Shown piece after piece: positions 1-39,082 of a stretch of 39,082 nt of DNA. Source of the DNA: Planctomycetota bacterium (lineage in GTDB: Bacteria > Planctomycetota > B15-G4); NCBI GenBank assembly GCA_003644265.1, contig QNBX01000022.1, forward strand, positions 1 to 39,082, read 5' to 3'. The notes below the pieces were generated by a model that had not been told where the DNA came from, made no database searches, and worked only from the letters and a program-made list of their open reading frames with translations. The position numbers and the translations under genes are program-made. Numbering within the stretch: position 1 is the stretch's first letter; each line of letters begins with the position of its first letter.

Positions 1-1
1 C

Positions 2-1432
2 GCACTGTTCGTGGGCTGCGTGCACGACTTCTCAGCGCTGGTGCTCTCGGCTCGCCACGGTGGTACGTCCATCGGCAGCGTGGCCGAGGGCCTGCTGGGC
101 AAGCGCAGCATGGCGCTGTTCCACGGCATCATCTTCTTTGGCGTCTCGCTGGCCATGGGCGTGTTCGTGATCGCCATCTCCGGGCTGTTCAGCTACTCCG
201 CCTACCCGCAGGCCATCCTGCCGTCGGTGGGGCTCATGCTGGTGGCGGGCAGCATCGGGTTGCTGTTGCACCGCGGCAAGGTGGCCCTGGGCCCCGCGGC
301 GGGGGTGGGCTTCGTGGTGCTGCTGGCGCTGATCGTGGTGTCCGTGCGGCTGGATCGTTTCGGCCTGGAGCCAGCCGACTGGCCGGCGCCGCGCACGCTC
401 AAGCTGTCCCTGCTGGGCTACGGCTTCGCGGCCTCGGTGCTGCCGGTGTGGTCGCTGTTGCAGCCGCGCGATTTCATCAACTCGCTGCTGCTGTATCTCG
501 GGTTGATCGCCATGTATGTGGGCTTCTTCGTGTCGGGCCGCGACTTTGCCGCGCCGGCCGTGGCTGCGCTGGCGCCGGGCGCTCCGCCCATGCTGCCCTT
601 CGTGTTCATCACCATCGCCTGCGGCGCGGCCAGCGGCTTTCACGCGCTGGTGTCGTCGGGCACCACGGCCAAGCAGCTCGATCGCGAGACCCACGCGCGT
701 CCGATCGGCTACGGCGGCATGCTGGGCGAGTCCATCTTGGGCCTGCTGACGGTCGTGGCCTGCACCGCCGGCGTCGTCTCGCCCGAGGCCTGGAACACCG
801 GCATCTACGCATCTTGGGAGTCCATCAAGGGGCCAGGGGTGGCGCTCGGCAACTTCATCAGCGGCGGCGCCAGCTTCCTGGGCGAGCTGGGCCTGGGGCA
901 GGAGCTGGCGCGCCCCTTCGTGGCCGTGGTGGTGGTCTCGTTCGCGCTCACGACACTGGACTCCGCCACGCGCCTGCTGCGCTACAACGTGGAGGAGATC
1001 GCCGCGTCAGCCGGCCTCAAGCTGGGCCGGTACGCCAGCAGCGCCCTGGCCGTGGGCGCCATTTCCGTGTTCTGTTTCTACGAGGTCTCGGTGGAGCTGC
1101 CCGGTCCGGACGGCGTGCCCATGCTCGTCCAGCGCGAAGCGGGCATGACGCTCTGGCAGCTCTTTGGCACCACCAACCAGCTGTTGGCGGCGTTGACGCT
1201 GCTGCTGGCCACGCGCTACCTGGCCCGACGCGGCCGCTGGGCATTCGTGACGGGCGTGCCCATGGTGCTCATGCTGATCAGCACGCTGGTGGCCATGAGC
1301 GCCAACCTGGTCACCTTCGTGGGCAGCGGGCAGGTGCTGTTGGCGGTGGTGGGGGGCGTGCTGCTGCTGCTGGCGCTCTGGCTCACGCTGGAGGGCGTGC
1401 TGGCATGGCGCCGGGACCGACGGGCGGCCTGA
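2..1432 (+). CDS. cstA: Carbon starvation protein CstA family carrier, 5'-truncated
   Basis: The reading frame is open from base 2, so the N-terminus lies outside the window; 477 codons remain. The visible part is a multi-spanning membrane protein. It begins with the family signature around VHDFSALVLSARHGG, and later has the TTAKQLDRETHARPIGYGGM and LTTLDSATRLLRYN segments that are diagnostic of CstA. Family members import peptides or pyruvate across the inner membrane when carbon is scarce. About ten or more hydrophobic segments are visible, and the protein ends with a short Arg-rich cytoplasmic tail. The gene converges with tgt, about 108 bases separating the two stops. The family call is secure; the substrate cannot be told from sequence. 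Confidence 0.88.
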   Translation, partial: ALFVGCVHDFSALVLSARHGGTSIGSVAEGLLGKRSMALFHGIIFFGVSLAMGVFVIAISGLFSYSAYPQAILPSVGLMLVAGSIGLLLHRGKVALGPAAGVGFVVLLALIVVSVRLDRFGLEPADWPAPRTLKLSLLGYGFAASVLPVWSLLQPRDFINSLLLYLGLIAMYVGFFVSGRDFAAPAVAALAPGAPPMLPFVFITIACGAASGFHALVSSGTTAKQLDRETHARPIGYGGMLGESILGLLTVVACTAGVVSPEAWNTGIYASWESIKGPGVALGNFISGGASFLGELGLGQELARPFVAVVVVSFALTTLDSATRLLRYNVEEIAASAGLKLGRYASSALAVGAISVFCFYEVSVELPGPDGVPMLVQREAGMTLWQLFGTTNQLLAALTLLLATRYLARRGRWAFVTGVPMVLMLISTLVAMSANLVTFVGSGQVLLAVVGGVLLLLALWLTLEGVLAWRRDRRAA

Positions 1433-1540
1433 ACACGGAACACGCCCTCTCGTCGCGAGCGCAGGCTCAGCGCTGCAACGTGCGAGCGCAGGCGCGTCGC
1501 CGGGCCCGGCCCACGAGACGGCGTGCTCCATCGGCCGGTC
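1433..1540. other. Intergenic region between convergent cstA and tgt
   Basis: A 108-base spacer between two converging stop codons. It holds a 12-base direct repeat, GCGAGCGCAGGC, at 1455-1466 and 1482-1493 (27-base period), and a loose inverted repeat of GGAACACGCC (1436-1445) with GGCGTGCTCC (1522-1531), one mismatch. A bidirectional terminator would be expected here, but no T-tract hairpin is seen. Confidence 0.4.
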
Positions 1541-2662
1541 TCAGTCCGGAGCGCTGAGCCCCCACTCGTGCAGCAGCGTGGGCAGCGCATCGGCCAGGAT
1601 GGCGTCCCGGGCCCGCTGCATCAGGCGGTGCAGGAAGCGCAGGTTGTGCAGCGTGCACAGGCTGCGACCCAGGGGCTCGGAGGCCCGGATCAGGTGCGCC
1701 AGCGTGCCCACGTCCCACTCGGCGCAGGTGCGGCAGTCGCACTGCTCGTCGAGCGGGCCGAGCGCTCCGCGGAAGCGCGCGTTGCGCAGGTGCACCACAC
1801 CGTGACCGCGGAAGACCGTGCCATGCCGCCCGTTACGCGTGGGCAGCACGCAGTCAAACAAATCGAAGCCGGCGGCGATGGCGGCCAGCAGGTCCTGCGG
1901 ACGGCCCACGCCCATGAGGTAACGCACCTTGTGCGGGGGCAGCAGCGGTGCGTAACGGGTGGCGGCGGCCTGCAGGGCCTCGCTGCCCTCGCCCACCGAA
2001 AGTCCACCCATGGCGTAGCCGTCGAATTGCAGCTCGGTCAGCTCCGCGGCGGAGCGCGCTCGCAGCGCGTCGTCCAGCCCACCCTGCACGATGCCGAACT
2101 GTGCCTGGCCGTGGACGCAGGCGGCGCGATGTCGCTCGCGGGCCCGGCGTGCCCAGCGCGTGGTGCGCGCCACCGATTGATTCAGCAGCCGCGCCTCGGC
2201 CGGCAAGGGCGGGCAGTGGTCGAGCACCATGGCCACGTCGCTGTTGAGAGCGAGCTGTACGTCCACCACGGACTCGGGTGTGAGCCGCAGCGTGCGCCCG
2301 TCGATGGGCGAGCGGAACGACACACCGTCCTCGTCCAGCTTGGCCACGTGCAGCATGGAGAAGACCTGAAAGCCGCCGCTGTCCGTGAGCACGGGGCCCT
2401 TCCAGCCCATCAGCCGTTGCACGCCGCCGAGGCCGGCCACGACGTCCTCACCCGGGCGGTCATGCAGGTGGCAGGCGTTGGCCAGCAGGATGCGGGCGCC
2501 CGCGGAGGCAAGGTCGTCGGGATGCATGCCCTTCACGCTCCCGTAGGTGCCCACGGGCATGAAGGCGGGCGTGGGGACCTCGTGACCGCGCAGGTACACC
2601 TGACCCGCCCGGGCACGACCGCACTGGTGCGCTCGCTCAAACACGGCCGGGACGCGGCTCAC
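1541..2662 (-). CDS. tgt: Queuine/preQ1 tRNA-guanine transglycosylase
   Basis: Exchanges guanine 34 for preQ1 in tRNAs with GUN anticodons, in queuosine synthesis. The product has 373 residues, the usual family length. The DSGGFQ motif holds Asp94, the nucleophile Asp270 sits in FDCVLPTRN, GGLSVGE is at 219-225, and the zinc ligands are Cys308, Cys310, Cys313 and His339. I chose the GTG at 2662 because it overlaps the spoIID-like stop as GTGA and gives family length; a much longer open frame upstream lies in spoIID. One oddity: the family NTYHL segment reads NACHL (about 62-66), replacing the Tyr that stacks on the base substrate. It is the last gene of the minus-strand ruvB-spoIID-tgt block. 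Confidence 0.95.
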   Translation of the reverse strand: MSRVPAVFERAHQCGRARAGQVYLRGHEVPTPAFMPVGTYGSVKGMHPDDLASAGARILLANACHLHDRPGEDVVAGLGGVQRLMGWKGPVLTDSGGFQVFSMLHVAKLDEDGVSFRSPIDGRTLRLTPESVVDVQLALNSDVAMVLDHCPPLPAEARLLNQSVARTTRWARRARERHRAACVHGQAQFGIVQGGLDDALRARSAAELTELQFDGYAMGGLSVGEGSEALQAAATRYAPLLPPHKVRYLMGVGRPQDLLAAIAAGFDLFDCVLPTRNGRHGTVFRGHGVVHLRNARFRGALGPLDEQCDCRTCAEWDVGTLAHLIRASEPLGRSLCTLHNLRFLHRLMQRARDAILADALPTLLHEWGLSAPD

Positions 2663-3825
2663 TTCAGCCGGACCAGCTCGGCGCCGACGTAGTAGCGCGC
2701 CAGGATGGCCCGGTAGCTCGCGCCGCGCCCGGCGTAGCCCGCCGCCCCGAACTGGCACAGGCCGACTCCGTGACCCCAGCCTTGACCGCGCAGCACCAGC
2801 GCGCCGGCCTGCACCGAGGGCACCTCGGCCCAGCGCGTGGAGAGCAGCTGCTGCGCCATGGGCCGGCCCGCCGAGACGCGCGAGCGGAAGGCGTCGCCGG
2901 ACAGGCTGGCGCTGCGTCCGCCGGCACGCACCGTGACCCGGTCGGGTCGGCCGGGATAGCGGGACGGGCTGCCCGCCACCGCCTGCAGCGTTCCGCCCTC
3001 GAGCCCCGCCGCACGTAGCACCGTGCTGCCGGGGATGCGTCGTTCCCAGGCATACACGGGCGAGGCCTCGCAGTCGTGGCACACGACGGGGCGGTCCATG
3101 ACTCCGCGCGGCGCGGCGGGAAAGATCGTGCGCGCGGGGACCGTGCCCCCGCCGCAGGTGGAGTGGAACCAGGCCGTGATGACTCGGCCGCCGTGGGTCA
3201 GGACCTCCTGGGACGTACGCGTCACCGCCATGCCGCTGAGCAGGCTCTCGGCCTCCACGCCGCCGTAGACCTGGCTGCGTTGATCAGGGTGCAGCCAGCC
3301 GCGCTGGCCGATCTCCGCCAGGGCGTAGCTGCGCGCCGCCACGGCCTGGGCCTTGAGCGCCTCCAGGCCGAAACGATCGGGCATCTCCTTGGGAAGCACC
3401 CCGCGCAGGTAGTCGTCCACCGGCAGGCGGTTGACCACACGCAGGGCCCGGCCCTCGGCGGATTCCAGGCGGAACAGGCCGCGATAGGGGCGTCCGTCCA
3501 GGCTCAACAGGCCCTCGGAGGTGGGGCGCAGCTCGAGCGGAGGGCTACCCAGGCTGCGACCATCGAGGTGCACGCGTCCGGCCGACAGCTCGATGCTGGC
3601 GCCCCGCGGCAGCGCGCCGTGGCGATGGATGACGCGCCCTTGCCTGTCGAGCACGTCGAAGGGGCCGTCAGCGCCCAACTCGAGGCGCGGCCCGGAGGCC
3701 AGACGCACGTCGACCCAGCCCAGGGGGCGCACCCCGGGGGGGGCCAAGCGCTGCCGGGGGGCCTCCACACAGTTGGGCAGGGCCGCGACCAGCGCCAGCG
3801 CGAGCAGGGCGGAGCGCGCGTCCAC
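2659..3825 (-). CDS. SpoIID/LytB-domain protein
   Basis: A predicted exported protein of 388 residues with the SpoIID/LytB domain. In Bacillus SpoIID is a lytic transglycosylase acting on peptidoglycan stripped of stem peptides; in non-sporulating bacteria the role is less defined but wall-related. Visible motifs are LPVDDYLRGVLPKEMP with the expected catalytic Glu, AVAARSYAL, STCGGGT, and the C-terminal GWGHGVGLCQFGAAGYA followed by a typical ILARYYVGAEL end. The GTG at 3825 lies two bases after the ruvB stop and is followed by a hydrophobic stretch ending LPNC, which resembles a weak lipobox. A longer form from 3891 would overlap ruvB by 65 bases. Its stop overlaps the tgt start. Two Cys in CHDCEASP and one in TCGGG could form a disulfide. 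Confidence 0.85.
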   Translation of the reverse strand: MDARSALLALALVAALPNCVEAPRQRLAPPGVRPLGWVDVRLASGPRLELGADGPFDVLDRQGRVIHRHGALPRGASIELSAGRVHLDGRSLGSPPLELRPTSEGLLSLDGRPYRGLFRLESAEGRALRVVNRLPVDDYLRGVLPKEMPDRFGLEALKAQAVAARSYALAEIGQRGWLHPDQRSQVYGGVEAESLLSGMAVTRTSQEVLTHGGRVITAWFHSTCGGGTVPARTIFPAAPRGVMDRPVVCHDCEASPVYAWERRIPGSTVLRAAGLEGGTLQAVAGSPSRYPGRPDRVTVRAGGRSASLSGDAFRSRVSAGRPMAQQLLSTRWAEVPSVQAGALVLRGQGWGHGVGLCQFGAAGYAGRGASYRAILARYYVGAELVRLK

Positions 3826-3826
3826 G

Positions 3827-4855
3827 TCAGCGATCAAACAGGCCGGCGGCACCGCCGGCGGGGGGCAACTCAAGGTGTGCCCGGGCGCCATCGGTGAGCA
3901 CGCGCCCGCGGGGTGTGCGCTGCAGGAAGCCCAGCCGGATGAGGTGCGGCTCGTAGACCTGCTCGAGCGTGTCGGGTTCCTCGCCCACGGCCACGGCCAG
4001 GGTGGAGAGGCCCACGGGCCCCCCGCCCAGCCGGGCCAGAGCGCTGAGCAGGCGCCGGTCCATGTCCTCGAGACCCTGGGCGTCGATGCCCAGCATGGCC
4101 AGGCCGGTGGTCACCGTCGGCAGGTCGATCAGGCCCTGGTTGCCCAACTCAGCCACGTCCCGCAGGCGACGCAGCAGGCGGTTGGCCACCCGGGGCACGC
4201 CGCGCGAGCGACAGGCCACGGCTTCGGCCGCGTCAGAGGCCAGGCTGCTGCCCAGACGCCCGGCGGAGGCCACCAGGATGGCCCGGATCTCCTCGTCGGA
4301 GTAGGGCGCCAGCTTCTCGGCGATGCCGAAGCGGGTGCGCAGGGGCTGGGTCAGCAGGCCCTCTCGCGTGGTGGCGCCGATGAGCGTGAAGGGCTCCACG
4401 GTCAGGCGCACGGAGCGTGCGGCGGGGCCCTGGTCGACCACCACGTCGATGGCCAGATCTTCCATCGCTGAGTAGAGGTACTCCTCCACGGCCCGGGGCA
4501 GGCGGTGGATCTCATCCACGAAGAGCACCTCGTGCGGGGCCAGGCCCGTGAGCAGGCCCACGAGGTCGCCGGGGCGCTCGAGGGCGGGCCCTGAGGTGAT
4601 CTTGAGGGGCGTCTCCAGGGTCGCGGCCACCAGGTAGGCCAGGGTCGTCTTGCCCAGGCCCGGGGGGCCCGAGAGCAGCACGTGGTCCAGGGCCGTGCCC
4701 CGCTGTTTGGCCGCCGCGATCCAGGTCTTGAGGTTGCCAACCACCCGGGGCTGCCCTACGAACTCCTCGAAGCACCGAGGGCGGAGCGCGAGCTCCACCT
4801 CATCCGGGGTCGCCGCGAGACCTCGGAAAACGCCTCCCTGGGACGAATCCGTCAT
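3827..4855 (-). CDS. ruvB: Holliday junction branch migration helicase RuvB
   Basis: A hexameric AAA+ motor that, with RuvA, drives branch migration of Holliday junctions in recombination. The 342-residue product has Walker A GPPGLGKT (63-70), Walker B VDEIHR (113-118), sensor 1 and arginine-finger segment GATTREGLLTQPLRTRFGI (about 160-178), and a C-terminal winged helix with GFLQRTPRGR. The chosen ATG at 4855 gives MTDSSQGG; an in-frame ATG at 4864 is equally possible, and neither has a clear Shine-Dalgarno site. A longer frame to 5044 has no family similarity. It heads the block running into spoIID-like and tgt and diverges from the large lipoprotein gene. ruvA and ruvC are not in the window. 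Confidence 0.96.
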   Translation of the reverse strand: MTDSSQGGVFRGLAATPDEVELALRPRCFEEFVGQPRVVGNLKTWIAAAKQRGTALDHVLLSGPPGLGKTTLAYLVAATLETPLKITSGPALERPGDLVGLLTGLAPHEVLFVDEIHRLPRAVEEYLYSAMEDLAIDVVVDQGPAARSVRLTVEPFTLIGATTREGLLTQPLRTRFGIAEKLAPYSDEEIRAILVASAGRLGSSLASDAAEAVACRSRGVPRVANRLLRRLRDVAELGNQGLIDLPTVTTGLAMLGIDAQGLEDMDRRLLSALARLGGGPVGLSTLAVAVGEEPDTLEQVYEPHLIRLGFLQRTPRGRVLTDGARAHLELPPAGGAAGLFDR

Positions 4856-4923
4856 GGCTGGCATGATACCGGATCGGAGAGCCACTTCATTTGTCAGAGG
4901 GGGCAGTTGCCATCCGTCGTTGC

Positions 4924-4952
4924 TTGACTCTGTTGCTCCGGCTCCAGAGAAT
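4924..4952 (+). promoter_or_regulatory. Candidate sigma70-type promoter for the large lipoprotein
   Basis: TTGACT (4924-4929), a 17-base spacer, then GAGAAT (4947-4952). Transcription would start near 4959, giving a leader of roughly 110 bases before the ATG at 5072. The same TTGACT -35 hexamer recurs upstream of acpP. Match by eye only. Confidence 0.45.
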
Positions 4953-5071
4953 CCGGGACTGGTCACTTGCTCCGTTGCAGCACCCCCACATGCACGGTGG
5001 CCCGGCAGCGTCCCGAACCCTGTCGGTTCCCGGCCGTCCGCCATTTCGGTTCCCGATCATTGGATCTGTCC

Positions 5072-8000
5072 ATGCTGAAGCAGATCGCTTCGACCCTGGT
5101 TTCGCTCGCGTTCCTCCTTGTGGTTGTCGGTTGCGGCAGCGGCGGGGGTAGCAGCGGGGGCACATCCGTTCCTGGAACGAGCGAGAATGAGCCAGACGCC
5201 ACGCTGGCCGATCTGCTCATCCAGACGTTCTCGACGGTCGAGGCGGACGGCACCCACGCCCGCGTCGACCTGGTTGACGGTGGCGTCCCGGTCAGTGTTC
5301 CGGGCGACCCCTCCGACCCGGGGGCCCTGTCGCCCAACCCTGAAAAGCGCGCCTTCCTGTCCAAGCTGATCACCACGGGCGGGGTCGACCTGGACGGCAC
5401 CCTGTCTGACACCAACGGCGACGGCATCGCCGACAGCGGCTTCGACATCTATGCCACCGGCCTGCCCCACGGGAGCCAGGCCGCCCGCATCCTGGGCGCC
5501 AACAACCTCTACGATCTGTTCCAGACCACCACCGGCAGCCCGAGGCTCTTCAACGGCACGGGTGGTGGGCCTCCCTTCACCGGTGGCGACGGGGATGGTG
5601 ATGGCGTGTTGGACGGTGGCCCGGGTCTGTTCTCGAACATGACCGGCGAGCAGTTGGGCTTCAACGGCCCCGTCGTGACCTCGCTGGTGCCCGCGCTTCC
5701 GACCCTGCCCAACACCATGGGACTGGTCGGGCGTGGACCGTCGGCCTCCGATCAGCACCAGTTCATCCAGGTCAAGTTCCCCTACAACCTGGACCGCACC
5801 AGCCTGTTCAACCCGTTCAACGCGAGCAACAGCTTCCTCGGCGACCAGACGCCCGGCCCGCTCAACGTGTTCGTGCAGGAGCGCCACGTGGAGCGCAGCG
5901 GCACGGGTGACACGCTGAACATCGTCGATCAGCTGCCTTCGCACGTGACGGTGGTGGCGATCATCGGCGGCATTGCGTCCATCCCCACCCTGGGTGGAAC
6001 GGACTTCGCGATCATCGACCCGGCCTCGCTCGACCCGACCGACCCGAGCAACCCGAGCAACCTGCCCCAGGGCGCGCGCGCCGACGCAGGCAAGAAGAAC
6101 GTGCTGACGCTGATCGCCCACGAGAGCCCGACGGGCATCGCCGGGGCGCCGATCGGCACCAGCTCCGGCTACGTGGATGCCACGGGCACGCTGATCCTGC
6201 CCGATCCGACCGCGGATACCGGTGGCGGGCGGGTCTTCGCCGGCGGCCTGGGAGGGCATCCTGGTTCCGTCAACGACTTCGGCACGGATGGCGATCAGAC
6301 CGCCGCCCGGGTCGGTTTCATCAGCTTGCTGATCACGAAGCTGCGCGCCAACGGCGAGACGGTCCCGGATCCGTACTTCCACAGCTTCCCCATGAGCCAG
6401 GAGAACGTCGGCGCGGACAGCCTGGCCGTGTTGGCCAAGCCGCAGGGCACCGCGCTCACGTTCAATCGCGGCCCGGCCGTGGCCGTGGACAGCGTCACCG
6501 AGATCCCCAATATCGATGTGCTCGTGACGGGAGTCGATTACCTGCCGCCCTTCACCTCCGTGCCCGCCAGCGACGCGGACAACGTGGTCTCGACGCGCGC
6601 TCGTTTCCGGATCGACTTCGACAAGGAGGTCGTGCCCAACTCGGTCGGCTTCTCGCGCCACTTCACCATCCACTCGACGCCCAACAAGGGCATCGTGTTC
6701 CCGTTCAACGGCAACTCACGCCCGGTGGAGAGCCCCGCCACGGCGTTCGTGACCAGCGCCCTCGGTTCGCCGCTCGCGCCCAGCGTCTATCTGGCCGTGA
6801 ACCAGAAGACCACCGGCGCCAACCCGCTGTCGGAGCGCCGCATCAACAACCCCTTCGCCAAGAAGGGGGGGCCGCTCAAGGACGATGGGACGCCGATCGA
6901 TTCATCGGCGACGAGCATCCCGGCGATGAACGCGATCAACGGGCTGTATCCGGCGCGCTTCAATTCGCTGGCCACCTTGCCCCGCGGCGTGGTGCCGTGC
7001 GACATCCGCCCCGTCAACCAGAACAACCTGCAGGCCTACGTGATCGAGCCGCTGATCGAGCTTCCGCCCGGGTCGGTCGTGACCGTGGGCGTCTGCCGCG
7101 GCGGCCTGGGCCTGTCAGACCGCAACCTCAATGTCACCATGGCCAGCGACCCGCTGGCGCTCAACGCGGTGCCCCCCCAGCCCACGAACCACGGCAACTA
7201 CACGCGCTCCGGCACGATGTACACGCCGCACCAGGGCCTCACACCCGTGGGCTTGGGCGACAACACCATCGCCAGCAAGCAGCAGGTGCTCGCCAACGAG
7301 ACCATCGTCAAGGTCAACGCCGGGCCGATGGATCTGGAAGGCAACCTGTTCTATGGAGGCACGACGGTCGCGATCGACATCGAGATCGACGGCGACCCGA
7401 GCGGCAACGGCAGCAACGACGCCACCACGGGCTTCTTCAACGTGAGTCGCAGCTTCCCGGTGGGCAACGACGCCCTGCAGCCCTACGTCAACGTCCCCGT
7501 GGCCCCGCAGGCCATCGTGGTCGGATTCGCGGGCGCTCGGGGCCTGGGCGTGCTCGACCTGGCAGGCACCGGCTTCAACACGAACGCACCCGACGGCGGC
7601 CTCCAGGACATGGCGATCGTCTCGCGCTACCTGCAGACAGCCGCCACCGGCCTGACGACGTTCTTCAACTGGCAGAACGGCGGCGCCCTCGCTGCTGGCA
7701 ATCACCAGCGCGCGTTCGGCATCACGGGGCGGTACACCTCGGGCTGCAACTGCGCCGGCATCAGCATTGAATCGGAGTTCGGCGTGGCCTCGGCCGTGGT
7801 CACCGGCTTTGGCACGCCGACGCCAGGCATCAACGAGGGCAGCTCGGGCTTCGAGACCATGGCTCGCAACTCGTTCGGTAGCGAGTTCCTGAGCGACCCG
7901 GTGGACATCCGCAGCGTCCGGGACATCCTGCTGGGTGACTTCCTCGACGTCGTCTTCTTCGACACGGACAACCCCTTCGCGGCCTCGACCGGACACCGGA

Positions 8001-9637
8001 CCTACAACACGCCGCAGCAGGCGGGCCTGGCCAACAACGTGATCTCTGATCCGCCCTTGCCCAACCCGCCGCCGCTGCGCTTCCCGGTGGGGCTCAATCA
8101 CACGAACGTCAAGTTCGATCAGAACGACCTGAGCAAGGCGCCCTTCTTGATCGACGGCAACGAGGTGTTCAACGCCGACAGCTTCATGACCTACGACGAC
8201 GGCACGGGCCAATCGCCCTTCTCGTTCGCGGCGCAAGCGAACATCCACATGAACCCCTCGTACAACGCAACGAACCCCAACTCGTTCGATGTGCCGCCGC
8301 TGCCAAACGCGGGCTTCTCGAGTCCGTTCACAGAGGACAACGGGCAGATCGTCAAGTTTGTCCAGACCGGCCCGTTGCCCGAGACGAGCACCACGGGCGC
8401 GGTCATCCTGTCGACTCTCAACCAGCAACAAATCAACTCGTCCCAGCCCGGCGGCTTGGTGTCGCCGATCTACGAATCGCGTCAGCAGATCGGCAACTTC
8501 CTGTTCGTAACAGATGGCGTGAACAAGAAGCTGCTCGCGGTCAACTCCAACAACATGAAGGTGATTGAGTCGCTCAAGCTGCCCGATCCGTACGGCTTGG
8601 CCATGACGCCCGACCTCGAGCTGCTGTACGTCACCAACGAAGGTGACAACACGGTCTCGCTGGTCGACATCGATCCACGTCGCGCGACGTTCATGACCGA
8701 GCTGAAGCGCATTCCTGTGGGCGAGGGCCCACGCGGGATCGCGGTCACGCCCGACAAGGAGGACGTGTTCGTCCTGAACCGCCTGGGCAACACGATCAGC
8801 ATCATCGATGTGCCCTCCGCCTCGGTGCGGCACACGATCACGCAGTCGGGCATCAACCGGCCGGAGGACGTGGCCATGGGGCTGCGCGAGGTGTCGGGTG
8901 GCCCGGCCTTCCAGAGCGGCACCTTCCACGGCTTCATCAGCAACGGGGGCGGTGACAACATCCTGGTCTACGAGGGTGGCCCGTCGGGTGTGGCCGGGAT
9001 CGGCTTCGACAACGTCCTGGGATCGGTCCGGCCCAACGAGCCGGCGACGCTCGGCCTGCCCACGTTCCTGGGCATGGACAACCCGCGCGGCATCGTCTAC
9101 GACCCGATCACGCCGCTCGACGCCTTCGCGGGCACGATCGGCTGCTTCGTGGTTCATCAGGACCCCGTCAGCGGCCGGGCCCTGGCCAGCCGCGTGGCCT
9201 ACACCAAGGACAGCAGCCCCGGTCAGCAGGTGTTCAACACCCTCGCGCTTGGCTCCGGCTTCGGCGAGAAAGTCTTCGAGATCATTCAGCAGTATCTGAC
9301 CACGAGCACCGGCACCGCCTTCGACGTGGCCTTGATCGACTTCAAGACCGAGCAGGTGACCGACTCCAACTGGGCCACCAACTTCGACCTGTACAATGCG
9401 GGCGCCACGTTGGTGGTTGTGGGAGGTCTGGACCTGCCGCGTAACGCAAAGTACCCCCAAGCGGGCGCCCAGGGCGGCGGTGTCGTGGCTAACATCGCCC
9501 GCTGGAAGCCGGACCGGCTGTACATCTCCAGCGCTGGCAAGCGCATCGACGTCTTCGATCTGGACTCATCCCAGCCCCTGAAGACCGTTTCCACGGCGGC
9601 TGACGTCAACGTGATGTCGTCGTACTTCGAGCAGTGA
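5072..9637 (+). CDS. Large secreted lipoprotein with C-terminal YVTN beta-propeller
   Basis: A 1521-residue predicted lipoprotein of unknown function. The start at 5072 gives a textbook signal peptide ending in the lipobox VVGC, followed by a Gly/Ser linker. Near residues 110-125 and 170-180 are Asp/Gly-rich loops (DTNGDGIADSG, GDGDGDGVLDGG) of the calcium-binding thrombospondin-3/dockerin type. A segment around 500-550 with RARFRIDFDKEVVP resembles a bacterial Ig-like (SbsA-type) domain. Residues about 1145-1300 form a YVTN/NHL-like propeller: FVTDGVNKKLLAVNS, LLYVTNEGDNTVSLVD, DVFVLNRLGNTISIID. Such proteins usually sit on the outer face of the outer membrane or in the periplasm and bind partners or ligands. 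No catalytic motif was recognised. It is transcribed alone, divergent from ruvB; ubiE starts 13 bases after its stop. Confidence 0.85.
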   Translation: MLKQIASTLVSLAFLLVVVGCGSGGGSSGGTSVPGTSENEPDATLADLLIQTFSTVEADGTHARVDLVDGGVPVSVPGDPSDPGALSPNPEKRAFLSKLITTGGVDLDGTLSDTNGDGIADSGFDIYATGLPHGSQAARILGANNLYDLFQTTTGSPRLFNGTGGGPPFTGGDGDGDGVLDGGPGLFSNMTGEQLGFNGPVVTSLVPALPTLPNTMGLVGRGPSASDQHQFIQVKFPYNLDRTSLFNPFNASNSFLGDQTPGPLNVFVQERHVERSGTGDTLNIVDQLPSHVTVVAIIGGIASIPTLGGTDFAIIDPASLDPTDPSNPSNLPQGARADAGKKNVLTLIAHESPTGIAGAPIGTSSGYVDATGTLILPDPTADTGGGRVFAGGLGGHPGSVNDFGTDGDQTAARVGFISLLITKLRANGETVPDPYFHSFPMSQENVGADSLAVLAKPQGTALTFNRGPAVAVDSVTEIPNIDVLVTGVDYLPPFTSVPASDADNVVSTRARFRIDFDKEVVPNSVGFSRHFTIHSTPNKGIVFPFNGNSRPVESPATAFVTSALGSPLAPSVYLAVNQKTTGANPLSERRINNPFAKKGGPLKDDGTPIDSSATSIPAMNAINGLYPARFNSLATLPRGVVPCDIRPVNQNNLQAYVIEPLIELPPGSVVTVGVCRGGLGLSDRNLNVTMASDPLALNAVPPQPTNHGNYTRSGTMYTPHQGLTPVGLGDNTIASKQQVLANETIVKVNAGPMDLEGNLFYGGTTVAIDIEIDGDPSGNGSNDATTGFFNVSRSFPVGNDALQPYVNVPVAPQAIVVGFAGARGLGVLDLAGTGFNTNAPDGGLQDMAIVSRYLQTAATGLTTFFNWQNGGALAAGNHQRAFGITGRYTSGCNCAGISIESEFGVASAVVTGFGTPTPGINEGSSGFETMARNSFGSEFLSDPVDIRSVRDILLGDFLDVVFFDTDNPFAASTGHRTYNTPQQAGLANNVISDPPLPNPPPLRFPVGLNHTNVKFDQNDLSKAPFLIDGNEVFNADSFMTYDDGTGQSPFSFAAQANIHMNPSYNATNPNSFDVPPLPNAGFSSPFTEDNGQIVKFVQTGPLPETSTTGAVILSTLNQQQINSSQPGGLVSPIYESRQQIGNFLFVTDGVNKKLLAVNSNNMKVIESLKLPDPYGLAMTPDLELLYVTNEGDNTVSLVDIDPRRATFMTELKRIPVGEGPRGIAVTPDKEDVFVLNRLGNTISIIDVPSASVRHTITQSGINRPEDVAMGLREVSGGPAFQSGTFHGFISNGGGDNILVYEGGPSGVAGIGFDNVLGSVRPNEPATLGLPTFLGMDNPRGIVYDPITPLDAFAGTIGCFVVHQDPVSGRALASRVAYTKDSSPGQQVFNTLALGSGFGEKVFEIIQQYLTTSTGTAFDVALIDFKTEQVTDSNWATNFDLYNAGATLVVVGGLDLPRNAKYPQAGAQGGGVVANIARWKPDRLYISSAGKRIDVFDLDSSQPLKTVSTAADVNVMSSYFEQ

Positions 9638-9650
9638 TGCGAACCTCGCG

Positions 9651-10379
9651 GTGAGCGCCGCTCCGGATCCGCGGGCGCCGGACAAGGGGCGCGCGGTGCG
9701 GGGCATGTTCGCCTGCATCGCGCCGAGGTACGACCTCGCCAACCGGCTGCTCTCCATGGGCCTCGATCAGCGCTGGCGCGCCGCGCTGATCGAGGCCTTG
9801 CCGTCGCTCGAGCCCGGGCAGCGCCTGCTCGATCTGTGCACCGGCACGGGGGACGTGGCCATGGCCCTGCGGGCGGCGGCGCCCGACGGCGTGGCTGTGT
9901 TCGGCAGCGACTTCTGCGAGCCCATGGTGGCCCTGGCTCCCCCCAAGTCGGAGGGCAGCCCGGGACCGGCGCCGGCCTACCTGGTGGCGGACGCGCTGCA
10001 GCTCCCGTTTTCGGTGGGCAGCTTCCGGGCGCTCTCGGTGGCCTTCGGCCTGCGCAACGTGGAGGACCCCGCGGCGGCCCTGGGCGAGGCGGCGCGCGTG
10101 CTCTCGGTGGGAGGCCGACTGCTGGTGCTCGAGTTCAGTCGGCCCACCCTGCCGATCTTCTCCAGCTGCTACCGCTTCTACGTGTTCCACATCCTGCCCT
10201 GGCTCGGGGGCCTGCTCTCGGGCAGTCGGGAGGCCTATGCCTACCTGCCCGAGTCGGTCTGGGCCTGGCCCGAGCCCGCAGCCCTGGCAGGGGTCATGCA
10301 GGACGCGGGCTTCCGGGTGCTGCGTCAGCGGCCCTTCCTGGGTGGGGCCGTGGTGCTGCACGTGGCGGAGCGCTGCTGA
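9651..10379 (+). CDS. ubiE: Demethylmenaquinone/ubiquinone C-methyltransferase UbiE/MenG
   Basis: A SAM-dependent methyltransferase doing the last C-methylation of menaquinone (or the equivalent ubiquinone step). The 242-residue product has the family N-terminus with FACIAPRYDLANRLLSMGLDQRWR, SAM motif I LLDLCTGTGDVA (59-70), the UbiE signature VAFGLRNVEDP (about 126-137) and LVLEFSRP. GTG at 9651 is the only start matching the family; it lies 13 bases after the preceding stop. It opens a tightly packed run with a CPBP protease, ubiX and a UbiA prenyltransferase, which fits a role in late menaquinone synthesis. No mqnA-D or men genes are in the window, so the upstream route is unseen. Confidence 0.93.
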   Translation: MSAAPDPRAPDKGRAVRGMFACIAPRYDLANRLLSMGLDQRWRAALIEALPSLEPGQRLLDLCTGTGDVAMALRAAAPDGVAVFGSDFCEPMVALAPPKSEGSPGPAPAYLVADALQLPFSVGSFRALSVAFGLRNVEDPAAALGEAARVLSVGGRLLVLEFSRPTLPIFSSCYRFYVFHILPWLGGLLSGSREAYAYLPESVWAWPEPAALAGVMQDAGFRVLRQRPFLGGAVVLHVAERC

Positions 10380-10381
10380 GC

Positions 10382-11140
10382 GTGGCGGCTCGCTCTCGGC
10401 CCAAGCCGCCGCCCACCCGCCGGGAGCTGGCCTGGGCGTACATCGAAGACACCCGTGCCATCGGCCCCTCGCTGGTGCTGGTGCTGCCGCTCCTGGCTCT
10501 TTACGAGGCGGCCGTGGCCCTGCTCGACCCGCCGCTGCGCAACAGCGCGGAGATCGCCGTCGCGCGCTTCGTGGAGCGCTTGCCCGCGCAGGCGCTGCAC
10601 CTGGGCCGGCTGGCGCTGCTGGTCTGCCTGGGCGCGCTGTGCCTGACCTGGTGCCTGCGGCGCCGTCCACGGGTGCGTGCCGCCCACTGGGTGCTGCTGG
10701 AGTCCCTGGGCTGGGCCGCGGTCCTGGGGCCGTTCCTGGGCCTGCTGGTGGGGGGGCTGGGGCTCTCCGCGAACGCCGCTCCCCTGGCCGCCGACGCGCC
10801 CAACTGGCTGCCCTGGCTGTTGAGCGTGGGCGCCGGCCTGTGGGAAGAGCTGGTCTTCCGCTTGGGGCTGCTGGGCGGCTCGGTCTTCCTGCTGGGGCGC
10901 ATCACCACCTGGAGGCCCCTGGCCGTGCTGGTGGTGGCGCTGATCGTGTCCTCACTGGCGTTCTCGCTGTACCACCACGTCGGCGCCGGCGGCGAGCCCC
11001 TCGCGGCCGACCGCTTCGCGTTCCGGACCCTCGCCGGTATCCTGCTCGGGCTCGTCTTCGCCACGCGCGGGCTGGCGGTCGTGGTCTACATGCACGTGTT
11101 CTACGATCTGCTCTGCGATCTGCGCGTGGCCCTCTCCTGA
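10382..11140 (+). CDS. CPBP-family (CAAX prenyl protease 2-like) intramembrane metalloprotease
   Basis: A predicted integral membrane protein of 252 residues with several hydrophobic segments. It carries the three CPBP motifs: EELVFR at 155-160, the FSLYHH segment with His198/199, and HVFYD with His238 and Asp242. In this family these residues coordinate the metal or act in catalysis; substrates in bacteria are mostly unknown. The GTG at 10382 lies two bases after the ubiE stop, and a longer open frame upstream only overlaps ubiE. Its position inside a quinone gene run may be incidental or may point to prenyl-linked substrates, which is speculative. Confidence 0.82.
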   Translation: MAARSRPKPPPTRRELAWAYIEDTRAIGPSLVLVLPLLALYEAAVALLDPPLRNSAEIAVARFVERLPAQALHLGRLALLVCLGALCLTWCLRRRPRVRAAHWVLLESLGWAAVLGPFLGLLVGGLGLSANAAPLAADAPNWLPWLLSVGAGLWEELVFRLGLLGGSVFLLGRITTWRPLAVLVVALIVSSLAFSLYHHVGAGGEPLAADRFAFRTLAGILLGLVFATRGLAVVVYMHVFYDLLCDLRVALS

Positions 11141-11148
11141 GGGTCATC

Positions 11149-11742
11149 ATGTCCGGTCGGGTCCTGGTCGCGCTCACCGGTGCCTCCGGGGCCGTCTACG
11201 GCGTGGAGTGCGTGCGCCGCCTGGCGGCCGAGGGCGTGGCGCTGGACGTGATCGTCTCGGACGCCGCCCGGCGCGTGTTGGCCATCGAGCACGACCTGGG
11301 CCCCGACCCGCGCGAGTGGGTGCCTGCCTCCAAGCATGAGCTCTTGACGCACGACGTGGGCGACATCGCCGCAGCGCCAGCCAGCGGCAGCCGCGCGCCG
11401 CGGGCCATGTTGGTCGTGCCCTGCTCCATGGGGACGGCGGCGCGCATCGCCGCGGGCCTGTCGAGCAACCTGATCGAGCGCGCGGCTGACGTGGTCCTCA
11501 AGCAGCGCCGCCCGCTGGTGGTGGTCCCACGCGAGACGCCGCTGTCGGCGATTCACCTGCGTAACCTGCTGACCCTGGCCGAGTTGGGCGTGGCGGTGGT
11601 GCCGGCCATGCCGGCCTTCTACACCCAGCCCACGTCGGTGCAGGACATGGTGGCGTTCGTCGTCGATCGAGCCCTGGCCATGACGGGGCTCGAACTGCCG
11701 CTGCGCGCGCGCTGGCAGCCACCGGGGCAGGCCACGCCATGA
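11149..11742 (+). CDS. ubiX: UbiX-type flavin prenyltransferase
   Basis: Makes prenylated FMN, the cofactor of UbiD-type decarboxylases, from FMN and dimethylallyl phosphate. The 197-residue length is normal. Motifs visible are ALTGASGAVYG at the N-terminus (phosphate/flavin binding), VVPCSMGT, VVPRETPLS, and NLLTLAELGVAVVPAMPAFY. ATG at 11149 follows the CPBP stop by eight bases with a GAGGG just before. Its stop overlaps the ubiA start as ATGA. The matching UbiD is not in the window; next to MenG and a UbiA/MqnP-like enzyme it probably serves decarboxylation in the futalosine menaquinone route (inference). Confidence 0.94.
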   Translation: MSGRVLVALTGASGAVYGVECVRRLAAEGVALDVIVSDAARRVLAIEHDLGPDPREWVPASKHELLTHDVGDIAAAPASGSRAPRAMLVVPCSMGTAARIAAGLSSNLIERAADVVLKQRRPLVVVPRETPLSAIHLRNLLTLAELGVAVVPAMPAFYTQPTSVQDMVAFVVDRALAMTGLELPLRARWQPPGQATP

Positions 11743-12620
11743 CGGGCCTGGCCACCATCCTCGCCGACATCAAGCTGGCGCACTCGGTGTTCGCGCTGCC
11801 CTTCGCCGCCATCGGCCTGTTGCTGGGGACGCGCGGGCAGCTCCCGGGCCTGCTGTTGTGCGCCAAGATCGTCGCGGCCATGGTGCTGGCGCGCTCGGCC
11901 GCCATGGCCTTCAACCGCCTCGCGGACGCGCGCTTCGACCGCTCCAACCCGCGCACCATGGGGCGCGCCCTGCCCAGCGGGCGGCTCACGCGTCGTTCCA
12001 TGGTGCTCTTCTTCTGGGTCTGCGCCCTGGGCTTCGTGGCCGTGGCGGGCACGCTCGGCGTGGCTTGCCTGGCCCTGTCGCCGCTCGTGTTGGTGGTGCT
12101 GTGCAGCTACTCCCTGGCCAAGCGTTACACGTCCCTGGCCCACGTGTCCCTGGGCCTGGCCCTGGCCCTGGCGCCGCCAGGCGCCTACCTGGCGGCCCGC
12201 GGCAGCGTCGACGCCGACGTGGTCACGGTGCTCTGGTTTGCTGCTGCGGTGCTGCTCTGGGTGGCGGGCTTCGACGTGATCTATGCCTGCCAGGACATCG
12301 AGCACGACCGCCGCGAGGGGCTGCACGCCCTGCCCGCTCGGCTGGGCCTTGGCAGGGCCCTGCAGGTCGCGCGCGTGATGCACCTGGGCATGCTGGCCTG
12401 CATGCTGCTCGGCGCCCGGAGCCTGGGCCTGGGCTGGATCTCGGGCGCCGGCATCGGCCTGGTGGCCCTGCTGTTGCTGATCGAACACAGGCTGGTGCGG
12501 GCCGACGATCTCTCCCGCGTGGGCGCGGCCTTCTTCACCGTCAACGGCGTGCTGGGCCTGGTCTTTGCGGCCTTCGTGGGCACCGAACTCAGCCTGCGAG
12601 CCGACCAGCTATGGCCATGA
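11739..12620 (+). CDS. ubiA: UbiA-family polyprenyltransferase, MqnP-like
   Basis: An integral membrane prenyltransferase of 293 residues that attaches a polyprenyl chain to an aromatic acid. The two Asp-rich metal/diphosphate motifs are NRLADARFD (59-67) and DIEHD (about 185-190). The N-terminal IKLAHSVFALPFA and ARSAAMAFNRLADAR segments resemble the menaquinone-type enzyme MqnP more than classic 4-hydroxybenzoate UbiA, in my reading. About eight or nine hydrophobic helices are visible. ATG at 11739 overlaps the ubiX stop by four bases, and its own stop overlaps holA, so the genes are probably translationally coupled. Confidence 0.93.
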   Translation: MTGLATILADIKLAHSVFALPFAAIGLLLGTRGQLPGLLLCAKIVAAMVLARSAAMAFNRLADARFDRSNPRTMGRALPSGRLTRRSMVLFFWVCALGFVAVAGTLGVACLALSPLVLVVLCSYSLAKRYTSLAHVSLGLALALAPPGAYLAARGSVDADVVTVLWFAAAVLLWVAGFDVIYACQDIEHDRREGLHALPARLGLGRALQVARVMHLGMLACMLLGARSLGLGWISGAGIGLVALLLLIEHRLVRADDLSRVGAAFFTVNGVLGLVFAAFVGTELSLRADQLWP

Positions 12621-13756
12621 AACGACCTGGTTTTGTTGACGTCTGGCGCGAGGCGTTGTCCTCGCTCTCACAGGGACCCGTGCCGCCGCTGCTGATCGTG
12701 GTGGGTGAGGCGCCCTTCGTGAAGGAGCGCCTGTTGGACGCCGCCATCGCCTCCCACGACGGCGATCTCGAGACCTTCGCGCCACGCCCGGGGGAGCAGG
12801 ACGCGCGGGCGCTCGATCGACTGCTTGACGACTGGGCCACCGCCACGCTGTTCGGGGGTGGCCGCCTGATCGTGGCCCGCGACGCGGACCGCTTGCTCAA
12901 GAACAAAGGCGCCGCCCGGCTCGAAGAGCGCCTGGAGCAAGGCGAGCCGCCCAACCGCCTGCTGCTGACGGTGTCCGCGCTCGATGGCCGCACACGCCTG
13001 GCCAAGCGCGTACGCAAGGCGGGCGGCCTGGTGTCGCTGCCGGTGCTGCGCGACGCGCCGCCTCCCTGGCACGCCGGCGGCCCCTTCCTGCAGACCGACC
13101 TGAACCAGTGGCTGGTTGAGGAGGCTCGCCTGCGCGGCCTGCAGCTGGCCCTGCCTGTGGCCGACGCCATGACCCAGCGCGTGGGCAACGAACCCGGCCG
13201 ACTGGCGCAGACTCTGGGTCGCCTGGGCGTCCTCATGGAGGGCCGGACCCAGGTCGAGTCGGGGGACGTCGAGCGCAACGTGGCCCACTCCAGCGCGCGG
13301 CTGCTGGCCCGTTTGGAGGACGCTCTGCGGGAGGGGCGCCCGGCCCAGGCGCTCGAGCTGGTGGATCGCATGGCGGTCGACGGCGTGTACGACCCCTTCG
13401 GCCGCCTCGTCAGCGGCGCGCTGGTGATCGAGACCGTGCTGCGCGGGCTGACCAACTCGCTGGCGCGCGAGGTCTCGGTGCACGACGCGCTCGGGCCCGC
13501 CGTGTCCGTCCTGAGCCAGCCGCCCTGGAAGCGCGACAAGCAGCACGCCGCCAGCCTCGACGCCGTGCTCGGGCAAGGCGGCCGCCGCGTGTTCCTGGAG
13601 CGCGAGCTGCGCCGCACCTCCGCCGCCGCCGCGCGAGCCAGCTTCGAGGTGGCCGTGACGGCCCTGCGCGCCCTGCGCGACGGCGTCCCCGTGAGCCTGC
13701 ACGCCGTGACCGCGCGCCTGTCCCGAGCCTTCGCCAGCACGGGGGCGGCGCGATGA
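12617..13756 (+). CDS. holA: DNA polymerase III delta subunit
   Basis: The clamp-loader delta subunit, which opens the beta clamp and loads it at primed sites. The 379-residue product shows the HolA pattern: N-terminal LIVVGEAPFVKERLLDAA, TATLFGGGRLIVARDADRLL, NRLLLTVSALDGRTRLAKRV, then the helical VGNEPGRLAQTLGRLG and a C-terminal collar domain. Similarity is at family level; sequence conservation in HolA is low. Two starts are possible, ATG at 12611 and ATG at 12617. I take 12617 because it overlaps the ubiA stop as ATGA, the spacing used by its neighbours. Its stop overlaps the mutL ATG in the same way. Confidence 0.85.
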   Translation: MKRPGFVDVWREALSSLSQGPVPPLLIVVGEAPFVKERLLDAAIASHDGDLETFAPRPGEQDARALDRLLDDWATATLFGGGRLIVARDADRLLKNKGAARLEERLEQGEPPNRLLLTVSALDGRTRLAKRVRKAGGLVSLPVLRDAPPPWHAGGPFLQTDLNQWLVEEARLRGLQLALPVADAMTQRVGNEPGRLAQTLGRLGVLMEGRTQVESGDVERNVAHSSARLLARLEDALREGRPAQALELVDRMAVDGVYDPFGRLVSGALVIETVLRGLTNSLAREVSVHDALGPAVSVLSQPPWKRDKQHAASLDAVLGQGGRRVFLERELRRTSAAAARASFEVAVTALRALRDGVPVSLHAVTARLSRAFASTGAAR

Positions 13757-15597
13757 TCCGCGCCCTGCCCCAACAGGTCGTCGATCGTATCGCGGCCGGC
13801 GAGGTCGTCGAGCGCCCCGCGTCCGTGGTCAAGGAGCTGATCGAGAACGCGCTGGACGCCGGCGCCCGGCGCATTGACGTGAGCATCGCGGGAGGGGGCC
13901 TGGAGCTGGTGCGCGTGGCCGACGACGGCGCGGGCCTGGGCGCCGAGGACCTGCCGCTGGCCTTCGCGGCCCACGCCACCAGCAAGCTGACGGACGTGGA
14001 TGACCTGGCGCACATCGCCAGCTTCGGCTTCCGGGGCGAGGCCCTGGCGTCCATCGGCGCCGTGGCTCGCTGCCGCATCACCAGCGCCAGCGGCGAGGAC
14101 GGCGCGGGCCTGAGCGTCACCTGCGAGGGCGGCGAGGTCTCTGCCCCCGCGCCCCTCGCCGCCCCGCGCGGGACGGTGGTCGAGGTGCGCGACCTGTTCT
14201 TCAACACGCCCGCGCGGCGCGCGTTCCTGGGCGCGGTGCGCACGGAGACGGCCCGCTGCCGCGAGCTGGTCAACGCCCTCAGCCTGGTGCACGACGAGGT
14301 GCGCTTCGCATTGGAAGTGGACGGCAAGTCACGCCTCAAGGGTCGTCCGGCGGGCGACCTGAACGCGCGTCTGGCCGCGGTCTATGACGCCGAATTCGCC
14401 GCGTCCATGGTGCCCGTGTCGGGGCACGAGCAGGGGCTGCGCTTGAGCGGCAGGCTGAGCCTGCCCGCAGCTGCCCGGCCGCGTCCGCGCGCCCAGCTGC
14501 TGTTCGTGAACGGCCGGCTGATCCGGGACCGGCGCGTGGCCACGGCCGTGCGCGTCGCCTGCAAGGACTTCTTGCCAGGCAGCCTGCAGCCCAGCTGGGT
14601 GCTCGCGCTCAGCGTCGATCCGGCCTGCGTGGACGTGAACGTACACCCGACCAAGGCCGAGGTGCGCTTCCGCGACAAGGAGCTGCTCTTCGGCCTGGTG
14701 CGCCGCGCGTGTCGGGCGGCGTTGCTGTCCGCCGACCTGACGCCCCACGCGCAGCTCGCATCGCTGGCGCCGCCACACACCTCGGGAGGCCCGCCACGCC
14801 CCTCGCTGCCCGTGATCGGGCAGCCGGACTCAGCGCCAGGCACGCCATCTCAGGACCCGATCTCAGGCGGCCGCTCCCCGCTGCTGCACGGCGCGCGGGG
14901 TCTGCCCTCCAGTGACAGCTCGTCGATCCCGGACGCGGACGCGGGCGTGAGCGAGCCCACGCCGAGCGTCTCACCCGGCCTGCCCAGCCACACCACCGCG
15001 ACGCAGCCGACGCTGCTCTCGGCCCGGGCGGCCGTGCGCTTCTTGCAGGTGCTCGACACCTACCTGGTGCACGACGGCCCCGAGGGGCTGGTGATCGTGG
15101 ACCAGCATGCGTTGCACGAGCGCATCCTCTACGCGCGCCTGGCCCAGGCCCGGGACGCGGGGCAGATCGAGCGCCAGCGCCTGCTGCTGCCTCAGACCGT
15201 GCGCTTGGATCCCCTCGACCTGGCCGCGGCCACCGAACGCGCCGATGAGTTCAAGCGCATCGGCTTGGAACTGGCGCCCTTCGGTCACGATCTGGTGGCC
15301 ATCTCAGCCGTGCCGGCGGTGCTGCGAAACGAAGACCCGGGCGCCCTGTTGATGGACCTTCTGCATCCGCGCGACCTGCACGGCGGCATCCCCGATGACC
15401 TGGACCGGCGCCTGTTCACCATCGCCTGTCATGCGGCCGTGCGCTCGGGGGACCCGCTCAGCGAGGAGGACGCCGCCGAGCTGCTGCGTCAGGGCAGCGA
15501 ACTCGAACACGACGCCACCTGTCCGCATGGTCGCCCCACGCGCCTGGTGGTGGGCAAGGCCGAGTTTGAGCGGCTCTTCAAGCGCAGCGGGTTCTGA
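13753..15597 (+). CDS. mutL: DNA mismatch repair protein MutL
   Basis: The mismatch-repair mediator between MutS and strand incision. Its 614 residues hold an N-terminal GHKL ATPase with RIAAGEVVERPASVVKELIE, ENALDAGA, DDGAGL and GFRGEALASI; a Pro/Ser-rich linker at about 335-420; and a C-terminal dimerisation domain. The C-terminal domain has DQHALHERILYA, ACHAAVRSGD, CPHGRPT and a terminal FERLFKR, close to the nuclease-type MutL motifs, but the last Glu of DQHA(X)2E(X)4E is Ala here. Whether the nuclease is active is therefore unclear. ATG at 13753 overlaps holA by four bases. It ends the run and converges with an unknown lipoprotein 12 bases away. Confidence 0.96.
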   Translation: MIRALPQQVVDRIAAGEVVERPASVVKELIENALDAGARRIDVSIAGGGLELVRVADDGAGLGAEDLPLAFAAHATSKLTDVDDLAHIASFGFRGEALASIGAVARCRITSASGEDGAGLSVTCEGGEVSAPAPLAAPRGTVVEVRDLFFNTPARRAFLGAVRTETARCRELVNALSLVHDEVRFALEVDGKSRLKGRPAGDLNARLAAVYDAEFAASMVPVSGHEQGLRLSGRLSLPAAARPRPRAQLLFVNGRLIRDRRVATAVRVACKDFLPGSLQPSWVLALSVDPACVDVNVHPTKAEVRFRDKELLFGLVRRACRAALLSADLTPHAQLASLAPPHTSGGPPRPSLPVIGQPDSAPGTPSQDPISGGRSPLLHGARGLPSSDSSSIPDADAGVSEPTPSVSPGLPSHTTATQPTLLSARAAVRFLQVLDTYLVHDGPEGLVIVDQHALHERILYARLAQARDAGQIERQRLLLPQTVRLDPLDLAAATERADEFKRIGLELAPFGHDLVAISAVPAVLRNEDPGALLMDLLHPRDLHGGIPDDLDRRLFTIACHAAVRSGDPLSEEDAAELLRQGSELEHDATCPHGRPTRLVVGKAEFERLFKRSGF

Positions 15598-15609
15598 GCC
15601 CCGGCGCGT

Positions 15610-16548
15610 TCAGTCGTGCTTGTCTTCGTTCTGACCCTGAGCGTCGCCAGGCAGGCTGAACAACTCATCCGGGTAGTCGGCGCCGAGGGTCAAGCCCGCC
15701 GTGCCGTCCGCATGCGTGGCCAGTCCCAGGCTGACCACCTCGACGCCGTCCTCCAGCACCTTGAGCCCTTGGGGCACCACCAGCCCCTGGGCGTTGGCGC
15801 CGTAGTTGGCAAACCACAGCTGCATGGCCCGCGGCCGCGCGCGACCCATCGTCGTCAACTCCATGCTGAGCAGCGCGCCGCTGGCCACCGAGAACGACAG
15901 GCGCAGGTGCATGCGCGGCGCGGGGTCACCGGGCAGCGGCGGCGGAGCGGAGAGGTCGGGCTCGAACAGGTCGTCCTCGCGGGTGCCGACGACCACATAG
16001 GCGTCGGGCTCGCGATCGTCGCCCTCGATGGCGTTGCGGTAGGGCGGGCGCAGCTTGGCGAGCCCCTCCACCCGGGGCAGGGACAGGCCGGTGATCAGCC
16101 CGCGCACGGAGAGCGCATCGTGGATCATGCGCATGATCCGCAGCTGCTGCCGCATGGCGTCGAGGTCGGTCTCGAAGGTCAGCGGGTCGGCGTCCAGCAC
16201 GTAACTCTGACCGCTCTTGTTGTTGCGCACCCAGCTGCGCTGCCCGTCGAAGGCCTCGCTCATGTCGGTCTGGCCGGCGAAGTCCACGCGGCGGGTCAAC
16301 ATGCGCTCGGGCTCGCGCACGTAGGTGCGCTCGATGTTGAATGTGAGGAAGCCGGTGCCGTCCGGCTTGCGCCACTTGAGATGAAAGCGACCATGCACAC
16401 TGCCCGACGGGATCTCGGCCGCGCTGCCCTGCTGAAAGCGGGTGGCGCGGTTGACGAGCTGGTCGAGCGAGGGCAGCTCGTCATCCGCTGCGGGAGACGC
16501 GCAGGCAAGCAGCAACACGAGCGACGACAGGAGCGATGGGATCAGCAT
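15610..16548 (-). CDS. Hypothetical lipoprotein
   Basis: A 312-residue protein I do not recognise. The start at 16548 gives a short signal peptide with lipobox LLAC (near residues 13-16). The mature part is polar, with a beta-rich middle containing VHGRFHLKWRKPDGTGFLTFNIERTYV and a tract of His/Asp-rich ends; it recalls outer-membrane lipoprotein-sorting (LolA/LolB-like) folds that test for lipid or sugar, but that is only an impression. No catalytic motif is seen. Its start codon and that of the divergent membrane gene share the same CATG palindrome at 16546-16549, so at least one start, or the promoter arrangement, is unusual. It converges with mutL. Confidence 0.72.
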   Translation of the reverse strand: MLIPSLLSSLVLLLACASPAADDELPSLDQLVNRATRFQQGSAAEIPSGSVHGRFHLKWRKPDGTGFLTFNIERTYVREPERMLTRRVDFAGQTDMSEAFDGQRSWVRNNKSGQSYVLDADPLTFETDLDAMRQQLRIMRMIHDALSVRGLITGLSLPRVEGLAKLRPPYRNAIEGDDREPDAYVVVGTREDDLFEPDLSAPPPLPGDPAPRMHLRLSFSVASGALLSMELTTMGRARPRAMQLWFANYGANAQGLVVPQGLKVLEDGVEVVSLGLATHADGTAGLTLGADYPDELFSLPGDAQGQNEDKHD

Positions 16549-18220
16549 GGTGTCTGACACGGTAGACAGCCGCGCGGTGTGGGACAATGGCGGGCGCTGG
16601 TGCGCCTGGCTGCTGCTGTTGCTGGCCGTGGCTCCGTATGCCCAGGTGCGGAACTACCCGCACGTGCACGACGACCACATGCTGCGGGGGCCCGGCAGCG
16701 TGGCGGCCGAGACGGACGTGCCCCTGTCGGAGCTGTTGGCGGCCGACTTCTTCGGTACGCGCGAGCGGCCCACGGGGCAGACGGGCTTCTGGCGCCCGCT
16801 GGTGCTGCTGTCGTTCCGAGTGGAGGCGCTGCTGTCCGGCGGCAGCGAGGCTGGCTACGCCTGGTTGGGGCATGTGTTCACGTTGCTCTGCCATGCCGCT
16901 GCCAGCCTGGCCCTGTGGCGCCTGCTGACCGCCGTGGGGCTGGGGCCGGCTGCAGCCCTGCTGGGCGCGGCCTGGTTCGCCGTGCACCCGGTGCATGTCG
17001 AGTCGGTGGCCTGGGTCTCGGGGCGCACCGACAGCTTGCCCACCGCCCTGGGCTTCATGGCGCTGACCCTGCAGCTCCGCCAGCAGGCGTCGCGAGCGGC
17101 GCTGTGGGGGGCGGCGCTGTTGCTGGCGGCGGCGCTGCTGTGCAAGGAGACGGCGCTGCTGCTGGTGTTGCTGGGGCCCGTCTTGCTGTTGTCCCAGGGG
17201 CGCCGACCCGCTCGGGCGCTGGGGCCTGCCCTGGGTGCCTTGCTGGCGGTGCTGCTGCTGCGTGCGGCGGTCTTCGGCCTGCTCCCGGGGGCCGACCCCG
17301 CGGCGTACACCGGCCCCGCCGATGCCTGGACCCGCTGGGCCACCTGGGGCTCGATCCTGCCGCGGCTGCTGCGCTTCTTGCTCTGGCCCGGACCCGCCAC
17401 GCCGCTGCACCCGGTCGAGCCCGTCACCTCGATCGTCAGCTCCGAGGCGTTGCTGGGGGGCGCGGTCCTGGCCCTGATCGGCCTGGGTGCCTGGCTGGCC
17501 TGGCGCCGCCGCTCGCTGCCGGGCCTGCTGGCCGCCGGGCTGGTGGGTGGCACGCTGATGATGCTGGCGCCCTGGACGGCCGTTCCCACGGGCTACCCGG
17601 AGGTGGCCGCCCCTCTGTATGAGCGCTACCTGTACGCAGCAGCGGCGGCTCCGGGCCTGCTGCTGGGGGCCGCCCTGAGAGGGCGGGAACGCGAGCCCGC
17701 CGGGCGCCGCGATCTGATCCTGGGCCTGGCCGGAGCGCTGCTGCTGGGCCTGGCCTGGGGCCCCGTGACCGCGTCCCGCTGCCGCATGTGGTCCTCGGAT
17801 GTGGCCTTCGCCCAGGCTGGCCTGGCCATGGCCCCTGAAGCCACCAGCCTGTGGGTACACCTGGGCACCGCGCAGCTCGAACGCTACCGCGCGGGCGGCG
17901 AGCGGGAGTCCGGCGAGGCGGCCCTGGCCGCATTGGAGCGCGCCCTGGCGCTGGATCCCGGCCACCAACTGGCGCGGGTCGACCGCCTCATCGCCCGGGC
18001 CATGCTGGGGCAACTCGAGGCGGCCGCGGCCGACGCACAGCGGCTGCTGCAGCTCTTTCCGGACGATCCGGGCGTGCTGCACAACGTGGCGGCGTTCTTC
18101 GCCGGCGTGGGGGATCACCGCCGGGCCGCCGAGCTCTATCAGCGCGAGCTGGCCACAGGCCGCGCCTTGCCGGGCGCCGAGCAGGCCCTGTCCGACTCGC
18201 TCGCGGCCGTCCGCCGCTGA
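16547..18220 (+). CDS. TMTC/GT-C-like multi-spanning membrane protein with TPR repeats
   Basis: A 557-residue membrane protein. After one N-terminal helix comes a periplasmic loop with HVHDDHMLRGPGS, recalling the acidic loop of GT-C glycosyltransferases. This is followed by the marker HPVHVESVAWVSGRTD (about 145-160), typical of TMTC/O-mannosyl-type proteins, then about eight to ten more helices. The last 150 residues look like tetratricopeptide repeats (AALERALALDPGHQLARVDRLIARAMLGQLEAAAADAQ region). It may transfer sugars from a lipid carrier to secreted proteins or act as a scaffold; that is inference. The ATG at 16547 coincides with the opposite-strand start; a GTG at 16577 is an alternative that would free the overlap. 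Confidence 0.75.
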   Translation: MVSDTVDSRAVWDNGGRWCAWLLLLLAVAPYAQVRNYPHVHDDHMLRGPGSVAAETDVPLSELLAADFFGTRERPTGQTGFWRPLVLLSFRVEALLSGGSEAGYAWLGHVFTLLCHAAASLALWRLLTAVGLGPAAALLGAAWFAVHPVHVESVAWVSGRTDSLPTALGFMALTLQLRQQASRAALWGAALLLAAALLCKETALLLVLLGPVLLLSQGRRPARALGPALGALLAVLLLRAAVFGLLPGADPAAYTGPADAWTRWATWGSILPRLLRFLLWPGPATPLHPVEPVTSIVSSEALLGGAVLALIGLGAWLAWRRRSLPGLLAAGLVGGTLMMLAPWTAVPTGYPEVAAPLYERYLYAAAAAPGLLLGAALRGREREPAGRRDLILGLAGALLLGLAWGPVTASRCRMWSSDVAFAQAGLAMAPEATSLWVHLGTAQLERYRAGGERESGEAALAALERALALDPGHQLARVDRLIARAMLGQLEAAAADAQRLLQLFPDDPGVLHNVAAFFAGVGDHRRAAELYQRELATGRALPGAEQALSDSLAAVRR

Positions 18221-18262
18221 GCGGCCCCGCCCTACGCGCAGCGCGCGCAGGGCCTGGCCCGA

Positions 18263-18352
18263 TGGTGCCGAAGGGGGGACTCGAACCCCCACTGGGTCAA
18301 CCCCAACTAGACCCTGAATCTAGCGCGTCTACCAATTCCGCCACTTCGGCAC
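18263..18352 (-). tRNA. tRNA-Leu (anticodon CAG)
   Basis: A complete class II cloverleaf on the minus strand. The acceptor GTGCCGA pairs with TCGGCAC, CCA is encoded (18263-18265), the anticodon stem CTAGA/TCTAG encloses a loop reading CAG, there is a long variable arm, and the T-loop is GGTTCGAGTCC. It reads CUG codons, abundant in this genome. It converges with the TMTC-like gene and lies upstream of, and divergent from, smpB. Confidence 0.97.
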
Positions 18353-18372
18353 GAATGCGGATCAAGCGGGGG

Positions 18373-18400
18373 ATTGTAGGAACCAGACGAGGCCGCGCAA
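18373..18400 (-). promoter_or_regulatory. Candidate promoter of tRNA-Leu(CAG)
   Basis: On the minus strand TTGCGC (18400-18395), a 16-base spacer and TACAAT (18378-18373), with the -10 box about 20 bases before the tRNA 5' end. The -10 matches five of six consensus bases. Confidence 0.45.
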
Positions 18401-18442
18401 GAGTGGCGCTACCCAGGGAATCCAAGCGACAATGCCGCCAGC

Positions 18443-18916
18443 ATGTCCCCACCCAAGCCCCAACGCCCCGGCGACCGCAAGGTCTGCGTCAATCGCAAGG
18501 CCCGCCACGACTACGAGATCGTCGACACGATCGAGGCGGGCATCGTGCTCAGCGGCTCCGAGGTCAAGTCCCTGAGAGCGGGCACGGCCCAGCTGGCCGA
18601 CGCCTACGCCTTCATCGGGTCTGAGGGTGTCGTGCTGCGCAACCTCGAGATCACGGCCTACAGCCACGACCACACCGGAATGGGCGAGTCCCGTCGCTCA
18701 CGCAAGCTGCTGCTGCACGCCGCGGAGGTGCACAAGCTGCGCGGCCGGCTGCGCGAGAGCGGCATGTCGCTGGTGCCGCTCTCGATCTACTTCAAGGGTC
18801 CCTGGGCCAAGTGCGAGCTGGCCGTGGCCCGGGGGCGTCGCAAGAGCGACAAGCGCCATGCCCTGCGCGCATTGGCCGCTGAGCGCGATATGGACCGGGC
18901 TCGGCGCCGCCGCTGA
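18443..18916 (+). CDS. smpB: SsrA-binding protein SmpB
   Basis: Binds the tRNA-like part of tmRNA and brings it to stalled ribosomes for trans-translation. The 157-residue product has the family core KVCVNRKARHDYEIVDTIEAG, VLSGSEVKSLR, DAYAF, and the C-terminal tail rich in basic residues (KSDKRHALR and a final RARRRR) that enters the empty mRNA channel. ATG at 18443 matches the family start. The partner RNA ssrA lies about 130 bases downstream on the same strand, which strengthens both calls. Confidence 0.96.
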   Translation: MSPPKPQRPGDRKVCVNRKARHDYEIVDTIEAGIVLSGSEVKSLRAGTAQLADAYAFIGSEGVVLRNLEITAYSHDHTGMGESRRSRKLLLHAAEVHKLRGRLRESGMSLVPLSIYFKGPWAKCELAVARGRRKSDKRHALRALAAERDMDRARRRR

Positions 18917-19002
18917 CCTTCTGAGCCCGGAGCGTGGCCGGGCGCACCTGAGCTGGGAATGGGCGCCACGGGCCCGGCGTTCAGGGCCTGCGCCGGCGTG
19001 CA

Positions 19003-19029
19003 GCCGAGCGCCGCTCGGCGTGCTATTCT
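19003..19029 (+). promoter_or_regulatory. Hairpin and -10 box just upstream of ssrA
   Basis: A perfect 7-bp hairpin, GCCGAGC-GCC-GCTCGGC (19003-19019), is followed by a TATTCT -10 candidate (19024-19029) placed 14 bases before the tmRNA. No -35 match is visible where the hairpin sits. The hairpin could end smpB transcription or act as an operator. Confidence 0.35.
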
Positions 19030-19043
19030 CCGGGCGTCATCGT

Positions 19044-19399
19044 GGGGGCGACTTGGCTTCGACCGGGTTGCTGACTCCTCCGAGTGGCGTGCCGAGGTTC
19101 CCAGGAGGCCTCGTAAATCACCTGGGAAACACTTAGCTGGCAACAACAGCTACGCTCTGGCTGCCTGAAAAGGCTGCCCGTTCCCCCGGTTTGAGCCTGC
19201 CGGATCGGGGGAACGTCACTTGCAGGCTGGCTCTGGCCCCTCGATCCGCGGGGTTGGGGCGAGATCATGCGGATTGGCTGGACGCAGGGGTCTGTCGGAC
19301 GGACCCGCGCGAGGCGAGAGCAGAACGGTCCGACTACGCACGTAGATGCTTTGGGGAGGGCGCCTTGGGACGCGGGTTCGATTCCCGCCGCCTCCACCA
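19044..19399 (+). ncRNA. ssrA: tmRNA (transfer-messenger RNA)
   Basis: A one-piece tmRNA of 356 bases. The tRNA-like ends are clear: 5' GGGGGCG pairs with 3' CGCCTCC followed by ACCA (19396-19399), and the T arm contains GGGTTCGATTCCC. The tag reading frame starts at the resume codon GCT (19136) and reads AGNNSYALAA, ending in TGA (19166-19168); the terminal YALAA is the degradation signal for ClpXP-type proteases. The middle should fold into pseudoknots, not resolved here. It follows smpB, a common arrangement. The resume codon is placed by comparison with other tags; a start one codon later (Gly) cannot be excluded. Confidence 0.97.
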
Positions 19400-19436
19400 C
19401 CTGCTTGAGCCCGGCTGCGTTGAACGCGCCAAGGGC

Positions 19437-19461
19437 GCAGACACCGTAGCGGGTGTCGCTG
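19437..19461 (+). terminator. Possible hairpin after ssrA
   Basis: GACACC (19440-19445) pairs with GGTGTC (19452-19457) around a six-base loop, extended by GCAG/CTGC with one bulge. There is no T tract, so a terminator role is only a guess based on position. Confidence 0.25.
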
Positions 19462-19507
19462 CAAGCGGCTGCCCAGGGCCAATGGGAGCGGGAGCGAGCC
19501 CTGCGGC

Positions 19508-19535
19508 TTGAAGCGCCCGCGATCAGGCCGATAAT
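19508..19535 (+). promoter_or_regulatory. Candidate promoter for the HEAT-like/DUF366/flippase-like operon
   Basis: TTGAAG (19508-19513), a 16-base spacer and GATAAT (19530-19535), five of six matching the -10 consensus. Transcription would start near 19542, upstream of both possible starts of the first gene. Confidence 0.5.
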
Positions 19536-19649
19536 CGCCTGCCCCCGATCGTTGGACCTCGTCCCCGCATGCCCAGCTCCCGCGCTGATTCCGCCGCAGA
19601 CCCGAGCGCCTTGCGCCGCAGGCAGCCCCACGGGGTCGCCTCGGTAGCC

Positions 19650-20540
19650 ATGCCCAGCCCCTTGGCCCCGGCCGCGCGCGCCGTGTGGGGCGCGTGCCTC
19701 GTGCTCAGTCTGGCCGCTCTGGGTTGCACCAGCGCGCGCACGCATCGCCAGAGCATCGACAGTATTTCCAGCAGCTGGAGCCAGTCACTGGAAGAGGGGC
19801 AGCAAGAAGAAGTGATCGAGTCGGTACGGGCGCTGGGCCAGCAGTCTGCGAGCAACCCGGACAGCCTGCGCTCGCTCCAGGCCCTGCTGCGCCAGGCGCG
19901 ACCGCGTGGCAACATCTCCATGCTGGTGCGGGCCGAGAGTCTGCGCGCGGCTTGGCGCATCGGGTCGCACCTGCCCGCCGAGCCGCTGCGAGCCGACACG
20001 CTCTCGGCGGCGGACTTCAGCGAGCGCACGCGTGAGTTCGAGCAGCTCACGTTGGACCCGTCCGTCGACCCGGACAGCCCCCGGCTGCTGGAGCTGGCGC
20101 GCTTCCTGGGCGACTATCGCTTTCCTCCGGGGGACGAGGAGTTGGCGCTCGACCTGGCGGACCTGGTGGTGAGCCGCGGTCTGAGGCGCAACGAGGGCCC
20201 CGTCACTCTGGCCTTCCTGAGCGCGGCGCCTGGTGCCGTTCGCCACGGCCTGGTGCTTGTGACCCTGCGGCTGGCGGACGACCCCAATGCCGCCGTGCGC
20301 GAGCAGGCCCTGACCAGCGCGCGCTACATGCACCCGGGTCCGGGCCTCGATCTGGTGGCGGGTGCCCTGGGTATCGAGCGCAGCCGCGAGGTGCTGCTCA
20401 TGGCCCTCGACAGCTTGGCGGCCCTGCACGGCCAGGCCACCGACGATGAATTGCTGAGCGTACTGCAGCTCGTGCCGTCCGACGCCGAGCTGAGCATTCG
20501 CCAGCGTGCCGAACAGATCCAGGAGTTGATCAACTCATGA
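19650..20540 (+). CDS. Predicted lipoprotein with HEAT-like helical repeats
   Basis: A protein of 296 residues if started at ATG 19650, which places a signal peptide ending in lipobox LAALGC close to the N-terminus. An in-frame ATG at 19569 would add 27 residues and fits the promoter candidate equally well; neither has a clear ribosome-binding site. The mature part is all helical. The C-terminal part, with LRLADDPNAAVREQALTSARY and ERSREVLLMALDSLAAL, looks like HEAT/armadillo repeats, a binding scaffold. No enzyme motif is seen. It overlaps the DUF366 gene by four bases (ATGA), so it heads a three-gene operon. Specific function unknown. Confidence 0.75.
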   Translation: MPSPLAPAARAVWGACLVLSLAALGCTSARTHRQSIDSISSSWSQSLEEGQQEEVIESVRALGQQSASNPDSLRSLQALLRQARPRGNISMLVRAESLRAAWRIGSHLPAEPLRADTLSAADFSERTREFEQLTLDPSVDPDSPRLLELARFLGDYRFPPGDEELALDLADLVVSRGLRRNEGPVTLAFLSAAPGAVRHGLVLVTLRLADDPNAAVREQALTSARYMHPGPGLDLVAGALGIERSREVLLMALDSLAALHGQATDDELLSVLQLVPSDAELSIRQRAEQIQELINS

Positions 20541-21091
20541 GAGTCGTACTGCTCAGCGACGACTGCGCCTACGACGGGCTGCAGCTGTCCACGGCGTTCG
20601 TCGACACCCACGCGGCGGGCGGCGGCGACGTCCTGCTGGGCTTCGAGGGCGAGGCCGACGTGCCTCCGGAGCACATGGTCGACCTCGAGGACGCAGAGGC
20701 GGGTGACGGCATCAGCTCGCCGCGCATGGCGCACTTCATCCTGGAGCACCGCGACCTGGGGCTCACGGCGGGCGTGCTGGCCCAGCGCTTGTTCATGCGG
20801 CTCATGGCCGACTGGATCTGCCGCCGCGCGGGCGCCGCCATCGAGGTGCGTGGCGACGATCTGTTCCTGCGTGGGCGCAAGCTGAGCGTGTCCATCGCCA
20901 CGCCGTCGCCGCGGGGTGTGTTGATCCACGCTGCCGTGAACGTCCACACCGAGGGCACGCCGCTGCCCACCGCGGGTCTGTCGGAGCTGCGCATCCCGGC
21001 GCGCGAGTTCCTGGTGGCCGTGGGCGACGCTTACCACGAGGAGATCGAATCGGTGCGGCACGCCGAGAAGAAGGTGAGGCCGGTGCTTTGA
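20537..21091 (+). CDS. DUF366-family protein
   Basis: A 184-residue soluble protein that I recognise as the uncharacterised DUF366 family. Family landmarks are the N-terminal YDGLQLS, the HMVDLEDAEAGDGISS stretch (about 46-61), AHFILEH, and the highly conserved GDDLFLRGRKLSVSIATPS segment (about 109-127) leading to a LIHAAVNV strand and a GTPLPTAGLSEL loop. No biochemical role is known to me for the family, which I associate mostly with archaea and scattered bacteria. It sits between a HEAT-like lipoprotein and a flippase-like membrane protein, with 4-base overlaps on both sides (ATGA before, TTGA after), so its product is probably made with them. Confidence 0.72.
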   Translation: MRVVLLSDDCAYDGLQLSTAFVDTHAAGGGDVLLGFEGEADVPPEHMVDLEDAEAGDGISSPRMAHFILEHRDLGLTAGVLAQRLFMRLMADWICRRAGAAIEVRGDDLFLRGRKLSVSIATPSPRGVLIHAAVNVHTEGTPLPTAGLSELRIPAREFLVAVGDAYHEEIESVRHAEKKVRPVL

Positions 21092-22206
21092 GTCGTTCGA
21101 TGCTGACCAACCTCGCCAAGGTGGCCCTGGCTGCCACACTGATCTGGTACGTCGTCAGTAAGGTCGGCCTCGAGACCATCGTGCAGTCGCTCTCGGGCAT
21201 CGAGCGTGGCGGCTGGGCCCTGGGCCTCGTGCTGGTGTTGGCGGCCAACGTGCTGGCCATGCTGCGCTGGCACATGCTCATGCGCTCCGTGGGCCTGAAC
21301 AGCACGGTCTGGCTGGCCCTGCGTCTGGGCTTCCTGGGCGTGTTCTTCAACAACGTGGTCCCGGGCCTCACGGGCGGCGACCTGGTCAAGGCCGTCTACG
21401 TGACCCGCGAGAATCCCAGCCAGCGCGCCGCTGCGGTGGTCTCCGTGATCGTGGACCGAGGCATCGGCATCGTGGCCCTGGCGCTCATCGCCGCCGTGGT
21501 GATCCCCTTTGATCTGGAGCGCTACGGCGGAGCCGCCCTGGGCATCTACGGCTTTCTGAGCGTGGCCGCCGTGGGCGCCGTATTCACCATGTCGCGCCGC
21601 ATGAAGGCGCGCCTCGCGGCGCGGATGGGGGCGGGCTCCCCTGGCGGCGGCGGCACGCTGGGGGGGCTCAGGTCCAAGCTCTCCGGGCTGGTATCCAAAC
21701 TGGACCAGGCCGTGTCGATGTACCGCCACCGCCTGCCCACGCTGGTGCTGGCCGTGGCCATGTCGATCACCGTGCACATGCTCATCATCGTGGCCTTGTC
21801 GCTGTTTGGCGTAGCCCTCAGCGAGGGCGGCCTGGCGGCGCTGGAACAGGGACAGGTCGTGCAGGGCGTCGAGGATCCCGAGCTGCGCCTGGCCCAACTG
21901 CAAACGTTCCAGGAGCTGGGTCTGGATGTGTACTGCTCCGTGGTGCCCATCATCATGATCATCTCCGCCTTGCCCATCGCCCCCGCCGGCTGGGGGGTGG
22001 GGGAGGTGGCCTTCGTGCACTTCTTCGGCACGGTGGGCATCGTGGACGTGGACTCCACGGCGCTCTCCTTCACCTACCGCCTCACCGCCATGCTGGTCTC
22101 GCTGCTGGGCGGGATCTTCTTCGTGATCGACAGGCGGCGCGTACTCGAGGCCAGCAGCAGCGATGACGACCGCGCCGAGCCTGAGCCGGCCGCACCTCAG
22201 CCGTAA
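21088..22206 (+). CDS. Lysylphosphatidylglycerol synthase TM-like / UPF0104 flippase-like membrane protein
   Basis: A 372-residue polytopic membrane protein of the LPG_synthase_TM family (related to AglD and the MprF flippase part). Diagnostic is the segment LRLGFLGVFFNNVVPGLTGGDLVKAVYV, then VSVIVDRGIGIVALA, and later IAPAGWGVGEVAFVHFF. Family members move or use lipid-linked substrates in the membrane; the exact one is unknown. TTG at 21088 overlaps the DUF366 stop and has a GGTGAGG about nine bases upstream; an ATG at 21100 is the alternative start. An insertion of about 40 residues around 260-300 (after LSLFGVALSEGG) separates two helices. The tail is Asp/Glu-rich. Confidence 0.85.
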   Translation: MSRSMLTNLAKVALAATLIWYVVSKVGLETIVQSLSGIERGGWALGLVLVLAANVLAMLRWHMLMRSVGLNSTVWLALRLGFLGVFFNNVVPGLTGGDLVKAVYVTRENPSQRAAAVVSVIVDRGIGIVALALIAAVVIPFDLERYGGAALGIYGFLSVAAVGAVFTMSRRMKARLAARMGAGSPGGGGTLGGLRSKLSGLVSKLDQAVSMYRHRLPTLVLAVAMSITVHMLIIVALSLFGVALSEGGLAALEQGQVVQGVEDPELRLAQLQTFQELGLDVYCSVVPIIMIISALPIAPAGWGVGEVAFVHFFGTVGIVDVDSTALSFTYRLTAMLVSLLGGIFFVIDRRRVLEASSSDDDRAEPEPAAPQP

Positions 22207-22280
22207 CGTCGTGCGAGCCCTCGCGTCGGGTGGTGTGTGCGGGGTTTTTCAGGAATTCAGCTCGACCCTGCGCGGCTGCA

Positions 22281-22300
22281 TGTTAAGTACGTGTTAGGTA
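22281..22300 (+). promoter_or_regulatory. Direct-repeat candidate operator upstream of recA
   Basis: TGTTAAGTA (22281-22289) and TGTTAGGTA (22292-22300) are 9-base direct repeats with one mismatch and an 11-base period, so both face the same side of the helix. They stand out as AT-rich islands in GC-rich DNA about 120 bases before the recA ATG. They match neither the Gram-positive nor the enterobacterial LexA box as I know them. Confidence 0.4.
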
Positions 22301-22351
22301 TGGCGCTTGAGGAGCGACGGAACCGGCCCCGGCATGCATGTCCGGCGCCTT

Positions 22352-22391
22352 CCGGGTCTTCGGCGTTTGGCGCGACCCGGGCTCAAACCCG
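22352..22391 (+). promoter_or_regulatory. Overlapping hairpins in the recA leader
   Basis: CCGGGTC (22352-22358) pairs with GACCCGG (22374-22380) over a 15-base loop. CGGG (22378-22381) can instead pair with CCCG (22388-22391) over six bases. The two share bases 22378-22380 and are mutually exclusive. The recA Shine-Dalgarno AGGAGG lies just downstream. Confidence 0.25.
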
Positions 22392-22416
22392 TGGCCGAGA
22401 GATCCAGGAGGAACCC

Positions 22417-23523
22417 ATGGCATTAGGTACCAGCAAGGTCGGAAAGCAGAGCGTCGGCAAGGCCAACGGACGCAGTGAGTCCGCGAGCAAGAGCAAAGGT
22501 CGGGCCAGCGGCAAGATCGCTGTCAAAGGCAGCGACGGCCAGGTCGAGGCGCTCGACCTGACCCTGGCGCAGATCGAGAAGCAGTTTGGCTCGGGCTCCA
22601 TCATGCGCCTCGGCGATCAGCCGGCCCAAGTGGTCGAGGGCATCAGCACCGGTTCCTTCTCGCTCGATCTGGCCCTGGGCGGCAAGGGCCTGCCCAAGGG
22701 ACGCATCGTCGAGGTGTTCGGCCCCGAGTCGTCGGGCAAGACCACGCTCACGCTGCACGTCATCGCCAGCGCCCAGAAGGAGGGTGGGGCCTGCGCGTTC
22801 ATCGACGCGGAACACGCCCTCGACCCGACCTACGCGGCCAAGCTGGGTGTCGACACCGAGAACCTGATCGTGTCGCAGCCCGACAGCGGTGAGCAGGCCC
22901 TCGAGATCTGCGAAATGCTGGTGCGCAGCAACGCCTTCTCCGTGGTGGTGGTCGACTCGGTCGCCGCGCTGGTGCCACGGGCCGAACTCGAGGGCGAGAT
23001 GGGCGACACGCATGTCGGCCTGCAGGCGCGCCTCATGTCCCAGGCCATGCGCAAGCTCACCGGGGCCATCTCGCGCTCGCAGACCTGCGTCATCTTCATC
23101 AACCAGATCCGCGAGAAGATCGGTGTGTTCTTCGGGAGCCCCGAGACCACCACGGGCGGACGGGCGCTCAAGTTCTACTCCTCGGTGCGCCTGGACATCC
23201 GGCGCATCGGCGCCATCAAGCTGGCCGACAAGATGGTCGGCAACCGCACCCGGGTCACGGTGGTCAAGAACAAGATGGCACCCCCGTTCCGCAAGTCGGA
23301 GTTCGACATCCTGTTCAACCAGGGCATCTCCTACGTGGGCGACATCCTCGACATGGCCGTCGAGCGGGAGATCATCAAGAAGTCCGGCGTCTGGATGTCC
23401 TACGGCGCCACCCGCATCGGGCAAGGACGGGAAAAAGCCCGCGACTTCCTGAAGGAGAACGGCGATATTCTCGGGGAAATCGAGGCCAAGTTGCGCGAGA
23501 GCATCGCGGCCGCCAACAGCTGA
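22417..23523 (+). CDS. recA: Recombinase RecA
   Basis: Forms filaments on single-stranded DNA, drives strand exchange and triggers LexA-type self-cleavage. The product has 368 residues. ATG at 22417 follows a strong AGGAGG with good spacing. Walker A GPESSGKT lies at 102-109, with [64 protein letters not shown] and the C-terminal [19 protein letters not shown] segment all intact. The first 43 residues are a Lys/Ser/Gly-rich extension absent from typical RecA, and the acidic C-terminal tail seen in many RecAs is short or missing. A 210-base upstream region with possible regulatory repeats precedes it, and alaS follows after 58 bases. Confidence 0.98.
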
Positions 23524-23539
23524 CCCGCCACGCTCAGAT

Positions 23540-23581
23540 GAGGAGTGATCTCCTCGCGGCGTGCTGAACCGCGAGGAGATC
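23540..23581 (+). promoter_or_regulatory. alaS leader: perfect 13-bp inverted repeat covering the ribosome-binding site, with a competing arm
   Basis: GATCTCCTCGCGG (23547-23559) is perfectly complementary to CCGCGAGGAGATC (23569-23581), with a nine-base loop; the 3' arm contains the GAGGAG ribosome-binding site and ends at the alaS ATG. A second GAGGAG at 23540-23545 can pair with CTCCTC (23550-23555) over a TGAT loop, which would release the 3' arm. The two folds are mutually exclusive, as in a translational switch. In E. coli AlaRS represses its own gene by binding a palindrome at the alaS promoter, so autoregulation is a natural hypothesis. The stem could also serve as the recA 3' end. 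Confidence 0.6.
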
Positions 23582-26461
23582 ATGACACCCGACGCGTTGC
23601 GTGAGGCCTTCCTGAGCTTCTTCGAGGAGCGGGGACACACCCGCCACCCCTCCGACTCGCTGGTTCCCGAGAACGACCCGACGCTGCTGTTCACGGGCGC
23701 GGGCATGAACCAGTTCAAGGCCGAGTTCCTCGGCAAGGGCAGCCTGCCCTTCACGCGGGCGACCACGGCGCAGAAGTGCCTGCGCATGCCCGACCTCGAG
23801 AATGTGGGCCGCACGGCGAGCCACCACACGTTCTTCGAGATGCTGGGCAACTTCAGCTTCGGGGACTACTTCAAGCACGAGGCCATCGGTTGGGCCTGGG
23901 AGCTGTTGGGCCAGTTGGGCGTGCCTGCGGATCGGCTCTCCGTCACGGTCTATGAAGATGACGACGAGGCCGCCGCCATCTGGATCGACGAAGCGGGTGT
24001 GGCGCCCGGACGTGTCTTCCGCGATGGCGAGGACGAGAACTTCTGGCCAGCCTCCGCGCCGACCAAGGGGCCCAATGGCATCTGCGGGCCCTGCTCCGAG
24101 ATCTACTTCGACTGTGACCCCGATCGCGGCGACTACCCCGTGGGGGGGCCTGCGGTGGACGGCGGCCGATTCGTCGAGATCTGGAACCTCGTCTTCACCC
24201 AGTACGAACGTGGCGACGGGGGCCTGCTCACGCCGCTGCCTGCCGCCAACATCGACACGGGCATGGGTTTTGAGCGCATGCTGCGCGTGGTCGAGTCGCT
24301 GGAGCGCGGTGAGCTGCTCCCCAGCAACTTCGAGACCAGCCTGTTCGCGCCCATCATGGCGGCCATCCACGAACACGTGGGCCGCGACACGATCCATGGC
24401 ACGCCCGAGGGCGCGCGCACCCGGCGCATCGCCGATCATGTGCGCGCCGCCTGCTTCTGTATCGCCGATGGTGTGCGGCCCAGCAATGAGAAGCAGGGCT
24501 ACGTCGTGCGCAAGGTGTTGCGACGGGCCATGCTCGATCGGCACCTGCTCGGCGGCGACCTGCGCCAGCCCTGGTTGGCCAGCTTGGCCGGCACGGTCAT
24601 CGATCAGATGGGGGCGGCCTGGCCCACGCTGCGTGACGCCGCGTCGGTCATCGCCTCCTCCATCGAGACCGAGGAAGACAAGTTTGCTGCGGCGTTCCTG
24701 TCGGGCTCGCAGCGGCTGGCGGTGTTTGCCTCCAAGCAGCGCGACGCGGGCAGCTCGGAGCTGCCGGGCGATCAGGCTTTTCTGCTGTACGACACCTTCG
24801 GCTTGCCGCTCGACATGCAGCGCCCGCTGCTCGAGCAAGAGGGGCTCGGTGTCGACGAGCAGGGCTTCTTGGACGCCATGGCCGAGCAGCGCCGGCGCTC
24901 CCGCGAGGGCAGCCGCATCCCGGACTCCATCTTTGACGAGGGCCCCCTGGCCGCGGTGTCGGGCAGCTTGCCGCCCACGCGGTTCGTGCGTGGCGAGCTG
25001 ACGGCGGCCGGGTTGACCCTCGACGACGCGCAGATCCTCGCGCTGGTGGATGACAGCGACGACGGCGATGGCAGCGATGGGCAACAACCAGACGACTCGC
25101 CGGCGGAGGACCAGCAGGTCGGCGCCGCGCAGGCCGAGCAGCGCAAGGTCGTGGTGGTGCTGGACCGTACCCCGTTCTACAGCGAGGGCGGCGGCCAGGT
25201 CGGCGATCGAGGCACGCTGGTGGGCGACGATTTCACCATCGACGTCGATGACGTGGTCGCCATGCGCGGTATCGCCCTGCATCGTGGCGTGGTGCGCGAC
25301 GGTGAGCCCGGCACCGGGCGCGTACGCGCTCGCGTTGACCTGCCCGCGCGCGCGGGCACCTCGCGCAACCACACCGCCACGCACCTGCTGCACGCGGCCC
25401 TGCGCGAGGTCCTGGGAGACGACGTGACGCAGGCGGGTTCGCTGGTGGCTCCTGAGCGCTTGCGTTTCGACTTCCGCTTTCCGAGAGGGGCCACGGAACA
25501 GGAGCTGGGCCGGGTCGAAGACCTGGTCAACGCCTGGATCCTCGCCAACACCGCGGTCGGCGCCCGCGAGATGCCCATGACGCAGGCCCGGGCCGAGGGG
25601 GCCATGGCCCTGTTCGGTGAGAAGTACGGCGACGTAGTGCGTGTCGTCACCGTCGCGGGTGCGCCGTCTGAATCCAGCTCGGGCTCCGAGGGGTCCGCCG
25701 ACTCCGACCCCGACTCCGACTCCAACTCCAACTCCAACTCCGACTCCGACTCCAACTCCGACTCCAACTCCAACTCCGACTCCAACTCCGACTCCAACTC
25801 CAACCCTGACAGCGACAGCGACAGCGTCGAGTTGTGCGGCGGGACGCACGTGTCGCGCTCCGGCGACATCGGTCTGTTTCGGCTGCTGAGCGAGGGCTCG
25901 GTGGCGGCGGGGGTGCGGCGCATCGAGGCCCGCACCGGCACCGGCGTGCTGGAGCTTGTGCGTGAGCAGGGCGCGGCCCTGGGTCACACGGCGGCCCTGC
26001 TCAAGACCAGCCCCGACCGCATCGACGAGCGCGTGGCGGCGCTGCAAGCCGACCTCAAGCAATCCCGCAAAGAACTGGATGAACTGCGCGAGGGGCAGGC
26101 CTTGCAGGCACTGACCGCCGGCGCGCGCTCCTGGAACGGCCTGTCGTTGGTGCTGGCGGTGGTGCCTGGGATTCCGCCCAAGGACCTGCGCGAGCTGGTG
26201 GGCAAGCAGATCGCGGCAGGGCAGGACGTGGTGCTGTTGGCCGCGCCCGATGGGGATGTCACCCACTACCTGGCCGCCTCCGGCGCTCAGGCCCGAGAGG
26301 CTGGCATCGCCGCCGATCAGCTGGTTCGCGCCCTGGCGCAGGCCCTGGGAGGCCGCGGTGGCGGCAAGCCGGCCTTCGCCCAGGGACGGGGCGGCGCCAG
26401 CGAGGATCTCCCGGCCGTGCTCGAGCAGGCCCTGCAAGCCGTCTCCAAGACCCAGGTGTGA
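23582..26461 (+). CDS. alaS: Alanyl-tRNA synthetase with Asp/Asn-Ser repeat insertion
   Basis: Charges tRNA-Ala and, through its editing domain, removes mischarged Ser and Gly. The 959-residue product is longer than the usual ~875. Landmarks are the class II catalytic core with NFSFGDYFK and GMGFERM, the editing domain with HTATH (His597, His601) and CGGTH (Cys752, His756), and the C-terminal DHHA1-type region. His601 to Cys752 spans 151 residues against 98 in E. coli AlaRS; the excess is a low-complexity tract at about 697-748, mostly Asp-Ser and Asn-Ser pairs, just before SVELCGGTH. A second Asp/Ser/Gln-rich insert lies at about 490-522. ATG at 23582 matches the family start; GTG 23561 is an in-frame alternative inside the hairpin loop. 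Confidence 0.97.
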   Translation: MTPDALREAFLSFFEERGHTRHPSDSLVPENDPTLLFTGAGMNQFKAEFLGKGSLPFTRATTAQKCLRMPDLENVGRTASHHTFFEMLGNFSFGDYFKHEAIGWAWELLGQLGVPADRLSVTVYEDDDEAAAIWIDEAGVAPGRVFRDGEDENFWPASAPTKGPNGICGPCSEIYFDCDPDRGDYPVGGPAVDGGRFVEIWNLVFTQYERGDGGLLTPLPAANIDTGMGFERMLRVVESLERGELLPSNFETSLFAPIMAAIHEHVGRDTIHGTPEGARTRRIADHVRAACFCIADGVRPSNEKQGYVVRKVLRRAMLDRHLLGGDLRQPWLASLAGTVIDQMGAAWPTLRDAASVIASSIETEEDKFAAAFLSGSQRLAVFASKQRDAGSSELPGDQAFLLYDTFGLPLDMQRPLLEQEGLGVDEQGFLDAMAEQRRRSREGSRIPDSIFDEGPLAAVSGSLPPTRFVRGELTAAGLTLDDAQILALVDDSDDGDGSDGQQPDDSPAEDQQVGAAQAEQRKVVVVLDRTPFYSEGGGQVGDRGTLVGDDFTIDVDDVVAMRGIALHRGVVRDGEPGTGRVRARVDLPARAGTSRNHTATHLLHAALREVLGDDVTQAGSLVAPERLRFDFRFPRGATEQELGRVEDLVNAWILANTAVGAREMPMTQARAEGAMALFGEKYGDVVRVVTVAGAPSESSSGSEGSADSDPDSDSNSNSNSDSDSNSDSNSNSDSNSDSNSNPDSDSDSVELCGGTHVSRSGDIGLFRLLSEGSVAAGVRRIEARTGTGVLELVREQGAALGHTAALLKTSPDRIDERVAALQADLKQSRKELDELREGQALQALTAGARSWNGLSLVLAVVPGIPPKDLRELVGKQIAAGQDVVLLAAPDGDVTHYLAASGAQAREAGIAADQLVRALAQALGGRGGGKPAFAQGRGGASEDLPAVLEQALQAVSKTQV
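25700..25825 (+). repeat. Hexanucleotide tandem array within alaS
   Basis: Eighteen consecutive 6-base units from 25700 to 25807, nearly all GACTCC or AACTCC with two variants (GACCCC, AACCCT), then three GACAGC (25808-25825). The reading frame is kept, so units encode Asp-Ser or Asn-Ser. The near-uniform codon choice within units points to recent slippage or unequal crossing-over rather than slow drift. Confidence 0.95.
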
Positions 26462-26502
26462 CCTCGCTCCTGAGGCGGCCGAACACTTCTGGCACAGGCG
26501 GC

Positions 26503-26531
26503 TTGGCCCCCGCGGCCGGCTTCGGTAAGGT
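26503..26531 (+). promoter_or_regulatory. Candidate promoter of the rpmF-plsX-fab operon
   Basis: TTGGCC (26503-26508), a 17-base spacer and TAAGGT (26526-26531). It is flanked by GAACACTT (26481-26488) and AAGGTGTTC (26527-26535), an inverted repeat with one bulged G, the right arm overlapping the -10. Confidence 0.35.
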
Positions 26532-26590
26532 GTTCCGCTTCCGCCGAGGTCAGAAATCCGCGACCCCGCCGAACGAGAGCAAGACGATCC

Positions 26591-26770
26591 ATGGCCGTCC
26601 CGAAGCGTAAGACCTCCAAACAGCGCAAGCGCAAGCGCCGCTCCCACCTCGCCCTCGCCACGCCGCCTACCTCGGTCTGCGATCGGTGTGGGGCCGAGAA
26701 GATGCCCCATACGGTGTGTGAGAGCTGCGGGCACTACCGCGGCCGCGACGTGCTCGCCCTCGACGCCTGA
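26591..26770 (+). CDS. rpmF: Large ribosomal subunit protein bL32
   Basis: A 59-residue ribosomal protein. It begins MAVPKRKTSKQRKRKRRSH, the standard bL32 N-terminus, and has a four-Cys zinc ribbon at Cys30, Cys33, Cys43 and Cys46 (CDRC, CESC). It is the first gene of the fatty-acid cluster, followed after 12 bases by plsX, the same order as in many bacteria. The YceD/DUF177 gene that often precedes rpmF is absent; alaS is upstream. Confidence 0.96.
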   Translation: MAVPKRKTSKQRKRKRRSHLALATPPTSVCDRCGAEKMPHTVCESCGHYRGRDVLALDA

Positions 26771-26782
26771 GGCGAGTTCCCG

Positions 26783-27780
26783 TTGAGCATCACCGTCGAC
26801 GCCATGGGGGGTGATCACGCCCCCCGCGCGGTCGTTGCCGGCGCGGCCATGGCCGTCCAGCAAGGCGGCATCGCCGCCACCGAACTCGTGCTCGTGGGCG
26901 CTGAGCCCGCCTTGACGCCCCTGCTCAAGGAGATGGGCGTCGAGGACATCCAGATCGTGCACGCCCCCGATGTCGTGGGCATGGACGAGAGCCCAGCGGC
27001 GGCCGTGCGCGGCAAGCCCGGGTCATCCATCTCCGTGGGCATCCGCCATGTCGCCGAGGGCGGCGGCGGGGCCTTCGTCTCCGCCGGCAACACGGGCGCG
27101 GTGGTCGCCGCCGCGTCCCTGGTGCTGGGCCGCCTGGCCGGCATCGCGCGGCCTGGCATCGCCGTGCCGATCCCCACCCGCGAAGGCCCGTGCATCGTCA
27201 TCGACGCGGGCGCCAACATCTACTGCAAGCCCAAGCACCTGCTGCAGTACGCCATCATGGCGGGTGAGTACGCCACCTCCGTGCTGGGCAAGGACCAACC
27301 CCGCATCGGCCTGCTGAACATCGGCGAGGAGGACGGCAAGGGCAACCCGCTGATCAAGGAGGTGCACGGCCTGCTTCAGGCGCGCCCATCGAGTACAGCG
27401 GCTTCATCGAAGGGCAGGACATCACCAACGGCAAGGTCGACGTGGTGGTCTGCGAGGGTTTCGTGGGCAACGTGATCCTCAAGGTCGCGGAGGGCATGGC
27501 GTCCTTTGTCACCCAGGCGGTGCAGTCCGCCTTCGCGGTGCACCCCCCGCGCGACGAGGTCAAGGCCGCGCTGACCGACGCCTTCTCCAAGCTCGACTAC
27601 GCCGAGTACGGCGGCGCGCCGCTGCTCGGCGTGACGGCGCCGGTGCTCATCGGCCACGGCCGCAGCAGCCCCCACGCCATCATGAACATGATCCGGGCGG
27701 CCCAGTCGGCGCTGCAGCACGACGTGAACCGCCACATCATGGAGCGCCTGCGCGGCGTGACCGGAGGGGCCGGCTCATGA
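26783..27780 (+). CDS. plsX: Phosphate acyltransferase PlsX, apparent frameshift near 27380
   Basis: Converts acyl-ACP to acyl-phosphate, the first step toward phosphatidic acid with PlsY. The N-terminal 200 residues (frame from TTG 26783, giving MSITVDAMGGDHAPRAVV) and the rest (frame ending at 27780, with GFIEGQDITNGKVDVVVCEGFVGN) both match PlsX but lie in different frames. The switch falls in CAGGCGCGCCC at about 27377-27387; adding one base restores an intact 332-residue protein, the normal length. Without it the first frame stops at 27475. No slippery heptamer is seen, so a sequencing error or a real mutation is likelier than programmed shifting. Its stop overlaps fabH as ATGA. The TTG start is chosen by family alignment. 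Confidence 0.9.
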
Positions 27781-28763
27781 CGGCCATCCGCTTCGGCATC
27801 CGCGGCACCGGTTCCTGGGCTCCCGACAAACGACTCACCAACGCCGACCTGAGCGCCATGGTCGACACGTCGGATGAGTGGATCGTGCAACGCACGGGCA
27901 TCAAGGAACGCCGCATCCTGCCGCCGGAGCTGACCACCTCCGACATGTGTGTACAGGCCGCCCAGCGCGCGCTCGACGACGCCGGCCTCGCGGCCACGGA
28001 CATCGACCTGATCGTGCTCGGCACGGTGACGCCCGACCAGCAGGTGCCCGCCACCTCGTGCAAGGTGGCACAGCGCCTGGGTTGCGAGAGCACGCCGGCC
28101 TTTGATCTGGCCGCCGGGTGCAGCGGGTTCGTGTACGCCAGCTCCGTGGCGGCGCAGTTCCTGCGCGCGGGCACGTACCGCAACGTGCTCGTCATCGGGG
28201 CCGAGGCCCTCTCGCGCATCACCAACTACAACGACCGCACGTCGTGCATCCTGTTCGGTGATGCGGCGGGCGCCGTGGTCTACAGCACCGACTTCGAGTA
28301 TGGCGAGCTGCTCTCGTCCAGCATGCAGGCGGACGGCAACGGCTACGACGTCATGTACCAACGCGCGGGCGGCGCGCAGCGGCCACTCAGCGCGGAGAGG
28401 CTGGCCGCCGCCGAGCACAAGCTGGTGATCCATGGCCGCGAGGTCTATCGCTTCGCCGTGAGCCGCATGGTCGAGCTGGTCAAGGGCGAGCAGGCCAACA
28501 ACCCCGGCCTGACTCTGGGCGCCGTGGTGCCGCACCAGGTCAACCTGCGCATCCTCGAGTCCGCCCGCGAGAAGCTCGGGCTCGCCAGCGATCGGCTCTA
28601 CACCAACATCGATCGTTACGGCAACACCTCCGCGGCGTCCGTGCCGGTGGCTCTGGACGAGGCCCGTCGCGGCGGCTTCTTCCACGATCTGGACGGACAA
28701 CTGGTGGTCATGTGCGCCTTCGGCGCCGGCCTCACCTGGGGTTCGGTGGCGCTCAAGTGGTGA
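27777..28763 (+). CDS. fabH: 3-oxoacyl-ACP synthase III
   Basis: Starts fatty-acid synthesis by condensing acetyl-CoA (or a branched acyl-CoA) with malonyl-ACP. The 328-residue product has the full Cys-His-Asn triad: Cys115 in AAGCSGF, His253 in VPHQVN and Asn283 in GNTSAAS. The N-terminal DEWIVQRTGIKERR segment is typical. ATG at 27777 overlaps the plsX stop, and its own stop overlaps fabD as GTGA, so coupled translation is likely. Primer preference (straight or branched) cannot be read from sequence. Confidence 0.97.
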   Translation: MTAIRFGIRGTGSWAPDKRLTNADLSAMVDTSDEWIVQRTGIKERRILPPELTTSDMCVQAAQRALDDAGLAATDIDLIVLGTVTPDQQVPATSCKVAQRLGCESTPAFDLAAGCSGFVYASSVAAQFLRAGTYRNVLVIGAEALSRITNYNDRTSCILFGDAAGAVVYSTDFEYGELLSSSMQADGNGYDVMYQRAGGAQRPLSAERLAAAEHKLVIHGREVYRFAVSRMVELVKGEQANNPGLTLGAVVPHQVNLRILESAREKLGLASDRLYTNIDRYGNTSAASVPVALDEARRGGFFHDLDGQLVVMCAFGAGLTWGSVALKW

Positions 28764-29725
28764 GCGAGATCACGGCTCCCGCTGCGGTGTTGTTTCCAGG
28801 CCAGGGGGCGCAGGTCCTCGGGATGGGGTTGGACATCGCGCAGGCGGAGCCCGCCGCTCAGCGCGTCTTTGAGCGCGCCGGCGAGGTCCTGGGCTTTGAC
28901 CTGGCCGCCCTGATCGCGGGCGACGACAAGGCCGCCCTCGATCGCACCGACGTGTGTCAGCCGGCCATCCTGGTGACATCCCTGGCTGTCATGGCGGCCC
29001 TGGACGCGCGCGGGCTGGTGCACGCCGAGCGCGTCGGCGCCTGTGCCGGCCTGAGCCTGGGTGAGTACTCCGCGCTCACGTGGGCCGGCGCGCTGACCCT
29101 GGACGACGCCATCAAGCTGGTGCGCGCTCGGGGCCAGGCCATGCAAGCGGCCTCCGAGGAGCGCAGCTCAGGCATGCTCTCGCTGGTGGGCGCCGACGAC
29201 GACAAGGCGGACGCCCTGTGCGATGCGGCCCGCGGCGATGGCGTGCTGCTGGTGGCCAACCGCCTCGCGCCCGGACAGATCGCCATCGCCGGGAGCGCCG
29301 ACGCCATCGAGCGCGCCGCGGGCATGTTGCGCGACCACGGCATCCGCAAGGGAGTTCGCCTGGCGGTGGCCGGCGCGTTCCACTCACCCTGCATGGAGTC
29401 GGCCGCGGCGCGGCTGGCAGAGGCCCTGGCCGCCACCGAGCTGAGCGCGCCGCGCCTCCCGGTGGTCATGAACGTCTCCGGCCAGCCCACCCGTGACCCC
29501 GATCAGATTCGTGACCTGCTGCTCAGGCAGGTCACCTCGCCCGTGCTCTGGCAGACCTGCATGCAGAGCCAGATCGACGCGGGCGTGACCACCTGGCTTG
29601 AGCCGGCGCCCGGCAAACAACTCACCAACATGCTCAGGCGCTACGACGTCGAGAGCAGCGTCCACGCCATCAAGGACGCGGCGGCGCTCGACGCTCTGCC
29701 GCCCTGGCCCGGAGACACCCCATGA
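28760..29725 (+). CDS. fabD: Malonyl-CoA:ACP transacylase
   Basis: Loads malonyl groups onto acyl carrier protein for chain elongation. The 321-residue product begins near LFPGQGAQ, has the nucleophile Ser99 in GLSLGEYSA and the catalytic His208 in GAFHSPCM, and ends with the EPAPGKQLTNMLRR segment typical of FabD. GTG at 28760 overlaps the fabH stop by four bases; a longer frame upstream is fabH in another frame. Its stop overlaps fabG as ATGA. Confidence 0.96.
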   Translation: MSEITAPAAVLFPGQGAQVLGMGLDIAQAEPAAQRVFERAGEVLGFDLAALIAGDDKAALDRTDVCQPAILVTSLAVMAALDARGLVHAERVGACAGLSLGEYSALTWAGALTLDDAIKLVRARGQAMQAASEERSSGMLSLVGADDDKADALCDAARGDGVLLVANRLAPGQIAIAGSADAIERAAGMLRDHGIRKGVRLAVAGAFHSPCMESAAARLAEALAATELSAPRLPVVMNVSGQPTRDPDQIRDLLLRQVTSPVLWQTCMQSQIDAGVTTWLEPAPGKQLTNMLRRYDVESSVHAIKDAAALDALPPWPGDTP

Positions 29726-30465
29726 CGGACCTGGCAGGCAAGGTCGCGCTGGTCACTGGCGGCTCACGCGGAATCGGCCTCGGCATCGTGACCGCGTTGG
29801 CTGCGGCCGGCGCCAAGATCGTCGTCGTGGCCACCAGCGAGGCGTCCGCTCAGCGCGGCGTCGACGCGGCCCACGCCGCCGGCGCAGAGGCCCTCGCCTT
29901 TGCCGCGGACGTGTCCGACGGAGACCGCGCCAGCGAGGTGGTCAAGGCCGTCATCAGTCAGTGGGGCGCCGTCGACGTGCTGGTGAACAACGCCGGCATC
30001 ACCCGGGACATGCTGCTCATGAAGATGAGCGACGAGGACATCGACCGGGTCATCGACGTCAACCTGAAGGGCTCGCTGCGCTGGTGCCGTGCCGTGGTGC
30101 GCCCCATGATGAAGGCGCGCGCCGGCTCGATCATCAACGTGTCGTCCATCGTGGCCCTGATGGGCAGCCCGGGCCAGAGCAACTACGCCGCCGCCAAGGC
30201 CGGCATGCTGGGCGTGACCCGCTCCCTGGCCGCCGAACTGGGCGGCCGCGGCGTGCGGGTCAACGCCATCGCCCCCGGCTACATCCAGACGGACATGACC
30301 GCTGATCTGCCCGATGACCTCATGCAGGCCAGCCTCACGCGCATCCCCCTGGGGCGCCTGGGCCTCCCGGAGGACATCGCCAAGGGCGTCATTTTCCTGG
30401 CCTCCGACCAATCTTCGTACATCACAGGAACGACCCTCGTCATTGACGGCGGGATGTCGCTCTGA
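29722..30465 (+). CDS. fabG: 3-oxoacyl-ACP reductase
   Basis: The NADPH-dependent reductase of the fatty-acid elongation cycle, a classical short-chain dehydrogenase of 247 residues. It has the cofactor loop TGGSRGIGLGI, the structural NNAGI, and the catalytic Ser142, Tyr155 and Lys159 (NYAAAK). The C-terminal YITGTTLVIDGGMSL is standard for FabG. ATG at 29722 overlaps fabD. Its position between fabD and acpP removes doubt between FabG and other SDR enzymes. Confidence 0.97.
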   Translation: MTDLAGKVALVTGGSRGIGLGIVTALAAAGAKIVVVATSEASAQRGVDAAHAAGAEALAFAADVSDGDRASEVVKAVISQWGAVDVLVNNAGITRDMLLMKMSDEDIDRVIDVNLKGSLRWCRAVVRPMMKARAGSIINVSSIVALMGSPGQSNYAAAKAGMLGVTRSLAAELGGRGVRVNAIAPGYIQTDMTADLPDDLMQASLTRIPLGRLGLPEDIAKGVIFLASDQSSYITGTTLVIDGGMSL

Positions 30466-30474
30466 CCCCCCTCT

Positions 30475-30513
30475 CCGGGCCGCTTGACTTGAGCCCGGGC
30501 CTCGTCACACTAT
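30475..30513 (+). promoter_or_regulatory. Candidate acpP promoter with palindromic arms
   Basis: TTGACT (30484-30489), an 18-base spacer and CACTAT (30508-30513). The -35 sits in the loop of an inverted repeat, CCGGGC (30475-30480) and GCCCGG (30493-30498). A separate promoter would let acpP be made in excess over the synthases, as is usual. The -10 match is weak. Confidence 0.4.
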
Positions 30514-30579
30514 CCGGTTTCCCCGGCCCCGGGCGTTTACCTGACCCCAGCCCCGGCCACATCCAGCAGGAGAGAAAAC

Positions 30580-30828
30580 GTGCCTTCGACGCAGGAAATC
30601 GAAGAGAAGGTGATCGCCATCGTCTGCGAGCAGATGGGCGCCAGCAAGGACAAGGTCACTGGGAGCACCTCGTTCATCCAGGACCTCGGCGCTGATTCGC
30701 TCGACACCGTCGAGCTCGTGATGGAGTTCGAGGACCACTTCAACATCAGCATCCCCGATGAAGAGGCCGAGAAGATCCAGACGGTTGGTGACGCGGTGAG
30801 CTACATCTCCAACCACTCGTCCAACTGA
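30580..30828 (+). CDS. acpP: Acyl carrier protein
   Basis: The small acidic carrier of growing acyl chains, 82 residues. Ser40 in [16 protein letters not shown] is the 4'-phosphopantetheine attachment site. The helix III region [16 protein letters not shown] is typical. GTG at 30580 has an AGGAG about eight bases upstream and gives the correct N-terminus. It lies between fabG and fabF with its own candidate promoter in a 114-base gap. Confidence 0.97.
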
Positions 30829-30847
30829 CCACGCGCGGTCTCGCATC

Positions 30848-32104
30848 ATGGCAGCGGTGAATCGACGGCGGGTGGTTGTGACTGGCCTGGGGGCGTGCAC
30901 CTCCCTGGGCTTCAGTTTCGAGGACACGTGGGCTGGCCTCTTGGCTGGCAAGAGCGGCGTCACGCCCATCCGGCGCTTCGATCCGGAGGCCTATCGCACG
31001 CGCTTTGCGGCGCAGGTTCCCGAGTTCGAGCCCGCGCGCTTCTTCGACGAGCCCATGGTGGGCAAGAAGCTGGATCTGTTCACGCAGTTCAGCATCATCG
31101 CCGCAGAGGATTGCCTGCGTAGCTCAGGCGTCGAGCTCGGCTCGCTCGACCTGGAACGCTTCGGCTGCATCATGGGTACGGGCATCGGCGGCATCATGGC
31201 CATCGAGAGCCACCACGCCATCATCCTGGAGCGCGGCCCGCGCCGGGCCTCGCCGTTCTTCATCCCGAAGATGATGCCCAACGCCATGAGCGGACAGCTG
31301 TCCATCCGCTACGGCTTGCAGGGCACCAACTTTGCGACGAGCTCGGCCTGCGCATCGGCGGGTCACGCCCTGGGGCTGGCCCTGCGCAGCATCCAGTATG
31401 GCGAGGCCGACCTGATGCTCACCGGCGGCAGCGAGGCCGCCGTGTCCACCCAGGCGGTGGCGGCCTTTGGTGCCATGAAGGCCCTGTCGACGCGCAACGA
31501 CGACCCGCAGGCGGCCTGTCGCCCCTTCGACAAGGACCGCGACGGTTTCGTCATGGGCGAGGGCGCCGGCGTGCTGCTGATCGAGGAGCGTGAGCACGCG
31601 CTGGCTCGAGGCGCCGAGATCCTGGCTGAGTTCTCGGGCTACGGCTCCACGGCCGATGCGTTCCACATCACCCAGCCCAAGGAAGACGCGAGCGGTCCCT
31701 CGCGTGCCATCGAGCTGGCGCTGGCCGATGCCGGCGTCGCCCGCGACCAGGTGGGCTACGTCAACGCCCACGGCACCTCCACCCACTTCAATGACCTGGT
31801 GGAGACGCGGGCGCTGCACAACGTGTTCAAGCAGCACGCGCGCAAGCTGGCCATCTCCAGCTCCAAGTCCATGACCGGACATCTGCTGGGGGGCTCGGGG
31901 GCCATCGAGGCCTGCGCCACGGTCATGTCGCTGCACCAACAGCGCATCCACGCCACGCTCAACCACCACGCAGCGGGCGAGGGCTGTGATCTGGACTATG
32001 TGCCGGGTGAGCCACGCGCGCTGGACTTCTCCCACGCCATCAGCAACTCGCTGGGCTTCGGCGGGCACAACGTGTGCCTGGCCTTCAGCCGGCATGAGGC
32101 CTGA
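30848..32104 (+). CDS. fabF: 3-oxoacyl-ACP synthase II
   Basis: The condensing enzyme of fatty-acid elongation, 418 residues. The Cys-His-His triad is Cys168 (TSSACASAG), His308 (NAHGTSTHFND) and His345 (MTGHLLGGSGAIE). The N-terminal RRRVVVTGLGACTSLG and the C-terminal SNSLGFGGHNVCLAF are typical of FabF rather than FabB. ATG at 30848 follows acpP by 19 bases. It is the last of the fab genes here. Confidence 0.97.
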   Translation: MAAVNRRRVVVTGLGACTSLGFSFEDTWAGLLAGKSGVTPIRRFDPEAYRTRFAAQVPEFEPARFFDEPMVGKKLDLFTQFSIIAAEDCLRSSGVELGSLDLERFGCIMGTGIGGIMAIESHHAIILERGPRRASPFFIPKMMPNAMSGQLSIRYGLQGTNFATSSACASAGHALGLALRSIQYGEADLMLTGGSEAAVSTQAVAAFGAMKALSTRNDDPQAACRPFDKDRDGFVMGEGAGVLLIEEREHALARGAEILAEFSGYGSTADAFHITQPKEDASGPSRAIELALADAGVARDQVGYVNAHGTSTHFNDLVETRALHNVFKQHARKLAISSSKSMTGHLLGGSGAIEACATVMSLHQQRIHATLNHHAAGEGCDLDYVPGEPRALDFSHAISNSLGFGGHNVCLAFSRHEA

Positions 32105-32149
32105 GTCCAGAGCCCGCGGCAGAGCCGAGAACCCAAGGGGCTGACGGAC

Positions 32150-33559
32150 GTGGCGACGGGCGCAGACAGCGGCACACCCCAGGACCGGCTGCGCCGTGTG
32201 CGTGCGGCCCTGGCGGAGGTCTCGCAGGAACACGTACTGCGCTTTGCCGAGGCCCTGGACCCGCAGCAACTCGACGGGTTGCTGGGCCAGATCGAGGGCC
32301 TCGACCTGCCGCGCGTGGCCCGTTCGATCGAGGCGGTGCTGAACGAGCAGGCCAGCGCGCCGGGCCAGCCCGAACCCCCCGATGTGATCGAGCTCCCGGC
32401 CTGTGCCGAGAGCGAGGCCCGTGACCGCGAGGCACGCGCCGCCGGCGAGCAGGCCCTGGCGGACGGCAAGGTCGGCGCGTTCCTGGTGGCTGGAGGCCAG
32501 GGCACGCGGCTGGGTTTCGACGGGCCCAAGGGCCGCTTCCCCGTGGGCCCGCTCACGCGTCGCAGCCTGTTTGCCTATCACGCCCAGCGCGTGCTGGCCA
32601 GCTGCCGTCGCTACGGATCCACGCTTCCGTACTACGTCATGACCAGCCCGGCCAATCACGCGGACACCGTGGCGGCCTTCCAGGAGGCGCAGTGGTTCGG
32701 CCTGGCGCCCGAGCAGGTCATGTTCCTGACCCAAGGCACGCTGCCCGCCATCGACCACGACGGGCGCATGCTGCTGGCGCAGAAGCACCAGCTGGCCCTC
32801 AGCCCCGACGGGCACGGCGGCTGCCTGGCGGCGCTGGACGCCAGCGGCGCGCTGGACGACATGGCCGCGCGCGGCGTCGAGCAGCTGTTCTACTTCCAGG
32901 TCGACAACCCGCTGGCGCCGGTGTTCGATCCCCTCTTCATCGGACACCACCTCCTGGCCCGGGCCCAGATGTCCAGCAAGGTCATCGACAAGACCGACCC
33001 CGGTGAGAAGGTCGGCGTGGTGTCCCGACGCGACGGGCGTCACCTTGTGCTGGAGTACTCGGACCTGCCAGACGCGCTGGCCAACGCGCGCGACCCGGAC
33101 GGCCGGCTGCGTTACCGCGCGGGCAGCATCGCCATCCACATGTTCGAGCTGGAGTTTGTGCGCAGGCTGCTCGCCTCCGGGACGGGCATGCCGGTGCACC
33201 GCGCCCACAAGCGTGTGCCCTACGTCGACCAGCAGGGCCAGCTGGTCCAGCCCGGCGAGCCCAACGCCATCAAGATGGAGCTGTTCGTCTTTGATGCGCT
33301 GCTCGCCGCGGAGCGCGTGGTCACGCAGGTCGTGCGACGCGAAGACGAGTTCGCGCCGGTCAAGAACGCCGATGGCAACGACAGCCCCGCCAGCGCCCAC
33401 GCGGCCCTGGTGAGCCAGGCCAAGCGCTGGATGTCCGCGGCCGGCCGTGAGGCGCCGGAGGGCGACGCCGAGGTCGGGCCGCTGTACGCCCTGGATTGCG
33501 AGGACTTCGCTGCTAACCTCACGCTGGCCGACTACGGTCCGGTGTTCGACCGGGCCTGA
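32150..33559 (+). CDS. UDP-N-acetylhexosamine pyrophosphorylase-like (UAP/UDPGP family) nucleotidyltransferase
   Basis: A 469-residue member of the eukaryote-type UDPGP family, related to UAP1/QRI1, which makes UDP-GlcNAc or UDP-GalNAc from UTP and the hexosamine 1-phosphate. The nucleotide loop is FLVAGGQGTRLGFDGPKGRFPVG in separate short blocks (LVAGGQGTRLG then GPKG), followed by YVMTSPANH, the FLTQGTLPAID region, DGHGG and FYFQVDNPLAPVFDP, all family motifs. It is unrelated in sequence to GlmU, the usual bacterial enzyme. GTG at 32150 has an AAGGGG upstream. It follows fabF and precedes ddl and dapB, so envelope precursor supply is a sensible role. Exact sugar specificity is not readable. 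Confidence 0.86.
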   Translation: MATGADSGTPQDRLRRVRAALAEVSQEHVLRFAEALDPQQLDGLLGQIEGLDLPRVARSIEAVLNEQASAPGQPEPPDVIELPACAESEARDREARAAGEQALADGKVGAFLVAGGQGTRLGFDGPKGRFPVGPLTRRSLFAYHAQRVLASCRRYGSTLPYYVMTSPANHADTVAAFQEAQWFGLAPEQVMFLTQGTLPAIDHDGRMLLAQKHQLALSPDGHGGCLAALDASGALDDMAARGVEQLFYFQVDNPLAPVFDPLFIGHHLLARAQMSSKVIDKTDPGEKVGVVSRRDGRHLVLEYSDLPDALANARDPDGRLRYRAGSIAIHMFELEFVRRLLASGTGMPVHRAHKRVPYVDQQGQLVQPGEPNAIKMELFVFDALLAAERVVTQVVRREDEFAPVKNADGNDSPASAHAALVSQAKRWMSAAGREAPEGDAEVGPLYALDCEDFAANLTLADYGPVFDRA

Positions 33560-33580
33560 AGGCCTGCAGGAGTCGCTGCC

Positions 33581-34582
33581 GTGGCGCGCGTCGCCGTTCT
33601 GGCCGGAGGCCCGTCCTCCGAACACGAGGTCTCGCTGCTCAGCTCCCGCTGCCTGGCGGGCTGGCTGCGCGAGGCCGGACATCAGGTCCGTCTGGTGCTC
33701 ATCGGACGGGACGAGCGCTGGCATCTCGGCGCGCCGGGCGCTGACCTCGACGCGGCTGGCGAGGCTGCGGGGCAGCAGGCCGCTGCGGCCCTGGAGCAGC
33801 TGGCCGCCGCCCGTGAGACCGCCTTCCTCGGACTGCACGGCCCCTACGGCGAGGACGGCACCGTGCAGCGCCTGCTGCAAGACGCCGGCGTGCCCTTCAC
33901 CGGATCGGGCCCCCAGGCCTCGGCCATCTGCATGGACAAGGAGCTGTCCAAGCTGGCGGCTCAACGCCTGGGTGGGCGCTGCGCCGGCCACCAACTGGTG
34001 GGGGGGCTCAACCCGCCGCTGATCCGCATCGCCCGCACGGTGGGCTATCCCTGCTTCGTCAAGCCGCTGTCATGCGGCTCCAGCGTGGGCGCCGGCCGAG
34101 TCGACGACGAGGCCGGGCTGACCCCGGCCGTGGCTGCCGCGCAAGCCGCCGACCCCCACGCCAAGGCGCTGGTGGAGGAGTTCATCCCGGGCCTGGAGGC
34201 CACCTGCGCGGTGCTGCGCCTGGAGGGCCAAGCGCGCGCCATGCCGCTGGTGAGCATCCACCCCGGCGAGGACTTCTACGACTACCGCGCCAAGTACGAG
34301 TCGGAGCAGACCGTGCTGACGTGCCCCGCAGCGCTCGCGCCCGAGGTGACCGAGTCGATCCAGCGCCTGGCCCTGGCCATGTACGAGTCGTTGGAGCTGC
34401 GCGGCGCGGCGCGGCTGGACGTGATCCTGAGGGAGCACGATGGGCAGCCCGTGTTCCTGGAGCTCAACACCCTGCCTGGCTTCACCGACCACAGCCTCGT
34501 GCCCCTGGCGTGTCGAGCGGCCGGACTGCCTCCGGTGCAGGTGGTGCAGGCCATCCTCGACGACGCGAACCCGCCCCTGTGA
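33581..34582 (+). CDS. ddl: D-alanine--D-alanine ligase
   Basis: An ATP-grasp ligase that makes the D-Ala-D-Ala end of peptidoglycan stem peptides. The 333-residue product has AVLAGGPSSEHEVSLLS, GLHGPYGEDGTVQ, MDKELSK, the ATP-grasp strands around CFVKPLSCGSSVGA, YDYRAKY and LELNTLPGFTDHS. GTG at 33581 gives the normal N-terminus and lies 21 bases after the UAP-like stop. Its stop overlaps the dapB start as GTGA. The Tyr in YDYRAKY is consistent with a normal D-Ala-D-Ala rather than D-Ala-D-lactate enzyme, though that is only suggestive. Confidence 0.95.
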   Translation: MARVAVLAGGPSSEHEVSLLSSRCLAGWLREAGHQVRLVLIGRDERWHLGAPGADLDAAGEAAGQQAAAALEQLAAARETAFLGLHGPYGEDGTVQRLLQDAGVPFTGSGPQASAICMDKELSKLAAQRLGGRCAGHQLVGGLNPPLIRIARTVGYPCFVKPLSCGSSVGAGRVDDEAGLTPAVAAAQAADPHAKALVEEFIPGLEATCAVLRLEGQARAMPLVSIHPGEDFYDYRAKYESEQTVLTCPAALAPEVTESIQRLALAMYESLELRGAARLDVILREHDGQPVFLELNTLPGFTDHSLVPLACRAAGLPPVQVVQAILDDANPPL

Positions 34583-35265
34583 GCGGCGCGCTCGCGGTGT
34601 GTGTGGCCGGCGCCCGAGGCCGCCTGGGCTCGCTGGTCTGCGAGGCCGTGGCGGCCGCGCCCGACCTGAACCTGAGCGCCACGCTGGTGCGTGGTCAGCG
34701 CGCCAGCGAGGTGCTCTCCGGCGCCACGCTCGATGTGCTGGTGGACGTCAGCCTGGCGCCCGCCTCGCGCCAACTGGTCCCCCTGGCCCTGGAGCTGGGC
34801 ATCGCGACGGTGGTGGGCACCAGCGGCCTGTCCGGCTCGGACCTGGAGGCCATGGACCAGGCCAGCCGGCGCGCGGGTGTGGGCGCCCTGGTGGTGCCCA
34901 ACTTCTCGCTGGGAGCCGTGCTTCAGATGCAGGCCGCCGCCGCCATCGCCCCGCATCTGCCCTGCCGCAGGCTGCTCGAGACCCATCACCCCGCCAAGCG
35001 CGACGCGCCCTCCGCCACTGCCCTGGCCACCGCCGCCGCCGTGGCCGCGGCCACGGGCGGCCACGCGCCGGCCATCACCAGCGAACGGCGCGAGGGCTGC
35101 GTGGCCCGGCAGGAGCTGCGCTTCGGCGACGAAGCCGAGCAGCTCACGCTGGTGCATGAGGTGGCCGACCGACGCGCCTATTTGCCCGGAGTGCTGCTGG
35201 CCGTGCGCCGGGTGCGGTCCCTGCGCGGGTTGCACCAGGGCCTGGCCGCCGTGCTGGAGTGTTGA
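34579..35265 (+). CDS. dapB: 4-hydroxy-tetrahydrodipicolinate reductase, short form
   Basis: Reduces the dihydrodipicolinate intermediate in lysine and diaminopimelate synthesis, feeding peptidoglycan. The 228-residue product shows the nucleotide motif VAGARGRLG (9-17), VLVDVSLAPAS, VVGTSGL, VPNFSLGAVL, and the catalytic ETHHPAKRDAPSATA with His136/137 and Lys140. It is about 20-40 residues shorter than usual, the loss lying in the nucleotide domain between the first strand and VLVDVS. GTG at 34579 overlaps the ddl stop by four bases. The ddl-dapB link fits shared wall precursor synthesis. Confidence 0.9.
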   Translation: MSGALAVCVAGARGRLGSLVCEAVAAAPDLNLSATLVRGQRASEVLSGATLDVLVDVSLAPASRQLVPLALELGIATVVGTSGLSGSDLEAMDQASRRAGVGALVVPNFSLGAVLQMQAAAAIAPHLPCRRLLETHHPAKRDAPSATALATAAAVAAATGGHAPAITSERREGCVARQELRFGDEAEQLTLVHEVADRRAYLPGVLLAVRRVRSLRGLHQGLAAVLEC

Positions 35266-35398
35266 CGGGGCACCGCGCCGCGGGCTGCAATGTCCGCGCG
35301 CTGTCCAGGACGGCTCGCGCAGGCGAGACCTGAACAGCCCGGGCGCGCGCTGGCGGAGACCCCGCCGCCGCGCTGCCTGACGAACGAGCAACACCTGA

Positions 35399-35487
35399 GC
35401 CAGAGTGGCGGAACCGGTAGACGCGGCGGATTCAAAATCCGCAGCCCTTCATCGGGCGTGGGGGTTCGAGTCCCCCCTCTGGCACCA
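35399..35487 (+). tRNA. tRNA-Leu (anticodon CAA)
   Basis: A class II tRNA. The acceptor GCCAGAG pairs with CTCTGGC, discriminator A and encoded CCA (35485-35487) follow, the anticodon stem GCGGA/TCCGC holds a loop with CAA, and a long variable arm and GGTTCGAGTCC T-loop are present. It reads UUG codons. It stands 133 bases after dapB. Confidence 0.97.
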
Positions 35488-35523
35488 TCTGTTCCGGCGA
35501 GCAGACGGACGCGGCGGCGAGCC

Positions 35524-35594
35524 GGCTCGGCCCCGGCTCGGCCCCGGCTCGGCCCCGGCTCGGCCCCGGCTCGGCCCCGGCTCGGCTCGGCCCC
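35524..35594. repeat. 11-bp GC-rich tandem repeat
   Basis: Five back-to-back copies of GGCTCGGCCCC (35524-35578), a 5-base partial copy, then a sixth full copy (35584-35594). It lies between tRNA-Leu(CAA) and the 3' end of a convergent small membrane gene. The unit contains GGC...GCC and could form stacked hairpins. No coding frame through it looks genuine. Confidence 0.9.
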
Positions 35595-35657
35595 ACAGCA
35601 GGCCAGCCTCGTCGGCGCCGGCCCGGCCTGCAGGCCCGCCGCCGCTCGGCGCCCTGC

Positions 35658-35966
35658 TCAGCCGCGCCAGGCTCGCCAGTCGGCGTCCGCCGGCGGTGCT
35701 TCGTCGTCCGGAGCCTGGCCGTCCGATCCCCGCGGCGAGCGCTCGCCGGCTCCCTGGTCTGCCCGGCTGCGCAGGCCCATCAGCCGGAAAATGAGCAGCT
35801 GCAGCCCTAGGAAGGCGCTGACCGCCCCGGCCAGCAGCAGCACCACGGCGCCGCCCTGGGGCAACATCACCGCGGAAGCCAGTCCCGCCAACCCCAGGCC
35901 CAGCAGCAGCAGCAGCCCGATCAGCAGGGCGCTGCTCGCGATCGATGAGAGACGCTTGGCACGCAC
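35658..35966 (-). CDS. Small two-helix membrane protein, unknown
   Basis: A predicted 102-residue protein from GTG 35966. After a short basic start (VRAKRLSS) come two hydrophobic helices, about residues 10-32 and 38-60, separated by a short loop with MLPQGG, then a polar, Asp/Glu- and Pro-rich cytoplasmic tail ending WRAWRG. It resembles small DUF-type membrane proteins but I cannot name the family. The frame upstream of 35966 remains open to 36230 but that part is compositionally noncoding and overlaps the rhodanese gene antisense. It diverges from the rhodanese gene. Confidence 0.5.
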   Translation of the reverse strand: MRAKRLSSIASSALLIGLLLLLGLGLAGLASAVMLPQGGAVVLLLAGAVSAFLGLQLLIFRLMGLRSRADQGAGERSPRGSDGQAPDDEAPPADADWRAWRG

Positions 35967-36076
35967 TTCGGGACGATAGCACGCCCGCCAGAGAGGCCTG
36001 GGTCCAGCGGGGAGGGCTGTGGCAAACTCCAACGCTGCTTCCGCGCGCTGCGTTTCGCTAGGCCCTGGCCCCGCAC

Positions 36077-36637
36077 ATGGAGACCCGCTTGGCTGCCACG
36101 CTCTGGGAGGCCGTTCTGGTCCTGACCGTCGGGGTGGCCCTGGCCTTCGGCGCCAACGCCGCTCGCGCCCGCGGGCTCTCGCTGGAGCGGGACTACTTCC
36201 CGGCAGACACGCCATCCACGCCGGACGCATCCGCCGGCAGCGCCGCGGATCCCATCTTGGCGCGTCTCGCCTCCAAGGGCCTGCGCGCCATCTCGCACGA
36301 CGAACTGGTGGCGCTCACCGAGGACCCCCTGTTCGAGGCCGGCGCCTACCTGCTGGTGGACGCCCGCCGCGCGGATCAGTTTGCCGAGGGGCACCTGCCC
36401 GGCGCCGTGCACCTCGACCCCTTCTATCCGGACGAGGGCCTGAACGACGTGCTGCTGCTGATGCCCGCGGCTCAGCGCATCATCGTCTACTGTCTGGGTG
36501 GCGAGTGCGAAGACAGCGAGAGCGCGGCGCTGCTGCTGAAACAGTTCGGTGCCAGCCCCGAGCAGCTCGCGGTCTATGCCGGCGGCATCAGCGCCTGGCG
36601 AGCAGCCGGCCTGCCCCTGGAAGCGGAGCAGCCATGA
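36077..36637 (+). CDS. Membrane-anchored rhodanese-domain protein
   Basis: A 186-residue protein with an N-terminal hydrophobic anchor (about 8-28) and one rhodanese domain facing the periplasm. The domain has LLVDARRADQFAEGHLPGAVHLDP and the active-site loop starting at Cys139 (YCLGGECEDSE), then LAVYAGGISAWRAAGLP. Such proteins handle sulfane sulfur or thiol transfer. The stop overlaps the start of a DoxX/MauE-like gene (ATGA). Rhodanese-DoxX pairs are common, and a joint thiol or redox role in the periplasm is likely but unproven. Confidence 0.9.
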   Translation: METRLAATLWEAVLVLTVGVALAFGANAARARGLSLERDYFPADTPSTPDASAGSAADPILARLASKGLRAISHDELVALTEDPLFEAGAYLLVDARRADQFAEGHLPGAVHLDPFYPDEGLNDVLLLMPAAQRIIVYCLGGECEDSESAALLLKQFGASPEQLAVYAGGISAWRAAGLPLEAEQP

Positions 36638-37146
36638 GCGCCCCCGGCCTCTGCACCCGCCTGAACCGCAGCGGCTGGCCGCAGCTCGTGGCGCGACTGG
36701 TGCTGGGCTTGGTGTTCGTGCGTATGGGGCTGTCCAAGGTCGAGGACCCGGTGGCCTTCCTGAAGCTGCTGCGGGAGTACGAGCTGGCGCCGGCCGGCGC
36801 GCCCTGGGCGCTGAACACCCTGGCCATCAGCATCCCCTGGCTCGAGATCTGGCTGGGTGGCCTGCTGCTGTTGGGGGTGGCCGTGCGCGGCGTGGCCCTG
36901 TCGCTGCTGGGTCTGCTGCTGGCCTTCAGCGTCGCCGTGTCGCAGCGGGCCCTCGCCATCTCAGCCGCCGAGGGCATCGCCCTGTGTGACGTGGCCTTCG
37001 ATTGCGGCTGCGGCGGAGGCGTGGAGTTTGCCTGCTCAAAAGTGCCAGAAAACCTGGCCCTGATGCTTCTTGCGTGGATGGCAGCGGTTAGCCGGAGCTC
37101 GCTTCTCTGCGTGCGGCGTCGCCTGTTGTCGCGTGACTCCCTGTAA
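36634..37146 (+). CDS. DoxX/MauE-family membrane protein
   Basis: A four-helix membrane protein of 170 residues. The N-terminal LVLGLVFVRMGLSKVEDPVAFLKLLREYEL is typical of the MauE/DoxX group, and the C-terminal part has the Cys cluster DCGCGGGVEFAC characteristic of members that work with thiol or rhodanese partners. ATG at 36634 overlaps the rhodanese stop by four bases. The protein probably passes electrons or supports sulfur transfer from its membrane position; this is inferred from the pairing. Confidence 0.85.
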   Translation: MSAPGLCTRLNRSGWPQLVARLVLGLVFVRMGLSKVEDPVAFLKLLREYELAPAGAPWALNTLAISIPWLEIWLGGLLLLGVAVRGVALSLLGLLLAFSVAVSQRALAISAAEGIALCDVAFDCGCGGGVEFACSKVPENLALMLLAWMAAVSRSSLLCVRRRLLSRDSL

Positions 37147-37187
37147 GCTGCCACCCGACTCAGCCCCGGTCCCGCCCCCGCTCGAGA

Positions 37188-38846
37188 ATGCCGTTGCGCC
37201 CTCGCCTCCGCTCACGTGGCGCCGCCCTGCTGGCGGGCCTGACCCTGCTCTCCCTGCTGCCTGTGGCCAGCGTCTCAGCTCAGACCTACCCGGTCGAGTC
37301 CATCGGACCGCCCAAGCCGGTCCCTGCGCCGGACCCCGCGCCTCTCGAGGCCTTCGCCGGTGGCCTGGCCAGCGGCGGACAGACCATCGCCGTGGGCTCC
37401 CCGGCCGCCGACGGGCTGCGCGGCAAGGTCGAGCTGCTCGATCGGAGCGGCGACAGCTTCCAGCTGGTGGACACGCTCGCGCCCGCCAGCCTGCCCGCTC
37501 GCGCGGGTTTTGGCGGAGCCATCGAGCTGGACGGCGACACCCTGGCCGTCGGGGCACCCAATCCTCACTATCCGTCCAGCTCGCCAGGCGCTGTCTGGAT
37601 CTTCGTGCGCAGCGGCGGGGCGTTCGTGTTCCAGCAGGAGCTTGTGCCGGCCTCGGCTCTACTGGGCGATCAGTTCGGACGCTCGCTCGCGCTGGACGGC
37701 GAGCGCTTGCTGGTGGGCGCTCCCTTCGACGACGACCTGGGCGCCCAGTCCGGATCAGCGTTTGTCTTTGAGCGCGTCGGCGAGGTCTGGACCGAGACCG
37801 CCCAACTGCTCCCCAACGACGGCGCCAGCGGCGATCAGTTCGGGCGCTCGGTGGCGCTGTCTGGCGACACGGCTCTGGTGGGGGCCTGGCTCTCCGATGC
37901 GGCCACGGATGATGACGACGCGCCGGTCTCCGACGCAGGGGCCGCCTACGTCTTCGTCACCGAGGACGACGTGCTCTGGAGCCAGCAGGCACAGCTGCTC
38001 GATGAGGCCGAGCCTGAGCCCTCCGACCACATGGGTCAGAGCGTGGGGCTGCATGAGGATCACGCGCTGGTCGGTGCCCCCCGCGACGACATGCTGGCGG
38101 ACGACACCGGCGTGGTGCACCACTTCGCGCGCGCCGCGGACACGTGGAGCCTGACCCGCACGTTCCAGGAGTTGGGCGTCACGCCGGGCGGCCAGTTCGG
38201 GAGCTCGATGTCGAGCGTCAACAATCTGCTGCTGGTGGGCTCACCGTATTCCGGCATCAACGCCAAGGGCCGCGCCATCGTGTTCGAGCGCGACGACCAA
38301 GGCGACTACAGCCAGATCAAGAAACTCGAGAGCTTCTTGGTTCCCGACCAGAGCCACTTCGGGACCACCGTCGCGGCGGGCAGCTCGCACCTGCTCTTTG
38401 GCGCGCCCACGGCGGACGGCGCGGCCAGCGACGGCGGCGCCTTGCTCAACTCGCCCCTGAGCCTGTCCGGCAACTGGATCTCGCTGGGCAAGGCCCTGGC
38501 CGGGACCAACGGCGAGCCGGTGCTCAGCGGCACCGGCACGATCATCATGGACGAGCCCTTCGAGCTCAGCATGTCGAACGGCCTGCCCAACTCCTCAGTG
38601 GCCATGATCATGGGCTTCACCGAGGTGTGTGCGCCGTTCAAGGGCGGCTTCCTGGTGCCCTCGACCGACTTCATCTTCTACGACCTGATCACGGACGGGA
38701 CCGGCTCCATGACCCTCGGCGGCGACTGGCCCACGGGCTTTTCCGGTCCCTGGGATGCGGTCTTCCAGGTCTGGTTCCCGGACCCGGGCGCCGTGCACGG
38801 CTTCGCGGCCAGCAACGGCCTGCTGGGGGAAGTGCCGCCCGGCTGA
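37188..38846 (+). CDS. Secreted seven-repeat FG-GAP beta-propeller protein
   Basis: A 552-residue exported protein. ATG at 37188 gives an Arg-rich n-region, a hydrophobic core and cleavage near VSAQ. Seven FG-GAP-type repeats follow: GGQTIAVGSPAAD, DGDTLAVGAPNPH, DGERLLVGAPFDDD, SGDTALVGAWLSDA, EDHALVGAPRDDM, NNLLLVGSPYSG and SSHLLFGAPTADG, matching a seven-bladed, integrin-alpha-like propeller with Asp-rich calcium loops. The last ~120 residues form a separate beta-rich domain ending FAASNGLLGEVPPG. Families like this are often multiplied in planctomycete genomes (from memory). It is monocistronic. Ligand unknown. Confidence 0.88.
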   Translation: MPLRPRLRSRGAALLAGLTLLSLLPVASVSAQTYPVESIGPPKPVPAPDPAPLEAFAGGLASGGQTIAVGSPAADGLRGKVELLDRSGDSFQLVDTLAPASLPARAGFGGAIELDGDTLAVGAPNPHYPSSSPGAVWIFVRSGGAFVFQQELVPASALLGDQFGRSLALDGERLLVGAPFDDDLGAQSGSAFVFERVGEVWTETAQLLPNDGASGDQFGRSVALSGDTALVGAWLSDAATDDDDAPVSDAGAAYVFVTEDDVLWSQQAQLLDEAEPEPSDHMGQSVGLHEDHALVGAPRDDMLADDTGVVHHFARAADTWSLTRTFQELGVTPGGQFGSSMSSVNNLLLVGSPYSGINAKGRAIVFERDDQGDYSQIKKLESFLVPDQSHFGTTVAAGSSHLLFGAPTADGAASDGGALLNSPLSLSGNWISLGKALAGTNGEPVLSGTGTIIMDEPFELSMSNGLPNSSVAMIMGFTEVCAPFKGGFLVPSTDFIFYDLITDGTGSMTLGGDWPTGFSGPWDAVFQVWFPDPGAVHGFAASNGLLGEVPPG

Positions 38847-38879
38847 GCGCGCTCCACGGGCTGCTCGGGCCACGGACTG

Positions 38880-38905
38880 GCCGCCGCTCGTGCGACGACG
38901 GCGGC
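38880..38905. terminator. Hairpin between the FG-GAP gene and tRNA-Val
   Basis: GCCGCCG (38880-38886) pairs with CGGCGGC (38899-38905); with one bulged C the stem extends by TCG/CGA. No T tract follows on either strand, so termination is possible but unproven. Confidence 0.3.
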
Positions 38906-38961
38906 GAGGGGGCCGCTGGGCGCCTGCCGGCCGTGCCCCTCGATCGATTCGGGGGAAGAAC

Positions 38962-39037
38962 TGGTGGGCGAGAAGGGATTCGAACCCCTGACCCCCTGGT
39001 TGTGATCCAGGTGCGCTACCAACTGCGCCACTCGCCC
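38962..39037 (-). tRNA. tRNA-Val (anticodon CAC)
   Basis: A 76-base cloverleaf on the minus strand. The acceptor GGGCGAG pairs with CTCGCCC, CCA is encoded (38962-38964), the anticodon stem CCTGG/CCAGG encloses ATCACAA with anticodon CAC, and the T-loop is GGTTCGAATCC. It reads GUG. The DNA-strand triplet read the wrong way round (GTG) would suggest His, but the acceptor lacks the His-specific G-1 pairing. Confidence 0.95.
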
Positions 39038-39082
39038 ACGAGTGATCGGGGGGTGAGTATGGGAAACAGCCCCGGCCAGAGC

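Follow-up and report, generated by a model that had tools for sequence, protein, structure and literature searches.

Tandem repeats that lengthen a protein in frame have been described for Borgs, in which recent in-frame DNA repeats (aaTRs) encode disordered regions that are almost never present in homologues, and the authors hold these repeats to be under strong selection (available portion of PMC9879509). A conserved protein with a functional disordered region has also been reported in Bacteroides, namely Rho; the disordered insertions of some Rho proteins consist of short tandem repeats, for instance YQSRGD repeated 14 times (PMC10284900). We analyzed a 39,082-nucleotide stretch of Planctomycetota DNA (hereafter the window) in which a hexamer array lies within the gene for alanyl-tRNA synthetase (AlaRS). 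Among the matches listed in the open-access literature, no title described a bacterial AlaRS with a tandem-repeat insertion, and the available portions of two papers (PMC4700210 and PMC6366043) held nothing decisive.

The alaS gene and its hexamer array

The alaS gene occupies positions 23582-26461 on the forward strand and encodes a 959-residue protein (P0001) with matches to the Pfam families tRNA-synt_2c, tRNA_SAD and DHHA1. The alanine--tRNA ligase model TIGR00344 scored 775.5 bits over the whole protein against a curated cut-off of 457.05, and P0001 carried the HxxxH and CxxxH ligand pattern of the AlaRS editing domain. Aminoacylation and Ser/Gly editing are its predicted activities. A Foldseek search returned AlaRS and AlaX structures as the top matches. 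Upstream lies recA (ORF 22237-23523, identified by Pfam matches). On the downstream side, a short ORF at 26592 that we take to resemble ribosomal protein L32 is followed by fatty-acid synthesis genes. The relatives of P0001 that had a source name were mostly MAGs labelled Planctomycetota, and one at 64% identity (P0006) was labelled Pseudohongiellaceae. The closest among the 120 matches listed (P0002) shared 73% local identity. At residues 64-76 (23771-23809) the sequence of P0001 is QKCLRMPDLENVG, compared with QRCVRAGGKHNDLENVG in the best-matching solved enzyme; the four-residue gap at this place is common to the consensus of a 70-sequence alignment.

Codon-by-codon reading of positions 25700-25825 gave 21 in-frame six-base units directly before the zinc motif CGGTH, comprising 8 GACTCC, 8 AACTCC, 1 GACCCC, 1 AACCCT and 3 GACAGC. 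The preliminary description had counted 18 units of the GACTCC/AACTCC type plus three GACAGC, and the count held, with 16 of the 18 being exact and the other two placing Pro for Ser (GACCCC at 25706 and AACCCT at 25802). These 18 units, detected both by TRF and by codon reading, fill 25700-25807 on the forward strand and include a perfect (G/A)ACTCC run of 15 units (25712-25801). The three GACAGC units follow on the same strand at 25808-25825, and the last of them abuts GTCGAG (Val-Glu). Outside the array, codon reading showed a forward-strand lead-in at 25670-25699 that encodes ESSSGSEGSA, rich in Ser, Glu and Gly, with mixed Ser codons. Within the array the first codon positions varied (12 Asp and 9 Asn) whereas the third positions barely did, and the region 25701-25825 was 60% G+C.

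TRF run on the window reported the array at 25701-25804 with a period of 6, 17.3 copies, 88% matches and a score of 145. In 100 dinucleotide-preserving shuffles of the window the longest (G/A)ACTCC run was always 1, as against the 15 observed, and the best period-6 agreement over 102 bases was 90 in the window while the shuffles had a mean of 47 and a maximum of 53. The array is thus a short head-to-tail unit repeated beyond chance, and since the six-base unit equals two codons the reading frame is kept, which bears out the earlier characterization of this DNA as microsatellite-like.

Loop length and structure at the zinc site

We compared the loop in P0001 with that of its homologues by several measures. 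The expanded hairpin loop (residues 692-748; 25655-25825 on the forward strand) has 57 residues, compared with 8-14 in 31 close relatives and 3-25 (median 9) in all 69 aligned homologues, counted between residues 691 and 749. The stretch from FGEKY to the zinc Cys spanned 74 residues in P0001; it could be measured in 210 of the 220 proteins, and the other 209 had 20-42. Of the ten proteins lacking this value, five were short by a looser pattern and five had no motif; among the latter, one lacks it after an apparent frame change and three are partial. The longest run of Asp, Ser and Asn was 31 residues in P0001, and none exceeded 6 residues in the other 219 of the 220 proteins, the maximum of 6 occurring in P0125. 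These results agreed with the view that the tract has genuinely been inserted, in frame, into the editing domain next to the zinc motif. The alignment of related AlaRS proteins that had been proposed as a check was run, and the tract was absent from every other sequence.

The size of the excess had to be corrected. The distance of 151 residues from the second His (H601) to C752 was as described; the excess of 53 over a baseline of 98 did not hold against close kin, since all 37 clade members (P0002-P0038) had 102-108 residues, leaving an excess of 43-49. The baseline had been taken from E. coli AlaRS, whose zinc-binding Cys is C666 (available portion of PMC8857464); 98 was a common value among the homologues measured.

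Genes taken directly from genomes gave the same picture. We measured 31 of 37 AlaRS loci (28 distinct genes, three occurring twice) and found 21-29 residues from FGEKY to Cys, a range that leaves out L055, which reads 40 because the pattern started too far upstream. Five further genome-derived AlaRS genes also had a short loop, and in G190, whose AlaRS gave no pattern match, other matches put query residues 704 and 747 30 bases apart. A search seeded with words from residues 660-800 found no similar tract in an AlaRS among the 120 matches listed; each protein search scores about 8000 candidates sharing the most words and lists 120 of thousands of matches, so a rare tract-bearing AlaRS could escape it. 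Among the homologues examined, the tract is private to P0001 as judged by sequence. The next-longest loops at this site were those of P0122 and P0125 (FGEKY-to-Cys distances of 42 and 39 residues), with sequences unrelated to the tract. These two proteins and P0135 have longer AlaRS loops with extra Cys and His residues, for which a further metal site is possible.

Both halves of the zinc site were intact. All four ligands were invariant in the 70-sequence alignment, with H597 and H601 in HTATH (25370-25384, forward strand) and C752 and H756 in CGGTH (25835-25849, forward strand), and only three residues (V-E-L) separate the array from C752. Modelling with the tract, also proposed beforehand, was carried out with AlphaFold2 on the 70 sequences and gave a mean pLDDT of 87.5 and a pTM of 0.60. 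Residues 699-741 had pLDDT below 50, while the flanking strands (685-691 and 748-751) were retained. We read the tract in this model as a disordered extension of a beta-hairpin tip on a confidently predicted core. The earlier phrase "conserved hairpin" therefore applies to the zinc ligands and not to the length of the tip, which varies from 3 to 25 residues in the 69 homologues; by alignment, the tract site is a length-variable hairpin tip at which relatives already differ. A second acidic, Asp/Ser-rich insert was found at residues 487-522 (25040-25147, forward strand), with pLDDT below 50 at 496-517. Since this insert sits in a variable linker that spans 8-51 residues in the 69 homologues and is often acidic, the AlaRS of this clade already tolerates polar insertions.

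Origin of the array and alternative explanations

The Ser codons of the tract bear on its origin. Every one of the 16 in the core array (25700-25807) was TCC, compared with 95 of 368 (26%) in 13 reading frames of the window and 14 of 45 elsewhere in alaS. The 13-frame set includes alaS outside the tract; 11 frames had Pfam matches, one had none on scanning and one was outside the Pfam scans. Under independent codon choice, 16 of 16 has a p-value of 4e-10 to 8e-9, and this homogeneity argues that the tract grew as DNA. At the equivalent site some relatives have GAC AGC (L002, L030 and L031) or GAC AGT (L001 and L007) once before GTC/CTC, and others have GAC TCG, GAT TCG or different codons. The three GACAGC units are the Asp-Ser codon pair of these relatives, in the same place, three times over. 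A GACTCC seed was found in none of the relatives compared at the site, which use AGC, AGT or TCG there. We rejected block duplication of the Asp/Asn pattern, since its order was no better than chance (the longest internal repeat of 5 units was matched by 54% of permutations).

We consider it probable that a slippage-type microsatellite expansion in one Planctomycetota-like lineage produced a tolerated disordered loop. In this account the six-base repeat would have been enlarged within alaS by DNA-level duplication, through slipped-strand mispairing or unequal exchange. The most likely seed is the relatives' Asp-Ser codon pair just before Val-Glu-Leu-Cys-Gly-Gly-Thr-His; this ancestral pair would have been tripled as GACAGC, with a TCC version of the dipeptide expanding alongside. 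Growth by a two-codon unit would keep the frame, and the position at a length-variable hairpin tip would allow a polar disordered loop to be tolerated while the zinc ligands stay put. Slippage as the mechanism, the seed from which the (G/A)ACTCC block grew, the solvent exposure of the loop and its near-neutrality are all inferred. Selection for a mixture of Asp and Asn could also explain the varying first and near-constant third codon positions. Of the three roles suggested at the outset (tuning of editing, metal binding and a tolerated selfish expansion), the last gave the best fit.

The alternatives differ in what they make of the loop, of the DNA and of the assembly. An acquired disordered region that is acidic, phosphorylatable or condensate-forming might alter the localisation, solubility or editing of AlaRS, with unit number tuning the effect. 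The Rho and Borg precedents, in which conserved proteins acquired disordered regions with a function, speak for such a role, as does the nearness of the array to the zinc Cys; we nevertheless regard it as unlikely, because the tract occurs in no homologue examined, its composition does not recur at the site, and the codon homogeneity points to a young DNA expansion. An array invented or mis-sized during assembly would fit the difficulty that a 126-base repeat poses for short reads, and no homologue exceeded 73% local identity among the 120 matches listed. Against this, the frame is unbroken, both flanks are intact and the units are non-identical, and since exact repeats within the array reach at most 32 bases, an assembly graph built with words longer than 32 bases would follow a single path through it, so that we judge an artefact very unlikely. 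The array is real in the given sequence and looks unusual for an AlaRS, and it is most likely a tolerated expansion at a site where relatives already differ rather than a new mechanism.

It has, finally, hardly any probability in our estimate that the DNA array itself acts, as a template-strand structure or recombination site, with the protein loop as a by-product. Folded as DNA, the reverse strand did better than its shuffles (-6.5 kcal/mol, z -3.3, 1 of 200 equally good), although that energy is small in absolute terms, the coding strand had no fold (-0.4 kcal/mol), and four-unit (G/A)ACTCC arrays were found in none of the six genomes of the first relatives. We rejected a template-strand hairpin, whose -41 kcal/mol with RNA parameters was aided by G-U pairs and fell to only -6.5 with DNA parameters; no quadruplex was predicted in the template strand in the RNA-parameter fold.

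We also looked for similar arrays elsewhere. At least four exact (G/A)ACTCC units occurred in 7 of 294 sampled Planctomycetota genomes, as against 3 of 294 for a reversed control pattern, a weak enrichment. In the seven genomes these arrays lay at places unrelated to one another, at in-frame C-terminal ends of ORFs, in low-complexity ORFs and at seemingly non-coding spots, and for some the phase frame had only 31 codons or the array preceded a possible start codon. The AlaRS loop was short in all six of the seven that were measured. In one genome (G122; L026 and L065-L089) (GACTCC)n or (AACTCC)n arrays were seen on 8 contigs, and several of them adjoin GACACC, GACGCC or GAGACC hexamers, so that one frame encodes Asp-Ser/Thr/Ala dipeptide repeats.

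A genome-wide proneness to arrays was rejected as an explanation. TRF rows scoring at least 100 numbered two in the 39-kb window, none in 400 kb of G006, and 48 in 1,009,265 bases (2,695 of them N) of G006, G123, G051, G001 and G002, where overlapping rows were counted apart and many were of long period; by a crude test the window was not enriched relative to these five relatives (p 0.56). No period-6 array scoring at least 60 was found by TRF in the five-relative sample, and one scored 51. Loss of mismatch repair was likewise rejected as the cause, since the window encodes MutL (13753-15597) with matches to the ATPase, middle and C-terminal domains; six-base loops are thought to escape MutS. 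Elsewhere in the window, a perfect 11-base array, CCGGCTCGGCC, runs for 5.9 copies at 35522-35586, starting 34 bases after a tRNA-Leu(CAA) gene (35399-35487), and is probably intergenic because an 11-base unit would shift any frame. A tmRNA gene with the tag peptide GNNSYALAA lies at 19044-19399.

If slippage were to generate loop-length variants of AlaRS within a population, unit number could act as a knob on editing or solubility and on mistranslation of Ala codons. We hold this to be highly improbable; were it true, the array would be comparable to contingency loci, with translation fidelity as the trait affected, and would form a mutable switch. The tract suggests how much disorder an essential editing domain can bear three residues from a zinc ligand. 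It also offers a convenient case for asking whether natural variation occurs in frame-keeping microsatellites of housekeeping enzymes.

Comparison with known repeat systems

Staphylococcal MSCRAMM proteins are surface adhesins, and some of them (ClfA, SdrC) share the Ser-Asp dipeptide composition of the tract. The likeness to surface proteins that had been drawn holds for composition and fails at the level of family, as MSCRAMM models scored 23.9-25.7 bits against P0001 with cut-offs of 999-2500. In a related genome (G002), TRF found in-frame nine-base acidic arrays encoding DDE and DIE. Like the alaS tract, these arrays are acidic, preserve the frame and occur in open frames within the same broader clade; they differ in unit and in the genes affected, and lie outside AlaRS.

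The alaS repeat resembles the Borg aaTRs in being predicted to be disordered and in being absent from the homologues examined. On the other hand, Borg repeats are A-enriched, are found in many genes of each element and are over-represented in extracellular or membrane proteins (available portion of PMC9879509), whereas the alaS hexamer is ~60% G+C and sits in a cytosolic bacterial housekeeping enzyme. Nor is it the A-enriched, perfect repeat of Borgs, since the order of Asp and Asn is irregular and Pro occurs in two units. In Rho, the composition is common to related taxa and phase separation has been reported in one species (PMC10284900), while the alaS tract is represented by one sequence. 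As with Rho, it is a low-complexity insertion at a variable site of a widely conserved bacterial protein.
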